Shown here: positions 1 to 64,000 of the stretch, piece by piece | Layout of the letters: every line of letters begins with the position of its first letter | Position numbering within the stretch: the stretch's first letter is position 1 | Assembly: GCF_001887355.1 (NCBI RefSeq) | Contig: NZ_MPIN01000002.1 | Coordinates: forward strand, 310,001-374,000 | Origin: Cystobacter ferrugineus | Lineage (GTDB): Bacteria > Myxococcota > Myxococcia > Myxococcales > Myxococcaceae | Length of the DNA stretch: 64,000 nucleotides | Direction: 5' to 3' | Translations under genes and position numbers: made by a program | Notes under the pieces: generated by a model | Told to the model about the DNA's origin: nothing | What the model saw: the letters and a program-made list of their open reading frames with translations, nothing else | Databases searched by the model: none

Positions 1-314
1 GCTTCTGGGAGCCGGAGTTCGAGGGCTCGGAGCTCAACTTCGCCGGGTGGGCCAAGAAGCTCACCGGCAAGCCCACCATCACCGTGGGCTCGGTGGGGCT
101 GTCGGGCGAGTTCATCGAGACCCTCGCGAAGGGCGCGGGCTCCAAGCCCGCGTCCATTGACAACCTGCTGCGCCGCCTGGAGCGGGAGGAGTTCGACCTG
201 GTGGCGGTGGGCCGCGCGCTCATCTCGGACCCGCAGTGGGCGCGCAAGGTGCGCGAGGGGCGCGACTCGGAGCTGGCCGCCTTCGACCGGGAAGCGCTCG
301 CCACGCTCGTGTGA
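1..314 (+). CDS. NADH:flavin oxidoreductase (Old Yellow Enzyme family), 3' end
   Basis: This is the C-terminal part of an FMN-dependent ene-reductase; the gene begins before the window. The frame is open from base 3 to the TGA at 312-314, about 103 residues. It shows the late TIM-barrel features of the family: a strand ending in TITVGSVGLS, then the DLVAVGRALISDPQW segment, whose Gly-Arg usually contacts the FMN phosphate. Members reduce activated alkenes with NAD(P)H; the substrate cannot be told from this fragment. The family assignment is firm, the specific role is not. Confidence 0.85.
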   Translation, partial: FWEPEFEGSELNFAGWAKKLTGKPTITVGSVGLSGEFIETLAKGAGSKPASIDNLLRRLEREEFDLVAVGRALISDPQWARKVREGRDSELAAFDREALATLV

Positions 315-373
315 GCCCGCGGCGGCGAGCACGGGCTTGCGCGCTCGCCGCCGCCCCGCGTCGTGGTGCCTCG

Positions 374-2170
374 CTACGGCGCGAGCACCGTCACGGTGCG
401 GGTGGTGGTGGCCGTGTTGCCGGAGCGGTCCGTGAGGCGATAGGTGAGGGTATAGGTGCCCGGCACCTGCGGGTCGACCGTGCCGGAGACTTGAATCCGG
501 TTCGGCCAGTAGAAGGTGTCCAGGTAGGGACCATCACAGCTATCGCCACCCGTGGCGCCCGGCTCCTGGAAGGGCGTGCCGTAGGGCAGGGTGAAGCTCT
601 GGGAGCCATTGACACTCAAGTGAGGCGGGCGCGTATCGACGACCGTCCACTCCGTGTCACAGCTCGCCTCGTTGCCGCCGATGTCGACGGCGACGACCGA
701 AGAGGTCCAGGTGCCCGGACGACCCCTGGACTGCGGTGGGTTGCTCACGTACTGGAGTCCGCAGTTGTCGCCGACGTCCATGTCCACGGCGAGCTGGTCG
801 TTGTAGGCGCACTCCGACTGGAGCGTGGCGGGACAGGTCACCAGTGGCGGTGACACGTCGTTGGAGCAGTCATTCGGGCTGACGAGCCGGAAGCGGGTGC
901 GGTTGTTCTCCACCGACGGATCGTACTGCGCATAGGTCACCAGGAAGTGGGCGGGGCTCTGTGCGGCGATGCCCACCCAGTCCCCGGCCGAGCCCGCATG
1001 GAACGCGGCAAGCCAATCCTCCGCGCCCGCTTCGACCGTCCCCGAGGGGGACACCCGCGTGGTGCGTAGCTCGCGCCTTCCGTTGCGCGTGGCCTGCCAG
1101 AGCACCCGGTAGTCCTGTCCATCGAAGGTCGCCTGGAAGGACGCGCCGTTCCAGACGGTGCTCAGGGGGAACTCGGCCGAGGAGCCCACGAGGATGTCCG
1201 CGGAGTCGAGCAGCGCTCCATCCGAGGCGCGCACGCGCCGGGCCTTCACGGACGCGCCCTCGTTCCACAGCACGAGGAACTCGCCCGCCCGCGCGGCGAC
1301 CCGGACCTGGGTCGCGGACGCCGGGGAGAGGGACAGGGGCGTGGTGTCGAGCACCTGTCCCGCCGCGTCCACGCGGGCGGCCTTCACCCCGCCGTCGGCC
1401 CACGCCACCAGGCTCGCGCCCCCATGCGAGGCGGCATGGAAGGCGGGCTCCTCCGGCGCGACGTGGAAGGAGGTGGACTCGATGCGCGTGCCGTCCGAGG
1501 GACGAATCCGGATGCCCTGGAGCCTGTGGTCCGCTTCGCCCGCGCCGATCCAGGCGTAGCCGTGCCAGAACACCAGGTAGTTCGTCCCGTCGAACGTCAC
1601 GGTCGGCGAGTACTGGGGCAGATAATCCGGTGGGCTGATGCGCAGGGGCGCCGTATCGAGTAGCGCGCCATCCGAGGCCCTCACGCGTGCCCCCACGATG
1701 GCCGGGCTCGAGGAGAGATCCGTCCAGGTCACCAGGAAGTTGGCTCCGTCGAAGGCCACCGAGGGCAGGTCGGAGATCGGGCTGCCCGTGGCGATGCGAA
1801 GGGGCGAGGAGTCCAACCGCGCGCCGTCCGAGGCGCGCACCCGCACGGCGAGGATGTCTGGAGTGTCGTGGCCCTCCATCTCCCAGACGACGAGGTAGAC
1901 GCCATTGCCCGCGGCCACCGTGGGCCGGGAGTCGACGGACCAGGGGGGCGTCGTGGTGCTCACGGGCATTTCGGCCGAGGCCTGGAGCGTGGACTCGAGC
2001 GCCCGGGCCGTCTGGCCAATGCCTTGCGTCTGTTGGGGGGCGGCGGGGTCCGTCGGACCACACGCGGCGAGCGCGCCCAGGAGCGGGACGCAGTGCAGCA
2101 GGGAATGCCAGGAAATGCGCGCGCGCGTGCCCAGGCGGGAACTCGTGCGATGACGGGAGTCGGGAATCAC
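374..2170 (-). CDS. Secreted lipoprotein with WD-like repeats and a C-terminal DUF5011/HYR-type domain
   Basis: About 598 residues. The N-terminus has a lipoprotein signal (hydrophobic core then LAAC), so the product is probably membrane-anchored or exported. The middle carries repeated units of the form DG-NFLVTWTD...GARVRASDGALLDTAPLRI, which suggests a beta-propeller-like array. The C-terminal 150 or so residues hold Ig-like segments: one in the style of a HYR domain (PPLVTCPATLQSECAYND) and one like DUF5011 (FTLPYGTPFQEPGATGGDSC). No catalytic motif was found; an adhesive or surface role is inference. The start is uncertain: AGGAGGT at 2188-2182 lies 8 bases before a TTG (2173) and 11 before the GTG used here. 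It is divergent from the M4 protease gene. Confidence 0.8.
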   Translation of the reverse strand: MIPDSRHRTSSRLGTRARISWHSLLHCVPLLGALAACGPTDPAAPQQTQGIGQTARALESTLQASAEMPVSTTTPPWSVDSRPTVAAGNGVYLVVWEMEGHDTPDILAVRVRASDGARLDSSPLRIATGSPISDLPSVAFDGANFLVTWTDLSSSPAIVGARVRASDGALLDTAPLRISPPDYLPQYSPTVTFDGTNYLVFWHGYAWIGAGEADHRLQGIRIRPSDGTRIESTSFHVAPEEPAFHAASHGGASLVAWADGGVKAARVDAAGQVLDTTPLSLSPASATQVRVAARAGEFLVLWNEGASVKARRVRASDGALLDSADILVGSSAEFPLSTVWNGASFQATFDGQDYRVLWQATRNGRRELRTTRVSPSGTVEAGAEDWLAAFHAGSAGDWVGIAAQSPAHFLVTYAQYDPSVENNRTRFRLVSPNDCSNDVSPPLVTCPATLQSECAYNDQLAVDMDVGDNCGLQYVSNPPQSRGRPGTWTSSVVAVDIGGNEASCDTEWTVVDTRPPHLSVNGSQSFTLPYGTPFQEPGATGGDSCDGPYLDTFYWPNRIQVSGTVDPQVPGTYTLTYRLTDRSGNTATTTRTVTVLAP

Positions 2171-2612
2171 CAAGGGGAAGTACCTCCTGTGACGGCCATG
2201 TTGGGGGTAGGTGGGGCGGACAAACCCTAACATACGGCTCCCACTTCTCGTGGGACGAAGGTCTCCGCCTTCAATGACAGCCGGGGGCGTCTCGCGGCCT
2301 TCCTCCGGGTGTCTTCCTTGCTCATGGAAGATTCCATGTGCGGCACCCGGCCGAAGCCATACACAGACACCGCGGAGATGACTCCTTTTGCCTCCGGCGG
2401 TGGGCGCGGCGCCTAGCAAAAGAAGCACTCCGAGTCAAAGGAGGAAGGCCGGATTTTCGCGGGCTCCGCCGCCTCCTGAGCGAACGGTCAACATATCATT
2501 TTCTCAAAAAACGACAATACCGTAATCTGTTCCCTATTTTGTAAAAAGGGGTTATACACAACTCACTGGAAATGCCCGTTCCCCAATTGTTCCAGTGACC
2601 GGAGGCAGTTCA
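2171..2612. promoter_or_regulatory. Divergent intergenic region with an AT-rich core
   Basis: This 442-base gap separates the divergent lipoprotein and M4 protease genes. Bases about 2485-2590 are much richer in A+T than the rest of the window, with runs such as TTCTCAAAAAACG and GTAAAAAGGGGTTATAC. TTATAC at 2552-2557 could be a -10 element for the protease gene, but I see no convincing -35. I found no RNA gene or believable small gene. Confidence 0.4.
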
Positions 2613-4808
2613 GTGAGTCATCGAATTCGCGGAGTCGTGAGTGTTACCGCCCTGTCGTTGTTGATGAGCGCGTGCACCGAAGGCAGCGGCCTGGAGGGCT
2701 CCAAGGCCGAGGGTGTCAAGACTTTGGCGTCGGCGCTTGGCAACAACGTCGTGGACAAGGATGAGGCGGGCGTGGCCCGGTTCATCGTGGGGAATCTGGG
2801 CAATGCCCCGGCCTCCTCGCTCGCCGCGGATCTCGCTCCGGCCCTGGCGACCATCGCGCCCCAGTTCCGCATCAACCAGGGCGATCTGCGGCTCAAGCGC
2901 TCCTACAAGGACGCGCAGGGTGATGAGCACTACCGCTACCAGGTGAGCCACAACGGGCGCGCCATCTACGGCGGCGAGCTGCGTCTGCACGCGCGCGCCG
3001 GGAAGATCATCGCCGCCAACACCAACGTGCGCGGTGACCTGACGGGCCCGGAGAAGGCGGTGGTGGCGCCCGAGGCCGCCGCCCTCGCGGTCGCCGAGGA
3101 TCGCGAGGCCCCGCTGTCCGCGCGCACCGCCGCCGGCGAGCCGGAGCTCTTCTACTACCGCGCCGGTGACAAGCTCCTGCTCGTCTATGAGATCCGCCAG
3201 ACGGGCTCCAAGTCCGACGGCACGCCGGTGGACGACTCGGTGCTCGTCAACTCGCAGGATGGCTCCATCGTCGAGCGCATCCCGCACGTGCACACGGCGC
3301 TGGACCGCAAGCTGTACGACGGCCTCACCAAGAGCACCCTGCCGGGCACCCTGGCGCGCATCGAGGGCGCGGATCCCGTGGCCGACGCGGTCGTCAACAC
3401 CAACTACGATCACCTGGGCACGGTCTACAAGTGCTACAGCGAGCTGTTCGGCCGCGACTCCATCAACAACGCGGGCGCCACGCTCATCAGCACCGTGCAC
3501 CACCAGGTGAACTACGTGAACGCCTTCTGGAACGGCACCCAGATGGTCTACGGCGACGGTAACGGCGTCGATGCCTCCAACCTGGCCAACTCGCTGGACG
3601 TCACCGCGCACGAGCTCACCCACGCCGTGACCGACTATGAGTCGGACCTGGTGTACTCGGGCGAGTCCGGTGGTCTCAACGAGTCCATGTCCGACATCTT
3701 CGGCGCCGTGTGCGAGTGGTATGGCGACGGCAAGGTCGTCAGCGATCGCACCTGGCTCATCGGTGACGACGTGTGGACGCCGGCCACCCCCGGGGACGCG
3801 CTGCGCTACATGGCCAACCCCACCCAGGACGGCGACTCGCTGGACTACTACCCGGACTACTACGGCGGCGTGGACGTGCACTACAGCTCGGGCATCTCCA
3901 ACCTGGCCTTCTACCTGCTGAGCCAGGGTGGTACGCACCCCACGGGCAAGACGACCACGCAGGTGGCGGGCATCGGCATCGAGAAGGCCGCGCGCATCTT
4001 CTACAAGGCCAACGCCGACCTCATGACGCCGAGCACCAGCTTCGAGCAGGCCAAGGTCGCCACCGAGCAGGCCGCGCAGCAGCTCGGCTACGACGAGGCC
4101 ACCATCGCCTCCGTCTCCAACGCCTGGAAGGCCGTGGGTGTGGGCGTGCCCGTGCCGCCTCCTCCCTCCTCGCCGATCGGCAAGGACACGCCGACGCCTG
4201 TCGAGGGCACCAAGGGCTCCAAGAAGTACTTCACCGTCGAGGTGCCCGAGGGTGCGTATGACCTTCAGATCTCCACCTCGGGTGGCACCGGCGACGTGGA
4301 CCTGTACACGCGCTTCGCCAGCGCGCCGACCACCACCACGTATGACTGCAGGGGCTACAAGTCGGGCAACAACGAGGCGTGCACCATCGCCCTGCCGAGC
4401 CACGGCACCTGGTATGTCATGCTCAACGGCTACAGCGCCTACTCCGGCGCCACGCTGACGGTGACCTGGAAGGGTGGCTACACCAACATCGAGAACCGCC
4501 AGAAGGTGACTGGCCTGTCCGGTGCGCCGGGCTCCGAGCAGGTCTTCAAGATCGCGGTGCCTCCGCGTAAGCACGGTGGCAACAACCACGTGCACATCCG
4601 CCTGCACGGCGGCTCGGGCAACGTGGACCTGTACGCGCAGCACGGCTCGGCGCCCAACACCTTCGAGTACGACTGCCGCAGCGTGCACGACCACAACAGC
4701 GAGACGTGCAACCTCAACAACGTGCGCCCGGGCAACTACTACATCCTGGTGTACGGCGCGAAGGGTGGCTTCGAGAACGTGACGCTCGAGGTCCTCCACC
4801 AGGAGTAG
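2613..4808 (+). CDS. M4 family (thermolysin-like) metalloprotease with two C-terminal PPC domains
   Basis: A secreted zinc endopeptidase of 731 residues. After a signal peptide with a lipobox-like MSAC come an FTP/PepSY-type propeptide, then the M4 catalytic domain. Zinc ligands are H333 and H337 of HELTH and E357 of NESMSD; E334 is the catalytic base and H423 (VHYSSG) matches the thermolysin transition-state histidine. Two pre-peptidase C-terminal domains follow (roughly residues 525-620 and 630-730), each with a GxxGDVDLY or GSGNVDLY core; such domains are usually cut off after export. The GTG start has GGAGG at 2601-2605, 7 bases upstream; a longer frame from 2595 has no such site. In a predatory bacterium this is probably an extracellular digestive enzyme (inference). 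A strong terminator follows. Confidence 0.93.
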   Translation: MSHRIRGVVSVTALSLLMSACTEGSGLEGSKAEGVKTLASALGNNVVDKDEAGVARFIVGNLGNAPASSLAADLAPALATIAPQFRINQGDLRLKRSYKDAQGDEHYRYQVSHNGRAIYGGELRLHARAGKIIAANTNVRGDLTGPEKAVVAPEAAALAVAEDREAPLSARTAAGEPELFYYRAGDKLLLVYEIRQTGSKSDGTPVDDSVLVNSQDGSIVERIPHVHTALDRKLYDGLTKSTLPGTLARIEGADPVADAVVNTNYDHLGTVYKCYSELFGRDSINNAGATLISTVHHQVNYVNAFWNGTQMVYGDGNGVDASNLANSLDVTAHELTHAVTDYESDLVYSGESGGLNESMSDIFGAVCEWYGDGKVVSDRTWLIGDDVWTPATPGDALRYMANPTQDGDSLDYYPDYYGGVDVHYSSGISNLAFYLLSQGGTHPTGKTTTQVAGIGIEKAARIFYKANADLMTPSTSFEQAKVATEQAAQQLGYDEATIASVSNAWKAVGVGVPVPPPPSSPIGKDTPTPVEGTKGSKKYFTVEVPEGAYDLQISTSGGTGDVDLYTRFASAPTTTTYDCRGYKSGNNEACTIALPSHGTWYVMLNGYSAYSGATLTVTWKGGYTNIENRQKVTGLSGAPGSEQVFKIAVPPRKHGGNNHVHIRLHGGSGNVDLYAQHGSAPNTFEYDCRSVHDHNSETCNLNNVRPGNYYILVYGAKGGFENVTLEVLHQE

Positions 4809-4842
4809 TCGAGTAGTCCGACGCGGTTGAGGTAGTCCCTGG

Positions 4843-4870
4843 AAGGGGTGGGTCCCACGACCCACCCCTT
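4843..4870. terminator. Bidirectional rho-independent terminator
   Basis: A perfect 12-bp inverted repeat, AAGGGGTGGGTC (4843-4854) and GACCCACCCCTT (4859-4870), has a 4-base loop and is followed by TCTGTTTT on the + strand. It lies between the convergent protease and MFS genes and can serve both. Confidence 0.85.
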
Positions 4871-4877
4871 TCTGTTT

Positions 4878-6053
4878 TCAGGCCCTGTCCGGGAACACGC
4901 GGCGCGCGCCCGCGGCGATGAGGCCCAGGAACACCACGAGCAGCCCCAGGGCCACGGGCAGGCGCGTCCAGTCGGCGAGCAGTCCGACGAGCGGAGGGCC
5001 CACGAGGAAGCCGCCATAGCCCGTCGTGGACACCGCCGCGATGCCCACCGCCGCGGGAATGGCGGACACGCGGCCCGCCGCGCTGAACAACACGGGCACG
5101 AGGTTGGACAGGCCGAGCCCCACGCACCCGAACCCCACGATGGCCGCCACCGGGTGGTGCAGGAGCAGCGCGGCCCCGAGTCCCCCGGCGGCCAGCAGGG
5201 CTCCCGCGCCCAGCAGCACCCGCGGGCCCAGGCCATTGACGAACCGGTCCCCCGTCAGCCGTCCCATGGCCATGGCCAGCGAGAAGCCCGCGTAGCCCGC
5301 GCCCGCGAGTCCCGCGTCGGCCGCCAGGGACTGGCGCAGGTAGACGGCGCTCCAGTCCGCCATGGCCCCCTCCACCATCATCACCACGAAGGCCGCCGCG
5401 CCGAGCACGAGCAGCGGCCCCCGCGGCAGCGCGAAGGCATGCGCGGCCCCGGTCCCATCCGCAGAGGCGGGCAGCAGGAAGCGCGCGCAGGCGAGCACCG
5501 CCGTGCCCCCGAACGCCGCCACTCCCAGCATGTGCGTCTCGGGTGTCATCCCCCGGGAGAGCAGCAGCACGGAGCCCCCCGCGCCGGCCAGGCCGCCCAG
5601 GCTGAACAGGCCATGGAACGAGGACATGATGGTTCTTCCCACCCGGCGCTCCACGGCGACGGCATGGGCATTCATCGCCACGTCCATGGTGCCGTTGGCG
5701 GCCCCGAGCGCCACCAGCGCCAGCACCAGGGACGGGAAGTCGAGCGCGCGCACGGGCAACACCACCAGGGCGCACAGCAGCAGCGCGCTCACGAGCGTGA
5801 CGAAGCGGCTGCCCCAGCGCGACACCAGCGCGCCCGTCACGGGCATGGCCACCAGCGCGCCCGCCGCCACCCCCAACAGCGCCAGTCCCAGCAGGCTCGT
5901 GCTCAACCCCAGCCGGCTCTGCACCGTGGGGATGTGCGGCACCCAGCTCGCGAAGACGAAGCCATTGACGAAGAAGACGGTGGACACCGCCGCACGGGCC
6001 TCTCTCGGGGTGGGCTCGGCGCGCGCCGGGACTTCGAGCGGGGAGGCCCTCAT
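4878..6053 (-). CDS. MFS transporter (YbjJ-like)
   Basis: An inner-membrane major facilitator protein of 391 residues with about 12 hydrophobic segments. The first segment (STVFFVNGFVFASWVPHIP) and general layout resemble YbjJ-type and fucose-permease-like carriers, whose substrates are poorly known. The start was set at the ATG that gives MRASPLEV, with a G-rich AAGGGGG just upstream, because the extra residues in the longer frame are basic and unlike the family. Substrate and direction of transport cannot be read from the sequence. Confidence 0.85.
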   Translation of the reverse strand: MRASPLEVPARAEPTPREARAAVSTVFFVNGFVFASWVPHIPTVQSRLGLSTSLLGLALLGVAAGALVAMPVTGALVSRWGSRFVTLVSALLLCALVVLPVRALDFPSLVLALVALGAANGTMDVAMNAHAVAVERRVGRTIMSSFHGLFSLGGLAGAGGSVLLLSRGMTPETHMLGVAAFGGTAVLACARFLLPASADGTGAAHAFALPRGPLLVLGAAAFVVMMVEGAMADWSAVYLRQSLAADAGLAGAGYAGFSLAMAMGRLTGDRFVNGLGPRVLLGAGALLAAGGLGAALLLHHPVAAIVGFGCVGLGLSNLVPVLFSAAGRVSAIPAAVGIAAVSTTGYGGFLVGPPLVGLLADWTRLPVALGLLVVFLGLIAAGARRVFPDRA

Positions 6054-6273
6054 GGGCGCACCCCCTTCGTGAGCCACGGCTCCAAAACCGGCGGAATCCC
6101 GCATGAACCGGCGGGCCGGGGTCGAGGGGTCGTCGCGCGCTGCTTCCAGGGGAATTCCCGCCATCCTCCTCGGCGGGAAGGGGAAGGGCCCTTGCTTGTC
6201 GTTCGCATGTGTCTCCGCATCCGTGCGTTGTTGTGCACGATATTGCGTGAACATGCTGGTTCATGCAAGAGGG

Positions 6274-7488
6274 TCAGTAGCTCAGGCCATGCGCGGCGGC
6301 CTTGGCCTTCACGCTCTTCATGACGTTGGTGTCGAAGGCGTCCTGCTTGTCGGCCACGTTCTTCGCGCGCCAGGAGTCGCGCTCCGCCGCCAGCTTCGCG
6401 GCCTTCTCCTCCAGGGCCTTGCGCTCCTCGGCGAGCTGTTTGACCTTCGCCGTGCGGCCCTCCGCGTCCAGTTCGCGCAGTTCCGCGGGCAGTTCTTCTT
6501 TCGCCACCCCGGCGAGGGCCTCTGGCTGTGCCGCCAGGTCCACCGCGCCCTGCACCGGCGCGGGCGCGCTGCTCACCGCCGCGGCGGCGGACCCCTTGCC
6601 CCGGCCCCGGGTTGTCTTCAGGAACTGGATGCGCTCGGCCGCGGCCTCCGCGGGCAGCTCCGCCATCTGTCCAGCGCGGGCCTGGTTCGCCTCGCGCGCT
6701 TCCTTCTTCCCCGCGTACATCGTCTTGCGCGCCAGCTCCGCGTTCACCCGGGCCAGCTCCGCGTCATAGGGCGTGGCCACCGCCGCCATTCCGCCCGACT
6801 GCGCCAGGGACTCGTACATCCCATCCGTCAGCTTCGCCGCGTACTTCCATTGCGTCTGGGTCTCGGGGTCGTTTCCACAGCGCACCGTGTTCACCACGAT
6901 GTGCTGCTCCGCCGCCCGCTTCACCCAGTGCTGGAAGTTCCATTGCTTCTCGCGCTGCGCGGGCGGCGCGTCTCCCACCAGGAAGATGAGCTTCATCGTC
7001 TCGCGGCCCGGGTCCCACGACAGCTTCGACACCGCCTCGCCCAGGCCGCGCCCCACGTGCTCGGGCGTGTCGCCGCCGCCATCCGCCTGGAGCTGGCGCA
7101 GGTGCGTGAAGACGCCATCCAGGTCGTCCGTGAGGTCCGTCCACCGGGTGACGTACTCGTCGCCCACGTCCCGGTAGGCCACCATCCCCACCCGCACCCG
7201 AGGCGTGGGCTTGCCCTGGGCGATCCGCGACGCGATGGAGAAGATCTTCTGCTTGGCGCCCTCGATGAGCCCGCTCATGGAGCCCGTGGTGTCCAGGACG
7301 AAGACCAGATCGATTCTCGGCTGGGCTTCTTGCCGCGGGGGCGCGGGAGGCGGGGGCGTCTGTCGTTGAGGCTGGACCTGGGCGGGCGGGGCCGGGGGAG
7401 GGCCACCCGCGAGCGAGTGGGGCGCGGCGAACATGAAGAGGGCGAGCGCGGCCCCGAGCGTGGGGCGCGAGAGAGTCTTCAGGAGCAT
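6274..7488 (-). CDS. Secreted von Willebrand factor A domain protein
   Basis: 404 residues with a Sec signal peptide (LGAALALFMFAAPHSLAGG), a Pro/Gln-rich linker and then a VWA domain from about residue 55 to 250. The metal-binding (MIDAS) motif is DTTGS in VFVLDTTGSMSG, a common variant of DxSxS. The C-terminal third is rich in Lys, Glu and Ala (KQLAEERKALEEKAAKLAA) and probably forms a coiled coil. VWA domains mediate metal-dependent protein contacts; a periplasmic or surface adaptor role is inferred. No partner gene is evident nearby, and the ribosome-binding site is weak. Confidence 0.85.
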   Translation of the reverse strand: MLLKTLSRPTLGAALALFMFAAPHSLAGGPPPAPPAQVQPQRQTPPPPAPPRQEAQPRIDLVFVLDTTGSMSGLIEGAKQKIFSIASRIAQGKPTPRVRVGMVAYRDVGDEYVTRWTDLTDDLDGVFTHLRQLQADGGGDTPEHVGRGLGEAVSKLSWDPGRETMKLIFLVGDAPPAQREKQWNFQHWVKRAAEQHIVVNTVRCGNDPETQTQWKYAAKLTDGMYESLAQSGGMAAVATPYDAELARVNAELARKTMYAGKKEAREANQARAGQMAELPAEAAAERIQFLKTTRGRGKGSAAAAVSSAPAPVQGAVDLAAQPEALAGVAKEELPAELRELDAEGRTAKVKQLAEERKALEEKAAKLAAERDSWRAKNVADKQDAFDTNVMKSVKAKAAAHGLSY

Positions 7489-7836
7489 GGCGAGGAGTCC
7501 GAGGCGGGAAGGAAGGAGTGCTGAAAATCCAGCGCGCGCCGGGGCTGTAACGCGCGAGCCATCGCGCGGATCTACGGGAGCTTTCTTTCGTGACGACGGG
7601 CGACTTCACGGGGTGCGCCGGGTTGACTGGGCATGGCGGGGCGCCGATGCGCGGGGAGAGACGGGTGGGGAGGCACCCGATGCCTCGCGCTGGTATCTCG
7701 GTGGAGTCCGTGTCGGGGCCTCCGAAGTACTGCTATTGATTCATCGCGTTGAGCTGCCCGGCGGGTAGTCGGCCCGGGCACGAAGGGGCCTGGACTTCCC
7801 TCGGGGAGTTCCAGGCCCTCGTCTTCGTAGGCTCTC
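7489..7836. other. Intergenic region with a hairpin
   Basis: This 348-base gap separates two minus-strand genes. It contains an imperfect hairpin at 7787-7817 (GGCCTGGA / TCCAGGCC arms with a CCC/GGG extension), placed just downstream of the nucleotidyltransferase gene. It may end that transcript, though no T-run follows. The rest should hold the promoter of the VWA gene, but I see no clear elements and no credible small gene. Confidence 0.4.
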
Positions 7837-8613
7837 TCAGGACGCGGCGCGCTCGACGACGCGGAGAACCCGTTGCACCAGGGCATGCACCGCCTCCGGG
7901 GTCAGCGCGGGGCCGGGTTGACCCCGACGCGTGGCGAGCGCGGCATCGATGAGGGACGGCTCCTCCAGCCGCTCCCGCGCCCACGCGGCCGCGGCCAGCT
8001 TGGTGCACCACACGCCCTCCTCGGCATACCGCCAGGCCCGGCAGGCGTTGAGCACGTTGTTGGCGCTCGCCGGCTCCTCCCGCGAGTGCCACGCGAGCGA
8101 GGTGCGGATGGCGTCGAGCACCCAGCGCTTGTCCTGGGGCGCCAGCAGCTCGCTCGCGGGCGGTCCGGCCAGCCTCACCCCGTGCTGGCGGGCGATGTCG
8201 AGGTCGATGACGAACCAGTGCGGGGACTCGTCCTCCGGGCGGACGGTGTACCGGTGGCCCATTCCGGCGCCCGTGTTGAGGTTCAGCTCGAAGCGTGGAC
8301 TCGGGGTCGGCCGCGAGACCGTGTCCTTCGGGTACAGGACGAACTCCAATCCCCGGGCGGGGCAGGGCAGGGCGCGGTGATCCAGCTCCCTCGCGATGGC
8401 CTGCTTCGTCGCGAGCTCCACGGGCCGCGCGCAGATGGCGATGATGTCGATGTCGCTCGGTCCGGCTTCATACCCTCCCAGGCTGTTCGAGCCGATGAGG
8501 TAGGCGCCCAGCAGCTCGTCGCCGAGCAGGGCCTGAAGTCGCTTCACGACGGCGTCCGTGTAGCGCACGACCTCGGGGGCCACGTGCGCGGGAATGTCCT
8601 GTGGGGGATTCAT
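7837..8613 (-). CDS. Aminoglycoside adenylyltransferase-like nucleotidyltransferase (AadA/DUF4111 type)
   Basis: 258 residues. The N-terminal nucleotidyltransferase fold has the signature GSNSLGGYEAGPSDIDI (Gly-Ser followed by a DxD metal pair). The C-terminal half matches the helical DUF4111 domain of ANT(3'')/ANT(9) enzymes (LNACRAWRYAEEGVWCTKLAAAAWA). Family members transfer AMP to aminoglycosides such as streptomycin or spectinomycin; whether this chromosomal copy gives resistance or modifies another small molecule is unknown. The start has AGGAGGA directly upstream. It is divergent from the sulfide:quinone oxidoreductase gene. Confidence 0.88.
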   Translation of the reverse strand: MNPPQDIPAHVAPEVVRYTDAVVKRLQALLGDELLGAYLIGSNSLGGYEAGPSDIDIIAICARPVELATKQAIARELDHRALPCPARGLEFVLYPKDTVSRPTPSPRFELNLNTGAGMGHRYTVRPEDESPHWFVIDLDIARQHGVRLAGPPASELLAPQDKRWVLDAIRTSLAWHSREEPASANNVLNACRAWRYAEEGVWCTKLAAAAWARERLEEPSLIDAALATRRGQPGPALTPEAVHALVQRVLRVVERAAS

Positions 8614-8705
8614 TCGTCCTCCTGGAGTGCGATGGAGCAAGACACGGACAGCCGCTAGAGGCCAGCACGTGCTCGTGCCGGGGGGGCGGGAGTGTGAACG
8701 GTTGG

Positions 8706-8736
8706 GTGAAACACCCTGAAACACGTCTTGAAACAA
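8706..8736 (+). promoter_or_regulatory. Triplet of palindromic activator sites upstream of sqr
   Basis: Three related 9-base sites lie at 8706-8714 (GTGAAACAC), 8716-8724 (CTGAAACAC) and 8728-8736 (TTGAAACAA), so their starts are 10 and 12 bases apart. They sit 43-73 bases upstream of the sigma54 -24 element, the usual place for an enhancer-binding protein. The same triplet with the same spacing precedes the second unit of the island at 11498-11528. Binding by the activator at 10138-11496 is inferred. Confidence 0.75.
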
Positions 8737-8777
8737 CCGTGGGGGCGGGGCGCTCGTGTGCTCTCGGAGGCGAGGGG

Positions 8778-8793
8778 TGGCACGCGTGCTGCA
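8778..8793 (+). promoter_or_regulatory. Sigma54 promoter of the sqr-activator unit
   Basis: TGGCACGCGTGCTGCA matches the sigma54 consensus, with GG at 8779-8780 and GC at 8791-8792 separated by exactly 10 bases. Transcription would start near 8804, about 44 bases before the sqr ATG. Confidence 0.82.
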
Positions 8794-8847
8794 CTGGGTC
8801 AGGGTCCTTCCATCCACCCAGGATGGTTGCCACAGCGGGAGAGTGAC

Positions 8848-10125
<1,278 letters not shown>

Positions 10126-10137
10126 CGCCCCTCGCCC

Positions 10138-11496
<1,359 letters not shown>

Positions 11497-11497
11497 C

Positions 11498-11528
11498 GCG
11501 TTTCCCGGTGTTTCACGCGGTGTTTCAA
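11498..11528 (+). promoter_or_regulatory. Triplet of palindromic activator sites upstream of the persulfide dioxygenase
   Basis: Three 9-base sites: 11498-11506 (GCGTTTCCC, degenerate), 11508-11516 (GTGTTTCAC) and 11520-11528 (GTGTTTCAA). The starts are 10 and 12 bases apart, exactly as in the triplet before sqr. The central AAA is TTT here, that is, the same site read on the other strand. They begin right after the activator stop codon. Confidence 0.72.
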
Positions 11529-11566
11529 CCGGGGACGTCCGGGCGTTCCCCCGGGAGGGGCGGCCC

Positions 11567-11582
11567 TGGCACGGTGATCGCA
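11567..11582 (+). promoter_or_regulatory. Sigma54 promoter of the pdo-rhodanese-exporter unit
   Basis: TGGCACGGTGATCGCA has GG (11568-11569) and GC (11580-11581) 10 bases apart, as required for sigma54. Transcription would start near 11593, only about 3 bases before the dioxygenase ATG, so the message may be nearly leaderless. Confidence 0.72.
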
Positions 11583-11595
11583 ATGAGCGCGGGAC

Positions 11596-12282
11596 ATGAT
11601 CTTCCGCCAGCTCTTCGATGCCGAGTCCTCGACGTACACCTACCTCCTGGGCGATCCGTCCTCGGGGCAGGCCGCCCTCATCGATCCGGTGCTCGAGCAG
11701 GTGGAGCGCGATCTCACGCTGGTGCGTGAACTCGGCTTGCGCCTCACCCATGTGCTGGAGACGCACGTGCACGCGGACCACATCACCTCCGCGGGGCGGC
11801 TGCGCGAGCGCACCGGGTGCACGGTGGTGGCCAGCGAGCGGGGGGCGTCGTGCGTCGATCTCCATGTGCGGCATGGGGACGAGGTGCGCGTCGGGGCCCT
11901 GGTGGTGCGCGTGCTGGCCACTCCGGGACATACCGATGACGGCGTGAGCTACTGCGTGGGGGAGCGGGTGTTCACGGGAGACACGCTGCTCATCCGCGGC
12001 ACCGGGCGGACGGACTTCCAGAATGGGGACGCGGGCCAGCTCCACGACTCCGTCACCCGGGTGCTCTTCGCCCTGCCGGACGACACGCTCGTCTACCCCG
12101 GGCACGACTACCAGGGCCGGACGGTGACGACCATTGGCGAGGAGAAGCGGCACAACCCGCGCCTGGCGGGACGCGGCCGTGAGGAGTTCATCCACCTCAT
12201 GGGCAACCTCCACCTGCCCATGCCCCGGAAGCTGGACGTGGCCGTGCCCGCCAACCGCTCCTGTGGGCGCCTGGACTCGTGA
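11596..12282 (+). CDS. Persulfide dioxygenase (ETHE1-like, metallo-beta-lactamase fold)
   Basis: 228-residue non-heme iron enzyme that oxidises glutathione persulfide to sulfite. The metallo-beta-lactamase motif THVHADH gives H57, H59, D61 and H62; H112 (PGHTDD), D129 (TGDT) and H170 (PGHDY) complete the set. By comparison with ETHE1, H57, H112 and D129 should bind the iron. The N-terminus MIFRQLFDAESSTYTYLL is typical of the family, which fixes the start although no ribosome-binding site fits between the promoter and the ATG. It works downstream of SQR and upstream of the rhodanese and exporter genes in the same unit. Confidence 0.92.
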   Translation: MIFRQLFDAESSTYTYLLGDPSSGQAALIDPVLEQVERDLTLVRELGLRLTHVLETHVHADHITSAGRLRERTGCTVVASERGASCVDLHVRHGDEVRVGALVVRVLATPGHTDDGVSYCVGERVFTGDTLLIRGTGRTDFQNGDAGQLHDSVTRVLFALPDDTLVYPGHDYQGRTVTTIGEEKRHNPRLAGRGREEFIHLMGNLHLPMPRKLDVAVPANRSCGRLDS

Positions 12283-12295
12283 GGAACGCGCGACC

Positions 12296-12634
12296 ATGTC
12301 CTCTCCTCTCTTCCTGGATCTCCTTCCCGAGCAGCTCGACACCCTGGGGCCCGAGGTGCGGCGCATCGACGTGCGCGAGCCCGACGAGTTCGAGGGCCCC
12401 CTGGGCCACCTGCCCCGGGCCGAGCTCGTTCCCCTGGGCACCCTCGAGGCCGCGTGCGCCACCTGGTCCCGCGAGGCGCCGCTGCTGCTCATCTGCCGCT
12501 CGGGCCGGCGGTCCGTGACGGCCGCCGAGCTCCTGGCGCGGCACGGCTTTGGCCGCCTCTACAACCTCAAGGGAGGCATGCTGGCGGTGCGCGAGGCCGA
12601 CCCGGCGCGCGGCCCGGGAGCCCCATCCACGTGA
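12296..12634 (+). CDS. Single-domain rhodanese-like sulfurtransferase
   Basis: 112 residues, one rhodanese domain. The active-site loop is CRSGRR with the catalytic C67, and the earlier RIDVREPDEFEGPLGHLP block is typical of the family. Rhodaneses move sulfane sulfur between persulfides, glutathione, sulfite or cyanide. Here, between a persulfide dioxygenase and a TauE/SafE exporter, it probably forms thiosulfate from persulfide and sulfite or feeds glutathione persulfide to the dioxygenase (inference). GAGGA at 12281-12285 is the ribosome-binding site. The stop overlaps the next start as GTGA. Confidence 0.9.
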   Translation: MSSPLFLDLLPEQLDTLGPEVRRIDVREPDEFEGPLGHLPRAELVPLGTLEAACATWSREAPLLLICRSGRRSVTAAELLARHGFGRLYNLKGGMLAVREADPARGPGAPST

Positions 12635-13497
12635 GCCCGGGCCTTCACGACGTGCTCGCGCTGCTCGTGCCTCCCGCCATGCCCCTGGTGGGCTTCGTGC
12701 TCGCCGCGCTCATCGGCGTGTCCCTGGGGCTGCTCGGGGGAGGAGGCTCCATCCTCACGGTGCCGATCCTCGTCTACGTGCTGGGCTTCGAGCCCAAGGA
12801 GTCCATCGCCATGGGGCTGGCGATCGTGGGCACCACGAGCCTCTTCGGTGCCTTCGGACACTGGCGCGCGGGCAACCTCCAGTTGCGCGCCGCGCTCGTC
12901 TTCGGAGCGATGGCGATGGGGGGCACCTTCGTCGGCGCGCGCCTGTCGGTCTTCCTCCCGGGGACGGTGCAGCTCGTGCTCTTCGCCACGGTGATGTTGG
13001 TGGCGGCGGTCTTCATGGAGCGCAACGCCCGGCGGGAGCTCGCCACCCCGGCCACCGGGCCCGAGCCGCGCGTGGCCTCCTTTCCCCTGCTCGCCGCGTC
13101 CGCGCTCGGCGTGGGCGCGCTCACGGGGCTGGTCGGAGTCGGCGGGGGATTCCTCATCGTGCCGGTGCTCGTCCTGCGCGCCGGTCTGCCCATGAAGCAG
13201 GCGGTGGGCACGAGCCTGCTCGTCATCGCCTTCAACTCCTTCGTCGGGTTCGCGGGCTATCTCGGCCATGTGAACGTCGCGTGGGGGGCACTCACGCTCT
13301 TCACGGGCCTGGCCATCGCGGGTACCGTCGGAGGCACCTGGCTCTCGCGCTTCATCTCCCAGGCCACCCTCAAGCGGGCCTTCGCGGGGCTGCTCGTGGT
13401 GATGGGCGTCCTCATCCTCTACGAGAACCGGCGGACGTTCCCCGCGCTGGGACGGGCCGCCGCCAGCGAGTCTCCACGCCCGGTGCGTCCGGGCTGA
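12631..13497 (+). CDS. TauE/SafE family membrane transporter (probable sulfite/sulfur-compound exporter)
   Basis: 288-residue inner-membrane protein with about eight hydrophobic segments in two halves. Each half has a glycine-rich loop of the family type (LGLLGGGGSILTVP and LVGVGGGFLIVPVL). TauE/SafE members export sulfite, sulfoacetate and related anions; the operon suggests removal of sulfite or thiosulfate made by the dioxygenase and rhodanese. The GTG start overlaps the rhodanese stop by the GTGA arrangement, which points to translational coupling. Confidence 0.9.
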   Translation: MSPGLHDVLALLVPPAMPLVGFVLAALIGVSLGLLGGGGSILTVPILVYVLGFEPKESIAMGLAIVGTTSLFGAFGHWRAGNLQLRAALVFGAMAMGGTFVGARLSVFLPGTVQLVLFATVMLVAAVFMERNARRELATPATGPEPRVASFPLLAASALGVGALTGLVGVGGGFLIVPVLVLRAGLPMKQAVGTSLLVIAFNSFVGFAGYLGHVNVAWGALTLFTGLAIAGTVGGTWLSRFISQATLKRAFAGLLVVMGVLILYENRRTFPALGRAAASESPRPVRPG

Positions 13498-13536
13498 CTC
13501 CGCGATCAGCGCGCGATGACAGAGCCACCTCGAGGG

Positions 13537-13564
13537 CCGGAAGAACTGAACCGGAAGAACTGAA
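13537..13564. repeat. Tandem 14-bp direct repeat
   Basis: CCGGAAGAACTGAA occurs twice head to tail (13537-13550 and 13551-13564) in the gap between the sulfide island and the phosphatase gene. It may be a simple slippage duplication; no function is evident. Confidence 0.6.
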
Positions 13565-13688
13565 GGAGACGCGGCCCTGTGTCGGGCCTTCAACGTCCAG
13601 GGCCCGTCGCGCGTCCGCGCCCGCCTCCCGCCGCTTCTCTTCGCGCCCCTGCTCCCTATCGTGTGTTCCCCTGATAGGAGCGCCACGC

Positions 13689-14240
13689 ATGATGCGGGAG
13701 CAGATGGAGATGAACCTCGACTGGGTGACCTCCGAACTCGTGCTGGGAGGCCGCTTCCCGATGGAAGCCGCGGCCCATCTCTCCCAGCGGCTCGGCATCC
13801 GTTACGTCGTCGACGTCCGGGTGGAGTGCTGTGATGACGAGCGTGTGCTGCGCGAGCACGGCATCACCCTGCTGCACCTGCCCACGGTGGATATGTGCGC
13901 CATCAGCCAGCCGATGATTCGCGATGGGGTGGCCTGGGTCCGCGAGCGTCTGGATCAGGGGGAGAAGGTCTTCATCCACTGCGAGCACGGCATCGGCCGC
14001 AGCGCATTGCTGGCGCTGTGCGTGCTCGTGTCGCGAGGGCTCAGCCCGCTGGAGTCCCTCGCGCTGGCCAAGCGGCGGCGGCCCAAGGTGTCTCCGAGCC
14101 CGGAGCAGCTCGAGGCCTTCATGGCCTTCGCGGAGGAGTGGAGACGGGCCCATGGGGCCTCCTGGACCGTGCCCGTCTTCGACGAGCTGGCGGCCATCGC
14201 CTACAGCCACCTGCGACCCTCCTCGCCGCCACCCGCGTAG
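13689..14240 (+). CDS. Dual-specificity protein phosphatase
   Basis: 183 residues. The cysteine-phosphatase signature CX5R is present in HCEHGIGRS, with nucleophile C98 and phosphate-binding R104. DVRVECCDDE and the segment around TVDMCAISQPM lie where the general-acid region of the fold is expected. It could act on phosphotyrosine/serine or on a phosphorylated small molecule or lipid. AGGAG at 13676-13680 is the ribosome-binding site. It lies only 19 bases upstream of a kinase/phosphoribosyltransferase-like fusion gene in the same direction, so the two are probably co-transcribed. Confidence 0.88.
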   Translation: MMREQMEMNLDWVTSELVLGGRFPMEAAAHLSQRLGIRYVVDVRVECCDDERVLREHGITLLHLPTVDMCAISQPMIRDGVAWVRERLDQGEKVFIHCEHGIGRSALLALCVLVSRGLSPLESLALAKRRRPKVSPSPEQLEAFMAFAEEWRRAHGASWTVPVFDELAAIAYSHLRPSSPPPA

Positions 14241-14259
14241 GGCCCCGGGAGTCACGCGC

Positions 14260-16026
14260 ATGCTCGTCTATGGAGATCGGCCCCGTTCGCGGGTGCCTGG
14301 AGAGGTTCTCGCCGACCTGCGCCGTCAGATGGCCGAGGCCGAGGCCCTGCCCGCCGGCATTCTCTGGCACACGGCGCTGGCCCGGCTGTTGATCGACGCG
14401 GGCATGCTCGCCCAGGGGCTCCTGGATGCCGGGTATGAGCGGATGGGCCACGACAAGCAGGGCCCCGAGCAGGAGCGGGCCCTGGCCCTGCCGTTGGCGG
14501 TGGCCCGGGCGCTCTGGGAGTCGCACCGGAGTGGCTACCGCGTCCGGAGTGCGCTGCCCTGGGACGCGCTCGAGGCGCTCGAGCGTGCCTCGCTGCCGGA
14601 CGCGGTCTCGCTCAAGACGCCCGAAGGGTACGCCTATTATGCCCTCTATCCCGAGGCGTACATGGAAGCGGCCCGCGACCTTCCCAATGGACGGGCGGCG
14701 CGCGTCATCGGCATTCGCAGCATCGGCACCAGCCTGGCCTGCGCGGTGGCCGCGGGGGCGGGCGCGGTTCACGCCCCGATGACCGTGCGGCCCGGCGGAC
14801 ATCCCTTCCAACGCGAGCTGCGCCTGGGCCCCGGCGTCGAGGCGGCCCTGCGGTGCTCGGAACGCGGTACTCCCTTCGCCATCGTGGACGAGGGGCCCGG
14901 CCTCTCCGGGAGTTCCTTCGGCGCGGTGGGGGACACCCTCGAGCGCGCGGGCGTGCTGGTGGAGCACCTGCACTTCTTTCCCAGCCACCGGGGCGAGCCC
15001 GGGCCCATGGCGAGCGAAGCGCACCGCGTGCGCTGGCGCCGCGCGCACAAGCACACGGTCGATTTCGAGCACCTGTTCCTGGCTCCCAGCGAGCCGCGCC
15101 ACGCGTTGGCCTCGTGGGTGGAGGACCTGTGCGGCGCTCCTTTGGCCCCGCTGGAGGACGTGGGGGGCGGTGGCTGGCGGCGCGAGCACTTCTCCCAGGA
15201 GGAGGACTGGCCCGCCGCCCATGTCCAACAGGAGCGGCGCAAGTACCTCCTGCGGACCGGGCGGGGCCTCTTCCTGCTCAAGTTCGCGGGGTTGGGCAGC
15301 CGCGGAGCGCATGCCCTCGAGCGTTCACGGACGCTCGCCGAGGCGGGATGGGGGCCTGGGGTGCTGGGGCTGCGGCACGGCTTCCTCGTCCATCGCTGGG
15401 AGGCGGAGTCCACGCCACTCGATCCCACGGCCGTCGATCGCCGTGAGCTGCTCGATCGGACCGGTGCCTATCTGGCCTTCCGGGTCCGTTACTTCGCCCG
15501 CTCGGGTGGGGGCCACGGTGCGAGCCCTGAGCAGTTGTTCGAAATGGGGCGTCACAACACGCGCGAAGCGCTCGGCGAGGAGTGGGCCCGGTCCTGGTCT
15601 CGCTGGGAGGAGCAGCTCGTGCGCCTGTCGGCGGAGTTGAACGTGGTGGAGACCGATGGCCGCATGCATCCCTGGGAGTGGCTCGTGAGGCCGGACGGAG
15701 CCCTCCTGAAGACGGACGCGGTGGATCATCACGACGCGCACGACCTCATCGGCTGCCAGGACGTGGCGTGGGACATCGTGGGCGCCAGTGTCGAGCTGGG
15801 CCTCGAGCAGGGCGAGCTGGCCGAGCAGGTGTCACGGCGGGGGCCTCGCGCGGTGAGTGGCGTGCTGCTGCGCTTCTATCGTCCCTGCTACCTGGCCTTC
15901 CAACTGGGCCATCATCAGCTCGCCTTCCATTCCCTGGCCTCACAGGTTCCCTCGGAGGCCGAGCGCCTTCGCGCCGCCGCTCAGCGCTATGCGCGGGCCC
16001 TGGAGCGGGAGCTGGCCGCCGGGTGA
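14260..16026 (+). CDS. Phosphoribosyltransferase-like / aminoglycoside-kinase-like fusion protein
   Basis: 588 residues with no family I can name with certainty. Residues about 150-260 look like a type I phosphoribosyltransferase: ARVIGIRSIGTSLACAVA, then the PRPP-loop-like AIVDEGPGLSGSSF (about 207-220). The C-terminal half resembles the aminoglycoside/choline kinase fold: a candidate ATP-binding lysine K341 in FLLKFAG, MHPWEWLVRPDG, and a metal/catalytic-like stretch LLKTDAVDHHDAHDLIG (K484 onward) followed by DVAWDIVGA. A canonical HxDxxxxN loop is not seen, so the kinase assignment is by overall likeness. The fusion and its position after a phosphatase suggest making and removing a phosphate on one substrate. 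The ATG at 14260 begins 19 bases after the phosphatase stop. Confidence 0.75.
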   Translation: MLVYGDRPRSRVPGEVLADLRRQMAEAEALPAGILWHTALARLLIDAGMLAQGLLDAGYERMGHDKQGPEQERALALPLAVARALWESHRSGYRVRSALPWDALEALERASLPDAVSLKTPEGYAYYALYPEAYMEAARDLPNGRAARVIGIRSIGTSLACAVAAGAGAVHAPMTVRPGGHPFQRELRLGPGVEAALRCSERGTPFAIVDEGPGLSGSSFGAVGDTLERAGVLVEHLHFFPSHRGEPGPMASEAHRVRWRRAHKHTVDFEHLFLAPSEPRHALASWVEDLCGAPLAPLEDVGGGGWRREHFSQEEDWPAAHVQQERRKYLLRTGRGLFLLKFAGLGSRGAHALERSRTLAEAGWGPGVLGLRHGFLVHRWEAESTPLDPTAVDRRELLDRTGAYLAFRVRYFARSGGGHGASPEQLFEMGRHNTREALGEEWARSWSRWEEQLVRLSAELNVVETDGRMHPWEWLVRPDGALLKTDAVDHHDAHDLIGCQDVAWDIVGASVELGLEQGELAEQVSRRGPRAVSGVLLRFYRPCYLAFQLGHHQLAFHSLASQVPSEAERLRAAAQRYARALERELAAG

Positions 16027-16103
16027 GCGGGGGAGGAGGGGAGGGCGCCGGAAGTGCGCTTCCCTCGGGCGTGCGGACCTACTTTTCCTGGAGGAGGCCG
16101 CGC

Positions 16104-16508
16104 ATGGAACGCACGACGGAGATTCCCCCTCAGGGGTGGTTCAACTACTTCGCGGGCTTGAGCAGGCGGGCGATGAGCCACCCCGTCCGGGTGGAAGTGG
16201 AGAGCGTCTTGATGGGAGCCCAGGAGCTGGTTCATGCGCTGCCCTTGCTGGGCATCGACGTGGAACCCAAGGGCTCGGAGCTGGGTGCCATCGAGCTCAC
16301 CCTGGGAGATGAACACCAGGACTTCCTGCACCGCATCGCCCAGCCCGTGCAGGTCTATCTCAAGATCGATGACCACGGAGACCTCGATTGCCTGTCCATC
16401 GAGGACCGGAGTGGAACCAGGACCCTGGTCTTCTTCGAGGAGGGAGGCGTGCCCGCCTGGGCCCATCCGAGCATCCAGGAAGCGGAGCCGCCCGCGTTGG
16501 GCCTGTGA
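16104..16508 (+). CDS. DUF5335 family protein
   Basis: 134 residues. The pattern TEIPPQGWFNYFAGLSRR...HPVRVEVESVLMGAQE...LPLLGIDVEPKGS...IELTL matches DUF5335, a small family of unknown function. It has no signal peptide or membrane segment and is acidic. GAGGAGG at 16091-16097 is an excellent ribosome-binding site. It follows the fusion gene by 77 bases in the same direction and could belong to the same transcript. Confidence 0.8.
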   Translation: MERTTEIPPQGWFNYFAGLSRRAMSHPVRVEVESVLMGAQELVHALPLLGIDVEPKGSELGAIELTLGDEHQDFLHRIAQPVQVYLKIDDHGDLDCLSIEDRSGTRTLVFFEEGGVPAWAHPSIQEAEPPALGL

Positions 16509-16613
16509 GCCATGCACAGCGGACTTCCCAGCGGGCCTCGGCTGGGCGGATAGCCTCCAGGCTTCCGTGGCGCCTCCACCTCGTTTCTTGACTCGCCGGA
16601 GAGCGCCCGCACA

Positions 16614-18488
16614 GTGCGAGGCGTGTTCTGGCGAGGGTGGAGGGTAGTCAGTGTCGCGGCGGCCTTGATGTTGGCCTCGTGTGTCTCCGTACGTGGTCGG
16701 CCGGCGCCGGTGGAAACAGGCCCGCTCGACGTGGCCCAGGACTACCTGCGGGCCTGGGGCGAGGGTGACTTCGCCTCCATGCGGCGCGCGGTGGTCGAGC
16801 CGCCGGCCGATCTCGAGGCGCAACACCAGCGCTTCCGGGACGAGCTGCGCATCATCGCCTCGCGCTTCGAGCTCGGCCGTGTCGAGCGCGAGGAGGACAG
16901 TGCCCTGGTCACCTTCCGCGCCCTGCATGTCCTGCGTGGGCTGGGCGAGTGGGAGGTGGACAGCACGCTGCGCTTCGTGCGCCGGGAGGGGCGCTGGTGG
17001 GTGCGCTGGTCTCCGGCGGTGCTGCACCCCGAGGCCCGCGAAGGGGACCGTTTCTCCCGCACGAGGACGCGCCCCGCGCGGGCCAGCCTGCTCGATGGGC
17101 GGGGACATCCCCTCACCCGCGAGGGCGAGGTCATCACCATTGGTGTCGAGCCCCGGCGCATCCAGAGCCGCGCGGCCGTCGCCTCGGCGCTCCAGGCGCG
17201 GCTGGGCGTGGATCCTTCGAGACTGGACAAGACGTTGAACGCGCCGGGCGTGTCCCCCGAGCACTTCGTGCCCATCATCGACGTGCGGCCCGCGCTCTAC
17301 CAACAGGTACGTCCGGCGCTGGCGCCCGTGCCGGGCATCTTCTTCCGCCGCAAGAGCGCCTGGCTCACCCCGGAGGAGGGCTTCGCGGCGCACACCCTGG
17401 GCCGGGTAGGGGAGGTGACGGCCGAGCTGCTCGAGCAGTTGGGGCCGACCTACCAGCGGGGAGACACCGTGGGCCTGTCGGGACTGGAGCTGGCCCATGA
17501 GCAGCGGCTCGCGGGGCTGCCCTCCGGAGAGGTTCGCCTCACCCGTCCGTCCGGAGAGGTGCGCGTCCTCGGCCGCTTCGCGGGAGCGCCGGGCACGCCG
17601 GTGCGGACCACGCTGCTGCCCGAGGTGCAGTTGGCCGCGGAAGCCGCGCTCGACGGAGTGACCCAGCCCGCGGCGCTCGTCGCGGTGGACAGCCGCACGG
17701 GCGCCATCCTGGCCCTCGTCAGCCGGCCGCTCGAGCAGCCGTTGAATCGCGCGCTCACCGGCCGCTATCCGCCCGGCTCGACGTTCAAGGTCGTCACGTC
17801 GGAAGCGCTGCTCGCCCGGGGCATGGGGGTGGACGCCGCGGTGTCGTGCCCGGCCACGGTGAGTGTGGGGGGCAAGGCGTTTCGCAACTTCGAGGGCGAG
17901 GCGTTCGGGAACACCCGTCTGCGCCAGGTCTTCGCCCACTCCTGCAACACCGCCTTCGTGACGCTGGCCACGGGGCTCGGCACGGGCGCGCTCGAGGACG
18001 CGGCCCACCGCTTCGGCTTCGACGTGGCGTACAACGTGGGGCTTCCTTCTCCCGGTGCCTCGTTCCCCGTGCCCAGGGATGATGCCGAGCGGGCGGCGGC
18101 CGCCATCGGCCAGGGCCGTGTCCTGGCCACGCCGCTGCACATGGCCTCGGTGGCCGCGGCGGCCGAATCGGGCAGGTGGCACTCGCCCTATCTCCTGACC
18201 GAGTTGTCGGGAGGCCCCAGCGCCTCGCTCGCGCCGGGAACCCGTGCGCCCTTGCAGGCGCTGATGCGGGCCGTGGTCTCCGAGGGCTCCGGCCGGGCGG
18301 CCGTGGGCGTGATGGGGCTGGCGGGCAAGACGGGCACGGCCGAGTTCGGCACCGGCGCGCCCCTGCCCACACATGCGTGGTTCATCGGCTTCCGCCAGGG
18401 CATTGCCTTCGCCGTGCTGGTGGAGGGCGGAGGCGTGGGCGGCCGGGTGGCCGTGCCCATCGCCGCGAGGTTCGCCGCGGCGCTCTGA
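16614..18488 (+). CDS. Class B penicillin-binding protein, MecA_N-like lipoprotein
   Basis: 624-residue transpeptidase that cross-links peptidoglycan in the periplasm. A lipoprotein signal (AAALMLASC) is followed by an NTF2-like domain (DYLRAWGEGDFASMRRAVVE...RWWVRW) of the MecA_N kind, then a linker and dimerisation region. The penicillin-binding domain has all three active-site motifs: STFK at 389-392 (nucleophile S389), SCN at 443-445 and KTG at 572-574. The GTG start at 16614 is the best fit to the signal peptide. This architecture is that of PBP2a/PBP3-type enzymes of Gram-positive bacteria; a lipid-anchored version may be a specialised or beta-lactam-tolerant enzyme (inference). It converges with the mazG-like gene. 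Confidence 0.9.
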   Translation: MRGVFWRGWRVVSVAAALMLASCVSVRGRPAPVETGPLDVAQDYLRAWGEGDFASMRRAVVEPPADLEAQHQRFRDELRIIASRFELGRVEREEDSALVTFRALHVLRGLGEWEVDSTLRFVRREGRWWVRWSPAVLHPEAREGDRFSRTRTRPARASLLDGRGHPLTREGEVITIGVEPRRIQSRAAVASALQARLGVDPSRLDKTLNAPGVSPEHFVPIIDVRPALYQQVRPALAPVPGIFFRRKSAWLTPEEGFAAHTLGRVGEVTAELLEQLGPTYQRGDTVGLSGLELAHEQRLAGLPSGEVRLTRPSGEVRVLGRFAGAPGTPVRTTLLPEVQLAAEAALDGVTQPAALVAVDSRTGAILALVSRPLEQPLNRALTGRYPPGSTFKVVTSEALLARGMGVDAAVSCPATVSVGGKAFRNFEGEAFGNTRLRQVFAHSCNTAFVTLATGLGTGALEDAAHRFGFDVAYNVGLPSPGASFPVPRDDAERAAAAIGQGRVLATPLHMASVAAAAESGRWHSPYLLTELSGGPSASLAPGTRAPLQALMRAVVSEGSGRAAVGVMGLAGKTGTAEFGTGAPLPTHAWFIGFRQGIAFAVLVEGGGVGGRVAVPIAARFAAAL

Positions 18489-18495
18489 GCGCCGC

Positions 18496-18828
18496 TCAGC
18501 TCCAGGTGCGCTGCTGGTTGCGCGCGTTCTTGTCGCGGAACGCCTGCTCCAGGTCCACGCCCGTCCGGTTGGCGATGGCCACCAGGTAGTTGAAGACGTC
18601 CACCAGCTCCTCGGCGAGGTGGGCCTTCGCCTCCTCGGTCGGGGTGCTCTTTCCCTCGTCGTAGTACTTGTTGTAGCGGCGCACCGCCTTGAACAGCTCG
18701 CCCACCTCCTCGCCCATGAGGAAGCAGTTGTGCACCAGGTCCACCTTCAGCCATCCATGGAGCGTCTCGAGCTCGTGGATGTAGCGCTGGTAGTCCTTCA
18801 TCGTCGCGCCTTCGGGGAGAGTGATCAT
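18496..18828 (-). CDS. MazG-like nucleotide pyrophosphohydrolase
   Basis: 110 residues, all alpha. The Mg-binding motif of the superfamily is visible: GEEVGELFKAV (EExxE) and, further on, EELVDVFNYLV (ExxD). These enzymes hydrolyse NTPs or dNTPs to monophosphates and pyrophosphate, cleaning the nucleotide pool. The start could also be the second methionine (MKDYQRY) at 18801. It stands alone, so a housekeeping role is most likely. Confidence 0.85.
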   Translation of the reverse strand: MITLPEGATMKDYQRYIHELETLHGWLKVDLVHNCFLMGEEVGELFKAVRRYNKYYDEGKSTPTEEAKAHLAEELVDVFNYLVAIANRTGVDLEQAFRDKNARNQQRTWS

Positions 18829-18901
18829 GCCGTCCTTCCTCGCTGGCGGCCCCGCTGGCTGTCAACCGGGGGATGCGGGGGGCGCGGGAGGTGCCCGGTG
18901 C

Positions 18902-19696
18902 TCAACCCTGGGGCGTGCGGTTCTTCGAGCGGCGCGCCAGCCAGTTGCGCAGGAAGGCCTTCACCGCCGGGTGTTGGGACTCGCGGACCAGGTCCGGCGG
19001 GCCCGCCGCGACGATGAGGCCCTCGTGCATGATGGCGAGGCTGTCGGCCATGCCGAAGGCGGACGCCACGTCCGGGGTGATGACGAGCGAGGTCGCCCCG
19101 AGCTGCTGCTTGCCGGTGACGATGATCTCGTTGACGGCGGCGGTGGTGAGCGGATCCAGGCCCGCCGTGGGGTCGTCGTACAGGAGGATCTTCGGCCGGA
19201 GGATGGTGGCGCGCGCGAAGCCCACGCGCTTCTGCATGCCGCCGGACAGCTCGCCGGGGAAGCGCTGGGCCGCGTGGGACAGCCCCACCTTGGCCAGCGT
19301 CTCGTTCACCGTCCGGCGGATCTCCTCCTCGGACATGCGGGTGCGCTCGCGCAGCGGGAAGGCCACGTTGTCGAAGACGTTGAGCGAGTCGAAGAGGGCA
19401 TTGGCCTGGAAGAGGATGCCCTGCTTGCGGCGCATCTGATCGAGCGTGGCCTCGTCCATCTTCGCCACCTCCTGGCCCTCCACGAGCACCATGCCCCGGT
19501 CCGGCCGCAGCAGGCCCATGATGTGCTTCATCAGCACCGACTTGCCCGAGCCGGATATCCCCATCAGCACGCAGGTGGTGCCCTCGGGGACCACGAGGTC
19601 CACGCCTCGCAAGGCGTGCTGGTCCCCGAAGGACTTGTGGAGATCCCTCACCTCGATGGCCAGCTTGCGTGTCGGTGCTCCGCTCGTGTCACTCAT
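18902..19696 (-). CDS. ABC transporter ATP-binding protein (MlaF-like) with altered catalytic residues
   Basis: 264 residues. Walker A is GISGSGKS (46-53), the Q-loop is LFQANALF and the signature is LSGGM (150-154). The closest type is the lipid-asymmetry ATPase MlaF/Ttg2A. Two catalytic positions deviate: the Walker B acid after D174 is D175 instead of Glu, and the H-loop reads VITPD with P208 where His is expected. No permease, MlaD-like or substrate-binding gene is adjacent. The start was placed at MSDTSG. It may hydrolyse ATP slowly or work with partners elsewhere. Confidence 0.85.
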   Translation of the reverse strand: MSDTSGAPTRKLAIEVRDLHKSFGDQHALRGVDLVVPEGTTCVLMGISGSGKSVLMKHIMGLLRPDRGMVLVEGQEVAKMDEATLDQMRRKQGILFQANALFDSLNVFDNVAFPLRERTRMSEEEIRRTVNETLAKVGLSHAAQRFPGELSGGMQKRVGFARATILRPKILLYDDPTAGLDPLTTAAVNEIIVTGKQQLGATSLVITPDVASAFGMADSLAIMHEGLIVAAGPPDLVRESQHPAVKAFLRNWLARRSKNRTPQG

Positions 19697-19730
19697 CGCC
19701 CCACGAGCATAGCGCACGCTTCTTCCCGGC

Positions 19731-21086
19731 TCAGGTGCTCCCGGCCGGGGCCTCCCGCCGCGCTTCCTCCGTTACGTCCGGGAGCTCCTCGTCCAGCCCG
19801 CGCAGCCGGGGCCACAGCAGTCCGCCCACGGAGATCAGCGCCATCAACAGCCCCAGACACACGAACAGCAGCCCCAGACCTCGTCCGGGGCCGGTACCGA
19901 GCAGCACGCCCACGCTCCGGGCGAGCGGCCCGCCCTCGGCGAGCAGGGGCTCGAAGACGCGATCCACCAGGGGGCCCGCGAGGAGGTAGGCGGCCACCGC
20001 CACCAGCTCGCCGCCCGTGCGCCGGATGCTGAAGACCCGAGCCTGGACGCCGGGGCCGACCTTGGCCTGCCAGAGGGCCTGGGCACAGCTCCACACGAGC
20101 GAGGCGAAGAACATGAGCGAGAAGCCCGCGGCCGCGAGCAGCGGCACCGAGGGCCGGGTTCCGGCGACCCCCAGGCTCACCGCCTCCATGGCCGCGAACC
20201 CCAGCACGCCGAGCACCCGCCGGCGCGGCCCGCCCCAGGCGCTCATCACCGCGCTGCCGGCCAGGGCGCCGACTCCGCTCGCCGAGACGACGAGCCCCAT
20301 CGTCGCGGGCGTGGTGAGCCCGAGCAGAAGGACTGGCACGAGCACCTCGACCAGACACAGGATGAGGCTCATCGCCAGCCCGGTGAAGAGCAGCGCCTGG
20401 AGTGGGGGCCGGGCGCTCAGGTACGACCAGCCCGCGAAGGCATCGCGCCACCAGGAGCCCGTGTCCGGCGGAGTGTCCTGACTGGCGGGAGGAGGCCGGA
20501 AGCGGAACGGCAACAGGGCCGCGGTGGCGCACAGGAAGGTGATGAGATCCACGAGCAGGACACCGCGCAGACCGAGCACTCCGAGCAGCAGGCCCGCCAG
20601 CGCGGGCGAGAGAAGCTGCGCGACCCCCTCGGCGAGCTGCATCAACCCACTGGCCCGTCCGAGCCAGTTGGCCGGGACGATGAGGGGCACGGCGGCGGAG
20701 AAGGCCGGCTGTTGGAAGGCGCTCGCGCTCGAGCCCACCACCATCGCCGCGTACAGGTGCCAGGGCCGCAGCAGCTCCGCCGAACTCAAGATCAGCAGCG
20801 CCAGGACGGCCAGGGCGGAGATCGAATCCGAGACGAGCATGACGAGGCGCCGGTCGTGGCGGTCACCCACGAGTCCGCTCAGGGGCGTCAGCAGCAGGCC
20901 CGGGAGCGCATCGCACAGGGCCACGTACGCGAACGGGGTCGCCTCGCCCGTCTGTCCGTACATCCACACGCCGAGGGCGAAGCGCGAGGTGCGCGAGCCC
21001 ACCAGCGAGAGGGCCTGGCCGAGCCAGATGGCGACGAAGGCGCCGAAGCCCGACGCCACCCGGACCCGCGTGTCACCACTCTTCAT
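19731..21086 (-). CDS. MFS transporter (MFS_3/EntS-like)
   Basis: 451-residue inner-membrane carrier with about 12 hydrophobic segments and a loop 2-3 motif (GLVGDRHDRRL) typical of the superfamily. It resembles multidrug or siderophore exporters of the MFS_3 group, as judged from VAIWLGQALSLVGS and GYSYLSARPPL-like blocks. Its ATG lies 14 bases inside the end of the cupin gene upstream, so the two are translated from one message. The substrate is unknown. Confidence 0.87.
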   Translation of the reverse strand: MKSGDTRVRVASGFGAFVAIWLGQALSLVGSRTSRFALGVWMYGQTGEATPFAYVALCDALPGLLLTPLSGLVGDRHDRRLVMLVSDSISALAVLALLILSSAELLRPWHLYAAMVVGSSASAFQQPAFSAAVPLIVPANWLGRASGLMQLAEGVAQLLSPALAGLLLGVLGLRGVLLVDLITFLCATAALLPFRFRPPPASQDTPPDTGSWWRDAFAGWSYLSARPPLQALLFTGLAMSLILCLVEVLVPVLLLGLTTPATMGLVVSASGVGALAGSAVMSAWGGPRRRVLGVLGFAAMEAVSLGVAGTRPSVPLLAAAGFSLMFFASLVWSCAQALWQAKVGPGVQARVFSIRRTGGELVAVAAYLLAGPLVDRVFEPLLAEGGPLARSVGVLLGTGPGRGLGLLFVCLGLLMALISVGGLLWPRLRGLDEELPDVTEEARREAPAGST

Positions 21087-21975
21087 ACGTCGTCATCTTC
21101 CCGGCGTCGTCGATGAGCCCGAGCTTCTCGGCGAGGCGGTAGGCCGGCTTCTGGAGGCCGAGCTTCCGGGCGCTCCGGTCCATCAGCCGCAGTGTCTCCA
21201 TGACGGGAAGGTTGAAGGCATCGCGCCACCCGAAGGGCGCTCCCAGCCAGTGCTGCAGCGCCGAGCGCCAGAACGAGGTGAGGGTCAGCGTCTGTCCCTC
21301 GCCCTCCACCGAGTGCCACCAGCCGACGGGGATGTAGATCATCTCCCCCGGGCGCAGCACGACCTCGAGCGGCGTGGCCTCGTCGAACCTGGGGTAGCGC
21401 TCGCGCGGAAGCGTCCCATCCAGCGGCAGGCTGCTGAAGTTGCTGCGGGGCGAGTACCACGGGTACGGGTAGAGCAGCTCCGTCTGCCAGGGGGGATAGA
21501 GCAGGAAGCGCTTGGTGCCGAGCACCTGGACGGTGAGCGCCTCGTCGCGCGGGTGGTAGTGCAGGGTGGAGAACGAGTCGCGGCCCATGAACGTCACCTG
21601 CTTGAGGAGGCGCTCCGACTCCACCAGCACCAGGTCGCCGAGATCTCCGAGCAGCTCGGGGAACACCTCGTGCAGCGGGCGCTCGGCGAGGTAGTACTTG
21701 CGGTGCTCCTCCCCGTTCATCACGTCCAGGTAGTTCGCGAGCGTCATGTCCCGGTACGCCCACATGGAGGCGCGGTTGCCGTCCTCGTAGACCTCGACCC
21801 GGACCCGCCGCTCGCCGCAGCGCTCACGCAGCAACTCCCACGACCACGTGCGCAAGGCGGGCCAGTGGCTCAGGGCGTCCGTGAGGACGAGCGGCACTCG
21901 TGCGAGGAAATCCCTCTCGAAGATCTTCTTCGGGAGTCGTTGGACACGGGAGACGGAGACGACGGGGGAAGCCAT
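21073..21975 (-). CDS. Cupin-like / JmjC-domain protein (probable 2-oxoglutarate dioxygenase)
   Basis: 300 residues. The cupin_8/JmjC core is visible: LHYHPRDEALTVQVLGTKRF gives the first metal-binding strand (candidate HxD in HPRD) and GEMIYIPVGWWHSVEG supplies the second histidine. Relatives are Fe(II)/2-oxoglutarate hydroxylases acting on protein or small-molecule side chains. The ATG at 21975 is just after CCGGGA. The overlap with a transporter gene might link it to a natural product that is hydroxylated and exported (inference). No biosynthetic genes are near. Confidence 0.82.
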   Translation of the reverse strand: MASPVVSVSRVQRLPKKIFERDFLARVPLVLTDALSHWPALRTWSWELLRERCGERRVRVEVYEDGNRASMWAYRDMTLANYLDVMNGEEHRKYYLAERPLHEVFPELLGDLGDLVLVESERLLKQVTFMGRDSFSTLHYHPRDEALTVQVLGTKRFLLYPPWQTELLYPYPWYSPRSNFSSLPLDGTLPRERYPRFDEATPLEVVLRPGEMIYIPVGWWHSVEGEGQTLTLTSFWRSALQHWLGAPFGWRDAFNLPVMETLRLMDRSARKLGLQKPAYRLAEKLGLIDDAGKMTTYEEW

Positions 21976-22046
21976 TCCCGGAGAATATGATTTCCCCGGG
22001 TTGTGTGACCAGTCAGGCTTTTGGAGGGGATGCGCTCCCGCCTGTC

Positions 22047-24734
<2,688 letters not shown>

Positions 24735-24771
24735 GACCGCTCCTCCCATCCCCGGGATATCTTCTCTGCTT

Positions 24772-25389
24772 ATGCGTGTCCCGTCGTTTCCCACTCGCGT
24801 GATCGCCTTCCATGCCCTGGCGCTGGTGGCCTTCCTCGGGGACGCGGTCTGGCTCGTGCGCGAGTCCCGCGCGCTCGGGGGCCGGCAGGCGGCGCTGGAG
24901 CTGGCCGTGGCCGTGGCGGCCGGGGGCGTGGCCCTCCTGTCCCTGGTGGCGCTGGTCTCCCTGCTGCGGGCCCGCGCGGTCGTGGTGCTCGCGTCCCGGG
25001 CCTCCTCCGAGACCTACCTCCAGGTGATGGGGGTGATGGCGGTGCTGCTGCTCTTCGGGGTGCAGGTGCTGTCCACCGGGACGCGGCCCGCGCTGGGCGC
25101 CTTCTGCCTGATGCTGAGCGCGTGGCTGATGGGGGTGGGTCTGCACCTGGTGCCCGCGTTGTTGCTGTCCTCCGAGGGCTTCGTGGACCAGCTCGGCAAG
25201 CGGACCCGCTTCTCCGAGCTGGAGTGGTTCGAGCTGCGGCGCACCCAGGACACGCCGCCGCGCACGCTGCTGCGGGCGGGGCGGGGCGATCAACTCCACA
25301 TCCACACGCGCCTGGTGGACCTGGACGCCGAGGCGCTGCGCAAGGTGCTCGTGCGCGCCGGGCTGTCCGCGAAGGCCCCGCGGGGCTGA
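24772..25389 (+). CDS. Four-helix membrane protein of unknown function
   Basis: 205 residues. Four hydrophobic stretches are evident: VIAFHALALVAFLGDAVWLV, LAVAVAAGGVALLSLVALVSLL, YLQVMGVMAVLLLFGVQVL and AFCLMLSAWLMGVGLHLVPALL. They are followed by a soluble tail of about 70 residues (LEWFELRRTQDTPPRTLL). I do not recognise the family. The start at the second ATG (24772) was chosen because the longer version would overlap the start of the divergent GH63 gene. It ends 4 bases from a convergent gene. Confidence 0.78.
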   Translation: MRVPSFPTRVIAFHALALVAFLGDAVWLVRESRALGGRQAALELAVAVAAGGVALLSLVALVSLLRARAVVVLASRASSETYLQVMGVMAVLLLFGVQVLSTGTRPALGAFCLMLSAWLMGVGLHLVPALLLSSEGFVDQLGKRTRFSELEWFELRRTQDTPPRTLLRAGRGDQLHIHTRLVDLDAEALRKVLVRAGLSAKAPRG

Positions 25390-25393
25390 CGCC

Positions 25394-26011
25394 CTACTTC
25401 TTGTCCTTGCCCTTCTCGGGTTGTGGCCACTGGGGAAGCCCGGAGCCCGAGCCCTTCCACGGGTCTCCTCCCACGCCGAACGCCACGAGCCGCAGGGGAT
25501 TGTCTCCGCGGATGTACGTCAGCCCGAGCCCCGGGACCGAGGGAGACCAGCCCGCGGTGAGCGCGTTGCCCGCGGAATACTCCGTCACCTCGATCTCCCG
25601 CCCGGCCACCGTCTCGGTGTGTTTGCGCACGAGCTTGAGCGAGGGCACCGCGTTCACCGGCTCCTTGGACGGCTCGCCCTCCTGGGGCTCCTGGCCTGGG
25701 ACGTACGAGCGGACCAGGAGCAGGTTGTCGGGGGCGAACTTCCCACCGGCCACGAGGAAGTGGACGGAGATGCGTCCCATGCCAGGTGCGTCCACCTCCA
25801 GGATGAGCCACTGCCCCTTCCTTCCCTTGTGGACGCCGGCCGCGCCCACCTTGAAGACCACCTCGGTGGGCCCCTCGGAGGACTCGGCGGCGTAGCGCGC
25901 CCATCCATTCTTCTGGGCCACGAGCGGCAGTCCGATCATTCCCTCTTGCGCGGACGCGACGGGCAGGGCGGTGAACCACAGCGCCAGGATCACTCCCCAG
26001 ATTCGGCTCAT
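25394..26011 (-). CDS. Secreted protein of unknown function
   Basis: 205 residues with a clear Sec signal peptide (MSRIWGVILALWFTALPVASAQ) and a strong ribosome-binding site (AGGAGG). The mature part is a mixed beta-rich domain with a charged, lysine-rich C-terminal tail (PEKGKDKK). It shows no metal or catalytic motif that I recognise. The gene downstream of its start, on the other strand, also encodes a secreted protein of unknown function; the two share a 65-base divergent promoter region and both concern measures of charge and shape I cannot interpret. Confidence 0.78.
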   Translation of the reverse strand: MSRIWGVILALWFTALPVASAQEGMIGLPLVAQKNGWARYAAESSEGPTEVVFKVGAAGVHKGRKGQWLILEVDAPGMGRISVHFLVAGGKFAPDNLLLVRSYVPGQEPQEGEPSKEPVNAVPSLKLVRKHTETVAGREIEVTEYSAGNALTAGWSPSVPGLGLTYIRGDNPLRLVAFGVGGDPWKGSGSGLPQWPQPEKGKDKK

Positions 26012-26076
26012 GCTTCCTCCTGTTTCCGAGTCGGGTGGCTTGTCGCCGTCCTCGGCGAGGCCGGATAGTACCCGGC

Positions 26077-26781
26077 ATGCTCCACGTCCTGTCCGCCTCC
26101 GTCCTCGCCCTCACGCTTCAGATGGGTCCAGGGGCGCCCGCGAGCCCGCTGCCCGATGCGGGAACTCCCGCCGATGCCGGTACACCCACCGTCGATGCCT
26201 CCCGGTTGGAGGAAGCGCGCGCGATGGTGCCTGCGCCGCTGCTCTACGGGAAGTTCCGCCCCGAGGTGGGCACCTTCGTCGAGTATGACGTCACCCAGAA
26301 GGAGGGTCGGGTGCGGGTGCGGGCCTCGGTGGTGGGCCGGACCGAGCGCGAGGCCGGGCCCATGTTCCAGGTGGAGTTCGACTACCTCGACGCCCGGCCG
26401 CACTCGCTGGTGGTGTTGTGGCTCATCGGCGAGACACACCCGATGGTGGATCGCCTGGCGCTCGCGGTGGAGCCGAATGCGCCCATCTCCATCCCCGTGG
26501 ATTTGCCCGCGGACGCCCCCGAGCTGCGGGGCAAGCCGGGGCCCGACACGGAGGCCCAGGTGAAGTCGGGCCCCTTCGCGGGCAAGGCGGTGCGGCGCAC
26601 CTACCGGCTGGAGAAGGGGAACAGCACGGAGGTGATGTTGTCGGAAAAGGTCCCGCTCTTCGGTGTGGAGTCGGTGCGCGGCGCCGATGGCAGTACCTGG
26701 GTGGCGCGCAAGACGGGCTCGGGCGCCCGTCCGGAGCTCAGGTCGGTGCCCATCGCCATTCCCCGCCTGCCGGAGCAGTGA
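26077..26781 (+). CDS. Secreted protein of unknown function
   Basis: 234 residues. A short signal peptide (MLHVLSASVLALTLQMGPGAPA) leads into an Asp/Pro/Ala/Thr-rich linker (PDAGTPADAGTPTVDAS) and a beta-rich domain with EVGTFVEYDVTQKEGRVRVRAS. I do not recognise the family. The ATG at 26077 is preferred to an earlier frame because it starts the signal peptide. It ends 26 bases before the convergent small pilin-like gene. Confidence 0.72.
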   Translation: MLHVLSASVLALTLQMGPGAPASPLPDAGTPADAGTPTVDASRLEEARAMVPAPLLYGKFRPEVGTFVEYDVTQKEGRVRVRASVVGRTEREAGPMFQVEFDYLDARPHSLVVLWLIGETHPMVDRLALAVEPNAPISIPVDLPADAPELRGKPGPDTEAQVKSGPFAGKAVRRTYRLEKGNSTEVMLSEKVPLFGVESVRGADGSTWVARKTGSGARPELRSVPIAIPRLPEQ

Positions 26782-26807
26782 GCCAGGGGCTCGGCGCGAC
26801 CCGGCCA

Positions 26808-26993
26808 TCAGCCGAGCGGGTAGCCGAGGATGACGTAGAAGCCGCGGAGGTAGATGGTGAGAGCGCCGAGCATGTCCGGCGCGAAGTGGATGATGGACAG
26901 GGTGCCCACCAGCAAGGCCGCGGACAGCAGCGTGAACTCCGTGAGTTGTTGGCCGCGGCTCCGCCGGGCCCCACGCATCATCGGCTTCTTCAT
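26808..26993 (-). CDS. Small TadE/Flp-like pseudopilin protein
   Basis: 61 residues. After a basic leader, RGQQLTEFTLLSAALLVG has the type IV prepilin pattern: Gly, then Glu at +5 (TEF) inside a hydrophobic helix. The rest is a second hydrophobic stretch. It is probably a minor pilin-like subunit of a Tad-type secretion or pilus system. The ATG overlaps the previous stop as ATGA (26993-26990), so it is the last gene of the cluster. Confidence 0.72.
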   Translation of the reverse strand: MKKPMMRGARRSRGQQLTEFTLLSAALLVGTLSIIHFAPDMLGALTIYLRGFYVILGYPLG

Positions 26994-27886
26994 GGTCCGA
27001 CCTCCTTCTGCTTCGTCTCCAGCACCACGGCGATGACGGTCTCGGGGGTGCCTTCCTTCTTGTCCATCGCCGAGAGCGTCAGGGACACCCGCTCCCCCTG
27101 CCGCTCGAAGTCGAGCACCTCCACCTTCTCCGAGCTGTGCCCGCCCACGGACGCGTAGCCGCGCACGGCCATCTCCTTGCGGTAGAAGCCGGCGAGCTCC
27201 CGAGGCGAGCCCTGGGCGAGCTGCGTGAGCGTGGAGCTGCTCCTGGCCGGGCCCGGGTTTTGATCGTCCACCCGGAGCACCGTCACCAGCCCGCCCGGCT
27301 GGGGCAGCACCTGGGGAGGATCGGCCTTGAGGTGGATGCCCTCGGGCGCCTCGACGATGGCCGGGAAGACCCGCGCCCTTGGCGACACCTCCGTGCCTCC
27401 CGCCATCACGTTGACGGTGACGAGCGCTCCCAGCTTCTCGTCATAGTAATTGACGGCTCCGCCTCCTTCGCCGTCCGGCTGCTCCACGACACGGTGGCCC
27501 CGCTGCTCGAACTGCTGGATGTAGAAGTCCATCACCTCGCGGGCGGAGGTCTTCACATCGAAGAAGCCCATCTCCATCGGGTTGCCATTGGCCTGCAACT
27601 GCCCCATGGGGACGAGCTGGGCTCCGGGGAAGAGCGGGATGTAGCGGCGCAGGCGCTCCACCGACCCCACGGGCCGTGGGGGCTCGGGCAGCTCCTGCGG
27701 CGGGAGCTGGGCCGGCTCCTCGGTTGCGGCCACCTCGGGCTCGGGAGGCGCCTCGGGCATCCACATCACCGTGGCCACCAGCGCGAGTACTCCCACCAAC
27801 CCGAGGGCCCTCGGCACCTGGCCCGTCTTGTCCGACAGCTTCTTCGCGCCCACGTTGCTCTCGCGTCCGTTCGTGCCCGGGCTCAC
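26990..27886 (-). CDS. Membrane-anchored protein of unknown function in the Tad-like cluster
   Basis: 298 residues: a short cytoplasmic N-terminus, one membrane helix (LGLVGVLALVATVMWMP), a Pro/Glu-rich spacer, then two similar mixed alpha/beta halves. Each half contains a segment like REVMDFYIQQFEQRGHRVV or RELAGFYRKEMAVRGYASV, which hints at an internal duplication. I know no name for the family. Two GTG starts are possible (27886 and 27895); the first follows GGTGGAG. The stop codon is overlapped by the start of the small pilin-like gene. Confidence 0.75.
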   Translation of the reverse strand: MSPGTNGRESNVGAKKLSDKTGQVPRALGLVGVLALVATVMWMPEAPPEPEVAATEEPAQLPPQELPEPPRPVGSVERLRRYIPLFPGAQLVPMGQLQANGNPMEMGFFDVKTSAREVMDFYIQQFEQRGHRVVEQPDGEGGGAVNYYDEKLGALVTVNVMAGGTEVSPRARVFPAIVEAPEGIHLKADPPQVLPQPGGLVTVLRVDDQNPGPARSSSTLTQLAQGSPRELAGFYRKEMAVRGYASVGGHSSEKVEVLDFERQGERVSLTLSAMDKKEGTPETVIAVVLETKQKEVGP

Positions 27887-27896
27887 CGTCTCCACC

Positions 27897-29045
27897 TCAG
27901 GGCGTGTACTTCGCGTTCGGATCCTCGGCGCACGCCTTCGCGCCGTAGTTGAAGTAGCTCTTGGCTTCGTTCGAGCCATTCATCTTCGCGTACACCGACT
28001 CCGGCTGATCCGACTTGACGGCGCCCTGGAAGAACGGGCCACGGCACTGATAGGCGCGCATCGCCCAGTTGTCGCCGCGGCCGCTGTTGCTCAGCAGACC
28101 CCGCTTGTATTTGACCTTCTCCGGCTCGCAATTGTTGAAGCACGCCTTGTCTTCGGTCTGCCAATAGGCGGCATGGAGCACGTCTCCCGGCATGGTCCGC
28201 GTGGGCCGCGAAGCCGCGGTGAAGTTGCCGCTGTCGTACACGCCCTTGACCATGACGGCCTTGTTGATGAAGTCCGAGTCGAAGGCGTACTCGAGCTTGA
28301 ACAGCGAGAGCACCGCGCCGATGGCGCTCAGGCCCGCACCGGCGGGACCGTCGGTCAACCCCATATAGGCGATCTTGCGGACCCGGTCGCGCACCCGGCC
28401 CTCCACCTTGGACTTGTCCTTGGGGTCGTCCCCCTGCTGCCAGGCACGCCAGGTGTCGTGGTACACGAAGAACGTCTCCTTGAAGCCCAGGTTCAGCTTG
28501 TTGTCCGAGAAGCCGGTGACGAACTGGCCGATCCGCTCCGGGATGATCTTGTTCTCCAACTGGACGGTCACCGTGCTCTGGACCGCGCCCTTCGATAGAT
28601 CGAAACCCAGCCGGCCGATGATGCTCTCCACGGTGCTGCCCACCAGGGAGCTGATCATTCCGATCATTCCGCTGACGCCTCCCCGGGAGCCGGCCTCGGA
28701 GAGCGAGCCCGAGATGGGCGCCGGGGCGTCCTTGGCGGAAATGGAGAGGGTGAGCTTGTTGCGGAAGCCCGTTCCGAGCGCCACGCCCGTGTCCGCCCCG
28801 TTGAGATCCTGGTAGCGGCTCTGGGCCTCGGAGGTGATCTGCCCCAGATCCTTGCGCACCGTGTGCTCGAAGGCGACGAAGCGCGCGGCCTCGGCGGCCT
28901 TGATGCGCACCCGGAGGACTTCCCAGAAGTAGTTGGACCACAGGACGAGCACCACGAGCAGCGGTGCCATGATGGCGAACTCGACCGTCGAGCTGCCTCG
29001 GCGCGCCCGGCGCCGTTGCCGTGGGGAAGAGGGGACAATGGGCAT
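27897..29045 (-). CDS. TadE-like pseudopilin protein
   Basis: 382 residues. The leader ends in RRGSSTVEFAIMAPLLVV, a prepilin-like site with Gly and Glu at +5, as in TadE minor pilins. The remainder is an extracytoplasmic domain of unknown fold with several cysteines. TadE-family proteins are inner-membrane pseudopilins needed for Flp pilus assembly. It sits 14 bases after the TadG-like gene and 10 bases before the next gene, so it belongs to a tight operon. The longer upstream frame is not needed. Confidence 0.85.
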   Translation of the reverse strand: MPIVPSSPRQRRRARRGSSTVEFAIMAPLLVVLVLWSNYFWEVLRVRIKAAEAARFVAFEHTVRKDLGQITSEAQSRYQDLNGADTGVALGTGFRNKLTLSISAKDAPAPISGSLSEAGSRGGVSGMIGMISSLVGSTVESIIGRLGFDLSKGAVQSTVTVQLENKIIPERIGQFVTGFSDNKLNLGFKETFFVYHDTWRAWQQGDDPKDKSKVEGRVRDRVRKIAYMGLTDGPAGAGLSAIGAVLSLFKLEYAFDSDFINKAVMVKGVYDSGNFTAASRPTRTMPGDVLHAAYWQTEDKACFNNCEPEKVKYKRGLLSNSGRGDNWAMRAYQCRGPFFQGAVKSDQPESVYAKMNGSNEAKSYFNYGAKACAEDPNAKYTP

Positions 29046-29059
29046 GGACCGGGTCTCCC

Positions 29060-30649
29060 TCAGTAGTTGAACACCGTGGACGCGGTGTCCTCGTTCTTGA
29101 AGAGCTTCTCCACGGTTCCCCACTCGGGCACCATCCGCTTCATGGCCTCCGACCTCCAATGGGTGTTGATGGGGGCGAGGCGGGCCGTCCACAGCGGGTT
29201 GAAGAAGTTGGGCTGCTCCTTCCAGTCTCCTGGACGGTGATAGATGGCGCGCCCCACCGAGATGGCGAGCATGCCGCCCGTCTGGTCGGCGAACATCCCC
29301 TCGCCCACCTCGTTCCAGGTCATGTCGAGCTCGCCGTCGTTCTCGATCCGTCCGCTTCCACTGCCCGCGAGGAAGCGCGTCTTGAGCTCGAAGACCTCGC
29401 GCGAGCCGATCATGTCCTTGGTGACGTACACCACGTTGCACGGGTAGCCGAAGTGGTAGCTCCACGGAGACCAGTAGCTGGGATCGGCGAGCAGGAAGGG
29501 CGTGATGCCCTTCCAGTTATGGTGTTTGTCCGACTTCTGGCCGAAGCCGCCCCCCAGACTCGCCTGGTGGTAGCCATCCTCGTTGTCCGCCACGACGCGG
29601 ATCCGGTAGTTGAACCGGAAGACGGTCCTGCGGAAGGGGCCGACGCAGGGCACCTCCACCCGCATGGAGATGTCGTCCGAGGCGAAGAGCTGATCCCTGC
29701 GGTTCTCCGAACCGGACTCGGCGAGGCTCTTGATCTGCGTGTCCGCCACCTTGTTGATCTTGACGCCTCCCACGATGAGGCAGAGGTTGAGCGACCAGCG
29801 GCGGCCGATCAGGAAGGGTCCCTCGCCCTCGGCGGTCCACCTCTTGCGCACGCCGTTGGCGATGTTTCCCATGAGCAGGCGGTACTTCGCCATGTCGGGA
29901 TCCTTCAGCGAGTTGGAGTCCTTGAGCAGCCGCATGCGCTTCTTCATTCCCGTGGGATCCGGGAAGGGGATGTCGTGATTGCCACCGGAGACCGGACCGT
30001 CATCCATGACGTGGAGGAAGTTCCTCGCGTTGCCCTGGTTCATGTCCCAGTTGTTGAGGGCGGAGAGGATCGCGGAGAGCCCTCCCTGCCTCATCACGAA
30101 GCCGTGTTCGGCCTTGGGATCCGTGCCCTTGAGGGGTGGGCTGTCGCTCGACGTCATGATGTCCAGGACGGTGGCGTACAGCAGTGCCTCCTGGGCCACC
30201 CATAACCCGATGTTGATGAAGGTCAGGATGGGGATGACCGTCTGGGCGAGGATGTCCACGACCTTGACCCAGGCTTTGATGGCTTGCTCGATGGCGGCGA
30301 AGATGGCGCCGACACCGGGGATGTATTTGAGGTACTTCGCGGCGGTGCCTACCGTCTTCTCCAGGTACAAGGCATGGCTCACGTAGGACATCATCGTGAG
30401 CATGGCCGAGTAGTGCACCACCATGGCGCGGTTGGTGTAGGCCAGGAAGTTGTAGGCCCGCGCCTCCTTGACGGCGATGGAGTAGGACTGGGCGTCCGCC
30501 GCGTCCTGCAGCTTGATCTTCGAATAGACGCCATGCCCGATGGTCACCGACGTCATCACCATGATGGCCAGGACGAGCATGGCGATCGCGCCGATGATCA
30601 TGGCCTGCCCGCGTTCGTCGCGGCGAAGTCTACGGAGGAGACGGAACAT
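29060..30649 (-). CDS. TadG-like pilus-assembly protein
   Basis: 529 residues. The N-terminus has RDERGQAMIIGAIAMLVLAIMV, the hydrophobic start of putative Flp pilus-assembly TadG-like proteins; the Glu at +5 found in true pseudopilins is absent. A helical segment follows (KIKLQDAADAQSYSIAVKEARAYNFLAYTNRAM), then a large soluble domain. It probably acts in the periplasm with the neighbouring TadE-like proteins. The start ATG is 13 bases after the upstream TadE-like stop. Confidence 0.85.
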   Translation of the reverse strand: MFRLLRRLRRDERGQAMIIGAIAMLVLAIMVMTSVTIGHGVYSKIKLQDAADAQSYSIAVKEARAYNFLAYTNRAMVVHYSAMLTMMSYVSHALYLEKTVGTAAKYLKYIPGVGAIFAAIEQAIKAWVKVVDILAQTVIPILTFINIGLWVAQEALLYATVLDIMTSSDSPPLKGTDPKAEHGFVMRQGGLSAILSALNNWDMNQGNARNFLHVMDDGPVSGGNHDIPFPDPTGMKKRMRLLKDSNSLKDPDMAKYRLLMGNIANGVRKRWTAEGEGPFLIGRRWSLNLCLIVGGVKINKVADTQIKSLAESGSENRRDQLFASDDISMRVEVPCVGPFRRTVFRFNYRIRVVADNEDGYHQASLGGGFGQKSDKHHNWKGITPFLLADPSYWSPWSYHFGYPCNVVYVTKDMIGSREVFELKTRFLAGSGSGRIENDGELDMTWNEVGEGMFADQTGGMLAISVGRAIYHRPGDWKEQPNFFNPLWTARLAPINTHWRSEAMKRMVPEWGTVEKLFKNEDTASTVFNY

Positions 30650-30662
30650 CAGGAGTGCCTCG

Positions 30663-31508
30663 TCATTCGTCCACCGCGCAGGGGCTGACGTGCTTCTGCA
30701 TCATGTTGGACTGCATGCGCATGGAATAGGTGGTGACCAGGGGAATGATGTATTTCCTCTGGCCCGTGGCGAGACCGGAGATGAGCTTGTAGTCATTCTT
30801 CTGGCGGCTGGTCTTGCCCTTGCTGGCCCCCAGCTTCTCCAGGGCCTGGTGGGAGGCCTGGCCTCCCAGGCGCTGGTTCTCGAACTGGATGCCCTTGAGC
30901 TTGTCCAGGGAGTCGAAGCCCATGAACCAGCCGTGGATGAGCCAGTTGGCGAAGGGGATGCGCATCTCGTAGAAGTAGGTGATGCGGACCGACAGCAGGT
31001 TGGCGCGGATGATGGCGTCATCGCGCACGTCGTCGTAGTCGATCTCCTGCGCCTTCATGGCATCGCCATAGGTGGAGAAGAGGTTGGAGAGCTGGCTCTT
31101 CTTGGGGTTGAGCACCTCCACACGGACCTTCTCGAGCTTGCCCGGGATGTGGAAGAGCACCGGGTTGTTCGTTCCCGATACGGCGTATTCCCTATAGTGC
31201 TTGGCTGCCCTGAGCAGGGTGTCCACCCGGCCCGGCTGTCCCGAGGGAGTAGGCCCCAGCGTGGGCAGCACGGAGACGAGCGCCGCGTTGCGCATCAGCT
31301 CGCAGTGCGCGTGGTTGACGATGCCCGCCCGCGCGGAGCGGTAGGCCGCGTACTCCGTCATCAACCGGGCGTGGTGCATCATTCCCAACTGGATGATGCC
31401 CAGCACCATGAACACCATCAGCGGCACGATGAGCGCCGCCTCGACGGCCGCCTGGCCCGATTCCCGGGAAGATGTGGGGGTCATCTCCATGGTGAACATG
31501 AGCTTCAC
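30663..31508 (-). CDS. TadE-like pseudopilin protein, first gene of the cluster
   Basis: 281 residues. ESGQAAVEAALIVPLMVF carries the TadE prepilin-like pattern, Gly then Glu at +5, within a single N-terminal membrane helix. The rest is extracytoplasmic and includes YAAYRSARAGIV, seen in TadE-like families. It opens a five-gene minus-strand operon that ends with the 61-residue protein. Neither the ATPase, secretin nor prepilin peptidase genes of a full tad locus lie in this window. Confidence 0.85.
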   Translation of the reverse strand: MKLMFTMEMTPTSSRESGQAAVEAALIVPLMVFMVLGIIQLGMMHHARLMTEYAAYRSARAGIVNHAHCELMRNAALVSVLPTLGPTPSGQPGRVDTLLRAAKHYREYAVSGTNNPVLFHIPGKLEKVRVEVLNPKKSQLSNLFSTYGDAMKAQEIDYDDVRDDAIIRANLLSVRITYFYEMRIPFANWLIHGWFMGFDSLDKLKGIQFENQRLGGQASHQALEKLGASKGKTSRQKNDYKLISGLATGQRKYIIPLVTTYSMRMQSNMMQKHVSPCAVDE

Positions 31509-31615
31509 TCAGTGCGGATGATGTGGGACATCCGTCAACTGGCCGATCACAATGGCGCAGATCCCCCCTTGTCCACTTCCAGCCCACGCTCCTGCCCGCG
31601 CCGGGGGGGAGCGCG

Positions 31616-32545
31616 TCAGCGGTAGGGGAGCGAGAGGTAGTGGGCGCCCAGCTCCGTCAGGGTACCCGCAGCGCCCAGCAGGCTCGCGAAGCACGGGTCA
31701 TTCGTCCACCGGCCCGTGAACCAGGCGTAGCGGAACACGTCCTCGCGGTTCTCGCAGACGGCCACCATCTCCGTCATCTGGGCCTTCTGCTTGGCCACCG
31801 AGTCGATCTGCGCGCCATCCTTCTGGCTGTGGCAGTTGGCGAACTCCGTGACCCAGAAATGCTTGCCGTACTTCTTGAGCCGGTCGAGCTGGCCCGACAG
31901 CCCGTAGTCGTACCAGTGGAAGGCGAGGTAGTCGATGCGCGGGTCGCGGTTGCCGTTCGCCCCGCGGTAGGCCGCGTAGAAGGCATCGAGCCAGACCACC
32001 GGATCCGAGTAGCCCTCGAGGGTGCCCCAGCTCATCGCGGGGCCCACCAGCTTCACTCCCGTGTTCGCGGCGACGCTCTCGTACCGGGGCCACAGCTTCG
32101 CCGCCTCCTGGGGCGTCATCCTGGCCTGATCATTGAGATTGGGCTCATTGAGCAGCAGCAGGTACTTGATGTCCGGATGGGCCTTGAGGAAGGACTCGAT
32201 CTTCGCGGCGTCGAAGTTGCCGTTCCACAGCATGGGGATGAAGTCCATGCCGTAGCGGGACTGGTAGTCCGAGGGAATGTTCGCGTGGGGCCGGTCGCTC
32301 CAGTTGTACCACCAGCTCACCCCGGGGGCGACGGCGGCCATGTCCCCGGGCGCCGCGAAGTCGAAGGCGATGCCGCGCTTGGCGCTCTTCTTCACCACCG
32401 GCTGGGTTCCCGGGTCTCCCTCGGAGGGCGTGTCCGTGGGCGTGCCTGGGGAGGGGTTCGAGGGAGTGCCCGTGTTGGGAGGACTCACCCCACAACCCAG
32501 CAGCACGAATGCCGTGATGCACGCCGACGCGACCAGAGATTTCAT
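31616..32545 (-). CDS. Lipoprotein glycoside hydrolase, GH128-like (Asl1-type)
   Basis: 309 residues with a lipobox (LLGC, Cys18), a Pro/Thr/Gly-rich linker and then a TIM-barrel glycosidase. Features match GH128 beta-1,3-glucanases: KRGIAFDFA, WWYNWSDRP, E134 in LLNEPN as acid/base and E234 in WVTEFAN as nucleophile. The enzyme would act on the cell surface or on outside glucans such as fungal wall material, in keeping with predation (inference). It is divergent from the SNF2 helicase gene. Confidence 0.87.
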   Translation of the reverse strand: MKSLVASACITAFVLLGCGVSPPNTGTPSNPSPGTPTDTPSEGDPGTQPVVKKSAKRGIAFDFAAPGDMAAVAPGVSWWYNWSDRPHANIPSDYQSRYGMDFIPMLWNGNFDAAKIESFLKAHPDIKYLLLLNEPNLNDQARMTPQEAAKLWPRYESVAANTGVKLVGPAMSWGTLEGYSDPVVWLDAFYAAYRGANGNRDPRIDYLAFHWYDYGLSGQLDRLKKYGKHFWVTEFANCHSQKDGAQIDSVAKQKAQMTEMVAVCENREDVFRYAWFTGRWTNDPCFASLLGAAGTLTELGAHYLSLPYR

Positions 32546-32708
32546 GTGTTTTCACCTTCGACCGGGAGGATGCCGCGCGTTCATCTTTCCTATCCCCGTA
32601 TGCCGCGACAAGCTGGAATTCCGGTGGTGACCGTCCGCTGGGAGTGGGGCCGCCCGGGAGGGATGCCTTTTTTTGCGTGGGGCCCGGCGTGGGGATAGCA
32701 GTCCTCGT

Positions 32709-35700
32709 ATGTCAGTGACCGCGGAGTTGCTCGAAGCCGTCCGGGAAGAAGCACGCCCGGACACCTGGTCCGCTGGTATGGGCCTGGCCCGCGCGGGTGC
32801 CGTCTCGGTGCAGTCCGTCGGAGCGGAAGAGGCCGTCCTGCGGGTGCGCGCCGTGGGCAGGCCGGCGCCCCTGACCACCGTGCTCTACCCGGAGGATGAG
32901 ATCTGGGAGTGTGACTGCCGTGGCCGGGTGGATCCCTGCGAGCACGTGGTGGCGGCGGCCATCGTCCTCCACCACTCGCGGACCCAGGGGGCTTCCGCGC
33001 CGCGCCCCGCCGCGCGGCCCATGCCCGCCACGAACCGGCTCGCTCCCGCCCAGGCTCCCTCGGCCCAGGCCGTTGCTCGCCCAGGCACCGCGCCGAAGCC
33101 GGAGCGCATGGTGTACCGCTTCAAGCGCGTGGACGGAGGACTGCAACTCGAGCGCCTGCTGGTGCGTCCGGACAACACCGCGCGGCTGCTCGCGCGCAGT
33201 CTGGCGTCGCTGCTGGCCAACCCCGTGGAGGCGGCCCGCATCCAGGTGGAGCCGTGCGACCTGCTCGCGGACAAGCTGCTGGCGCGGCCCACGAAGGGCG
33301 CGCTTCCTCCCGAGCGGCTCGGCGCGCTCCTGCGCGTGCTGGAGCCCGCGCGCACGGTGATCTTCGACGGCGCGCTGGTGTCCGTGTCGAGCGAGCCCGT
33401 GCTGCCCCGGGTCACCGTGGTGGACCGTGGAGAGCAACTGGTCATCAAGGTGGAGAAGGACCCGCGCATCACCGAGGTGGTGAGTGCCGGGGTGGCGCTG
33501 TGCGGAGGCGCGCTCTGTCCGCTCGGTGAGCAGGGCCTCACCGGTGCGTGGCTGGAGAGCCTGCCCCAGGAGAAGGTCTTCTCGCCCGAGCAGATGGGGG
33601 AGCTCACCGGGAAGGTGCTGCCGGACCTGGCGCGGCGCATGCCGGTGGACGTGAAGAGCCAGCGGCTGCCGCCCATCGATCGCACGCTCGAGCCGCGCAT
33701 CTCCATGGAGATCAACCAGCTCGACTCCGGGCTCTCGGTGTTGCCCACCCTGGTGTATGGCGCGCCGCCCTCGGTGCGTATCGACAACGGGCGAATGGTG
33801 TACCTCAAGGGCGCGGTGCCCGTGCGCGACGAGGCCGCCGAGCAGAAGCTCATCCACCAGTTGCGCGACGAGCTGAACATGGTGCCCGGCCGGCGCGTGA
33901 CGGTGCAGGGCAAGGAGGCGGTGCAGCTCGCCGACAAGCTGCGGCGCTGGCGCGGCGACCTCACCGGGGACGCGGCGCGCGTGGTGAGTCCCCACGTGCG
34001 GCTTCGCCCCTCGCTGTCGGTGGAAGCGGGCGCCTCGCGGGATGGGGTGCCGCATGTGGGCTTCTCGTTCGACTTCCAGGTGGAGGGCGCGGAGCCGGGC
34101 GCGCCCCGCTCGGTGGACGCGGGCGCGGTGATGCGCGCGTGGGAGGAAGGGCTCGGTCTGGTGCCGCTGGAGGGCGGCGGGTGGGCGCCCCTGCCCACCG
34201 AGTGGCTGAAGACGCATGGTCAGCGCGTGGCGGACCTGTTGGCGTCGCGGGGGACGGATGGGCGGCTGGCCAACCATGCCATCCCTCAGCTCACCGGGCT
34301 GTGCGAGGCGCTGGAACACCCCTCTCCTCCCGGGCTCGAGCGGCTGGCGCCCCTGGTCCAGGGCTTCGAGAAGCTGCCGGACGCGCGGCTGCCCGAGGAT
34401 CTCACCGCCACGTTGCGCCCCTACCAGCTCCAGGGCTTGAGCTGGCTCACCTTCCTGCGGCAGGCGGGACTGGGCGGCGTGCTCGCGGACGACATGGGTC
34501 TGGGCAAGACGCTGCAGACGATCTGCACGCTGGGGCCGGGCTCGTTGGTGGTGGCGCCCACGAGCGTGTTGCCCAACTGGGAGGCGGAGGTGAAGCGCTT
34601 CCGGCCCTCGTTGAAGGTGTCCGTCTATCACGGCCCCGGGCGGGTCCTGGACGAGACGGCCGACGTGACGCTCACCACCTACGCGCTGCTGCGCCTGGAC
34701 GCGGAGGTGCTGGGCGCGAAGGAGTGGGACACGGTGGTGCTGGACGAGGCCCAGGCCATCAAGAACCCGGACAGCCAGGTGGCGCGCGCGGCGTACGGGT
34801 TGCGAGCCGCCTTCCGGGTGGCCTTGAGCGGCACGCCCATCGAGAACCGGCTCGAGGAGCTCTGGAGCCTGATGCACTTCACCAACCAGGGACTGCTCGG
34901 CGGGCGCAAGGAGTTCGAGGAGCGGTGGGCTCGGCCCGTGTCGGACAACCAGAAGGGCGCGGCCGAGCAGTTGCGCGCGCGCATCCGTCCCTTCGTCCTG
35001 CGCAGGCTCAAGCGGGACGTGGCGCCCGAGTTGCCGCCGCGCACCGAGTCCGTGCGGCACGTCACCCTGAGCGAGCGGGAGCGCGCCGTCTATGACGCGG
35101 TGTACGCGGCCACGCGCGAAGAGGTGGTGTCCCAACTGGAGGAGGGGGGCAGCGTGCTCAAGGCGCTGGAGGCGCTGCTGCGGCTGCGCCAGGCGGCGTG
35201 CCACCCGGCGCTCGTGCCGGGACAGCAGGCGAAGACGTCCTCCAAGGTGGAGGCGCTCATCGAGGCGCTTGGCACCGCGGTGGCGGATGGGCACAAGGCG
35301 CTCGTCTTCTCTCAGTGGACGTCGATGTTGGATCTCATCGAGCCGGCGCTGCGGGAAGCGGGCATCGACTTCATCCGGCTGGATGGGGGCACGGCCAATC
35401 GCGGTGCCGTGGCCGAGCGGTTCCAGGATCCGGAGGGCCCGCCGGTGATGTTGATTTCGCTCAAGGCGGGCGCCACGGGACTCAACCTCACGGCGGCGGA
35501 CCATGTCTTCCTGGTGGATCCGTGGTGGAACCCGTCGGTGGAGGCGCAGGCGGCGGACCGCGCGCACCGCATCGGCCAGCAGCGGCCGGTGATGGTGTAC
35601 CGGCTGGTGTCGCGGGGCACGGTGGAGGAGAAGATCCTCACCCTCCAGGAGAAGAAGCGGGCGCTCTTCGAATCCGCGCTCGGCGGCGCCTCGGGGGCGG

Positions 35701-35741
35701 CGGCCATCACCCGGGCGGACCTCATGCAACTGCTCGAATGA
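32709..35741 (+). CDS. SNF2-family DEAD/DEAH-box ATPase with SWIM zinc finger
   Basis: 1010 residues. The N-terminus has a SWIM zinc finger: C68 and C70 (WECDCRG) with C77 and H79 (PCEH). The SNF2 ATPase follows with Walker A DDMGLGKT (K600) and DEAQ (679-682), then the helicase C domain with [20 protein letters not shown] and RAHRIGQ. SNF2 proteins move along duplex DNA and displace bound proteins; bacterial members act in transcription restart, repair or defence. No partner genes of known defence systems are adjacent, so a general role is more likely. The ATG was chosen to keep the N-terminus short of the divergent lipoprotein gene. Confidence 0.92.
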
Positions 35742-35771
35742 CCTCGGAGGGAGACCTGGGCGAAACGGGTC

Positions 35772-36041
35772 TCACTCCAGGATTCGAGTCTCCTCCGCCG
35801 GCTCGTCCGTGGGGGGGCGGAAGCAGACGCGCCCCTCTCCGCAGGAATGCGGATGGACCAGGTCGTCGTCGGGCCCCACGCACTCCCCCGTCGAGACGCA
35901 CCAGAACGTGGCGGTCGACACGAAGCCCGTCTCCCACGCCACCGCCGCGTCGTAGCGCACGCCCGGCGTTCCCTTCGAACGCACACGCCGGCAGACGCGC
36001 GGCGGTTTCTGCTCGGTGTTCGAGTCCATGGGCTCCCTCAT
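35772..36041 (-). CDS. Small cysteine-containing protein of unknown function
   Basis: 89 residues at most. Five cysteines are spaced as in metal-binding or disulfide-bonded mini-domains: VCRR, FWCVSTGEC and SCGEGRVC. The ATG at 36041 overlaps the upstream stop as ATGA, but a second ATG at 36029 has GAGGGA in front of it and may be the true start. No signal peptide is seen. Its place at the end of the molybdenum-hydroxylase operon suggests co-expression; the function is unknown. Confidence 0.55.
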   Translation of the reverse strand: MREPMDSNTEQKPPRVCRRVRSKGTPGVRYDAAVAWETGFVSTATFWCVSTGECVGPDDDLVHPHSCGEGRVCFRPPTDEPAEETRILE

Positions 36042-37027
36042 GCCTTCGACGCGGCGACCACCGTCCTTCGGATCACCGCTTCGAGGATCGGCACCTTGTA
36101 GGCGTTCTTCGACAGGGGCGTCGCGCCGCCCACGGCCGCCTTCGCCGCCTGCCGCGCGAGCTCCTCATCGAGCTTCTTCCCCACCAGGAGCTTCTCCGCC
36201 TCGGCCGCCCGCCGGGGCGTGGGCGCGACCCAGCCCAGGGCGATGGCCGCCTGCCGGACGACCCGGCCATCCATCTGGAGCACCACCGCGACGTCGCAGA
36301 TCGGCCAGTCGTAGCTCTCGCGCTCGCCCTGCTTGTGGTACGCCGCCTTCGTTCCCGCGCCCGGCGCCGGGATGCGCACGCGCGTCAACACCTCGTTCGG
36401 CGCGATGACCGTGTCGCTCGGGCGCTTCGTGTCCGGTGGCAGCAGGAAGTCGGACACGGGGACCACGCGCGTCTTGCCCCCGGGTCCGCTCAGCTCGACC
36501 GAGGCGCCATAGGCCACCAGGGCCGTGGCCGGGGTGGAGGCGTGCACCATCACCGTGCGCTGGTTGTCGAAGATGGCGTGGTACTGGTTCTCCCCCTCGC
36601 GCACCCGCTCGACCGCGTCGCCCCCCGCCTGATGGAAGTAGTCGTCGCGGAAGTACCAGCAGCGGGGCCGCTGGAGCAGGTTGCCACCGATGGTGGCGGC
36701 ATTGCGGACCTGGGGCGTCCCGGCGTGCCCCGCCGCCTCCGCGAGCGCCACGAAGCGGCGGCGCACCTCGGGCTCCTGCGACACCCGGTTCAGTGTCACC
36801 AGGGCCCCGAGCTCCAGGCCCTGTCTGGCATCGAAGCGCACTCCATCCAGGCCCTTGATGGTCTTGAGGTTGACCACCCGGCGCGGGGCCACCACGCCGA
36901 CCTTGATCAGATCCAGGAGATCCATGCCGCCGGCCTTCGCCATGACCGGCGCGCGCTCGCTGCCTTCACCCAGCAGCGAGACGGCCTGCTCCACGGATTC
37001 AGCATCCACCCACTCGAAGCTCTGCAT
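36038..37027 (-). CDS. FAD-binding subunit of a xanthine dehydrogenase-family molybdenum hydroxylase
   Basis: 329 residues. It has the two FAD-binding parts of the medium subunit: VMAKAGGMDLLDLIK with ATIGGNLLQRPRCWYF, and the C-terminal CO dehydrogenase flavoprotein domain. It would pass electrons from the molybdenum centre to its acceptor. The insert LLQRPRCWYFRDDYFHQAGGDAV sits where PaoB-type subunits hold an extra 4Fe-4S cluster; only one Cys remains, so that cluster is probably absent (comparison from memory). GGAGG precedes the ATG. It is the third gene of the operon, 18 bases after the large subunit. Confidence 0.9.
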   Translation of the reverse strand: MQSFEWVDAESVEQAVSLLGEGSERAPVMAKAGGMDLLDLIKVGVVAPRRVVNLKTIKGLDGVRFDARQGLELGALVTLNRVSQEPEVRRRFVALAEAAGHAGTPQVRNAATIGGNLLQRPRCWYFRDDYFHQAGGDAVERVREGENQYHAIFDNQRTVMVHASTPATALVAYGASVELSGPGGKTRVVPVSDFLLPPDTKRPSDTVIAPNEVLTRVRIPAPGAGTKAAYHKQGERESYDWPICDVAVVLQMDGRVVRQAAIALGWVAPTPRRAAEAEKLLVGKKLDEELARQAAKAAVGGATPLSKNAYKVPILEAVIRRTVVAASKA

Positions 37028-37045
37028 GCGTCCTCCGATTCTGGT

Positions 37046-39523
37046 TCAGGCGCGCAGCGCCGCGAGCACGTTCGCGGGCGTCATCGGGAGCGTGCGGATG
37101 CGCTTGCCCGTCGCGTTGTAGAAGGCATTGGCCACCGCCGCCGCCGTGGCCACGTTGGCGGGCTCGGCGATTCCGCGCGCGTCCGTCGAGGACTGCGCCC
37201 CGAGCTGCTCGAGCAGGATGACCTGGATGTTCGGCACCTCGCGCGAGCCGACGATCTTGTATTGATCGACGTTGGTATTGAGCTGGTGGCCGCTCGCGGC
37301 GTCCAGGTGCCGCTCCTCGTAGAGCGCGTAGCTCACGCCTTGGATCACCCCGCCGAAGATCTGGCTCTCGGTGAGCTTGGGATTGATGGGGCGCCCGCAG
37401 TCGTGCACCGCGACCACCCGCACCACCTTGACGATGCCCGTCTCGGTGTCGACCTCGACCTCGGCGAACTGGACGCCTCCAATCCCATGCCGGCTGATGT
37501 TCACCTCCGCGCCCGCCGCCGCGTACCCCTCGTAGTCGTCACGGCGCTCGGCCCGGTGGGAGATCTCCTGGATCCTGGCCTTCTTGACCGCCTCACGAAA
37601 GGGCAAGGCCAACGAGTTCTTGCCCTTCACCATCACCTTGCCCCCCGCGAAGACGATGTCCTCCGCGTTCGCGTCGAGGACGGGGGCCAGCCGTGAAGCC
37701 AGATCGCGGGCACAGCGCCAGGCGGCGTTCCGGGCGGCGGGAGTCAGCGAGCTGGAGACCCGGCTCCCGCCCGACGGAGGCCCCGCCGGGTAGTGGGAAT
37801 CGCCGATATGGGAACCAATCTCCTCGGCGCGCAGGCCGAACTCCTCCGCCACCACCTGGGCCAGGATGGTGCGCGTCCCCGTGCCGATGTCCTGCGCACC
37901 GCTGAAGGCCTCGACGGAGCCATCCCCCATCACCCGCACCTCGCACGCGGTGTTGCGGTGGACGAGGTAGAGCCACTGGGACTGGGAGACCCCGATGCCC
38001 CGCTTGATGGGTCCCTTGTCCGTGCCCGCGGGCCGCCGCTTGTTCCAGCCGAACCGTTCGGCTCCCACGCGGCGCTCATGGGCCCGGGCCAGGCTGTCGT
38101 CCGTCCCGGAGACGTCGAGCTTCGCCCGGAGCGCGAGCGGATCCATGGCCAGCTTCTCCGCCAGCTCGTCCATGGCCTGCTCCAGGGCGAACATGCCCTG
38201 GGCCTGACCGGGTGCCCGGAAGGCGGCGCAGGGCCCCGTGTTGGTGAAGACGTCGTATTGCTCCACGTGCACGTTCGGGCAGGAATAGAGGGTGGAGTGG
38301 GCGAAGCCGACCCCCGCGCCTCCGGCCACGCCTCCGCTGCCATATGCCTGGACCTGGAGCGCGACGAGGGTGCCGTCGCGCCTGGCGCCCAGCTTGAGCC
38401 GTTGGATGCTGTTCGGGCGATTGCCGCCCGAGATGTGCTCGTCCCGGCGATCCAACATCATCCGTACCGGCGCCCGGGCCTTGCGCGAGAGGTGGATGGC
38501 GAGCAGCCCGAAGTTGCCAATCCCATACTTCGCGCCGAAGCCGCCCCCGGTGAACTCACTGATCACCCGGATCTTGTTCTTCGGCAGGTCGAAGTACTCG
38601 GCGGCCTCGTCCCGGATGCTTCCAATGTACTGGGTGGACGCGTACAGGGTGAGCCCCTCGTCCCGCCAGTCGGCGACGATGCCATGTGTCTCCATGGGCA
38701 CGTGGGTCTGCACCTGCGTGCGGTATTCCGCTTCGACCACCACGTCGGACTCGCGAAACCCCTGGGCCACGTCTCCGCGCGGACCCACGCCTCGGGGCTT
38801 CGTGTCGGGACCGCGCACGTTGCCCTTCTGGGGGAGGCCTGGGGGGGCTCCACCGCCTCCCGCCGTCGCCGGCTGCTCGGTGGGACCGGGAAAGACGAGC
38901 GGCGCGTTCTCCCTCATCGCCTCTTCGATTCCGGTGACGTGGGGCAGCGGCTCGTACTCCACCTTGAGCAGCTTCGCCGCGGCCTCGGCGGCGCGGGGGG
39001 TGTCGGCCGCGATCGCCGCGATGGGCTGGCCCGCGTAGCGCACCGTGAGGTAGCGGTTGTTCTTCTCCGCCTTGGGGTCGCGCAACTGCGCGGCCGACAG
39101 CATGCGCTCCAGCACGTGAACGGCCCGGACTCCGGGGGCGCGCTCGACCGCCGAGGTGTCGATGGACTTGATGCGCGCATGGGGCAGGGGCGAGACGATC
39201 CACTTGCCCCAGAGCATTCCGGGTAGCTGCACATCGAAGGTGTAGCGGGCCCTGCCAGTGACCTTCTCGACTCCGTCCAGACGGGAGACGGGCTTGCCAA
39301 TGGACTTGAGCTTCGCGTTCTCGGGGAGGGGAGGGGGCTCGTCCTCGGGGACGCGCCGGGTGACCTCCTTCAATCCCTCGCCGACAATCCCATACGGGAG
39401 TGCCTGCTGCCTCGAAGGTCCCGGGTTCGGAGGGGGCGGCTTCTGCGGCCCGCCTTGCGGCGCCTTTCCTCCGGGGGAGGGGCCAGAACCCTGTGTGCCG
39501 GTGGTGTCCTTGACGTCCTGCAT
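37046..39523 (-). CDS. Molybdenum cofactor-binding subunit of a xanthine dehydrogenase-family hydroxylase
   Basis: 825-residue catalytic subunit. A Gly/Pro-rich N-terminus leads to the family's first domain (GKPVSRLDGVEKVTGRARYTFD) and the molybdenum-binding domains (TGGGFGAKYG, GGSRVSSSLTPA). The likely catalytic glutamate is in GIAEPANV near residue 790. Such enzymes hydroxylate aldehydes or N-heterocycles with water. The start was put at MQDVKDTTG; it has AGGGGAA upstream and overlaps the 2Fe-2S gene stop as TGATG. The substrate is unknown. Confidence 0.9.
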   Translation of the reverse strand: MQDVKDTTGTQGSGPSPGGKAPQGGPQKPPPPNPGPSRQQALPYGIVGEGLKEVTRRVPEDEPPPLPENAKLKSIGKPVSRLDGVEKVTGRARYTFDVQLPGMLWGKWIVSPLPHARIKSIDTSAVERAPGVRAVHVLERMLSAAQLRDPKAEKNNRYLTVRYAGQPIAAIAADTPRAAEAAAKLLKVEYEPLPHVTGIEEAMRENAPLVFPGPTEQPATAGGGGAPPGLPQKGNVRGPDTKPRGVGPRGDVAQGFRESDVVVEAEYRTQVQTHVPMETHGIVADWRDEGLTLYASTQYIGSIRDEAAEYFDLPKNKIRVISEFTGGGFGAKYGIGNFGLLAIHLSRKARAPVRMMLDRRDEHISGGNRPNSIQRLKLGARRDGTLVALQVQAYGSGGVAGGAGVGFAHSTLYSCPNVHVEQYDVFTNTGPCAAFRAPGQAQGMFALEQAMDELAEKLAMDPLALRAKLDVSGTDDSLARAHERRVGAERFGWNKRRPAGTDKGPIKRGIGVSQSQWLYLVHRNTACEVRVMGDGSVEAFSGAQDIGTGTRTILAQVVAEEFGLRAEEIGSHIGDSHYPAGPPSGGSRVSSSLTPAARNAAWRCARDLASRLAPVLDANAEDIVFAGGKVMVKGKNSLALPFREAVKKARIQEISHRAERRDDYEGYAAAGAEVNISRHGIGGVQFAEVEVDTETGIVKVVRVVAVHDCGRPINPKLTESQIFGGVIQGVSYALYEERHLDAASGHQLNTNVDQYKIVGSREVPNIQVILLEQLGAQSSTDARGIAEPANVATAAAVANAFYNATGKRIRTLPMTPANVLAALRA

Positions 39524-40164
39524 CAGCTGTTCCCCTTTGTCTTTCCACCCGCCTTGGCCGCCGCGAGCGTCGCCTTGAAGACGTTGGGATAGGTGCCGCA
39601 CCGGCACAGATGACCGCTGACCGCCTGCTTCACGTCCTCGAGCGTGCACTTCGGATTGCGCTCGACCAGCGCGGCGCAGCTCATCACCATGCCGGGAGTG
39701 CAGAACCCGCACTGCAGCGCGTCGTTCTCCACGAAGGCGCGCTGAACCGGGTGGAGCTCGTCACCCCGGGCGAGCCCCTCGATGGTGGTGACCTTCCGTC
39801 CCCGGGCATCGAAGGCGAGCGTCATGCAGCTCGCGGCGACCTCGCCATCGAGCCACACCGTGCAGGCCGAGCAGGCGCCGCGGTCACAGCCAATCTTCGT
39901 TCCCGTCATCCCGAGGTGGTTGCGCAGCAGCTCGGCCAGTGTCGTGCCGGGGTCGGCCTGCACGGTCACGGCGCGGCCATTGATGGTGAGCGACAGCGCG
40001 GAGGGATCGGGACCCAGGACCGGCGGAGCGGACGCGGCCGCTTGCGCGGTGGACTGGACCAGCGTGGCGGTCAGCGCGGACGCGCCCGCGCCGGTGAAGA
40101 AATCACGCCGGCTGAGCCTGGGCAGTGAGGGCTTGGGGTTGGAGTCATCATCGGATGGGGCCAA
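39523..40164 (-). CDS. 2Fe-2S subunit of the molybdenum hydroxylase with Tat signal
   Basis: 213 residues. A twin-arginine signal (SRRDFFTGAGASALTATL) points to export in folded form together with its partners, as in periplasmic aldehyde oxidoreductases (PaoABC type). The plant-type 2Fe-2S cluster is in GCDRGACSACTVWLDGE and the second cluster in CGFCTPGMVMSC plus HLCRCGTY. It passes electrons from the molybdenum site to FAD. It is the first gene of the three-subunit operon. Confidence 0.93.
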   Translation of the reverse strand: MAPSDDDSNPKPSLPRLSRRDFFTGAGASALTATLVQSTAQAAASAPPVLGPDPSALSLTINGRAVTVQADPGTTLAELLRNHLGMTGTKIGCDRGACSACTVWLDGEVAASCMTLAFDARGRKVTTIEGLARGDELHPVQRAFVENDALQCGFCTPGMVMSCAALVERNPKCTLEDVKQAVSGHLCRCGTYPNVFKATLAAAKAGGKTKGNS

Positions 40165-40266
40165 TGTCGAACTCTCCTCTCGCGGATGAAGCTACAGGAG
40201 TCCTTCATTCGCGGCCCAGAGCGAATCATCACTTGGAGTGAAAGGCGTCATGTTAAGGACAGTCAC

Positions 40267-41211
40267 ATGCGACGTCTCTCATTTCTCTCCAAGCGATTCA
40301 TGCTCCAGGCCCGTCGGAGCGGTGCTCGTTTCACGCCTGTGCTGTTCATGGTGTTGAGTGCTTGTCAGGAGAAGGCACCGGAGGCCCCGCGGCCTCCCGT
40401 CGAGGCTCCTCCAATGGCCGTGGCCGCCGTTCCCGATGCGGGTCCTTCCCGTGTCCCGGCCGCCACGCCCGACGCGGGCCCTTCCGGTGCCACGGCCAGT
40501 CCCCAGCCCGAGAATCCCGCCGCGGCGAGCCGCACCTTTTCGCGCCTGAAGGGCTCGCTCCGTCCCGCCTGGTTCCTCTGTGATGGGACGAACCGGCCCC
40601 GGATCGCCGTCGTCGAGCGCGACGAGGGGGGCTCCACCGTCACGCTCACCTGGGTGGAGAAGCGCAAGGGCGCCCCTTCCACCCAGCAGACCCATGCACT
40701 GGGACAGGTGTCTCCCGGAGCGGGCCAGCTCTACTTCCCCCTGCTCGAGAACGGCAAGGAGGTGGGCAACCTGCACGCGGTCAATCCTGGCATGTTGCCC
40801 GAGCCCGAGCGCGCGCTGATTCCTCCTTTCGTGAGCCTCCAGGCGGGTGGGGTGGACCTGTCCTGCCGTTGGATGCTGGGCGTGCGGGTGATGGGCTTCG
40901 ATGGCACCCGCGGCGTGCTCGTCACCCAGGAAGGGAATGGCTTCACCTACCAGTCCTTCGACTTCTCCGCCGCCGCCCAGGCGAAGCAGACGCGGGTCGA
41001 GGGTTATGGCCAGACGACCCCGGCCTCGCAGACGGTCAAGGGCGGGACCGAGGAGCGTACCTCGGACGGCTCCACCTTCACCTTCCGCAACGAGGGCTAT
41101 ACGTATGTCCTTCGGGCGGGAGGGGAGGCCTCGTTGGAGGTCTTGAAGGACGGGCGCTCCGTACAGCGCTCCGACCTCCTCGCCTGGACCTACGCTCCAC
41201 CTCCTCGCTGA
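40267..41211 (+). CDS. Lipoprotein of unknown function
   Basis: 314 residues. The N-terminus (FTPVLFMVLSACQEK) is a lipoprotein signal with a SAC lipobox. A long Pro/Ala/Asp-rich linker (PPVEAPPMAVAAVPDAG) is followed by a beta-rich domain containing LSCRWMLGVRVMGFDGTRGVLVTQ. I do not recognise the family. The ATG at 40267 was chosen because it follows AAGGA with good spacing; the frame is open further upstream. It is divergent from the molybdenum hydroxylase operon. Confidence 0.75.
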   Translation: MRRLSFLSKRFMLQARRSGARFTPVLFMVLSACQEKAPEAPRPPVEAPPMAVAAVPDAGPSRVPAATPDAGPSGATASPQPENPAAASRTFSRLKGSLRPAWFLCDGTNRPRIAVVERDEGGSTVTLTWVEKRKGAPSTQQTHALGQVSPGAGQLYFPLLENGKEVGNLHAVNPGMLPEPERALIPPFVSLQAGGVDLSCRWMLGVRVMGFDGTRGVLVTQEGNGFTYQSFDFSAAAQAKQTRVEGYGQTTPASQTVKGGTEERTSDGSTFTFRNEGYTYVLRAGGEASLEVLKDGRSVQRSDLLAWTYAPPPR

Positions 41212-41217
41212 AGCCCG

Positions 41218-41331
41218 CTAATAGATGCCCGTGAGCGACACACCGGAGAAGGTGCTGTAGGCGCGCAGCATCACGTAGACGCGGGTGGCCGTGGTCTTCG
41301 CCGCGATGGCGCACGACTCGGCATTGATGAA
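41218..41331 (-). pseudogene. Remnant of a PPC-domain secreted protein gene
   Basis: The reverse strand encodes about 38 residues ending in a stop: FINAESCAIAAKTTATRVYV then MLRAYSTFSGVSLTGIY. This matches the last part of a PPC domain, for example YVMLNGYSAYSGATLT in the M4 protease of this window. An in-frame stop lies about eight codons upstream, and no start or protease domain is present. It is a decayed 3' end of a secreted hydrolase gene. Confidence 0.7.
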
Positions 41332-41419
41332 GGATCGTGAAATCAGTAATCAATGGGATGACATTCACTTCAGTGAAATCCCGTTCAAAGTCGCGTGTGG
41401 CCTGTTATGAGGATGCGCC

Positions 41420-42391
41420 ATGAAAGCGATTCGTTATCACCACATCGGGGGCCCCGAGGTGCTGCGGCTCGAGGACGTGCCGGAGCCCGAATTGGGGCCA
41501 GGGGAGGTCCGGCTCCAGGTCCACGCGGCCGGCGTGAACTTCGCGGACACGGAACGACGCCGAGGGCTCTATGACACGAAGGTTCCCCTGCCACGGATCC
41601 TCGGGAGTGAGGCCGCCGGAGTGGTCCGTGCGGTGGGGCCAGGGGTGGATGAGGCACTCCTGGGGCGGCGGGTCGTCACGCTGACGACGAGCTGCTACGC
41701 CGAGTTCGTGAAGGCCCCCGCGAGTGGCCTCGTCGCCCTGCCAGACAACGTGTCCTTCGAGGTGGCCGCCGCGGTGCCGGTGCAGGGCTTGACGGCGTAC
41801 CATCTGCTGAACACGGTGGCCCGGGTGCAACAGGGCCAGTCCGTGCTCGTCCATGCGGCGGCGGGAGGCGTCGGGGTGCTGGCGGTGCAACTCGCCAAGG
41901 CCCTGGGCGCGCGTGTCTTCGGCACGGTCTCGAGTGAGGCCAAGGCCCGGCTCGTGCGGGAACTGGGCGCCGACGAGGTCATCCGCTACGACCGCGAGGA
42001 TGTGGTGGCCGAGGTCCATCGGCGCACGGGCGGTGGGGGGGTGGACCTCGTGCTGGACGCGGTGGGCGCGAGCACATGGGGGGCGAGCCTCCGGGTGCTG
42101 GCTCCCTTCGGACATCTGGTGAGCTATGGCTCGGCGAGTGGCCCGCCCCCCGCCGTGGACGTGGAGGCCCTTTATGAGAAGTCATTGAAGGTGAGCGCGT
42201 ACTGGCTGCACACGCCGCATCCTCCGGGGTCGCATCACCGGGCCCTCGAATCGCTCATCCGCGACGTCGCGGACGGGAGGCTTCGGATCCTCATTGGCCT
42301 GAAGCTGCCGCTGGCCGAGGCGACTGAGGCCCACCGGCGGCTGGAGGGCCGGGAGACGGTGGGCAAGGTGGTGCTGACCGTGGCGGGGTAG
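41420..42391 (+). CDS. Quinone oxidoreductase / zinc-independent MDR-family NADPH reductase
   Basis: 323 residues of the medium-chain dehydrogenase/reductase superfamily. The GroES-like part (MKAIRYHHIGGPEVLRLEDVP, GVNFADTERRRG) lacks the zinc ligands of alcohol dehydrogenases, as in quinone oxidoreductases. The NADPH-binding motif is AAAGGVGVLAVQLAKALGA (about 149-167). It probably reduces quinones or enones with NADPH. It stands alone, downstream of the PPC remnant. Confidence 0.9.
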   Translation: MKAIRYHHIGGPEVLRLEDVPEPELGPGEVRLQVHAAGVNFADTERRRGLYDTKVPLPRILGSEAAGVVRAVGPGVDEALLGRRVVTLTTSCYAEFVKAPASGLVALPDNVSFEVAAAVPVQGLTAYHLLNTVARVQQGQSVLVHAAAGGVGVLAVQLAKALGARVFGTVSSEAKARLVRELGADEVIRYDREDVVAEVHRRTGGGGVDLVLDAVGASTWGASLRVLAPFGHLVSYGSASGPPPAVDVEALYEKSLKVSAYWLHTPHPPGSHHRALESLIRDVADGRLRILIGLKLPLAEATEAHRRLEGRETVGKVVLTVAG

Positions 42392-42510
42392 GGCCGCGCG
42401 TAGCCATGACGAAACGGTGACGCATGCATGGACGGGCGCCGGCCAATGCCCTCCGGCGCCCACGTACGGTGGATTCGTTGTCTCCCCTCTCTCAGGAGCG
42501 CGAATCCCCC

Positions 42511-42930
42511 ATGGGAATGAATGTCGGCGGTGGCCCGGGCGGCATCAAGAGCGAAATCAATGTCACCCCGCTCGTGGACGTGGTGCTCGTGCTGCTCATC
42601 ATCTTCATGGTGGTGATGCCCGAGATGCAGAAGAGCAAGAACGTGTCGCTGCCCAAGGCCGAGAACGTCACGCAGGAGGATCGGGGGAAGCCTCTCATCC
42701 TCTCGGTCACGCCGGACAAGAAGATGTACGTCGAGGACGAGCACTGCCCGGATGTCCCAGCGCTCCAGGCCCGGCTCCGTGAGGGCCTGAGCGGGCAGCC
42801 CTCCCGCCGCATCCTCCTCAAGGCGGACCAGACGCTGGACTTCGGGGCCGTGCGCGAGGTGATGGAACTGGCCCGCGCCGCCGGAGCGAAGGGCGTGGCC
42901 GTCGCCGTGGTGCAGTCGAAGAGGCCCTGA
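42511..42930 (+). CDS. ExbD/TolR-like protein
   Basis: 139 residues. One N-terminal membrane helix (VDVVLVLLIIFMVVMPE) follows the family sequence GGIKSEINVTPLVD, whose Asp carries the proton in ExbBD/TolQR motors; a periplasmic domain follows. Such proteins energise outer-membrane transport or envelope integrity with an ExbB/TolQ partner and TonB/TolA. No partner gene is adjacent, so it must work with ones elsewhere. AGGAGCG before the ATG fixes the start. Confidence 0.9.
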   Translation: MGMNVGGGPGGIKSEINVTPLVDVVLVLLIIFMVVMPEMQKSKNVSLPKAENVTQEDRGKPLILSVTPDKKMYVEDEHCPDVPALQARLREGLSGQPSRRILLKADQTLDFGAVREVMELARAAGAKGVAVAVVQSKRP

Positions 42931-42945
42931 TTTCAGTGACAGCGT

Positions 42946-42980
42946 GCCGGGGCACTCGAGGAGCCCTCGAGTACCCCGGC
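42946..42980. terminator. Bidirectional terminator hairpin
   Basis: A 16-bp stem with one mismatch (42946-42961 with 42965-42980, loop AGC) lies between the convergent ExbD and Cys-rich lipoprotein genes. There is no long T-run, but the stem is very stable. Confidence 0.75.
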
Positions 42981-43020
42981 CCTTCATCCGCGAGGAGCAT
43001 GGGTCATGCCCCGATGCTCC

Positions 43021-43455
43021 TCAGGGCGTGGGCGGCACGTTCGCCAGGCACTGCGAGAGTCGCTCGCCGCAGACCACCTCGTCTCCGGTCACCTCGAAGC
43101 AGCGCGCGTATTCCAGCCTGCACTGCGCCTCCGTCGGTTGTGTGGGGAGGGGCGCGGGCGGTGGAGGATGGGCCTGCAGGCATCGTGAGAGTTGCTCGCG
43201 GCAGACCACCTCATCCCCGGTCACATCGAGGCAGCGCACGTACTCCAGCCTGCACTGCTCCGGCGGAGACGCCGTGGTCGCGGTTTCATCGCAGGTGGGC
43301 GAGGCCGCACACCCGCCCAGGGCGCTGCTCTTCTCCGCGAGGCTCCCCTCCGCACTGTCCGGGAAACTCCCACCGCATGCGACGGCCATCAGGGCAAGGC
43401 ACGCCAGCACGGCGTACCCGCCTTTTCTCACTACGAGCATTGGCTTCTCCTTCAT
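43021..43455 (-). CDS. Cys-rich secreted lipoprotein with a duplicated 25-residue unit
   Basis: 144 residues with a lipoprotein signal (CLALMAVAC). The mature part has two near-identical units, CRLEYVRCLDVTGDEVVC and on to Cys92 (residues 68-92 and 112-136), each with cysteine spacing C-x6-C-x9-C-x6-C. Between them lies a Pro-rich spacer. The four cysteines per unit probably form two disulfides. I know no named family. It is followed downstream by a convergent terminator and lies 59 bases from another Cys-rich secreted protein gene. Confidence 0.75.
   Translation of the reverse strand: MKEKPMLVVRKGGYAVLACLALMAVACGGSFPDSAEGSLAEKSSALGGCAASPTCDETATTASPPEQCRLEYVRCLDVTGDEVVCREQLSRCLQAHPPPPAPLPTQPTEAQCRLEYARCFEVTGDEVVCGERLSQCLANVPPTP
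43048..43122 (-). repeat. Second copy of the duplicated Cys-rich unit
   Basis: These 75 bases encode residues 112-136 of the lipoprotein and repeat those at 43180-43254 with few changes (LEYARCFEVTGDEVVCG against LEYVRCLDVTGDEVVCR). It is a direct in-frame duplication. Confidence 0.8.
43180..43254 (-). repeat. First copy of the duplicated Cys-rich unit
   Basis: Encodes residues 68-92 of the lipoprotein; partner of the copy at 43048-43122. The distance between copies is 132 bases. Confidence 0.8.
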
Positions 43456-43514
43456 GTGGCGTCCCGCCTATCGGGACGCCTTGTTTCCCTGGCGCTTCGA
43501 CGTCAGGGAATTCC

Positions 43515-44309
43515 TCAGCGCACCGGAACGCAGACGCCCCCGTCACAGTCGGAGGTGCATCGCCAGATTCCCGCGACACCGTCACAGCGGCAGCTCGTGG
43601 GAGCGCAATCCTTTATCACGCAGGTGTGGCCCGACGGGCATCCAGTCATCATGCAGCCCGTGGGCGACGTCGTCGCGCAGCCCGGCATGGAGCAGAAGTT
43701 CCCTTCACAGCAGCGAGGAACGCCCGGCGGGCAGCCCTCCGCGCAGGAGGCGCCCGCGTAGCAGCTCAGCCCGGTGGTGCACGCCGAATCCTCGTAGCAC
43801 GTGCTGGGAGGGACGCACTCACACGTGTAGCAGCCATTGCGCATGCGCGGCAGCCAGCCCCGCGGACAGTCATCCAGACACCCCGTCGGTGGAGGCAGAC
43901 AAGACGTACACCTGCCGTCGACGCACCACTCACGCCCGGAGAGGCATTGGCCATCCACCACACAGGAGGCGGGGCATTCCTCCCGGCATTTCTCCTGGAG
44001 CTTGAGCATCCCCTCGACACAGGCCGCCAGCTTCGCGCAGCACCCGCTGGCCGTGGTGACAGCGCAGTCCTGGAAGCCCTGGCAGCGGTCTCCCTGGCTC
44101 CCCATCCGCAGGGCCTGCTCGCAGGTGGTCCACTCCATCCCCACCCCCGCGTCCTCACGGCTGAGGACCTCGAAGGTCTCGGTGCATCCAACATGGAGGG
44201 GCAGGGCGGTGAGCATCAGGAGGAATTTCCGGACCAGGGACACCCGGACAAGAGCCGCGAGCGGCGGAAAACGGCTCATCCGTCGTCGCTTTTCCCCGCG
44301 AGCCTTCAT
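43515..44309 (-). CDS. Cys-rich secreted protein of unknown function
   Basis: 264 residues with over 30 cysteines. A basic N-terminus and hydrophobic segment (VRKFLLMLTALPLHVGC) suggest a lipoprotein signal, with GC as lipobox end. The mature protein is a string of disulfide-type knots (CVVDGQCLSGREWCVDGRC, CYTCECVPPSTCYEDSACT), similar to the many Cys-rich myxobacterial surface proteins. No enzyme motif is seen. The start is uncertain between MKARGEK and the later MSRFPPL. It is divergent from the ECF sigma gene. Confidence 0.78.
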   Translation of the reverse strand: MKARGEKRRRMSRFPPLAALVRVSLVRKFLLMLTALPLHVGCTETFEVLSREDAGVGMEWTTCEQALRMGSQGDRCQGFQDCAVTTASGCCAKLAACVEGMLKLQEKCREECPASCVVDGQCLSGREWCVDGRCTSCLPPPTGCLDDCPRGWLPRMRNGCYTCECVPPSTCYEDSACTTGLSCYAGASCAEGCPPGVPRCCEGNFCSMPGCATTSPTGCMMTGCPSGHTCVIKDCAPTSCRCDGVAGIWRCTSDCDGGVCVPVR

Positions 44310-44440
44310 TCCCTCGCCAGGCTTTTCACAGTGATTCCAGGCGGTTGCGGCATGGGCCTGCGTCCGCCCGCGGGCCCGCGCGAAATTCTCGCGAAAACTT
44401 GAGCCGATTCCCCCCTCCCGTGGCTCTTGTCCTCCATCCC

Positions 44441-45082
44441 ATGCCCCCTCCGGTTCCCCTGCTCAGCGCATCCCGTCCACCCGATGGCTCGGTCGTGGTG
44501 CGCGCCGCCACCAGCGCCGACGCGCTCGGCGACGAGGAACTCGTGCGACGAATCCTCGCGGGGGATTCCTGGGCCGAGGAGCTGCTCTACCGCCGCTACG
44601 TGCGCTCCATCTGGGGCATGGTGCTCCGGCTCCTGCGCAACTCGCCGGATGCCGAGGACGTGGTGCAGGACACCTTCGCCACGGCCTTCCGCGAGCTGCC
44701 GCGGCTGCGTGATGCGGGCGCGCTCCGGGGGTGGTTGCTGCGGATCGCCGTGCGGCACGTGCATCGCCGACTGCGCGGTCGCCGGCTGCGCCGGTTCCTG
44801 GGCCTGGAGCAGAACGAGGCCGACGAGGTCACCCTGGAGTCCATCGCGGCCGAGGGACTCGGCGTGGAGGCTCGCGCGGAGCTGGCGATGATCGACCGCG
44901 TGCTGGCGCGAGTTCCCTCCGAGCAACGCATTGCCTGGCTCCTGCGCCATGTGGAGGGAGAGTCCCTCGAAGAGGTGGCGCGCGCGTGTGCCTGCTCGCT
45001 CGCCACCGTGAAACGGCGCATCGCGGCGGTCGATGCGCGGCTCCAGTCGCATGTGCAGGCCGGGGAGGTGAGCGATGTCTGA
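44441..45082 (+). CDS. ECF RNA polymerase sigma factor
   Basis: 213 residues. Region 2 is YVRSIWGMVLRLLRNSPDAEDVVQDTF and region 4 is VPSEQRIAWLLRHVEGESLEEVARA with the helix-turn-helix CSLATVKRRI. It directs RNA polymerase to its own set of promoters. The start at 44441 trims a long Arg/Pro-rich stretch from the upstream frame, which lacks codons typical of the family. It overlaps the FecR gene by 8 bases, so the two are translated together. Confidence 0.88.
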   Translation: MPPPVPLLSASRPPDGSVVVRAATSADALGDEELVRRILAGDSWAEELLYRRYVRSIWGMVLRLLRNSPDAEDVVQDTFATAFRELPRLRDAGALRGWLLRIAVRHVHRRLRGRRLRRFLGLEQNEADEVTLESIAAEGLGVEARAELAMIDRVLARVPSEQRIAWLLRHVEGESLEEVARACACSLATVKRRIAAVDARLQSHVQAGEVSDV

Positions 45083-46253
45083 GCCCCGAACACCCTTGAA
45101 GGCGCGCCTGCGAGATCCCGTCGGCGAGCAGGACATCCAGCGTGCCTGGCGTGGCATCCGGGCGAAGCGCGCGCTCGCGGAGACAGGCAGCTCGCGCTGG
45201 ACGGTGGGGTGGCTCGCCGGCGGAGCGCTGGCCATGTGCCTGCTCTTGCTGTTCGCGGGCATCCTTCCGCGTCCCACGCTCGGGTATGGCGAGACCCAGG
45301 CGCTGCGCGCGGAGAGCGGCGCACCCCTGGAGATCCTCTCGGGAGCGGCGGAGGGGCCTCGCGACGTGCGGCTCACGGATGGCTCGCGCATCACGCTCGA
45401 GCCCGGCGCGGAGGCCGAGGTGCTGGAGAACACGGGCCGCTCCTTCGTCACGCTCCTGCGGCGGGGAAGGACCCGCTTCGAGGTCCGCCCGGGAGGTCCA
45501 CGCCGGTGGTCGGTGGAGTGCAGCCTGGCCACGGTCGAGGTGGTGGGGACGGCCTTCACGGTGACGCGCACGGAGCACCGGGTCCTGGTGGAAGTCCACA
45601 AGGGAATCGTGCTCGTGCGCGGCGAGCGCGTCCCCGAGCGCGTCCGGCGTCTCACGGCGGGCCAGTCCCTCGAGCTCTCGGATGAGCCAGCACCCGTTTC
45701 CACTCCCACCCCCGAGCCCAAGCTCGCGCCGGAGCCACCCGTCGTAGCGCCCCCCATCCCTCGAGCTCCACCCGTTGCCTCCGCCGAGAGCTGGCGGGTG
45801 GCCGCCAGGCGAGGCGATCACGCCTTGGCGTACGCGCGGCTGGGTGAGGCGGGGCTGCGGCGCGAGGCCCGGCGAGCCGAGAACATCGAGACGCTCCTGG
45901 CACTGGCGGATGTGGCTCGCCAGTCGGGGCATCCCCTCCAGGCGGCCGAATTGCTGGAGCAGGCCTCGCGGGAGCACGAGGGCGAGCCCTGGGGCGGTCT
46001 GGCCGCGTTCACGCTCGGCAGGCTGGAACTGGAGACGCTCGGGCGGCCCTCTCGCGCCGCCGAGGCCTTCGCCCGGGTGATCAAGCAGGGTGAGCCTCGT
46101 GGGCTCCAAGAGGACGCTCATGCCCGGCTCGTCCAGGCCCTCTCCCAGGCTGGCGCGTGGGAGCAGGCACGCGAGGCGGCCACCCGCTACGAGCAGCTCT
46201 ACCCCGAGGGCTATCGGCTCCAGGACGTGCGTCGATGGGCGACGGGCCCGTAG
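45075..46253 (+). CDS. FecR-domain membrane protein, probable regulator of the ECF sigma factor
   Basis: 392 residues. One membrane helix (residues about 42-64, WTVGWLAGGALAMCLLLLFAGIL) separates a short cytoplasmic N-terminus from a periplasmic FecR domain (about 75-190: RLTDGSRITLEPGAEAEVLE, VEVVGTAFTVTRTEHRVLVEV). A Pro-rich linker and a TPR-like helical region follow (AGQSGHPLQAAELLEQASRE-like repeats). FecR-type proteins transmit an outer signal to the sigma factor. It overlaps both neighbours. Confidence 0.88.
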   Translation: MSEPRTPLKARLRDPVGEQDIQRAWRGIRAKRALAETGSSRWTVGWLAGGALAMCLLLLFAGILPRPTLGYGETQALRAESGAPLEILSGAAEGPRDVRLTDGSRITLEPGAEAEVLENTGRSFVTLLRRGRTRFEVRPGGPRRWSVECSLATVEVVGTAFTVTRTEHRVLVEVHKGIVLVRGERVPERVRRLTAGQSLELSDEPAPVSTPTPEPKLAPEPPVVAPPIPRAPPVASAESWRVAARRGDHALAYARLGEAGLRREARRAENIETLLALADVARQSGHPLQAAELLEQASREHEGEPWGGLAAFTLGRLELETLGRPSRAAEAFARVIKQGEPRGLQEDAHARLVQALSQAGAWEQAREAATRYEQLYPEGYRLQDVRRWATGP

Positions 46254-47314
46254 TGCGCTCGCGCCTGCTGCCGTGCGCGCTCATCCTCCTGGGCGCCGCG
46301 TCCGCGCACGCGGCGGCTCCCGGCCTGGCGGCACCTCGGAGCCTGCCCTCGTGGGTTCGCCTCCTCCCGCCGGAGTGTCCCACCCCGCCCGTCGACGCAC
46401 GGCTTCTGCTCGAAGTGCTCCGCACCGAGCTGGGAGACGATGGCGTGCGGCGCGTCGATAGCGGCCGGGAGGAGCCGGACGAGGCCCAGGGTCCTCGGGC
46501 GTACCTGCGTCTCACGATGGCCTGCGCGCCAGACGCCCACGCGGCGAGGCTCCGGGTCGAGGATCCCTCCTCGCTCAAGGCCATCGAACGCCAGATGGAG
46601 TTCGACGACCTGCCCTCCTCCGCGAGGCCTCGTGCCATCGCGCTCGGGCTCGCGGAACTGCTGCGGGCCGCATGGTCGTTGCTGGCCATCCCGGAGCCCT
46701 CGCGGGTGGTGGTCCCCCAGGAGGCCTTCCACCTGCTGGACGCGGCTCCGCCCTTGCCCGTGGCGCGGCCCACTCCCGACGCATCTCCCTCCGATGCACC
46801 CGCGCGGCGAGAGCCTCCCGAGCGATCGTTCTCCCTGCATGTCGGCGGCAAGGCCATCCGCTTCTTCGAGCTCGGCAGCCAGGTCTGGGGGGGACAGGCG
46901 ATGGGCGAATACGGGCGCTGGTCCCTGGGCGCGCAGTTGCTCACCGGCTCGGAGTCGACCTCCCACGGTGATGTCTCCCTGCGGGTGCTGGCGGGGACGC
47001 TGGGGTTCTCGGTGCTGGCGCTCTCCTCCGAGCGCTTCGAGTTGCGAAGCGGACCCAGCGTGGCCGTGGGTCACGGCCGGGTTGGCGGGACACCCCGTGG
47101 CGTGGGGATAAAGGGTGGAGCGGGAGCCGCGCCCTATCTCGGGGCCATGCTCTCCGTCAGGGCACGCTGGTGGTTTTCCACCGCCTGGGCCTGCACCGTG
47201 GAGGCCGAGGCGGGCCATGCCTCGGGGCTCATCGCCACCGTGGACGGTCGAGAAACCGCCGCCCTCGCGGGATGGCTCGGAGGACTCTCGATCGGCGTGA
47301 GCCTCGCGCCGTGA
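46235..47314 (+). CDS. Secreted, probable outer-membrane protein of the sigma-FecR operon
   Basis: 359 residues. A signal peptide (LPCALILLGAASAHAAA) is followed by a domain with two halves: an N-terminal part of unknown fold and a C-terminal part with alternating hydrophobic strands (WSLGAQLLTGSESTSHGDVSLRVLAGTLGF) that may form a small beta-barrel. It overlaps the FecR gene by 19 bases. I do not recognise the family; the three genes form a conserved-looking myxobacterial signalling triad. No TonB-dependent receptor is present. Confidence 0.78.
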   Translation: MGDGPVVRSRLLPCALILLGAASAHAAAPGLAAPRSLPSWVRLLPPECPTPPVDARLLLEVLRTELGDDGVRRVDSGREEPDEAQGPRAYLRLTMACAPDAHAARLRVEDPSSLKAIERQMEFDDLPSSARPRAIALGLAELLRAAWSLLAIPEPSRVVVPQEAFHLLDAAPPLPVARPTPDASPSDAPARREPPERSFSLHVGGKAIRFFELGSQVWGGQAMGEYGRWSLGAQLLTGSESTSHGDVSLRVLAGTLGFSVLALSSERFELRSGPSVAVGHGRVGGTPRGVGIKGGAGAAPYLGAMLSVRARWWFSTAWACTVEAEAGHASGLIATVDGRETAALAGWLGGLSIGVSLAP

Positions 47315-47345
47315 GCTCCCTCGAAGGCGCTCGGCCTGGCCAGTC

Positions 47346-47669
47346 TCATGCGGATCTGCTTTCACTTCCCCCAGAAGCGCCTCGTGCGGGCGGACCCTGC
47401 TTTCGCCCTCCGAGACGGCTCGCGAGCGACACCACGCCCCACCACACGGCCGCCCAGAAGGCGGCAACCAGGATCCACCCCAGCGGGGATGGCCCTGGCC
47501 ATCCCCCGGACTCCGCCTTCCCGAAAACGGGGAGGCCCACCGCCTGCAAGGCCATGAGGGGCAGGTAGATCGAACCGGCCACCGCGGGACCAATGGCCTT
47601 GGGAACAAGGACAGTCGCGAGGAATTGCAGCGTCAGCAGCGAACCCCACAGCACCAGACGCAGTCGCAT
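47346..47669 (-). CDS. Small membrane protein of unknown function
   Basis: 107 residues with three hydrophobic segments: LVLWGSLLTLQFLATVLV, AVAGSIYLPLMALQAVGLPVF and LGWILVAAFWAAVWWGVVSLA. The C-terminal tail is basic and Gly/Ser-rich. The ATG at 47669 was chosen because it begins the first hydrophobic segment. It has no close relationship to its neighbours that I can see. Confidence 0.72.
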   Translation of the reverse strand: MRLRLVLWGSLLTLQFLATVLVPKAIGPAVAGSIYLPLMALQAVGLPVFGKAESGGWPGPSPLGWILVAAFWAAVWWGVVSLASRLGGRKQGPPARGASGGSESRSA

Positions 47670-47767
47670 CGTTTCACGGCCTCGACGGGTGGTTTGCTGG
47701 CGGCCTCGTGGCCCCACCCTGGGGACACTGAGGGATGCTCGGCGAGCTTGTCAATCCTCCGCCTTCC

Positions 47768-50700
47768 TCAGCCGAGGGGAAGCTCGAGCGTGGCCGTGGC
47801 GCCCTTGCCGGGGCCGTCGCTCTCCAGCGTGAGCTGCCCGCCCAGCATCTGGGCCGCCAGCGCGCTCGAGTGCAGGCCGAAGCCATGACCATTCTTGCGT
47901 GTGGTGAAGCCGTGCGTGAAGAGCCGCTCGCGCGCCTCGGGGGCAATGCCCATGCCGTTGTCCACCACCTCGATGCGGGCCTTGCGCCCCTGGGTGGAGA
48001 GCCGCACGTGCAGCCGCCGCTGGCTCTCGGGGAGCACGTCCAGCGCGTGCTTGGCGTTGCTGATGAGGTTGATGAGGATCTGCAACACCTTGTGCTTGTC
48101 CGCCTGCACCTTGGGCAGTACGGGCAGCTCCCGGGTGATGGTGATGCCATGGCGCTTGAGCGAGGCCATCTGGATGCGCAGGGCATCGTCGACGAGCTGG
48201 GCGAGGTCGCACTCCACCGTCAGGACGGCGGTCTTCGCGTAGGTCTGTTGCACCTGGACGATGGCGCGGATGTGCTCGATGTTCCGGCCCATCTCCTCCA
48301 CGTCTCCCAGCAACTTCTCCTGTTCGCGCAGCAGCTCCTCGGACAGCTCGGCGAGGTAGTCGGGAATCTGCCGGCCTCGCGAGTCGCCCGTGAAGAAGTC
48401 CGCGAGGTCCTCGCGGTGCTCGAGGATCATCGCGGAGAGCTGCTTCACCCGGCTCACGCGCGAGTCGCCCACGGCCCGGCGCAACATTTCCACGTTGATG
48501 ACGGCGCTGGTGAGCACGTTGCCCACGTTGTGCAGCACGTTGGAGGCCACCTCGCTCATGCCCACCTCGCGGGCCGTGTCCACGAGCTGGGCCTGCGCTT
48601 CCTTCAACGCGCGCGTGCGCTCCTCCACCCGCTGCTCGAGCGCGTCGTTGGCCCGGCGCAGGGCCGCCTCGCCCCGCTGCACATGCTCGTACAGCCGCGC
48701 GTTCTCGATGGAGATCGCCGCCTGCGAGGCGAGGTGGCTCAGCAGGGCGAGCCGCTCCGGGTTGAAGGCGTTGGTGGCCAGGTTGTTCTCCAGGTACAGC
48801 GCTCCGCAGAACACGTCCTGGCGCATCAGTGGCAGGCACAGCAGCGAGCGGGCCTCATGGCCGCGCAGGTAGTCGTCGGACGAGAACGGATGGGGTTGGG
48901 CGGCGTCGTCGATGTGGACGTGCTCGTGGGTGCGTTTGACGTAGCCGATGAGCGTCCAGGGCAGCTCCTGGGGAGTGCCTTGCGTCCCGATGAGCACGGC
49001 GCTGTCCTCCGGCTGGCCGCCGGACATGGCGGCGACCGAGAGGGAGTCCCCGTCGGGCAGCAACAGGGCGCCGCGTTGGGCCCCGGCGTTCTCGATGGCC
49101 ACCCGCAGCAGGGTCGTCGCCAGCCGCTCCAGGACGATCTCCTTGGAGACGGCCTGCTGGGCCTTGACCACCGTGAGCGCATCGAGCTGCGTGGAGTTCG
49201 TGGTCGACGTGGTGGTGCCCTCCGCGTCGGTCCAGGAGGGCTCCAGGCCGGGCCACTGGGCCTCCAGGTGCCGCACCTTGCCCAGGGCTCCCCATTGTTG
49301 GTACGCCGCCCGGGCATCGCGCGCGAAGGAGAGGGCGGTGGTCGTCGCCCGCCGCGCGCGCCAGAAGTTCGCCGCGAGCTCGGCCGCGATGCCGGTGTTC
49401 TGGGTGAAGCCGTTGTCGCGCGCCGAGCGGATGGCGTCCTCATAGGCGAGGACCGCGTCATCCAGCCGCCCCGTGAGCCGGGACAGCTCCGCGAACACCA
49501 TGCGCTCGGGAGCGCGGAAGGTCTCGGGGCAGCTATCCGCCCAGGCCGCGAGCTGCTCGTGGTGCCGCTGGATGGCCTCGAGGGTTTTCTCTCGCGCCTC
49601 CGTCGCCTCTCTCTCGCAGGTCGCGGCCAGGGTGAGGGCGCGGTAGAGGTTGAAGTCCAGGATGTTGATGCTTCCCCTCATGACCCAGATGTACCCGGCC
49701 ACCTGGTTCGCGGCCTCCAGCGCTTCCTCGTAGGCGCCGCACATGAAGCGGGACTTCATCTTGGTGAGCCAATAGGTGCTGCGTGGGCCGTTGCGCGAGG
49801 ACACCAGTGACGCCTCGAACGCCTGCTCGTCGAAGTCCTCCCCGCTCAGCGTGTCGAACGAGCGCGAGTGCCCGCGAAGCTGCTGCACGTAGCGCTGATG
49901 GAGGCGGATCATGTCCCGGGCATCCGCGACCCCCGTCCTGTGCGCGAAGTCGCCTCGCACGACCGTCTCCTGGTAGACGTCATCCAGGTGGTTGCCCATG
50001 GCGAGACGGTTGATGACGCAGGAGGAGCCGCAGTAGCAGGCGACGTAGAATTCTCCCTGCTGGACCGCGTGCTGGAAGCCCTCGAGGACGAGTTGATGCG
50101 TCACGGCGAGGGGCTGGGCCCAATAGCTGATGAATTGGAGGCTGAAGAGCACCTTGGCCCGCTGCGAGGACAGCTCGTGGCGCTCGAGGTGCTGACGGGC
50201 GAGCAATCCCAGCGCATAGCCCTCCCGGTAGTGGTTGAAGTGGGAGCCGGCCATCACCCCCAGCCAGCTGAACCCGGACAGGGCGGCCTCCGTGAAGCCG
50301 TGCCGGAGCGTCAGGGCGACCATCTGGCTCAGGTTGATGATGAGCAGGTGGGGATCGGTGAAGAAGGACGAGGAGAAGAGGTACAGAAGGGCGTTCATCG
50401 CCAGCTTCATGTCCGGATCCGTCATGCGGGGAAGCGCGTCGAGGCTCTGGAGGGGGCGCTCGGCGAGCAGTGCCCGCACTTCCTCGTAGGCGGCCCGCGC
50501 CTCCTGGGCGGAGGGCGCCGCGGGCAGCGGCATGCCCAACAAGGCCAGACACTCCAGGATGCAGGTGTTGGCCTCCTTCATCCGAGCCATCCCCACGTAG
50601 AGCTCACTCAGCAGCAGATAGGTGGCCACCGTGTCCGCGCGGGTGGGCGCCCGGGCGAGGAGACTCTCCACCAGCCGGCCCGCCTCGGCGGGATTGCCAG

Positions 50701-53053
50701 TCATGAGCTCGCACTGGGCCCACGCGAGCCGCACCTGGAAGGCCAGCGCGGCGTCCGTCTCCCACGGGTCCCCGGGAATGAGCGAGAAGGCCTTCGTGAA
50801 ATAGGAGATGGCGGGGCGATGCGCGATGGAGGCCTTGGCCTTCATGCCCGCCTCGGCGTTCAGCCTCGCGAGGTGGTGACGCTCCGAGGGCTCGTGGATG
50901 AGCTCCACCGCGTCGTTGAGCTGGCTCACCACGTCGAAGAGCTTCTGGCGCAGCTCCTCCGGCGAGAGGCTGGCGAGCAGCGTCCGGCCGATGCTCAGGT
51001 GGATGGCCTTCCGCTCCTCCGCGGAGAGGAGGGCATGGGCCGCCTGGTGGATGCGATCATGCAGGAAGCGGAGCTGCTCCGGGCCGTCGCGCATCAACAG
51101 GCCTTCCTGCAGCGCGGGGCCGAGTCCCCGCTCCACCGTGTCCTCGCCTTGCCTCCCCGACAGGGAGTTGAGCATCGCGAGGGAGAAGGTGTTGCCCACG
51201 CACGCGGCCAGGCTCAGCAGGCGTTGGACCCACGTGGGAAGCTGACGCAGCCTGGCCACCATGAAGTCGACGACGTTGTCCGAATAGCCCTTGGCCTGGA
51301 CGCGCTCGGCGTCCCACTGCCAGGTGTCCTGGGGCGTGCGGGTGAGCAGGCCGTCGTGGTCGAGCGTCAGCAGGAGCTGGTTGATGAAGAACGGGTTGCC
51401 GCCCGTCTTCTCGCGCACCAGCGCCGACAGGGGAACGACGAGCTCCGGACGCGCTCCGGGCAGCGCATCCGTGACGAGCTGCTGGACCTGCTCCACGCTC
51501 AGTGGCTCGAGCCGGAGGTCGGTCACCCGGGCGCCTGACTTGCGCGCCGTGTCCACCGTCAGCATCAGCGGATGCGCGGGCGTGACTTCGTTGTCCCGGT
51601 AGGCCCCGAGCAACAGCAGGGGCGGCGTCTCCGGGTGGGTGAGCAGGTGTTGGAGGAGCTGGAGGCTGGCCAGGTCCGCCCACTGCAAGTCATCCAGGAA
51701 GAGCACCAGGGGGTGCTCCGGCGTGGCGAAGACACCGAGGAACTGGCGGAACACCCGCCTGAAGCGGTTCTGCGCCTCGGTGAGCGTCAGCTCCTGGACC
51801 GGGGGCTGCCGGCCCACGATGCGCTCCAACTGGGGGACGAGCTCCACCACTACCTGGCCATTCTCCGCCCAGGCCTCCTGGAGACGCTCTCGCCACCGGG
51901 CCAGCTCCTCGTCGCTGCCCGCCAACAACTGCTGCACGAGCCCGCGGAGCGCCTGGGCCAGCGTCGCGTAGGGGATGTCGCGCTGGAACTGCTCGAACTT
52001 CCCGCTCAGGAAGAACCCACGCTGCTGCACCACCGGCTTGTGCAGCTCCCGCACCACCGAGGACTTGCCGATGCCGGAGTAGCCATGCACCAGCAGGAGC
52101 TCCGCCGCTCCTCCCTGTACGACGCGCTCGAACCCCCGCAGCAGCGTGGAGACGTGCGCCTCGCGCCCATAGAGCCGCTGCGGCAACTGGAAGCGTTGGG
52201 GGAGATCCTGGATGCCCAGGGGGAATGCCTCGAGCGCTCCGTCGAGGCACTTCTCCAGGTCGATCCGCAGCCCCTCGGCGCTCTGGTAGCGCTCCTCGGC
52301 CGTCTTGGCCAACAGCTTGAGCACGACGGCCGAGACGGCGGGCGGCACGGCGGGGACGAGCTCGTGGGGAGGCTTCGGGCGCTGGGCGATGTGGGCGTGG
52401 AACCACTCGAGTGCGTCCCGCCCATGGAAGGGGCGGATTCCGGTGAGCAGCTCGTAGAACGTGACCCCGAGCGAATAGAAGTCCGTGCGGTAGTCCACCT
52501 GGCGGTTCATCCGCCCGGTCTGCTCGGGCGACATGTACGCGAGTGTCCCCTCGATGAGGGGGGCGGGGGCCGCCTCCAGGTGCTCCACCCGTTGGAGCGT
52601 GGCCACCCCGAAGTCGACGAGGCGGGCACCGCCCTCGGGCTCGGCGATGATGTTGGCGGGCTTGATGTCCTTGTGGATGACGCCGTGGCGGTGGACCTGC
52701 GCGAGGGTCGAGGCCAGCGACAGGGCCAGCTCCAGGAACCGGGGCACCGCCATGGGCTGGCCCACGAACTCGGACAGGGGCTCGCCCCGCAGCCGCTCCA
52801 TGAGGATCATGGGACGGCCGAGCAGATCCTCCTGCGAATAGGCGCGGACCACTCCGCCCACCTCGCGCAGCCGCTGCAGGATGCCGAACTCCCGGCGGTA
52901 GCGCTCGCGCTCGCGCAGGCTCGGGGATTGGACGGCGGGGGTCTTGATGATGACCGGCAGGCCATCCGACTCACGCACCGCGTGGAAGAGCACGCTCGCG
53001 CTGGTCGTGCGCAACGTGCCGAGAAACTTGTACCCTGGGATGTCGAGCATCAT
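47768..53053 (-). CDS. Giant hybrid Ser/Thr kinase / AAA ATPase / GAF / histidine kinase
   Basis: 1761 residues. A Ser/Thr protein kinase fills residues 1-270, with the catalytic loop HKDIKPANII (HKD in place of HRD, D near 131) and VDFG. An AAA_16-type ATPase follows, Walker A GYSGIGKSS near 324-332, and then a long helical TPR-like region (about 600-1280). A GAF domain lies near 1285-1440, then a coiled coil and the histidine-kinase part: phosphoacceptor box VLHNVGNVLTS (His near 1508) and an ATPase with DNGMGIAPEARERLF and GHGFGLHSSA. The start MMLDIPGYKF begins the kinase fold; it could also be one codon later. This trifunctional layout is known from myxobacteria and cyanobacteria. No response regulator is adjacent. 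Confidence 0.92.
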   Translation of the reverse strand: MMLDIPGYKFLGTLRTTSASVLFHAVRESDGLPVIIKTPAVQSPSLRERERYRREFGILQRLREVGGVVRAYSQEDLLGRPMILMERLRGEPLSEFVGQPMAVPRFLELALSLASTLAQVHRHGVIHKDIKPANIIAEPEGGARLVDFGVATLQRVEHLEAAPAPLIEGTLAYMSPEQTGRMNRQVDYRTDFYSLGVTFYELLTGIRPFHGRDALEWFHAHIAQRPKPPHELVPAVPPAVSAVVLKLLAKTAEERYQSAEGLRIDLEKCLDGALEAFPLGIQDLPQRFQLPQRLYGREAHVSTLLRGFERVVQGGAAELLLVHGYSGIGKSSVVRELHKPVVQQRGFFLSGKFEQFQRDIPYATLAQALRGLVQQLLAGSDEELARWRERLQEAWAENGQVVVELVPQLERIVGRQPPVQELTLTEAQNRFRRVFRQFLGVFATPEHPLVLFLDDLQWADLASLQLLQHLLTHPETPPLLLLGAYRDNEVTPAHPLMLTVDTARKSGARVTDLRLEPLSVEQVQQLVTDALPGARPELVVPLSALVREKTGGNPFFINQLLLTLDHDGLLTRTPQDTWQWDAERVQAKGYSDNVVDFMVARLRQLPTWVQRLLSLAACVGNTFSLAMLNSLSGRQGEDTVERGLGPALQEGLLMRDGPEQLRFLHDRIHQAAHALLSAEERKAIHLSIGRTLLASLSPEELRQKLFDVVSQLNDAVELIHEPSERHHLARLNAEAGMKAKASIAHRPAISYFTKAFSLIPGDPWETDAALAFQVRLAWAQCELMTGNPAEAGRLVESLLARAPTRADTVATYLLLSELYVGMARMKEANTCILECLALLGMPLPAAPSAQEARAAYEEVRALLAERPLQSLDALPRMTDPDMKLAMNALLYLFSSSFFTDPHLLIINLSQMVALTLRHGFTEAALSGFSWLGVMAGSHFNHYREGYALGLLARQHLERHELSSQRAKVLFSLQFISYWAQPLAVTHQLVLEGFQHAVQQGEFYVACYCGSSCVINRLAMGNHLDDVYQETVVRGDFAHRTGVADARDMIRLHQRYVQQLRGHSRSFDTLSGEDFDEQAFEASLVSSRNGPRSTYWLTKMKSRFMCGAYEEALEAANQVAGYIWVMRGSINILDFNLYRALTLAATCEREATEAREKTLEAIQRHHEQLAAWADSCPETFRAPERMVFAELSRLTGRLDDAVLAYEDAIRSARDNGFTQNTGIAAELAANFWRARRATTTALSFARDARAAYQQWGALGKVRHLEAQWPGLEPSWTDAEGTTTSTTNSTQLDALTVVKAQQAVSKEIVLERLATTLLRVAIENAGAQRGALLLPDGDSLSVAAMSGGQPEDSAVLIGTQGTPQELPWTLIGYVKRTHEHVHIDDAAQPHPFSSDDYLRGHEARSLLCLPLMRQDVFCGALYLENNLATNAFNPERLALLSHLASQAAISIENARLYEHVQRGEAALRRANDALEQRVEERTRALKEAQAQLVDTAREVGMSEVASNVLHNVGNVLTSAVINVEMLRRAVGDSRVSRVKQLSAMILEHREDLADFFTGDSRGRQIPDYLAELSEELLREQEKLLGDVEEMGRNIEHIRAIVQVQQTYAKTAVLTVECDLAQLVDDALRIQMASLKRHGITITRELPVLPKVQADKHKVLQILINLISNAKHALDVLPESQRRLHVRLSTQGRKARIEVVDNGMGIAPEARERLFTHGFTTRKNGHGFGLHSSALAAQMLGGQLTLESDGPGKGATATLELPLG

Positions 53054-53221
53054 GCGTCGGCGGGGGCGCTGACACGCTTGGGCGCAACCATCATGAGGGG
53101 TGTAACAGGGTCGGAGGGACTCCGTCATGCGCATCCACTTCGCCGCCTCGCTCCTGCCTGGTACCCGGACTGAGGGCATCTCCAGGGACAGACCCCGAGT
53201 TCAAACCGGTATGGTGCGGCC

Positions 53222-55018
53222 ATGACGCCTATCCGGTCAGAGGGACAGCGGTGGAGCGGGAGCCGATGGCTCACGCTGGGGGGGCCCGTGCTCGGACTTG
53301 GGTGCTGGAGCGCGTTGCTGGCCGCGAGGTGGGCCACGGGGTCCTTCCACGAGTTCCTCCTCGCCGAGACGCTCTTCCTGCTGGCGCCCCTCGTCCTCGT
53401 CCCGTTGGGCCTGCCGCTCACCGCCGTGCCCGTGCGCTCCGGACGCCCCTCGCGGCTGTTCACCCTGCTGGAGGTCCTGCCCCTACCGAGCGCCCTGGCG
53501 CTCGTGCCGGCGTTCGCCCTGGAGCTGCCCTGGCTGGCCCGGGTCGCGTTGGGTCTGCCCTATCTGCTCTTCACGCTCTGTGCCGCGCTGCATGGAGTGG
53601 TGCGGCTGGCCGGGCGCAGCGCGTTCCTCGTGGAGGAACTGGTCATCGACGTGGCCCTGCTGTGCCCGCTGGGGGGCGCGGTGTGGATGATGACCTGGTT
53701 GGGGGACTTCTCGCTCCTGGGCTTCCAGGGACTGTGGGTGCTGCTCACCGCCGTCCACTTCCACTTCGCCGGCTTCGGGTGCCTGCTCATCGCGGGGTTG
53801 CTCGGCCGGCTCCTCTGGTCGCGCCGGACGTGGGCCCCTCGGGCCTGGCGGCTCCATCCGGTGGTCGCCGTGGGGCTGATGGGGGCGTTTCCCCTGCTCG
53901 CCGCGGGCATCGCGGGCCAGCGCGCCCTCGAGGTGCTCGGCGTGTCGCTCTATGTGCTCCTGCTGCCCATGTTGGCGGGGCTCCTGCTCGTGGGGGCCGC
54001 GGGAGTGGACTCCAGGGGCGTGGGCCGCTGGTTGTTGGTGGGTTCGGGCCTCGCGGTGCTGGGCTCCACCACGCTCGCTGGCCTCTGGGGTCTCTTGCGC
54101 CCGAGCCCCGTGACCCTGCCCACCATGCTCCGCTTCCACGGCACGTTGAACGCGCTGGGCTTCGTGGGGCTCGGAGTGCTCGGCCTGCGCCTGCTGCACC
54201 CCGTCTCGCGCGCCAACCCGGCGGGGGTGGTGTTCAGCCGGTTGGGCTCCCGTGGGCGGACGGGTCCGCGCTTCTTCGAGCGCCTCGCGCCGCCGGACGG
54301 GCGGCGGCCCACGGGCCTGGTGGATGACTTCTCCGAGTACGCCCGTCCCGACTTCGACCCGCTCCGGCTGTCCCCGGAGGTGCGGCGCTTCTACGAGCAC
54401 ACCGCGGAGTACCGGTTGTGGGTCGTCCCGGATTGGAAGCCGGGCTTCCGGCTCGGTGGCCGGCTGTGGGGATGGTTCGCGCGGCGGGTGCAGCAGCTCG
54501 TCCTCCCGCATGACACGCACCTGCAACGCCATGGGGTGAAGGGCTCCATCGTCGCGGTGGATGACGGGGCGGACGGGCGCGAGCGCGTGCGCGGGTGGAT
54601 CCGCACCCATGTGAGCGATGGGAGCCCCATCTACGTGGCCGCGTACTCCAGCCATGTGGCCGGCGCGATGCGGTACATGAACATCGCGTTCCCGCTGCCC
54701 TTCTCCAACATGACGAGCATCCTGCGGATCGACCATGACGCCCCGGGAGGCACGGGGCTCAAGCTCACCTCGTGCGCGAGCGAGGACGCGCCGGGCGGGG
54801 ACCAGGGGGTGTACCTGGCCCATCGGCTGCTCGCGCTGCGGCTGCCCCTCAACGAGACCATCTGGGTGTGGAGCGCCGAGGGCACGCCGCGCACGGAGCC
54901 TCCCTGCGACGAGCCGGCGGTGGTGCTGCGCGCCCGGCACGAGATGTGGTTCTTCGGAAGGAAGTACCTGGAGCTGCACTACTTCATCGAGCGCCTCGCC
55001 GGGGCCGGACCGGGGTAG
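53222..55018 (+). CDS. YndJ-like multi-pass membrane protein with a soluble C-terminal domain
   Basis: 598 residues. The N-terminal 330 residues have about nine hydrophobic segments, with FHEFLLAETLFLLAPLVLVPLG and VHFHFAGFGCLLIAGLLG typical of the YndJ family of unknown function. The C-terminal 270 residues form a soluble domain (FEHLA-like FFERLAPPDGRR, EYARPDFDPLRLSPEVRRFYEHT). The ATG at 53222 has no clear ribosome-binding site. It is divergent from the giant kinase gene and converges with the next gene. Confidence 0.82.
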   Translation: MTPIRSEGQRWSGSRWLTLGGPVLGLGCWSALLAARWATGSFHEFLLAETLFLLAPLVLVPLGLPLTAVPVRSGRPSRLFTLLEVLPLPSALALVPAFALELPWLARVALGLPYLLFTLCAALHGVVRLAGRSAFLVEELVIDVALLCPLGGAVWMMTWLGDFSLLGFQGLWVLLTAVHFHFAGFGCLLIAGLLGRLLWSRRTWAPRAWRLHPVVAVGLMGAFPLLAAGIAGQRALEVLGVSLYVLLLPMLAGLLLVGAAGVDSRGVGRWLLVGSGLAVLGSTTLAGLWGLLRPSPVTLPTMLRFHGTLNALGFVGLGVLGLRLLHPVSRANPAGVVFSRLGSRGRTGPRFFERLAPPDGRRPTGLVDDFSEYARPDFDPLRLSPEVRRFYEHTAEYRLWVVPDWKPGFRLGGRLWGWFARRVQQLVLPHDTHLQRHGVKGSIVAVDDGADGRERVRGWIRTHVSDGSPIYVAAYSSHVAGAMRYMNIAFPLPFSNMTSILRIDHDAPGGTGLKLTSCASEDAPGGDQGVYLAHRLLALRLPLNETIWVWSAEGTPRTEPPCDEPAVVLRARHEMWFFGRKYLELHYFIERLAGAGPG

Positions 55019-55024
55019 GGCGGC

Positions 55025-55768
55025 TCAGAAGTCGAAGGTCGCGAGCGCCTGCGCCACCACACCGGTGGGGGCGGAGCCGCGCGGCGAGCTCCAACCCACC
55101 AGGCCCTGCAACTGGAAGCCCTTCCACACGTAGGACGCGGTCGGGCCGACCACCAGGCCGAAGGGGCGCCCCTCGTCCTCGGGCGTCTTGAACTCGTCGA
55201 CGAGCTCCATGTGGACGCGCCCCTCCACGCCCGCGCGGAAGGAGGGGGTGAGCCGGTACGACGCGAGCGAGGACGCCTCGAAGTCCACGTCGCCCCGGTG
55301 GCCCAGGCCCTTGCCGACGAGCACGTTTCCCGTCAGTCCCACGCGTCCGAGGGTCCTCCCGAACGCGAGCTTGGCATCCAGTTCGGAGCCCGTGGATTCC
55401 ATGCCCACCGCCCTGAAGCGCACGAAGGCCGTCAGGTTCACGGGCGCGACGGCCTCGGAGAGCAACTGCCAGCGCACGGAGGCCATGGGCGTGAACGAGC
55501 CTCCCTGCCATTGGGAGGAGACGCCCAGCGCGAGGTTCGTGACGGGAGACCACAGCAGCGACGCGCCCAGGCTCGTCACGGAGGAGTCCTCGCCATCGTC
55601 TGACTGCCCGAGTCCGCCCCCCGCGCTGACCCGCACGGTGCCCGCGTCAGGCACCGCGGCGGCCTCGGTGAGGAGCGTATCCCGCATGTTCCAGTCGTCT
55701 TCGGCGGCGTGAGCGAGCGTCGGGAGCCCCAGCACGAAGATCACAAACGTCCGCGAGATCGTCTTCAT
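55025..55768 (-). CDS. Probable outer-membrane beta-barrel protein
   Basis: 247 residues. A Sec signal peptide (TFVIFVLGLPTLAHA) leads to alternating strand-like segments (VTSLGASLLWSPVTNLALGVS, LDAKLAFGRTLGRVGLTGNVLV) and a terminal phenylalanine (ATFDF), the usual end of outer-membrane barrels. No known transport family is recognised. It is divergent from the ELWxxDGT repeat gene. Confidence 0.8.
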   Translation of the reverse strand: MKTISRTFVIFVLGLPTLAHAAEDDWNMRDTLLTEAAAVPDAGTVRVSAGGGLGQSDDGEDSSVTSLGASLLWSPVTNLALGVSSQWQGGSFTPMASVRWQLLSEAVAPVNLTAFVRFRAVGMESTGSELDAKLAFGRTLGRVGLTGNVLVGKGLGHRGDVDFEASSLASYRLTPSFRAGVEGRVHMELVDEFKTPEDEGRPFGLVVGPTASYVWKGFQLQGLVGWSSPRGSAPTGVVAQALATFDF

Positions 55769-55987
55769 TCAGTATGAAAGCGCTCATTGCCCCGTGGCGG
55801 ACAAGATGGGTGGAACCACGCAGGCGAGGATTGTTCATTCGCGAGCACCTCGTCGAACCCGGCGGGTGTCCCAGGCCGTCGAAGGGAATGGGTCTCCAAG
55901 CAGGCGAGCGGGGCTGTCCCATGGGAGCACTTGGCGCAAGGCTTGACGCATCCCACCCTTGCCTCCCAGGCAGCGGAGGGGTGGAGC

Positions 55988-57502
55988 ATGGCGATGTGGC
56001 GTGAAGGAATGGGGTTGTTCCTCCTGGCATTTGGTGTGGGTTGTGGCGGTCCACTTCCGGAGGAGGGGGCTGAGGTCGCGACGGGGGAAGTGTCCACCGC
56101 GCTCCTCTGCCTTCCGGACGAGGCGAGCACCCAGCGGGTGCGCACCATCCTTCCTCCCACCGATTATCCTCCTCGCCTGGCGCCAGTCCCCGCGTCCTTC
56201 GTGGAGTTCGGTGGCCAGCTCTACTTCGCCGTGAACGACGAGGCGGGCCGCGGGGCCCTGTGGAAGAGCGACGGCACGGAGGCGGGCACGGTCGCGGTGA
56301 AGGAGTTCCCGGTCACCGAGGGCAGCTTCATTCCCTCGGTGCGCGGCCTCACGGCCCTGCCGTCCCTGCTCTTCTTCCAGGCGGCGGATGCCGACCACGG
56401 GTCGGAGTTGTGGGTGAGCGACGGGACGAGCGGCGGAACGCGGGTGTTGAAGGATTTGACGCCCGGAGTGGAGGGCTCGAGCCTGTCGCACCTGACGGGG
56501 CTGGAAAACCGGCTCGTCTTCTTCCGGGATGAGGTGGACCCGGAGTCCTCGTCGTCGCGCGCCGAGCTGTGGTCGTCGGATGGCACCGAGGCGGGCACGG
56601 TGCGGGTGCGCGACTTCGCCACGGGGACCGAGGTGAGCAACCTGGCGGGCCGGTTGGGCGGCGCGCTGCTCTTCTTCGTCCGGGACACGTCGGGCACGGC
56701 GCTGTGGCGGACGGACGGCACGGCGGGGGGGACGGTCCGCCTGATGCGCCTGGATGCCGGACCCGACAGCGCGTACGCCAGCGAGCTGCGCATCTCCGGC
56801 GAACTCGCCTTCTTCTCCTTGCGCGAACCGACCAATGACACCGAGGTGTGGAAGACGGACGGCACGGCGGCCGGGACGGTGCGTCTGAAGACCTATGGCC
56901 CCTCGCGCGGTGTGCGCCTGCTCGACATGCTGGGCTCCTACCTGTACCTGACGACGACCTCGTACAGCACCCAGTACATGGTCCTCAACCGCCTTCCGGT
57001 GGCGGGGGGTGACTCCACGAGCATCTTCACCTTCCCCAACCCCTACGCGAGCCAGGGTGAGGCGTTTCCGTATGTGGATGCCGTCAGCGTCGCCCCCCAG
57101 GGCACGAAGATCTTCTTCTCCATCTACATTGGCAGCTCGGGCCCCGCGCCCCGGGACACGCAGCTCTGGGTGACGGATGGAACGGCCTCGGGCACGACGC
57201 TGTTGCGCCAGCCGCTGAGCCTGTCGGACGAGTACGGCTCACCCGTCTATGCCGTGAGCGACAATCTCGCCTTCTTCAGCGCCTTCGAGCAGGAGTCCGC
57301 GGGCATCGAGCCCTGGGTGACGGACGGCACGCCCGGGGGCACGCGGCGGCTGGAGGACATCCATCCCGTCAACAGTTCCTACCCGCGGGACTTCTTCCGC
57401 ATGGGGGCGCGCGTCTTCTTCAGTGCCTTCGACGAGACCCAGGCCGGCCAGTTGTGGTCCACCACCCTGCGCGATGCGTGCGTGGCCCCGGTGCGCGAAT
57501 AG
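55988..57502 (+). CDS. Secreted protein with seven ELWxxDGTxxGT repeats
   Basis: 504 residues. The N-terminus has a lipoprotein-like signal (GLFLLAFGVGCGG). Seven repeats of the hyalin-type ELWxxDGTxxGT motif follow, for example LWKSDGTEAGT, LWVSDGTSGGT, VWKTDGTAAGT and PWVTDGTPGGT, which together suggest a beta-propeller. Such proteins are frequent on myxobacterial surfaces; their role is not known. GGTGGAG precedes the ATG at 55988. A terminator follows. Confidence 0.88.
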   Translation: MAMWREGMGLFLLAFGVGCGGPLPEEGAEVATGEVSTALLCLPDEASTQRVRTILPPTDYPPRLAPVPASFVEFGGQLYFAVNDEAGRGALWKSDGTEAGTVAVKEFPVTEGSFIPSVRGLTALPSLLFFQAADADHGSELWVSDGTSGGTRVLKDLTPGVEGSSLSHLTGLENRLVFFRDEVDPESSSSRAELWSSDGTEAGTVRVRDFATGTEVSNLAGRLGGALLFFVRDTSGTALWRTDGTAGGTVRLMRLDAGPDSAYASELRISGELAFFSLREPTNDTEVWKTDGTAAGTVRLKTYGPSRGVRLLDMLGSYLYLTTTSYSTQYMVLNRLPVAGGDSTSIFTFPNPYASQGEAFPYVDAVSVAPQGTKIFFSIYIGSSGPAPRDTQLWVTDGTASGTTLLRQPLSLSDEYGSPVYAVSDNLAFFSAFEQESAGIEPWVTDGTPGGTRRLEDIHPVNSSYPRDFFRMGARVFFSAFDETQAGQLWSTTLRDACVAPVRE

Positions 57503-57509
57503 AAAAGGG

Positions 57510-57545
57510 GAGGGGGCCCACACCCGGGACGGTCTGGGCCCCCTC
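57510..57545. terminator. Bidirectional terminator between the repeat protein and rsgA
   Basis: A perfect 11-bp inverted repeat, GAGGGGGCCCA (57510-57520) and TGGGCCCCCTC (57535-57545), has a 14-base loop. It is preceded by AAAA on the + strand, which becomes a T-run for the convergent minus-strand gene. Confidence 0.8.
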
Positions 57546-57559
57546 GTCCGTATTCGTCC

Positions 57560-58648
57560 TCAGTCCCCTCGCCGCTTGGAGCGTGAGCGCTCCCAGCCGG
57601 CCTGGGTGAGGCTCTTCACGTGGCGGTGGTGCTCGCGCCGCGCGGCGGCGTCCGACTGACGGGCGTGGTAGGCCTGCTCGCGCCGCAGCTTCTCGAAGCT
57701 CTCGAGCCGCTCCCCGTCGAGCCCTCCCTCGTCCACGGCGGCACGCACCGCGCACCGCGGCTCTCCCCGGTGCGTGCAGTCCCGGAAGTGGCAGTGGGCG
57801 GCCAGCGCCACGATGTCCGCGAACGCCTGGCCGAGCCCCTCTTCTTCTCCTCCCCACAACCCGAGCTCGCGCATCCCGGGCCCATCGATGAGCAGCCCGC
57901 CGTGCGGCAGGAGGAACAGCTCGCGGTGGGTGGTGGTGTGGCGGCCCTTGTCGTCCTCGGACCGCACGGCCTGGGTGGCCAGACGCTCCTCGCCCAGCAG
58001 GTGGTTGACGAGGGTGGACTTGCCCACGCCCGAGGAGCCGAGCAGCGCTCCCGTGGCCGCGGTGGGCAGGTGGGCGCGCAGTGCCTCGAGGCCCTCTCCG
58101 GTGTGGGCGCTCAACGCGAGCACGGTGACTCCGGGGGCGAGCGCCTCGATCTCGCGGACGCGCTCGGCCACTTGGGGCTCGAGGTCCGCCTTGCTGAGGA
58201 CGACCACGGGCGAGGCCCCACTGCTCCACGCCAGGGTGAGCGCCCGCTCGATGCGGCGGGGGTTGAAGTTGCCATCCAACCCCGTCACGAGGAACACCAC
58301 GTCGAGGTTCGCGGCGATGAGCTGCCCCTCGTGCTCGCTGTCCGCTTCACGCCGCATGAGGACGCCGCGGCGCGGGAGCACCTCGTGGATCAGGGCCTCG
58401 CCCGGGCCGGAGGGGGTTTGCAGCGCCACCCAGTCCCCGACGGTGGGCAGGGCCTGGACGCCGGAGGCATGGTGGAGGAGCCGTCCCGAGGGGCGCGCGA
58501 GCAGGCGATGCTCGGAGGTCTGGACGGTGAGCAGCCCGCGCTCCTGGCGCACGACGCGGCCGGGGACGAGGGGCAGGGAAGAGCTACCGAGGATGAGGGA
58601 GAACGTATGGGCGAGGGATGGACCCCAGCCGAGGGATTCGAGGAACAC
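57560..58648 (-). CDS. rsgA: Ribosome small-subunit biogenesis GTPase RsgA
   Basis: 362 residues. It has the circularly permuted GTPase order: G4 (VLSKAD), then G1/P-loop GSSGVGKSTLVNHLL, then G3 (IDGPGMRELG). An OB-fold precedes it (VQTSEHRLLARPSGRLLHH) and a zinc site follows (C-HCHFRDCTHRGEPRC). RsgA releases maturation factors from the 30S subunit. The GTG at 58648 with GGAG 9 bases upstream was chosen since the frame beyond it is not like the family. It converges with the repeat protein gene. Confidence 0.9.
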   Translation of the reverse strand: MFLESLGWGPSLAHTFSLILGSSSLPLVPGRVVRQERGLLTVQTSEHRLLARPSGRLLHHASGVQALPTVGDWVALQTPSGPGEALIHEVLPRRGVLMRREADSEHEGQLIAANLDVVFLVTGLDGNFNPRRIERALTLAWSSGASPVVVLSKADLEPQVAERVREIEALAPGVTVLALSAHTGEGLEALRAHLPTAATGALLGSSGVGKSTLVNHLLGEERLATQAVRSEDDKGRHTTTHRELFLLPHGGLLIDGPGMRELGLWGGEEEGLGQAFADIVALAAHCHFRDCTHRGEPRCAVRAAVDEGGLDGERLESFEKLRREQAYHARQSDAAARREHHRHVKSLTQAGWERSRSKRRGD

Positions 58649-58959
58649 GGTGAAGGACTCCGGGCAGAACGGTGCCTGCGGCGCACCTGAGGACTCGAGG
58701 GCACCCAGCAAGGAGCGGGACCGCGCTGCGTCGGACCTTCGGGGCCTACTCGGCGGCCCGCGCCCCCTGGGCGAACAGGACAGCGACCGCGACAAGATCA
58801 AGGGCGGCGTTCATGGTTGCCTCCAGGAGGTACATGGGGCGGCGTCCATCGCCCCCCATGGGGTTCAACATACCGTGGGCGGACCTCCCTTGCGAGACCC
58901 CGCGCTCATGGCCTCCCCGGCTGGGGAGGCATGCGCGTGGCGGGAGGCGCCCTGGGTTC
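58649..58959. other. Gap with a possible micro-gene
   Basis: 311 bases lie between the start of rsgA and the end of the DUF4340 gene, both on the minus strand. The region contains the micro-open frame at 58746-58814 and, before it, several in-frame methionine codons. Apart from that I see no terminator hairpin with a T-run and no RNA gene. Confidence 0.4.
58746..58814 (-). CDS. Possible 22-residue hydrophobic micro-protein upstream of rsgA
   Basis: ATG at 58814 is preceded by CTGGAGGCAACC, a strong ribosome-binding site with 6-base spacing. The frame encodes MNAALDLVAVAVLFAQGARA plus AE and a TAG. It is short and hydrophobic, and could be a leader peptide or a small membrane protein. It could also be chance in this GC-rich sequence. 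A longer start in the same frame (58835) exists. Confidence 0.35.
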   Translation of the reverse strand: MNAALDLVAVAVLFAQGARAAE

Positions 58960-60441
58960 CTACTGCATCTGCCTCGCGCGAAGTTGGGCCTCGAGCTGCT
59001 GGCGGACCTCTGGCGGGAGTTGCTCCAACCCGCCGATCTGGCTGGGGCCTCCCCGGGGCATCTCCGGCTTCTTGAAGAGCTGGAGCCCCTGGGCGAGCCG
59101 CGTCTTCACGTACTCGGGAAGCGCGTACACCAGCGGGTCGATGGAGCCGCGCGCGTAGAACTCCTTCACGCCGGCCGCGCTCCCCGGCGCCTCCTTGCCC
59201 AGCCGCACCGTCTGCGGGGGGGAGGCCTCGACGGAGATCTCGACGAGCGCCGCCGGGGTGTTCACCCCCATCTGGGCCTCGCTCGGCGTGCCGTCGACGA
59301 CCCGGGTCGCGCGCAGCGAGCCGAGCCACGAGACCAGGGACTCCACCTGGCTGGAGTCGAACTCGAAGCCCGCGGGCAGCGTCTTCGGTTCGATCACCTT
59401 CCACTCCGAGCCCTCCCGCGCGGCCTGGACCGTGGCCGAGCCCGCCTGGATCTTGAACCGGGTCACCTTGGGTTGCTCGAAGTGGAACAGGCGCAGGTCA
59501 CGCAGGTCCGTCAAGCGCTTGCGCAGGGCGTCCGCGCTGTAGGCCGCGAGCTGGTACACCTGGGAATCCCCATCGATCCGGGCGGCCACCATCGCCCCGT
59601 CCTTGCCCGCGGGGGCGAGGTGCACGGCGATCGTCTTGCCGTCCTTGAGCTTCGCCTCGACCGTGTCGTGGGCGCCGCCCAGGCCCGTGGCCGGGTCCGC
59701 CGCCGCCTCGCCCTCGAGGAAGTCCTGGGCGCTGAGCGAGGAGAGCTGCCGGGCCACCTGGTCCGCCAGTCCCGGATCGAGCCGGAAGTTCGGGGGAAGC
59801 GTCGTTCCTTCCGCCACGCTCCACTCGCCGGGCCTGGCGCCGGCGTTCAGGGTGAGCACCTCGCCATCCTTCGATCGCAGGGTGAGCTGGGTGATGTCCT
59901 CCGGCTCGAGCGAGAGCAGGGAGCGCTTGCGCCAGCCCTTCACGTCCTTGCGCACCGTCCAGTCCAACCGGCCGCGGGCGACGAACACCTCGTTCTTGCC
60001 CGCCTCGCGCACGTAGGCGCCCCCACTCTTGGCGGACTTGCCGAGCACCAGCTCGATCGCCGGAGCCCCCGACTGCACCACCTTGAGCTCGAGCCCCTTC
60101 GCGTCATCGAGCTCGTACTCCGCATGGGTCTCCACGCGGTCGGTCACGAAGTCCGGATGGCGCAGCTCGCCCAGCGCGTCCAGGGCGCTGGTCACCAGCG
60201 ACTCATCCGCCGCGTACTTCTGCTCCGGCTTCGCCGGGTCCACCACCCGCCATACCTCACCTTCCTTCTCCAGACGGGCCGAGCGCGCGCCGCTGAGCTC
60301 GATGGAGGAGACCTTGTCCTTGTCCACCTGGGGCAGCTCGAGCTTGCGCACACCCACGCTCACGTGGTCCTCGCGGGTGGCCAGCACCGCCACGAGCAGC
60401 GCGGCGAAGATGCCCAGGACGATGATCGTTGTCTTGTTCAT
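58960..60441 (-). CDS. DUF4340 domain protein of the Gld-like export operon
   Basis: 493 residues. One N-terminal membrane helix (TIIVLGIFAALLVAVLATR) is followed by a large extracytoplasmic part with three DUF4340-like repeats (for example WRVVDPAKPEQKYAADESLVTSAL). DUF4340 proteins often accompany GldG-type proteins; their function is unknown. GGAGG precedes the ATG. It is the last gene, 18 bases after the GldG-like gene. Confidence 0.88.
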   Translation of the reverse strand: MNKTTIIVLGIFAALLVAVLATREDHVSVGVRKLELPQVDKDKVSSIELSGARSARLEKEGEVWRVVDPAKPEQKYAADESLVTSALDALGELRHPDFVTDRVETHAEYELDDAKGLELKVVQSGAPAIELVLGKSAKSGGAYVREAGKNEVFVARGRLDWTVRKDVKGWRKRSLLSLEPEDITQLTLRSKDGEVLTLNAGARPGEWSVAEGTTLPPNFRLDPGLADQVARQLSSLSAQDFLEGEAAADPATGLGGAHDTVEAKLKDGKTIAVHLAPAGKDGAMVAARIDGDSQVYQLAAYSADALRKRLTDLRDLRLFHFEQPKVTRFKIQAGSATVQAAREGSEWKVIEPKTLPAGFEFDSSQVESLVSWLGSLRATRVVDGTPSEAQMGVNTPAALVEISVEASPPQTVRLGKEAPGSAAGVKEFYARGSIDPLVYALPEYVKTRLAQGLQLFKKPEMPRGGPSQIGGLEQLPPEVRQQLEAQLRARQMQ

Positions 60442-60459
60442 CGTGTGTCCTCCAGCGGC

Positions 60460-62088
60460 TCAGACGGTGACGCGGCTGCGGCGCGCTTCGCGCATGCGCC
60501 AGCGCACCAGGCCGAAAGCGGCGAACAGGAAGGGGATGCCGAGCACGTTGCCGTACTTCACGGTGTTGCGCGTGGCGTCCGAGATGTCCTTGTCCAACGG
60601 CGCCTCCGCGAGGCCGCGGGTGCGCATGTTGAGCAGGGCCGAGTCGAGCAGGAGCCAGTCGGCCACGTTGAGCAGGAAGGCCTGGTTGGCCGAGCTCATG
60701 AAGTCATCCCACAGCGCCGCCGAGCCACCGGCGACGATGACGCGTGGCTCGCCCTTGCTCTCCGCGAGCAGGGGCGTGGTGGAGCTGACATTGGCCTGGG
60801 CGGCGAAGTGGCTCTTGAGCTTGCCCGTCACCTGGACGATGAGCGGGTGGGGACCGCTCACGGAGGGGTTCTCGTTGCGCCAGTCCCGGCGCGGGTCGAT
60901 GTTGAAGGGCTTGGACTCCAGCCAGCTCGTCTTGGAGGACTTCGCGAGCACCGCGCCCTGCACGCCCTCGGGCGTCTGGAGCGAGACGGACGTGGTGAAG
61001 GGCAGCAGCACGCCGCCAATGCCCTTGGACACGGGGCTGTCTCCCTCGAGCTGGGCGAGCAGCGGGATGAACGGGTAGGGCACCGGCATGTCGATGACCA
61101 TGAAGCCGCGCCGCTCCTGCATCGACAACTGCCCGGAGCGCGCGTCCGCCACGAGCTGCTCCCCGAGCTTCACGCCATATGTGGCCAGCAGCGGCGCCAG
61201 CCCGTGCTCGGCCTCGCTCTGCTCGAAGGTGCGAGGATCCACGCGCAGCGCATCCAGGAAGAACGCCGCGCTCTTGCCCTCCATGATGAACTGATCGATC
61301 GCCTCGAGCTCGTTGGGCTTGAGCGCCGTCTTGGGCCCGACGACGAGCAGCGCGTCCACGCCCGCCTCCACGCGCTTGTTCTCCCCGAGGTTCACCGGGC
61401 GCACCTCGTAGAGCTGGCCGAGCAGCATCTTCAGGCGGCCGAGCTTGTCCTGGAGGCCCGGCTCGTCATGCCCTTGCAGCACCCCCAGCACGGGCGTCTG
61501 GGTGCGCGTGAGCTTGCGCATGAGCAGGGTGAGGTCGTACTCGAGCGTGTTCGTATCGGCCACCACCGGGATGACTTCCTTCTTCTCCTGGTGCTTGATG
61601 ACGATGCCCATGTAGGCGCGCTTCGTCTGCACCTGGTCGTCCTCGACGACGCGGACCTCGACGGGCTGGATGCCCTCCTGGGCCAGCTCGCGCTCCACCG
61701 ACGTGGGCTCGCGGAAGGTGCGGCCGAAGATGTCGCGCTTCGTCTCCCGCTTGGCTTCCTTGTCGGCGTCCGTCTCCTGCGTCATGGGATCCAGGAACTC
61801 GAAGCTGAGCCTGCCCCGGGACGCGGCGCGGTACTCCTCGAGCAGGTCCCTCACGTAGCGCGCGTTGCTCGAGTACGGAGGGGGCAGCTTGTCGGTGAAG
61901 TAGGCGGTGACGGTGACGGGATCCTTCAGCTCCTCCATCGTCGTCCGGGACGCCTCGGACAGGGTGTAGGTGTGGTCGCGCGTGAAGTCCAGTCGCTTGA
62001 AGGCGCGCAGACCGAGGATGTTGAGCAGCACCAGGCTGCCCACGATGCCGAGCAGCAGGACGGTGGCGTTGAGGGTGTTCTTTCTCAT
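60460..62088 (-). CDS. GldG-like ABC transporter-associated membrane protein
   Basis: 542 residues. A first membrane helix (ATVLLLGIVGSLVLLNILGL), a large periplasmic part (FDFTRDHTYTLSEAS, PVTVTAYFTDKLPPPY, an ABC-type uncharacterised domain) and a C-terminal helix (VLGIPFLFAAFGLVRWR) match GldG. In Bacteroidota GldAFG are associated with gliding; outside that phylum the complex has no settled role. The start at MRKNTLN fits the family. It is 8 bases after the permease gene. Confidence 0.9.
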   Translation of the reverse strand: MRKNTLNATVLLLGIVGSLVLLNILGLRAFKRLDFTRDHTYTLSEASRTTMEELKDPVTVTAYFTDKLPPPYSSNARYVRDLLEEYRAASRGRLSFEFLDPMTQETDADKEAKRETKRDIFGRTFREPTSVERELAQEGIQPVEVRVVEDDQVQTKRAYMGIVIKHQEKKEVIPVVADTNTLEYDLTLLMRKLTRTQTPVLGVLQGHDEPGLQDKLGRLKMLLGQLYEVRPVNLGENKRVEAGVDALLVVGPKTALKPNELEAIDQFIMEGKSAAFFLDALRVDPRTFEQSEAEHGLAPLLATYGVKLGEQLVADARSGQLSMQERRGFMVIDMPVPYPFIPLLAQLEGDSPVSKGIGGVLLPFTTSVSLQTPEGVQGAVLAKSSKTSWLESKPFNIDPRRDWRNENPSVSGPHPLIVQVTGKLKSHFAAQANVSSTTPLLAESKGEPRVIVAGGSAALWDDFMSSANQAFLLNVADWLLLDSALLNMRTRGLAEAPLDKDISDATRNTVKYGNVLGIPFLFAAFGLVRWRMREARRSRVTV

Positions 62089-62096
62089 CGCGGGCC

Positions 62097-62816
62097 TCAC
62101 TGACGAACGTTGCTCAGGGTGCGCGTGGTCAGGGCGAGCCCCACCACGGTGAGCGTCACGTAGAAGAGGACATCGCGCGAGTCGAGCACGCCCCGCGCGA
62201 TGTTGTCGAAGTGGTAGTCCACCGAGAGGTACTGCAGGATTTCCGAGAGCGTCTGCGGCAGCACCACCGCGAACTTGTCGACGAAGTAGAAGGCGAAGCA
62301 GAGCACCAGGCCGATGATGAAGCCGACGATCTGGTTGCGGCTGAGCGCGCTCGCCCACAGCCCGATGGCCAGGAAGCTCGAGGCGAGCAGCAGCAGTCCC
62401 ACGTAGCCCATCACCACCGGGCCCCAGTCGAACGAGGCGCCCGGCGCGGTGAGCGCCGCCACGCTCAAGGGATAGGGCAGGGTGAGCAGCAGCCCCACCC
62501 CCACCATGCCCAGGGCCGCGAGGAACTTGCCCGTGACCACCTGCCAGTCATTCAGGGGCATGGTGAGCAGCAATTCCAACGTGCCGGACTTGCGCTCCTC
62601 GGCGATGAGCCGCATGGTCACCGCCGGAGCGAAGACCACGAAGAGCACCGGCGCCACTCCGAAGAAGCCTCGCAGCGAGGCCTGGCCCGCCACGAACAAC
62701 GTACTGAAATAGAGCCAACCCGCGGTGAGCAGGAATCCGCCGAGCACGATGTAGGCCACCGGCGAATTGAAAAAGCTCCTGAACTCACGCCGGGCGACGG
62801 CGAGTGTCGTTCCCAT
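62097..62816 (-). CDS. ABC-2 type permease (GldF-like)
   Basis: 239 residues, six membrane helices. The N-terminus VARREFRSFFNSPVAYIVLG and the loop AEERKSGTLELLLTMPLNDWQVVTGKF are typical of ABC-2 permeases such as GldF/NosY. It forms the channel for the upstream ATPase. The ATG is 41 bases after the ATPase stop and 8 bases separate it from the GldG-like gene. Confidence 0.9.
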   Translation of the reverse strand: MGTTLAVARREFRSFFNSPVAYIVLGGFLLTAGWLYFSTLFVAGQASLRGFFGVAPVLFVVFAPAVTMRLIAEERKSGTLELLLTMPLNDWQVVTGKFLAALGMVGVGLLLTLPYPLSVAALTAPGASFDWGPVVMGYVGLLLLASSFLAIGLWASALSRNQIVGFIIGLVLCFAFYFVDKFAVVLPQTLSEILQYLSVDYHFDNIARGVLDSRDVLFYVTLTVVGLALTTRTLSNVRQ

Positions 62817-62857
62817 TCGCTACCTCTCGTGAGATTGAATCGAAGTCTGGACGGGCG

Positions 62858-63871
62858 TCACGCCGCGTACGGCGTGGCCTCGGGCTCGGCACGGGCCGGG
62901 GTCCCGCTCCTGGCGGCTTCTCCCCCGGTGAGCTTGCGGAAGGTCTCCTCCAGGCTCACGTGCCGGCGCTTCATCTCCAGCAGACAGAGGTCATTGCGCA
63001 CCGCGGCGTCGAAGAGCGCCCGGCGGATGTCCTCCGCGCCGTAGCGCAGGCTGAAGCCGAGCGTGTCGCCGCCCTCGGCCTCCGCGCCCTCCACGCCGGT
63101 GACGCCCGGCACCTGCTCCAGCACGGCGCGCACCTGCTCGGGCCGCAGCGGAACTCCCGAGCGCGAGGCGAGCACCACCGTCACCGAGCCTCCCTCGGAG
63201 GTGGTGAGGCGCTCGGGCGCGTCGTCCGCCACCACCTTGCCCTCGCTGATGATGAGGACGCGGCCGCACGTGCTCTGCACCTCGCTCAGGATGTGGGTGC
63301 TCAGGATGACGGTCTTCTCCCGGCCCAGGTCCTTGATGAGGTTGCGGATCTCCACGATCTGGTTGGGGTCCAGGCCCGTGGTCGGCTCGTCGAGGATGAG
63401 CAGATCCGGATCATGGAGGATGGCCTGGGCGAGTCCCACGCGCTGGCGGTAGCCCTTGGACAGTTGCTGGATGTCCTTGCCCAGCACACTGCCCAGACCA
63501 CAGCGCTCCACCGCGGAGCGGATGCGTGTCTGGCGTTGGCTCTTGGGCACGCCGCGCACGTCGGCGATGAAGTCCAGGTAGTCCCGGACCATCATCTCCT
63601 CGTACAGGGGGTTGTTCTCCGGCAGATAGCCAATCAACCGCCGGGTGGCGACCGGGTCCACGCTGACGTCGATGCCATTGACCTGGGCCACTCCCGAGGT
63701 CGGTGTGACGAAGCCCGCCAGGATCTTCATCGTGGTGGACTTTCCGGCCCCATTGGGCCCCAGGAATCCCACCACCTGCCCCCGAGGCACCTCGAAGCTC
63801 ACCCCGCGCAAGGCCTGTGCGGTGCCGTAGGACTTCGTCAGCCCTTCGATGCGAATCATCGGTTGAGACAC
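62858..63871 (-). CDS. ABC transporter ATPase (GldA-like)
   Basis: 337 residues. Walker A is GPNGAGKST, the signature is LSKGYRQR, Walker B is LLILDEPTTGLDP with an intact catalytic Glu, and the H-loop is STHIL. A C-terminal regulatory extension of about 110 residues follows. It powers the GldF/GldG-like complex. The GTG at 63871 with GAGGT upstream was chosen; a second start, ATG (MIRIEG), lies 12 bases on. It is the first gene of the operon, whose promoter should lie in 63872-64000. Confidence 0.9.
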   Translation of the reverse strand: MSQPMIRIEGLTKSYGTAQALRGVSFEVPRGQVVGFLGPNGAGKSTTMKILAGFVTPTSGVAQVNGIDVSVDPVATRRLIGYLPENNPLYEEMMVRDYLDFIADVRGVPKSQRQTRIRSAVERCGLGSVLGKDIQQLSKGYRQRVGLAQAILHDPDLLILDEPTTGLDPNQIVEIRNLIKDLGREKTVILSTHILSEVQSTCGRVLIISEGKVVADDAPERLTTSEGGSVTVVLASRSGVPLRPEQVRAVLEQVPGVTGVEGAEAEGGDTLGFSLRYGAEDIRRALFDAAVRNDLCLLEMKRRHVSLEETFRKLTGGEAARSGTPARAEPEATPYAA

Positions 63872-64000
63872 GATATCTACCTCGTGAAGCGACCACATGA
63901 GTCGATGTGGGGCCCCACCTAAGACGCCCCACGGCACCTGTCAACGTGGCGGGAAAAGATTTCTTCCCGAATCCGGGAGCGACAGGCGGGTGTCGCGGGC

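Follow-up and report, generated by a model that had tools for sequence, protein, structure and literature searches.

Kinases of the choline kinase and aminoglycoside phosphotransferase (APH) type carry an HxDxxxxN motif, with an Asn five residues past the catalytic Asp, and the Type I phosphoribosyltransferase (PRTase) fold is found in XGPRT, APRT and UPRT as well as in PyrR and PRPP synthetase, the last two of which do not have base transfer as their main role. For the pathway proposed below, a parallel is offered by BtrL/BtrP of the ribostamycin/butirosin pathway. Two papers on PRPP-dependent ribofuranosyltransferase systems describe a PRTase and a phosphatase that add a ribofuranose, with removal of the 5-phosphate by a HAD phosphatase (PMC11127046, PMC10299916). 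Among the closest described systems is gPRT/PRP (CriT/CrpP of Bcs3), a glycan phosphoribosyltransferase with a HAD phosphatase, whose transferase may be of the same fold class as the PRTase domain described here.

We report the computational analysis of a locus in which a dual-specificity-type phosphatase (DSP) lies beside a protein that joins a PRTase-fold domain to a kinase-fold domain (the fusion). Unlike in gPRT/PRP, the phosphatase is a separate protein of the CX5R dual-specificity type, not HAD, the transferase-like part is joined to a kinase domain, and the genes belong with an inositol/methyltransferase cluster; the published gPRT structures were absent among the VIA-align matches listed, which does not argue against a likeness. 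The features, numbered within the window (the whole stretch of 64,000 nucleotides that was analysed), are as follows.

13689..14240, + strand: DSP, a CX5R dual-specificity-type phosphatase of 183 aa (Pfam DSPc, 1.8e-12)
14260..16026, + strand: fusion, 588 aa, with a helical N-terminus, a PRTase domain and a choline-kinase/APH-type domain (from the predicted structure)
14260..14619, + strand: fusion N-terminal segment, residues 1-120, predicted to be mostly helical (secondary structure of the models)
14620..15063, + strand: predicted Type I PRTase-fold domain, fusion residues 121-268 (fold search with the predicted structure)
14887..14916, + strand: PRPP-loop-like motif DEGPGLSGSS, fusion residues 210-219 (70-row alignment)
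15070..16023, + strand: predicted choline-kinase/aminoglycoside-phosphotransferase-fold domain, fusion residues 271-588 (fold search with the predicted structure)
16104..16508, + strand: DUF5335 protein, ATG at 16104 (Pfam DUF5335, 7e-17), judged to lie outside the system

All three open reading frames do lie on the plus strand with short gaps, as originally described (19 nt between DSP and fusion, 77 nt between fusion and DUF5335), and a simple scan of the locus for promoters and terminators found none. Judged by sequence, and with the relatives of the fusion as the basis, the three are real genes. Of 116 related genomes, 18 hold a near-full-length relative of the fusion and 21 give a match of any kind, and a relative is encoded in 277 of 374 pattern-matched stretches of GTDB genome contigs, whose carriers include Sinorhizobium meliloti, Azospirillum, Methylobacterium, Microvirga and Myxococcus; the best 80 of these 277 stretches, kept as distinct loci, form the wider set used below. 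In the annotated records examined the relatives are named 'hypothetical protein', and no family of Pfam, NCBIfam, PADLOC or PHROGs covers the fusion; the protein family is without a name. A sequence search of the PDB gave a single chance-level row (E 0.82) and an 18-row profile gave none. A phage origin of the system was looked for among 50,697 phage records, with 0 matches.

The reading that we prefer, at a probability of roughly 0.4 for the whole, is that the PRTase half, the kinase half and the DSP together carry out a ribosyl transfer within an inositol/sugar pathway, the DSP and fusion being a detached part of a conserved inositol/sugar cluster. The PRTase half would transfer 5-phosphoribosyl from PRPP to a hydroxyl of an acceptor that is a cyclitol or a sugar. 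A small intermediate of the cluster pathway, either a polyol or a sugar, would be phosphorylated by the kinase half, and the DSP would take off a phosphate, most likely the 5-phosphate on the transferred ribose, in the way described for the HAD phosphatase of the known systems. Within this chemistry we infer PRPP as the substrate, the acceptor, the order of the steps and the phosphate that the DSP removes.

The evidence for the PRTase half comes from a model of part of the protein. The full-length fusion model is of high confidence (AlphaFold pLDDT 94.8, pTM 0.94) and kinase rows took up the whole of its fold search, for which reason residues 1-268 were modelled and searched alone. Among the 50 VIA-align rows listed for this segment, 47 are named phosphoribosyltransferases, PyrR or PRPP synthetases, the other three being TT0130, HP1257 and Fur1p, and the top row is 3mbi (Z 9.8, rmsd 2.7, 123 aligned). 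The Z values for the PRTase half run from 8.0 to 9.8, against the 7-8 usually attained by models that lack a clear match, and Foldseek placed XGPRT/APRT on top (probability 0.99, E 1.3e-2) with no row at E <=0.001. We regard the support for a PRTase fold in residues 121-268 as moderate, and the original prediction of a transferase-like half is to that extent upheld by the predicted structure.

The sequence of this half is strongly conserved. In an alignment of 70 rows, chosen as near-full-length matches and excluding one sequence cut by a contig end (L098), the loop residues D210, E211, G212, P213, G214, G217, S218 and S219 are found in 70/70, S216 in 69/70 and L215 in 68/70, so that the description of DEGPGLSGSS as a PRPP-loop-like motif holds for almost every member. 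R177, P178, P182 and R185 are invariant or near-invariant, and Q52 and D56 of the N-terminal segment are invariant. The fold and the acidic PRPP loop are shared with the Type I PRTases and PRPP synthetase, whereas the loop sequence DEGPGLSGSS itself, the extra helical segment at the N-terminus and the want of a PRTase Pfam match set the fusion apart; the 70 members between them match 12 Pfam families at E <=1, and none of these is a PRTase family. On this evidence the fusion very probably binds PRPP, and its PRTase half more tentatively, though still with the balance in its favour, would have transferase activity.

For residues 271-588 the predicted structure matches the LicA choline kinase (4r77_A; Z 19.0, rmsd 4.3, 264 aligned, 16% identity in the structural alignment; Foldseek E 2.5e-9), so that the other half was rightly seen as kinase-like. 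K328, D466, K484, D486, D489 and H490 are found in 70/70 rows, and by its spacing within the sequence D466 would be the catalytic Asp and D486 the second metal Asp, an invariant Asp pair that is shared with the LicA/APH superfamily. The lysine singled out earlier, K341, is indeed a lysine in 60/70 rows and an arginine in the other 10/70, and so is not invariant. Unlike in the LicA/APH superfamily, a PRTase is fused and the motif Asn is not kept in the 70 rows: at position 471, five residues past the putative catalytic Asp, the three commonest residues are A (39/70), P (14/70) and S (4/70). The absence of this Asn means that the kinase half may be altered or inactive; we nevertheless consider kinase activity somewhat the likelier state.

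The same two folds could be put to another use, with the fusion acting as a regulator that senses PRPP or as a kinase under control: the PRTase half would only bind PRPP, as PyrR does, and gate the kinase half acting on inositol or a sugar, and the phosphatase would reverse this or clear an inositol phosphate. Such a role would be in keeping with the presence of PyrR and PRPP synthetase among the PRTase-fold rows and with the joining of kinase and PRTase in one chain throughout the 70 aligned rows, which were chosen as near-full-length. Against it, the conserved PRPP loop together with R177, P178, P182 and R185 is a pattern that we take to be more usual for catalysis, and no regulator is among the recurrent neighbours listed. 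We judge a regulatory fusion to be unlikely.

What links the fusion to a pathway is a conserved cluster of 11-14 genes, including those for inositol-3-phosphate synthase, glycosyltransferases, dehydrogenases, a TIGR04290 methyltransferase and a xylosidase-like protein. The fusion lies inside or at the edge of this cluster in Roseomonas mucosa p1-HV1 (14 genes), S. meliloti ml47 pSymB (14) and A. brasilense p2 (11), the fusion being counted in each, and in 43 of the 80 wider loci the flanking stretch holds one or more of six specific cluster genes. The TIGR04290-associated cluster of Alphaproteobacteria and myxobacteria regularly includes the fusion; unlike elsewhere, in the window's genome fusion and DSP are detached from the cluster, which lacks the fusion and stands on a different contig (C1, 976.9-993.9 kb).

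Co-occurrence was examined with the xylosidase-like protein as the cluster marker. In the Myxococcota, 23 genomes have both marker and fusion, 4 the fusion only (G043, G150, G160 and G189), 4 the marker only and 164 neither (Fisher 6e-22, kinship ignored), counts that exclude relic, partial or weak fusion rows (G002, G055, G093 and G014) and marker rows below 170 bits. In the alphaproteobacterial order of Microvirga the corresponding numbers are 14, 0, 10 and 273 (Fisher 6e-18, kinship ignored), after three marker rows at <=100 bits (G294, G359 and G522) were dropped from this 297-genome set. Three of the fusion-only genomes (G043, G150 and G160) keep DSP and fusion, and neither the marker nor the tested cluster glycosyltransferase was found in them. 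We also chose 37 loci with no specific cluster gene in the flanking stretch and searched 36 genomes, L107 being left out: the marker was found in 35 of the 36, lying 10-12 kb away on the same contig in 14 (all Microvirga) and on another contig in 21, with a fragment match only in G222 and the sole absence in G230 (3.4 Mb).

Decay of the two parts is seen together in the congener G002, where several cluster genes are lost or disrupted. At a distance of about 2.4 Mb from that cluster lie a frameshifted DSP and a fusion relic in which a match of 58 residues is left. Linkage, co-occurrence and this joint decay place the fusion, with high confidence, in the pathway of the cluster, which probably builds an inositol- and sugar-containing compound. 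A search of the open-licence literature found no paper on the TIGR04290-associated cluster or its product.

The DSP scores above the DSPc cut-off, with HCEHGIGRSA as its CX5R motif, and lies directly upstream of the fusion, at 22-74 nt, in 15 of the 18 myxobacterial genomes whose fusion is near-full-length. It is present in 14 of the 80 wider loci, among them Alphaproteobacteria and Variovorax, and in 13 of these 14 the DSP and fusion match ends are 3-38 nt apart; the pair adjoins in five alphaproteobacterial loci and in one of Variovorax, and apart from L066 (618 nt) the match ends there lie 6-15 nt from each other. The pairing of phosphatase and fusion in the original prediction is supported.

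Does the DSP, then, serve the fusion, or is it a separate protein or sugar phosphatase and a chance neighbour, with only the fusion belonging to the cluster? Its presence in just 14 of the 80 loci speaks for a separate enzyme, as do open DSP frames where intact fusion and marker are both missing: G016, G017 and G019 have neither fusion nor marker, and G055 has the frame beside a fusion relic, again without the marker. These frames mean that the DSP may have another role. The adjacency in myxobacteria, Alphaproteobacteria and Variovorax points the other way, as do its embedding in the cluster of M. xanthus AM003 (L164), where MT, xylosidase-like, fusion, DSP, ADH and Gfo genes stand in a row, and its decay along with the fusion in G002. 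We hold a merely coincidental neighbour to be improbable to about the same degree as a regulatory fusion; that the DSP acts on the fusion's product is a tentative proposal, with the odds a little short of even.

Other loci carry a histidine phosphatase (HISP), which might stand in for the DSP. HISP and DSP are never found together in the 80 loci (24 HISP, 14 DSP; Fisher 0.004, kinship ignored), nor among the 43 cluster loci (24 HISP, 9 DSP; Fisher 0.00016, kinship ignored), and each label changes at least three times on the tree, in which 44 of 94 rows are unlabelled. INO1 is present in 24/24 HISP loci and in 26 of the 80 overall. Because HISP is always accompanied by INO1, the two phosphatases may do different jobs, and the pairing fits inositol-phosphate removal by HISP rather than ribose-phosphate removal.

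In a different arrangement of the steps, the kinase half would make the acceptor: a lipid or cyclitol alcohol would be phosphorylated and the PRTase half would add phosphoribosyl to that phosphate in the manner of the decaprenyl-phosphate route, giving a lipid- or cyclitol-linked ribosyl donor for the cluster glycosyltransferases. A polyprenyl-phosphate ribose route with a phosphatase has been described (PMC11127046), and an ABC transporter is encoded in the cluster of the window's genome. Against it, the described route runs on membrane proteins, for which transmembrane helices are predicted (PMC11127046), and the fusion does not have their fold. We hold this arrangement to be quite improbable. 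The nucleotide, nucleoside or RNA modification suggested by the original prediction is very improbable indeed, for the PRTase fold and the adjacent kinase and phosphatase would suit it, but the conserved partners are inositol, sugar and glycosyltransferase biosynthesis enzymes, DUF5335 is a genus-level neighbour and the defence library gave 0 matches; nor was its 'reversible modification' sustained, a biosynthetic route that first adds a phosphate and afterwards takes it off fitting the context better.

Returning to ribosyl transfer within the cluster pathway, a PRPP-dependent O-ribosyltransferase and small-polyol kinase chain, with a PTP-type enzyme turned sugar phosphatase, might even make an undescribed ribosylated inositol glycoside widespread in soil- and plant-associated bacteria, a suggestion that we regard as rather doubtful. 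If true, this would be a third architecture for PRPP-dependent sugar transfer, next to the HAD-linked route and the polyprenyl-phosphate one. The two halves of the fusion are now given a predicted fold, and the protein can be connected with a defined gene cluster in organisms open to experiment, in which the cluster product and the possible new use of PRPP become directly testable.

Two further readings were rejected. An anti-phage defence system was set aside, PADLOC giving 0 matches for all three proteins at E <=1. DUF5335, which had been counted in the gene set, proved to be a genus-level neighbour only: tblastn (E <=0.01) finds it in none of the 80 wider loci, and of 20 myxobacterial stretches 2 carry it, both from the window's own genus. 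There it adjoins the fusion relic in G002, while in G003 it stands downstream of the fusion at a distance of about 4.7 kb. The genome that holds the window carries three copies of DUF5335.

The three open reading frames of the original prediction are all present in the window, which spans 310001-374000 of contig C2 in a source genome of 12 Mb (Cystobacter ferrugineus, G000):

13689-14240 (+): CX5R dual-specificity-type phosphatase (DSP), 183 residues
14260-16026 (+): fusion protein, 588 residues, with a helical N-terminus, a putative phosphoribosyltransferase (PRTase) half and a choline-kinase/APH-type half
16104-16508 (+): DUF5335 protein

The phosphatase matches the DSPc profile (1.8e-12) and the third protein the DUF5335 profile (7e-17). 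Searches of Pfam, NCBIfam, PADLOC and PHROGs with the fusion gave no match, and sequence comparison with the PDB found nothing meaningful. Upstream, at 8728-13497, lie a sulfide-quinone-reductase-like protein, a sigma-54-type regulator, an MBL-fold hydrolase, a rhodanese and a TauE/SafE-like permease (named by eye from translations), likely a sulfide-oxidation set with no bearing on the fusion.

Both halves of the fusion fold in predicted models as had been guessed, as transferase-like and kinase-like domains. The whole-length model, built from a 70-row alignment, has a pLDDT of 94.8 and a pTM of 0.94, and its residues 271-588 superpose on the choline kinase LicA (Z 19.0, rmsd 4.3, 264 aligned). 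Since D466 and D486 are kept in 70/70 rows, the customary Asn is not kept and K341 is R in 10/70, this half has a predicted kinase fold whose active site is unusual. Because kinases took up the whole-length match list, residues 1-268 were modelled alone (pLDDT 94.6), and 47 of the 50 VIA-align matches listed are, by name, phosphoribosyltransferases, PyrR or PRPP synthetases. These matches have Z of 8.0-9.8, chiefly across residues 121-268, against the 7-8 typical of models without a clear match, so that support for a PRTase fold in residues 121-268 is moderate, firmed up by the uniform match names; Foldseek gave a weaker result (E 1.3e-2, prob 0.99). The PRPP-type loop, DEGPGLSGSS, is almost invariant in the alignment.

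The fusion is an unnamed, common two-domain protein, a putative enzyme with a clear pathway home. It is near full length in 18/116 related genomes (any match, 21/116) and in 27/195 Myxococcota, a count that takes in the divergent G189 (any match, including relics, 31/195), and a relative is encoded in 277/374 pattern-matched stretches of GTDB contigs, the best 80 loci being mostly alphaproteobacterial by title, with Myxococcota, Variovorax, Acidobacteria and Chloroflexi. It occurs in 90/72,556 plasmid records, 66 of the 90 from Sinorhizobium, and in none of the phage records searched.

The neighbourhoods of the fusion show a biosynthetic cluster. In annotated plasmids of Roseomonas mucosa, S. 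meliloti and A. brasilense its neighbours, not all present on each, are inositol-3-phosphate synthase, histidine phosphatase, TIGR04290 methyltransferase, a beta-xylosidase-like protein, Gfo/Idh and zinc dehydrogenases, epimerases, four glycosyltransferases and UDP-glucuronate decarboxylase. Profile searches agree with these names, the sole match of the xylosidase-like protein being a sub-threshold glycosyl-hydrolase. Of the best 80 loci, 43 have one or more of six specific cluster genes inside the stretch examined. The A. brasilense p2 cluster also holds a TIGR04295 B12-binding radical SAM protein (L173, 7743-9050). In Microvirga (e.g. L056, L061, L068) a cluster-type zinc dehydrogenase is followed by the fusion, which adjoins SpoVR, YeaH-like and PrkA genes (read by eye), a set often tied to stress; the product may play a part in stress responses.

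The link between fusion and cluster holds even where the genes lie apart, with the xylosidase-like protein as marker. With kinship ignored, the marker occurs in 23/27 Myxococcota with the fusion versus 4/168 without, and, in the order that contains Microvirga (297 genomes), in 14/14 versus 10/283. Where the stretch examined showed none of the six genes, the marker is found in 35/36 genomes: on the same contig, 10-12 kb off, in 14 (all Microvirga), and on a different contig in 21, which in a draft assembly is no proof of distance. The fusion-bearing Myxococcota without the marker are G043, G150 and G160, where the tested cluster glycosyltransferase is also absent, and distant G189, whose fusion relative is divergent (L165, C5 10561-12321, 244 bits).

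The window's genome is itself a detached case: its cluster, at C1 976.9-993.9 kb, contains the methyltransferase, marker, both dehydrogenases, ABC transporter, epimerases, glycosyltransferases and a myo-inositol-1-phosphate synthase of another type, and a search of 35 kb there found neither fusion nor histidine phosphatase. Congener G002 offers a natural test of the link: the homologous stretch holds three fragmented genes, with no marker, methyltransferase, dehydrogenases or transporter found, and ~2.4 Mb from these remains the fusion is a relic (58 residues matched) and the DSP is frameshifted.

The DSP gene is next to the fusion in 15/18 myxobacterial genomes; of the other three, G030 and G038 carry it at a separate site, and it was not found in G010. 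M. xanthus AM003 has the pair within its cluster. In G016, G017 and G019, which have neither fusion nor marker, the DSP frame is open, as it also is in G055 next to a relic of the fusion. The DSP occurs in 14 of the best 80 wider loci (match ends 3-38 nt apart in 13), never together with the histidine phosphatase (0 of 80), which may reflect replacement or different jobs. In G025, besides a DSP and fusion pair at C1 526961-529306, a second DSP adjoins the cluster's xylosidase-like gene with no fusion found there (L156, C1 2088294-2090466), possibly left over from a time when the genes were linked.

In known PRPP-dependent ribofuranose addition, as described in PMC11127046 and PMC10299916, a PRTase-like transferase acts with a phosphatase that takes off the 5-phosphate. 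The joint occurrence of PRTase half, phosphatase and sugar/inositol cluster suggests by analogy that the same logic may apply to DSP and fusion, the kinase being an extra. Of the original prediction, the observation and the two folds stand, and the interpretation holds in part; the proposed nucleotide or RNA-like substrate gives way to inositol and sugar, the fusion's neighbours being inositol, sugar and glycosyltransferase genes, and DUF5335 is dropped as a component.

DUF5335 adjoins the fusion in the window and the relic in G002, lies ~4.7 kb from the fusion in G003, and is absent from the 18 other myxobacterial stretches and 80/80 of the best wider loci; it is a neighbour peculiar to the window's genus. 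No mention of it was found in the literature searched. G000 carries three such genes (C4:946630, C2:326116, C19:62854). In G003, the final 29 residues of the fusion are matched a second time (L026, C20 181431-181517), directly upstream of DUF5335 and ~4.6 kb beyond the full fusion gene, perhaps through a duplication or an insertion splitting the arrangement seen in the window.
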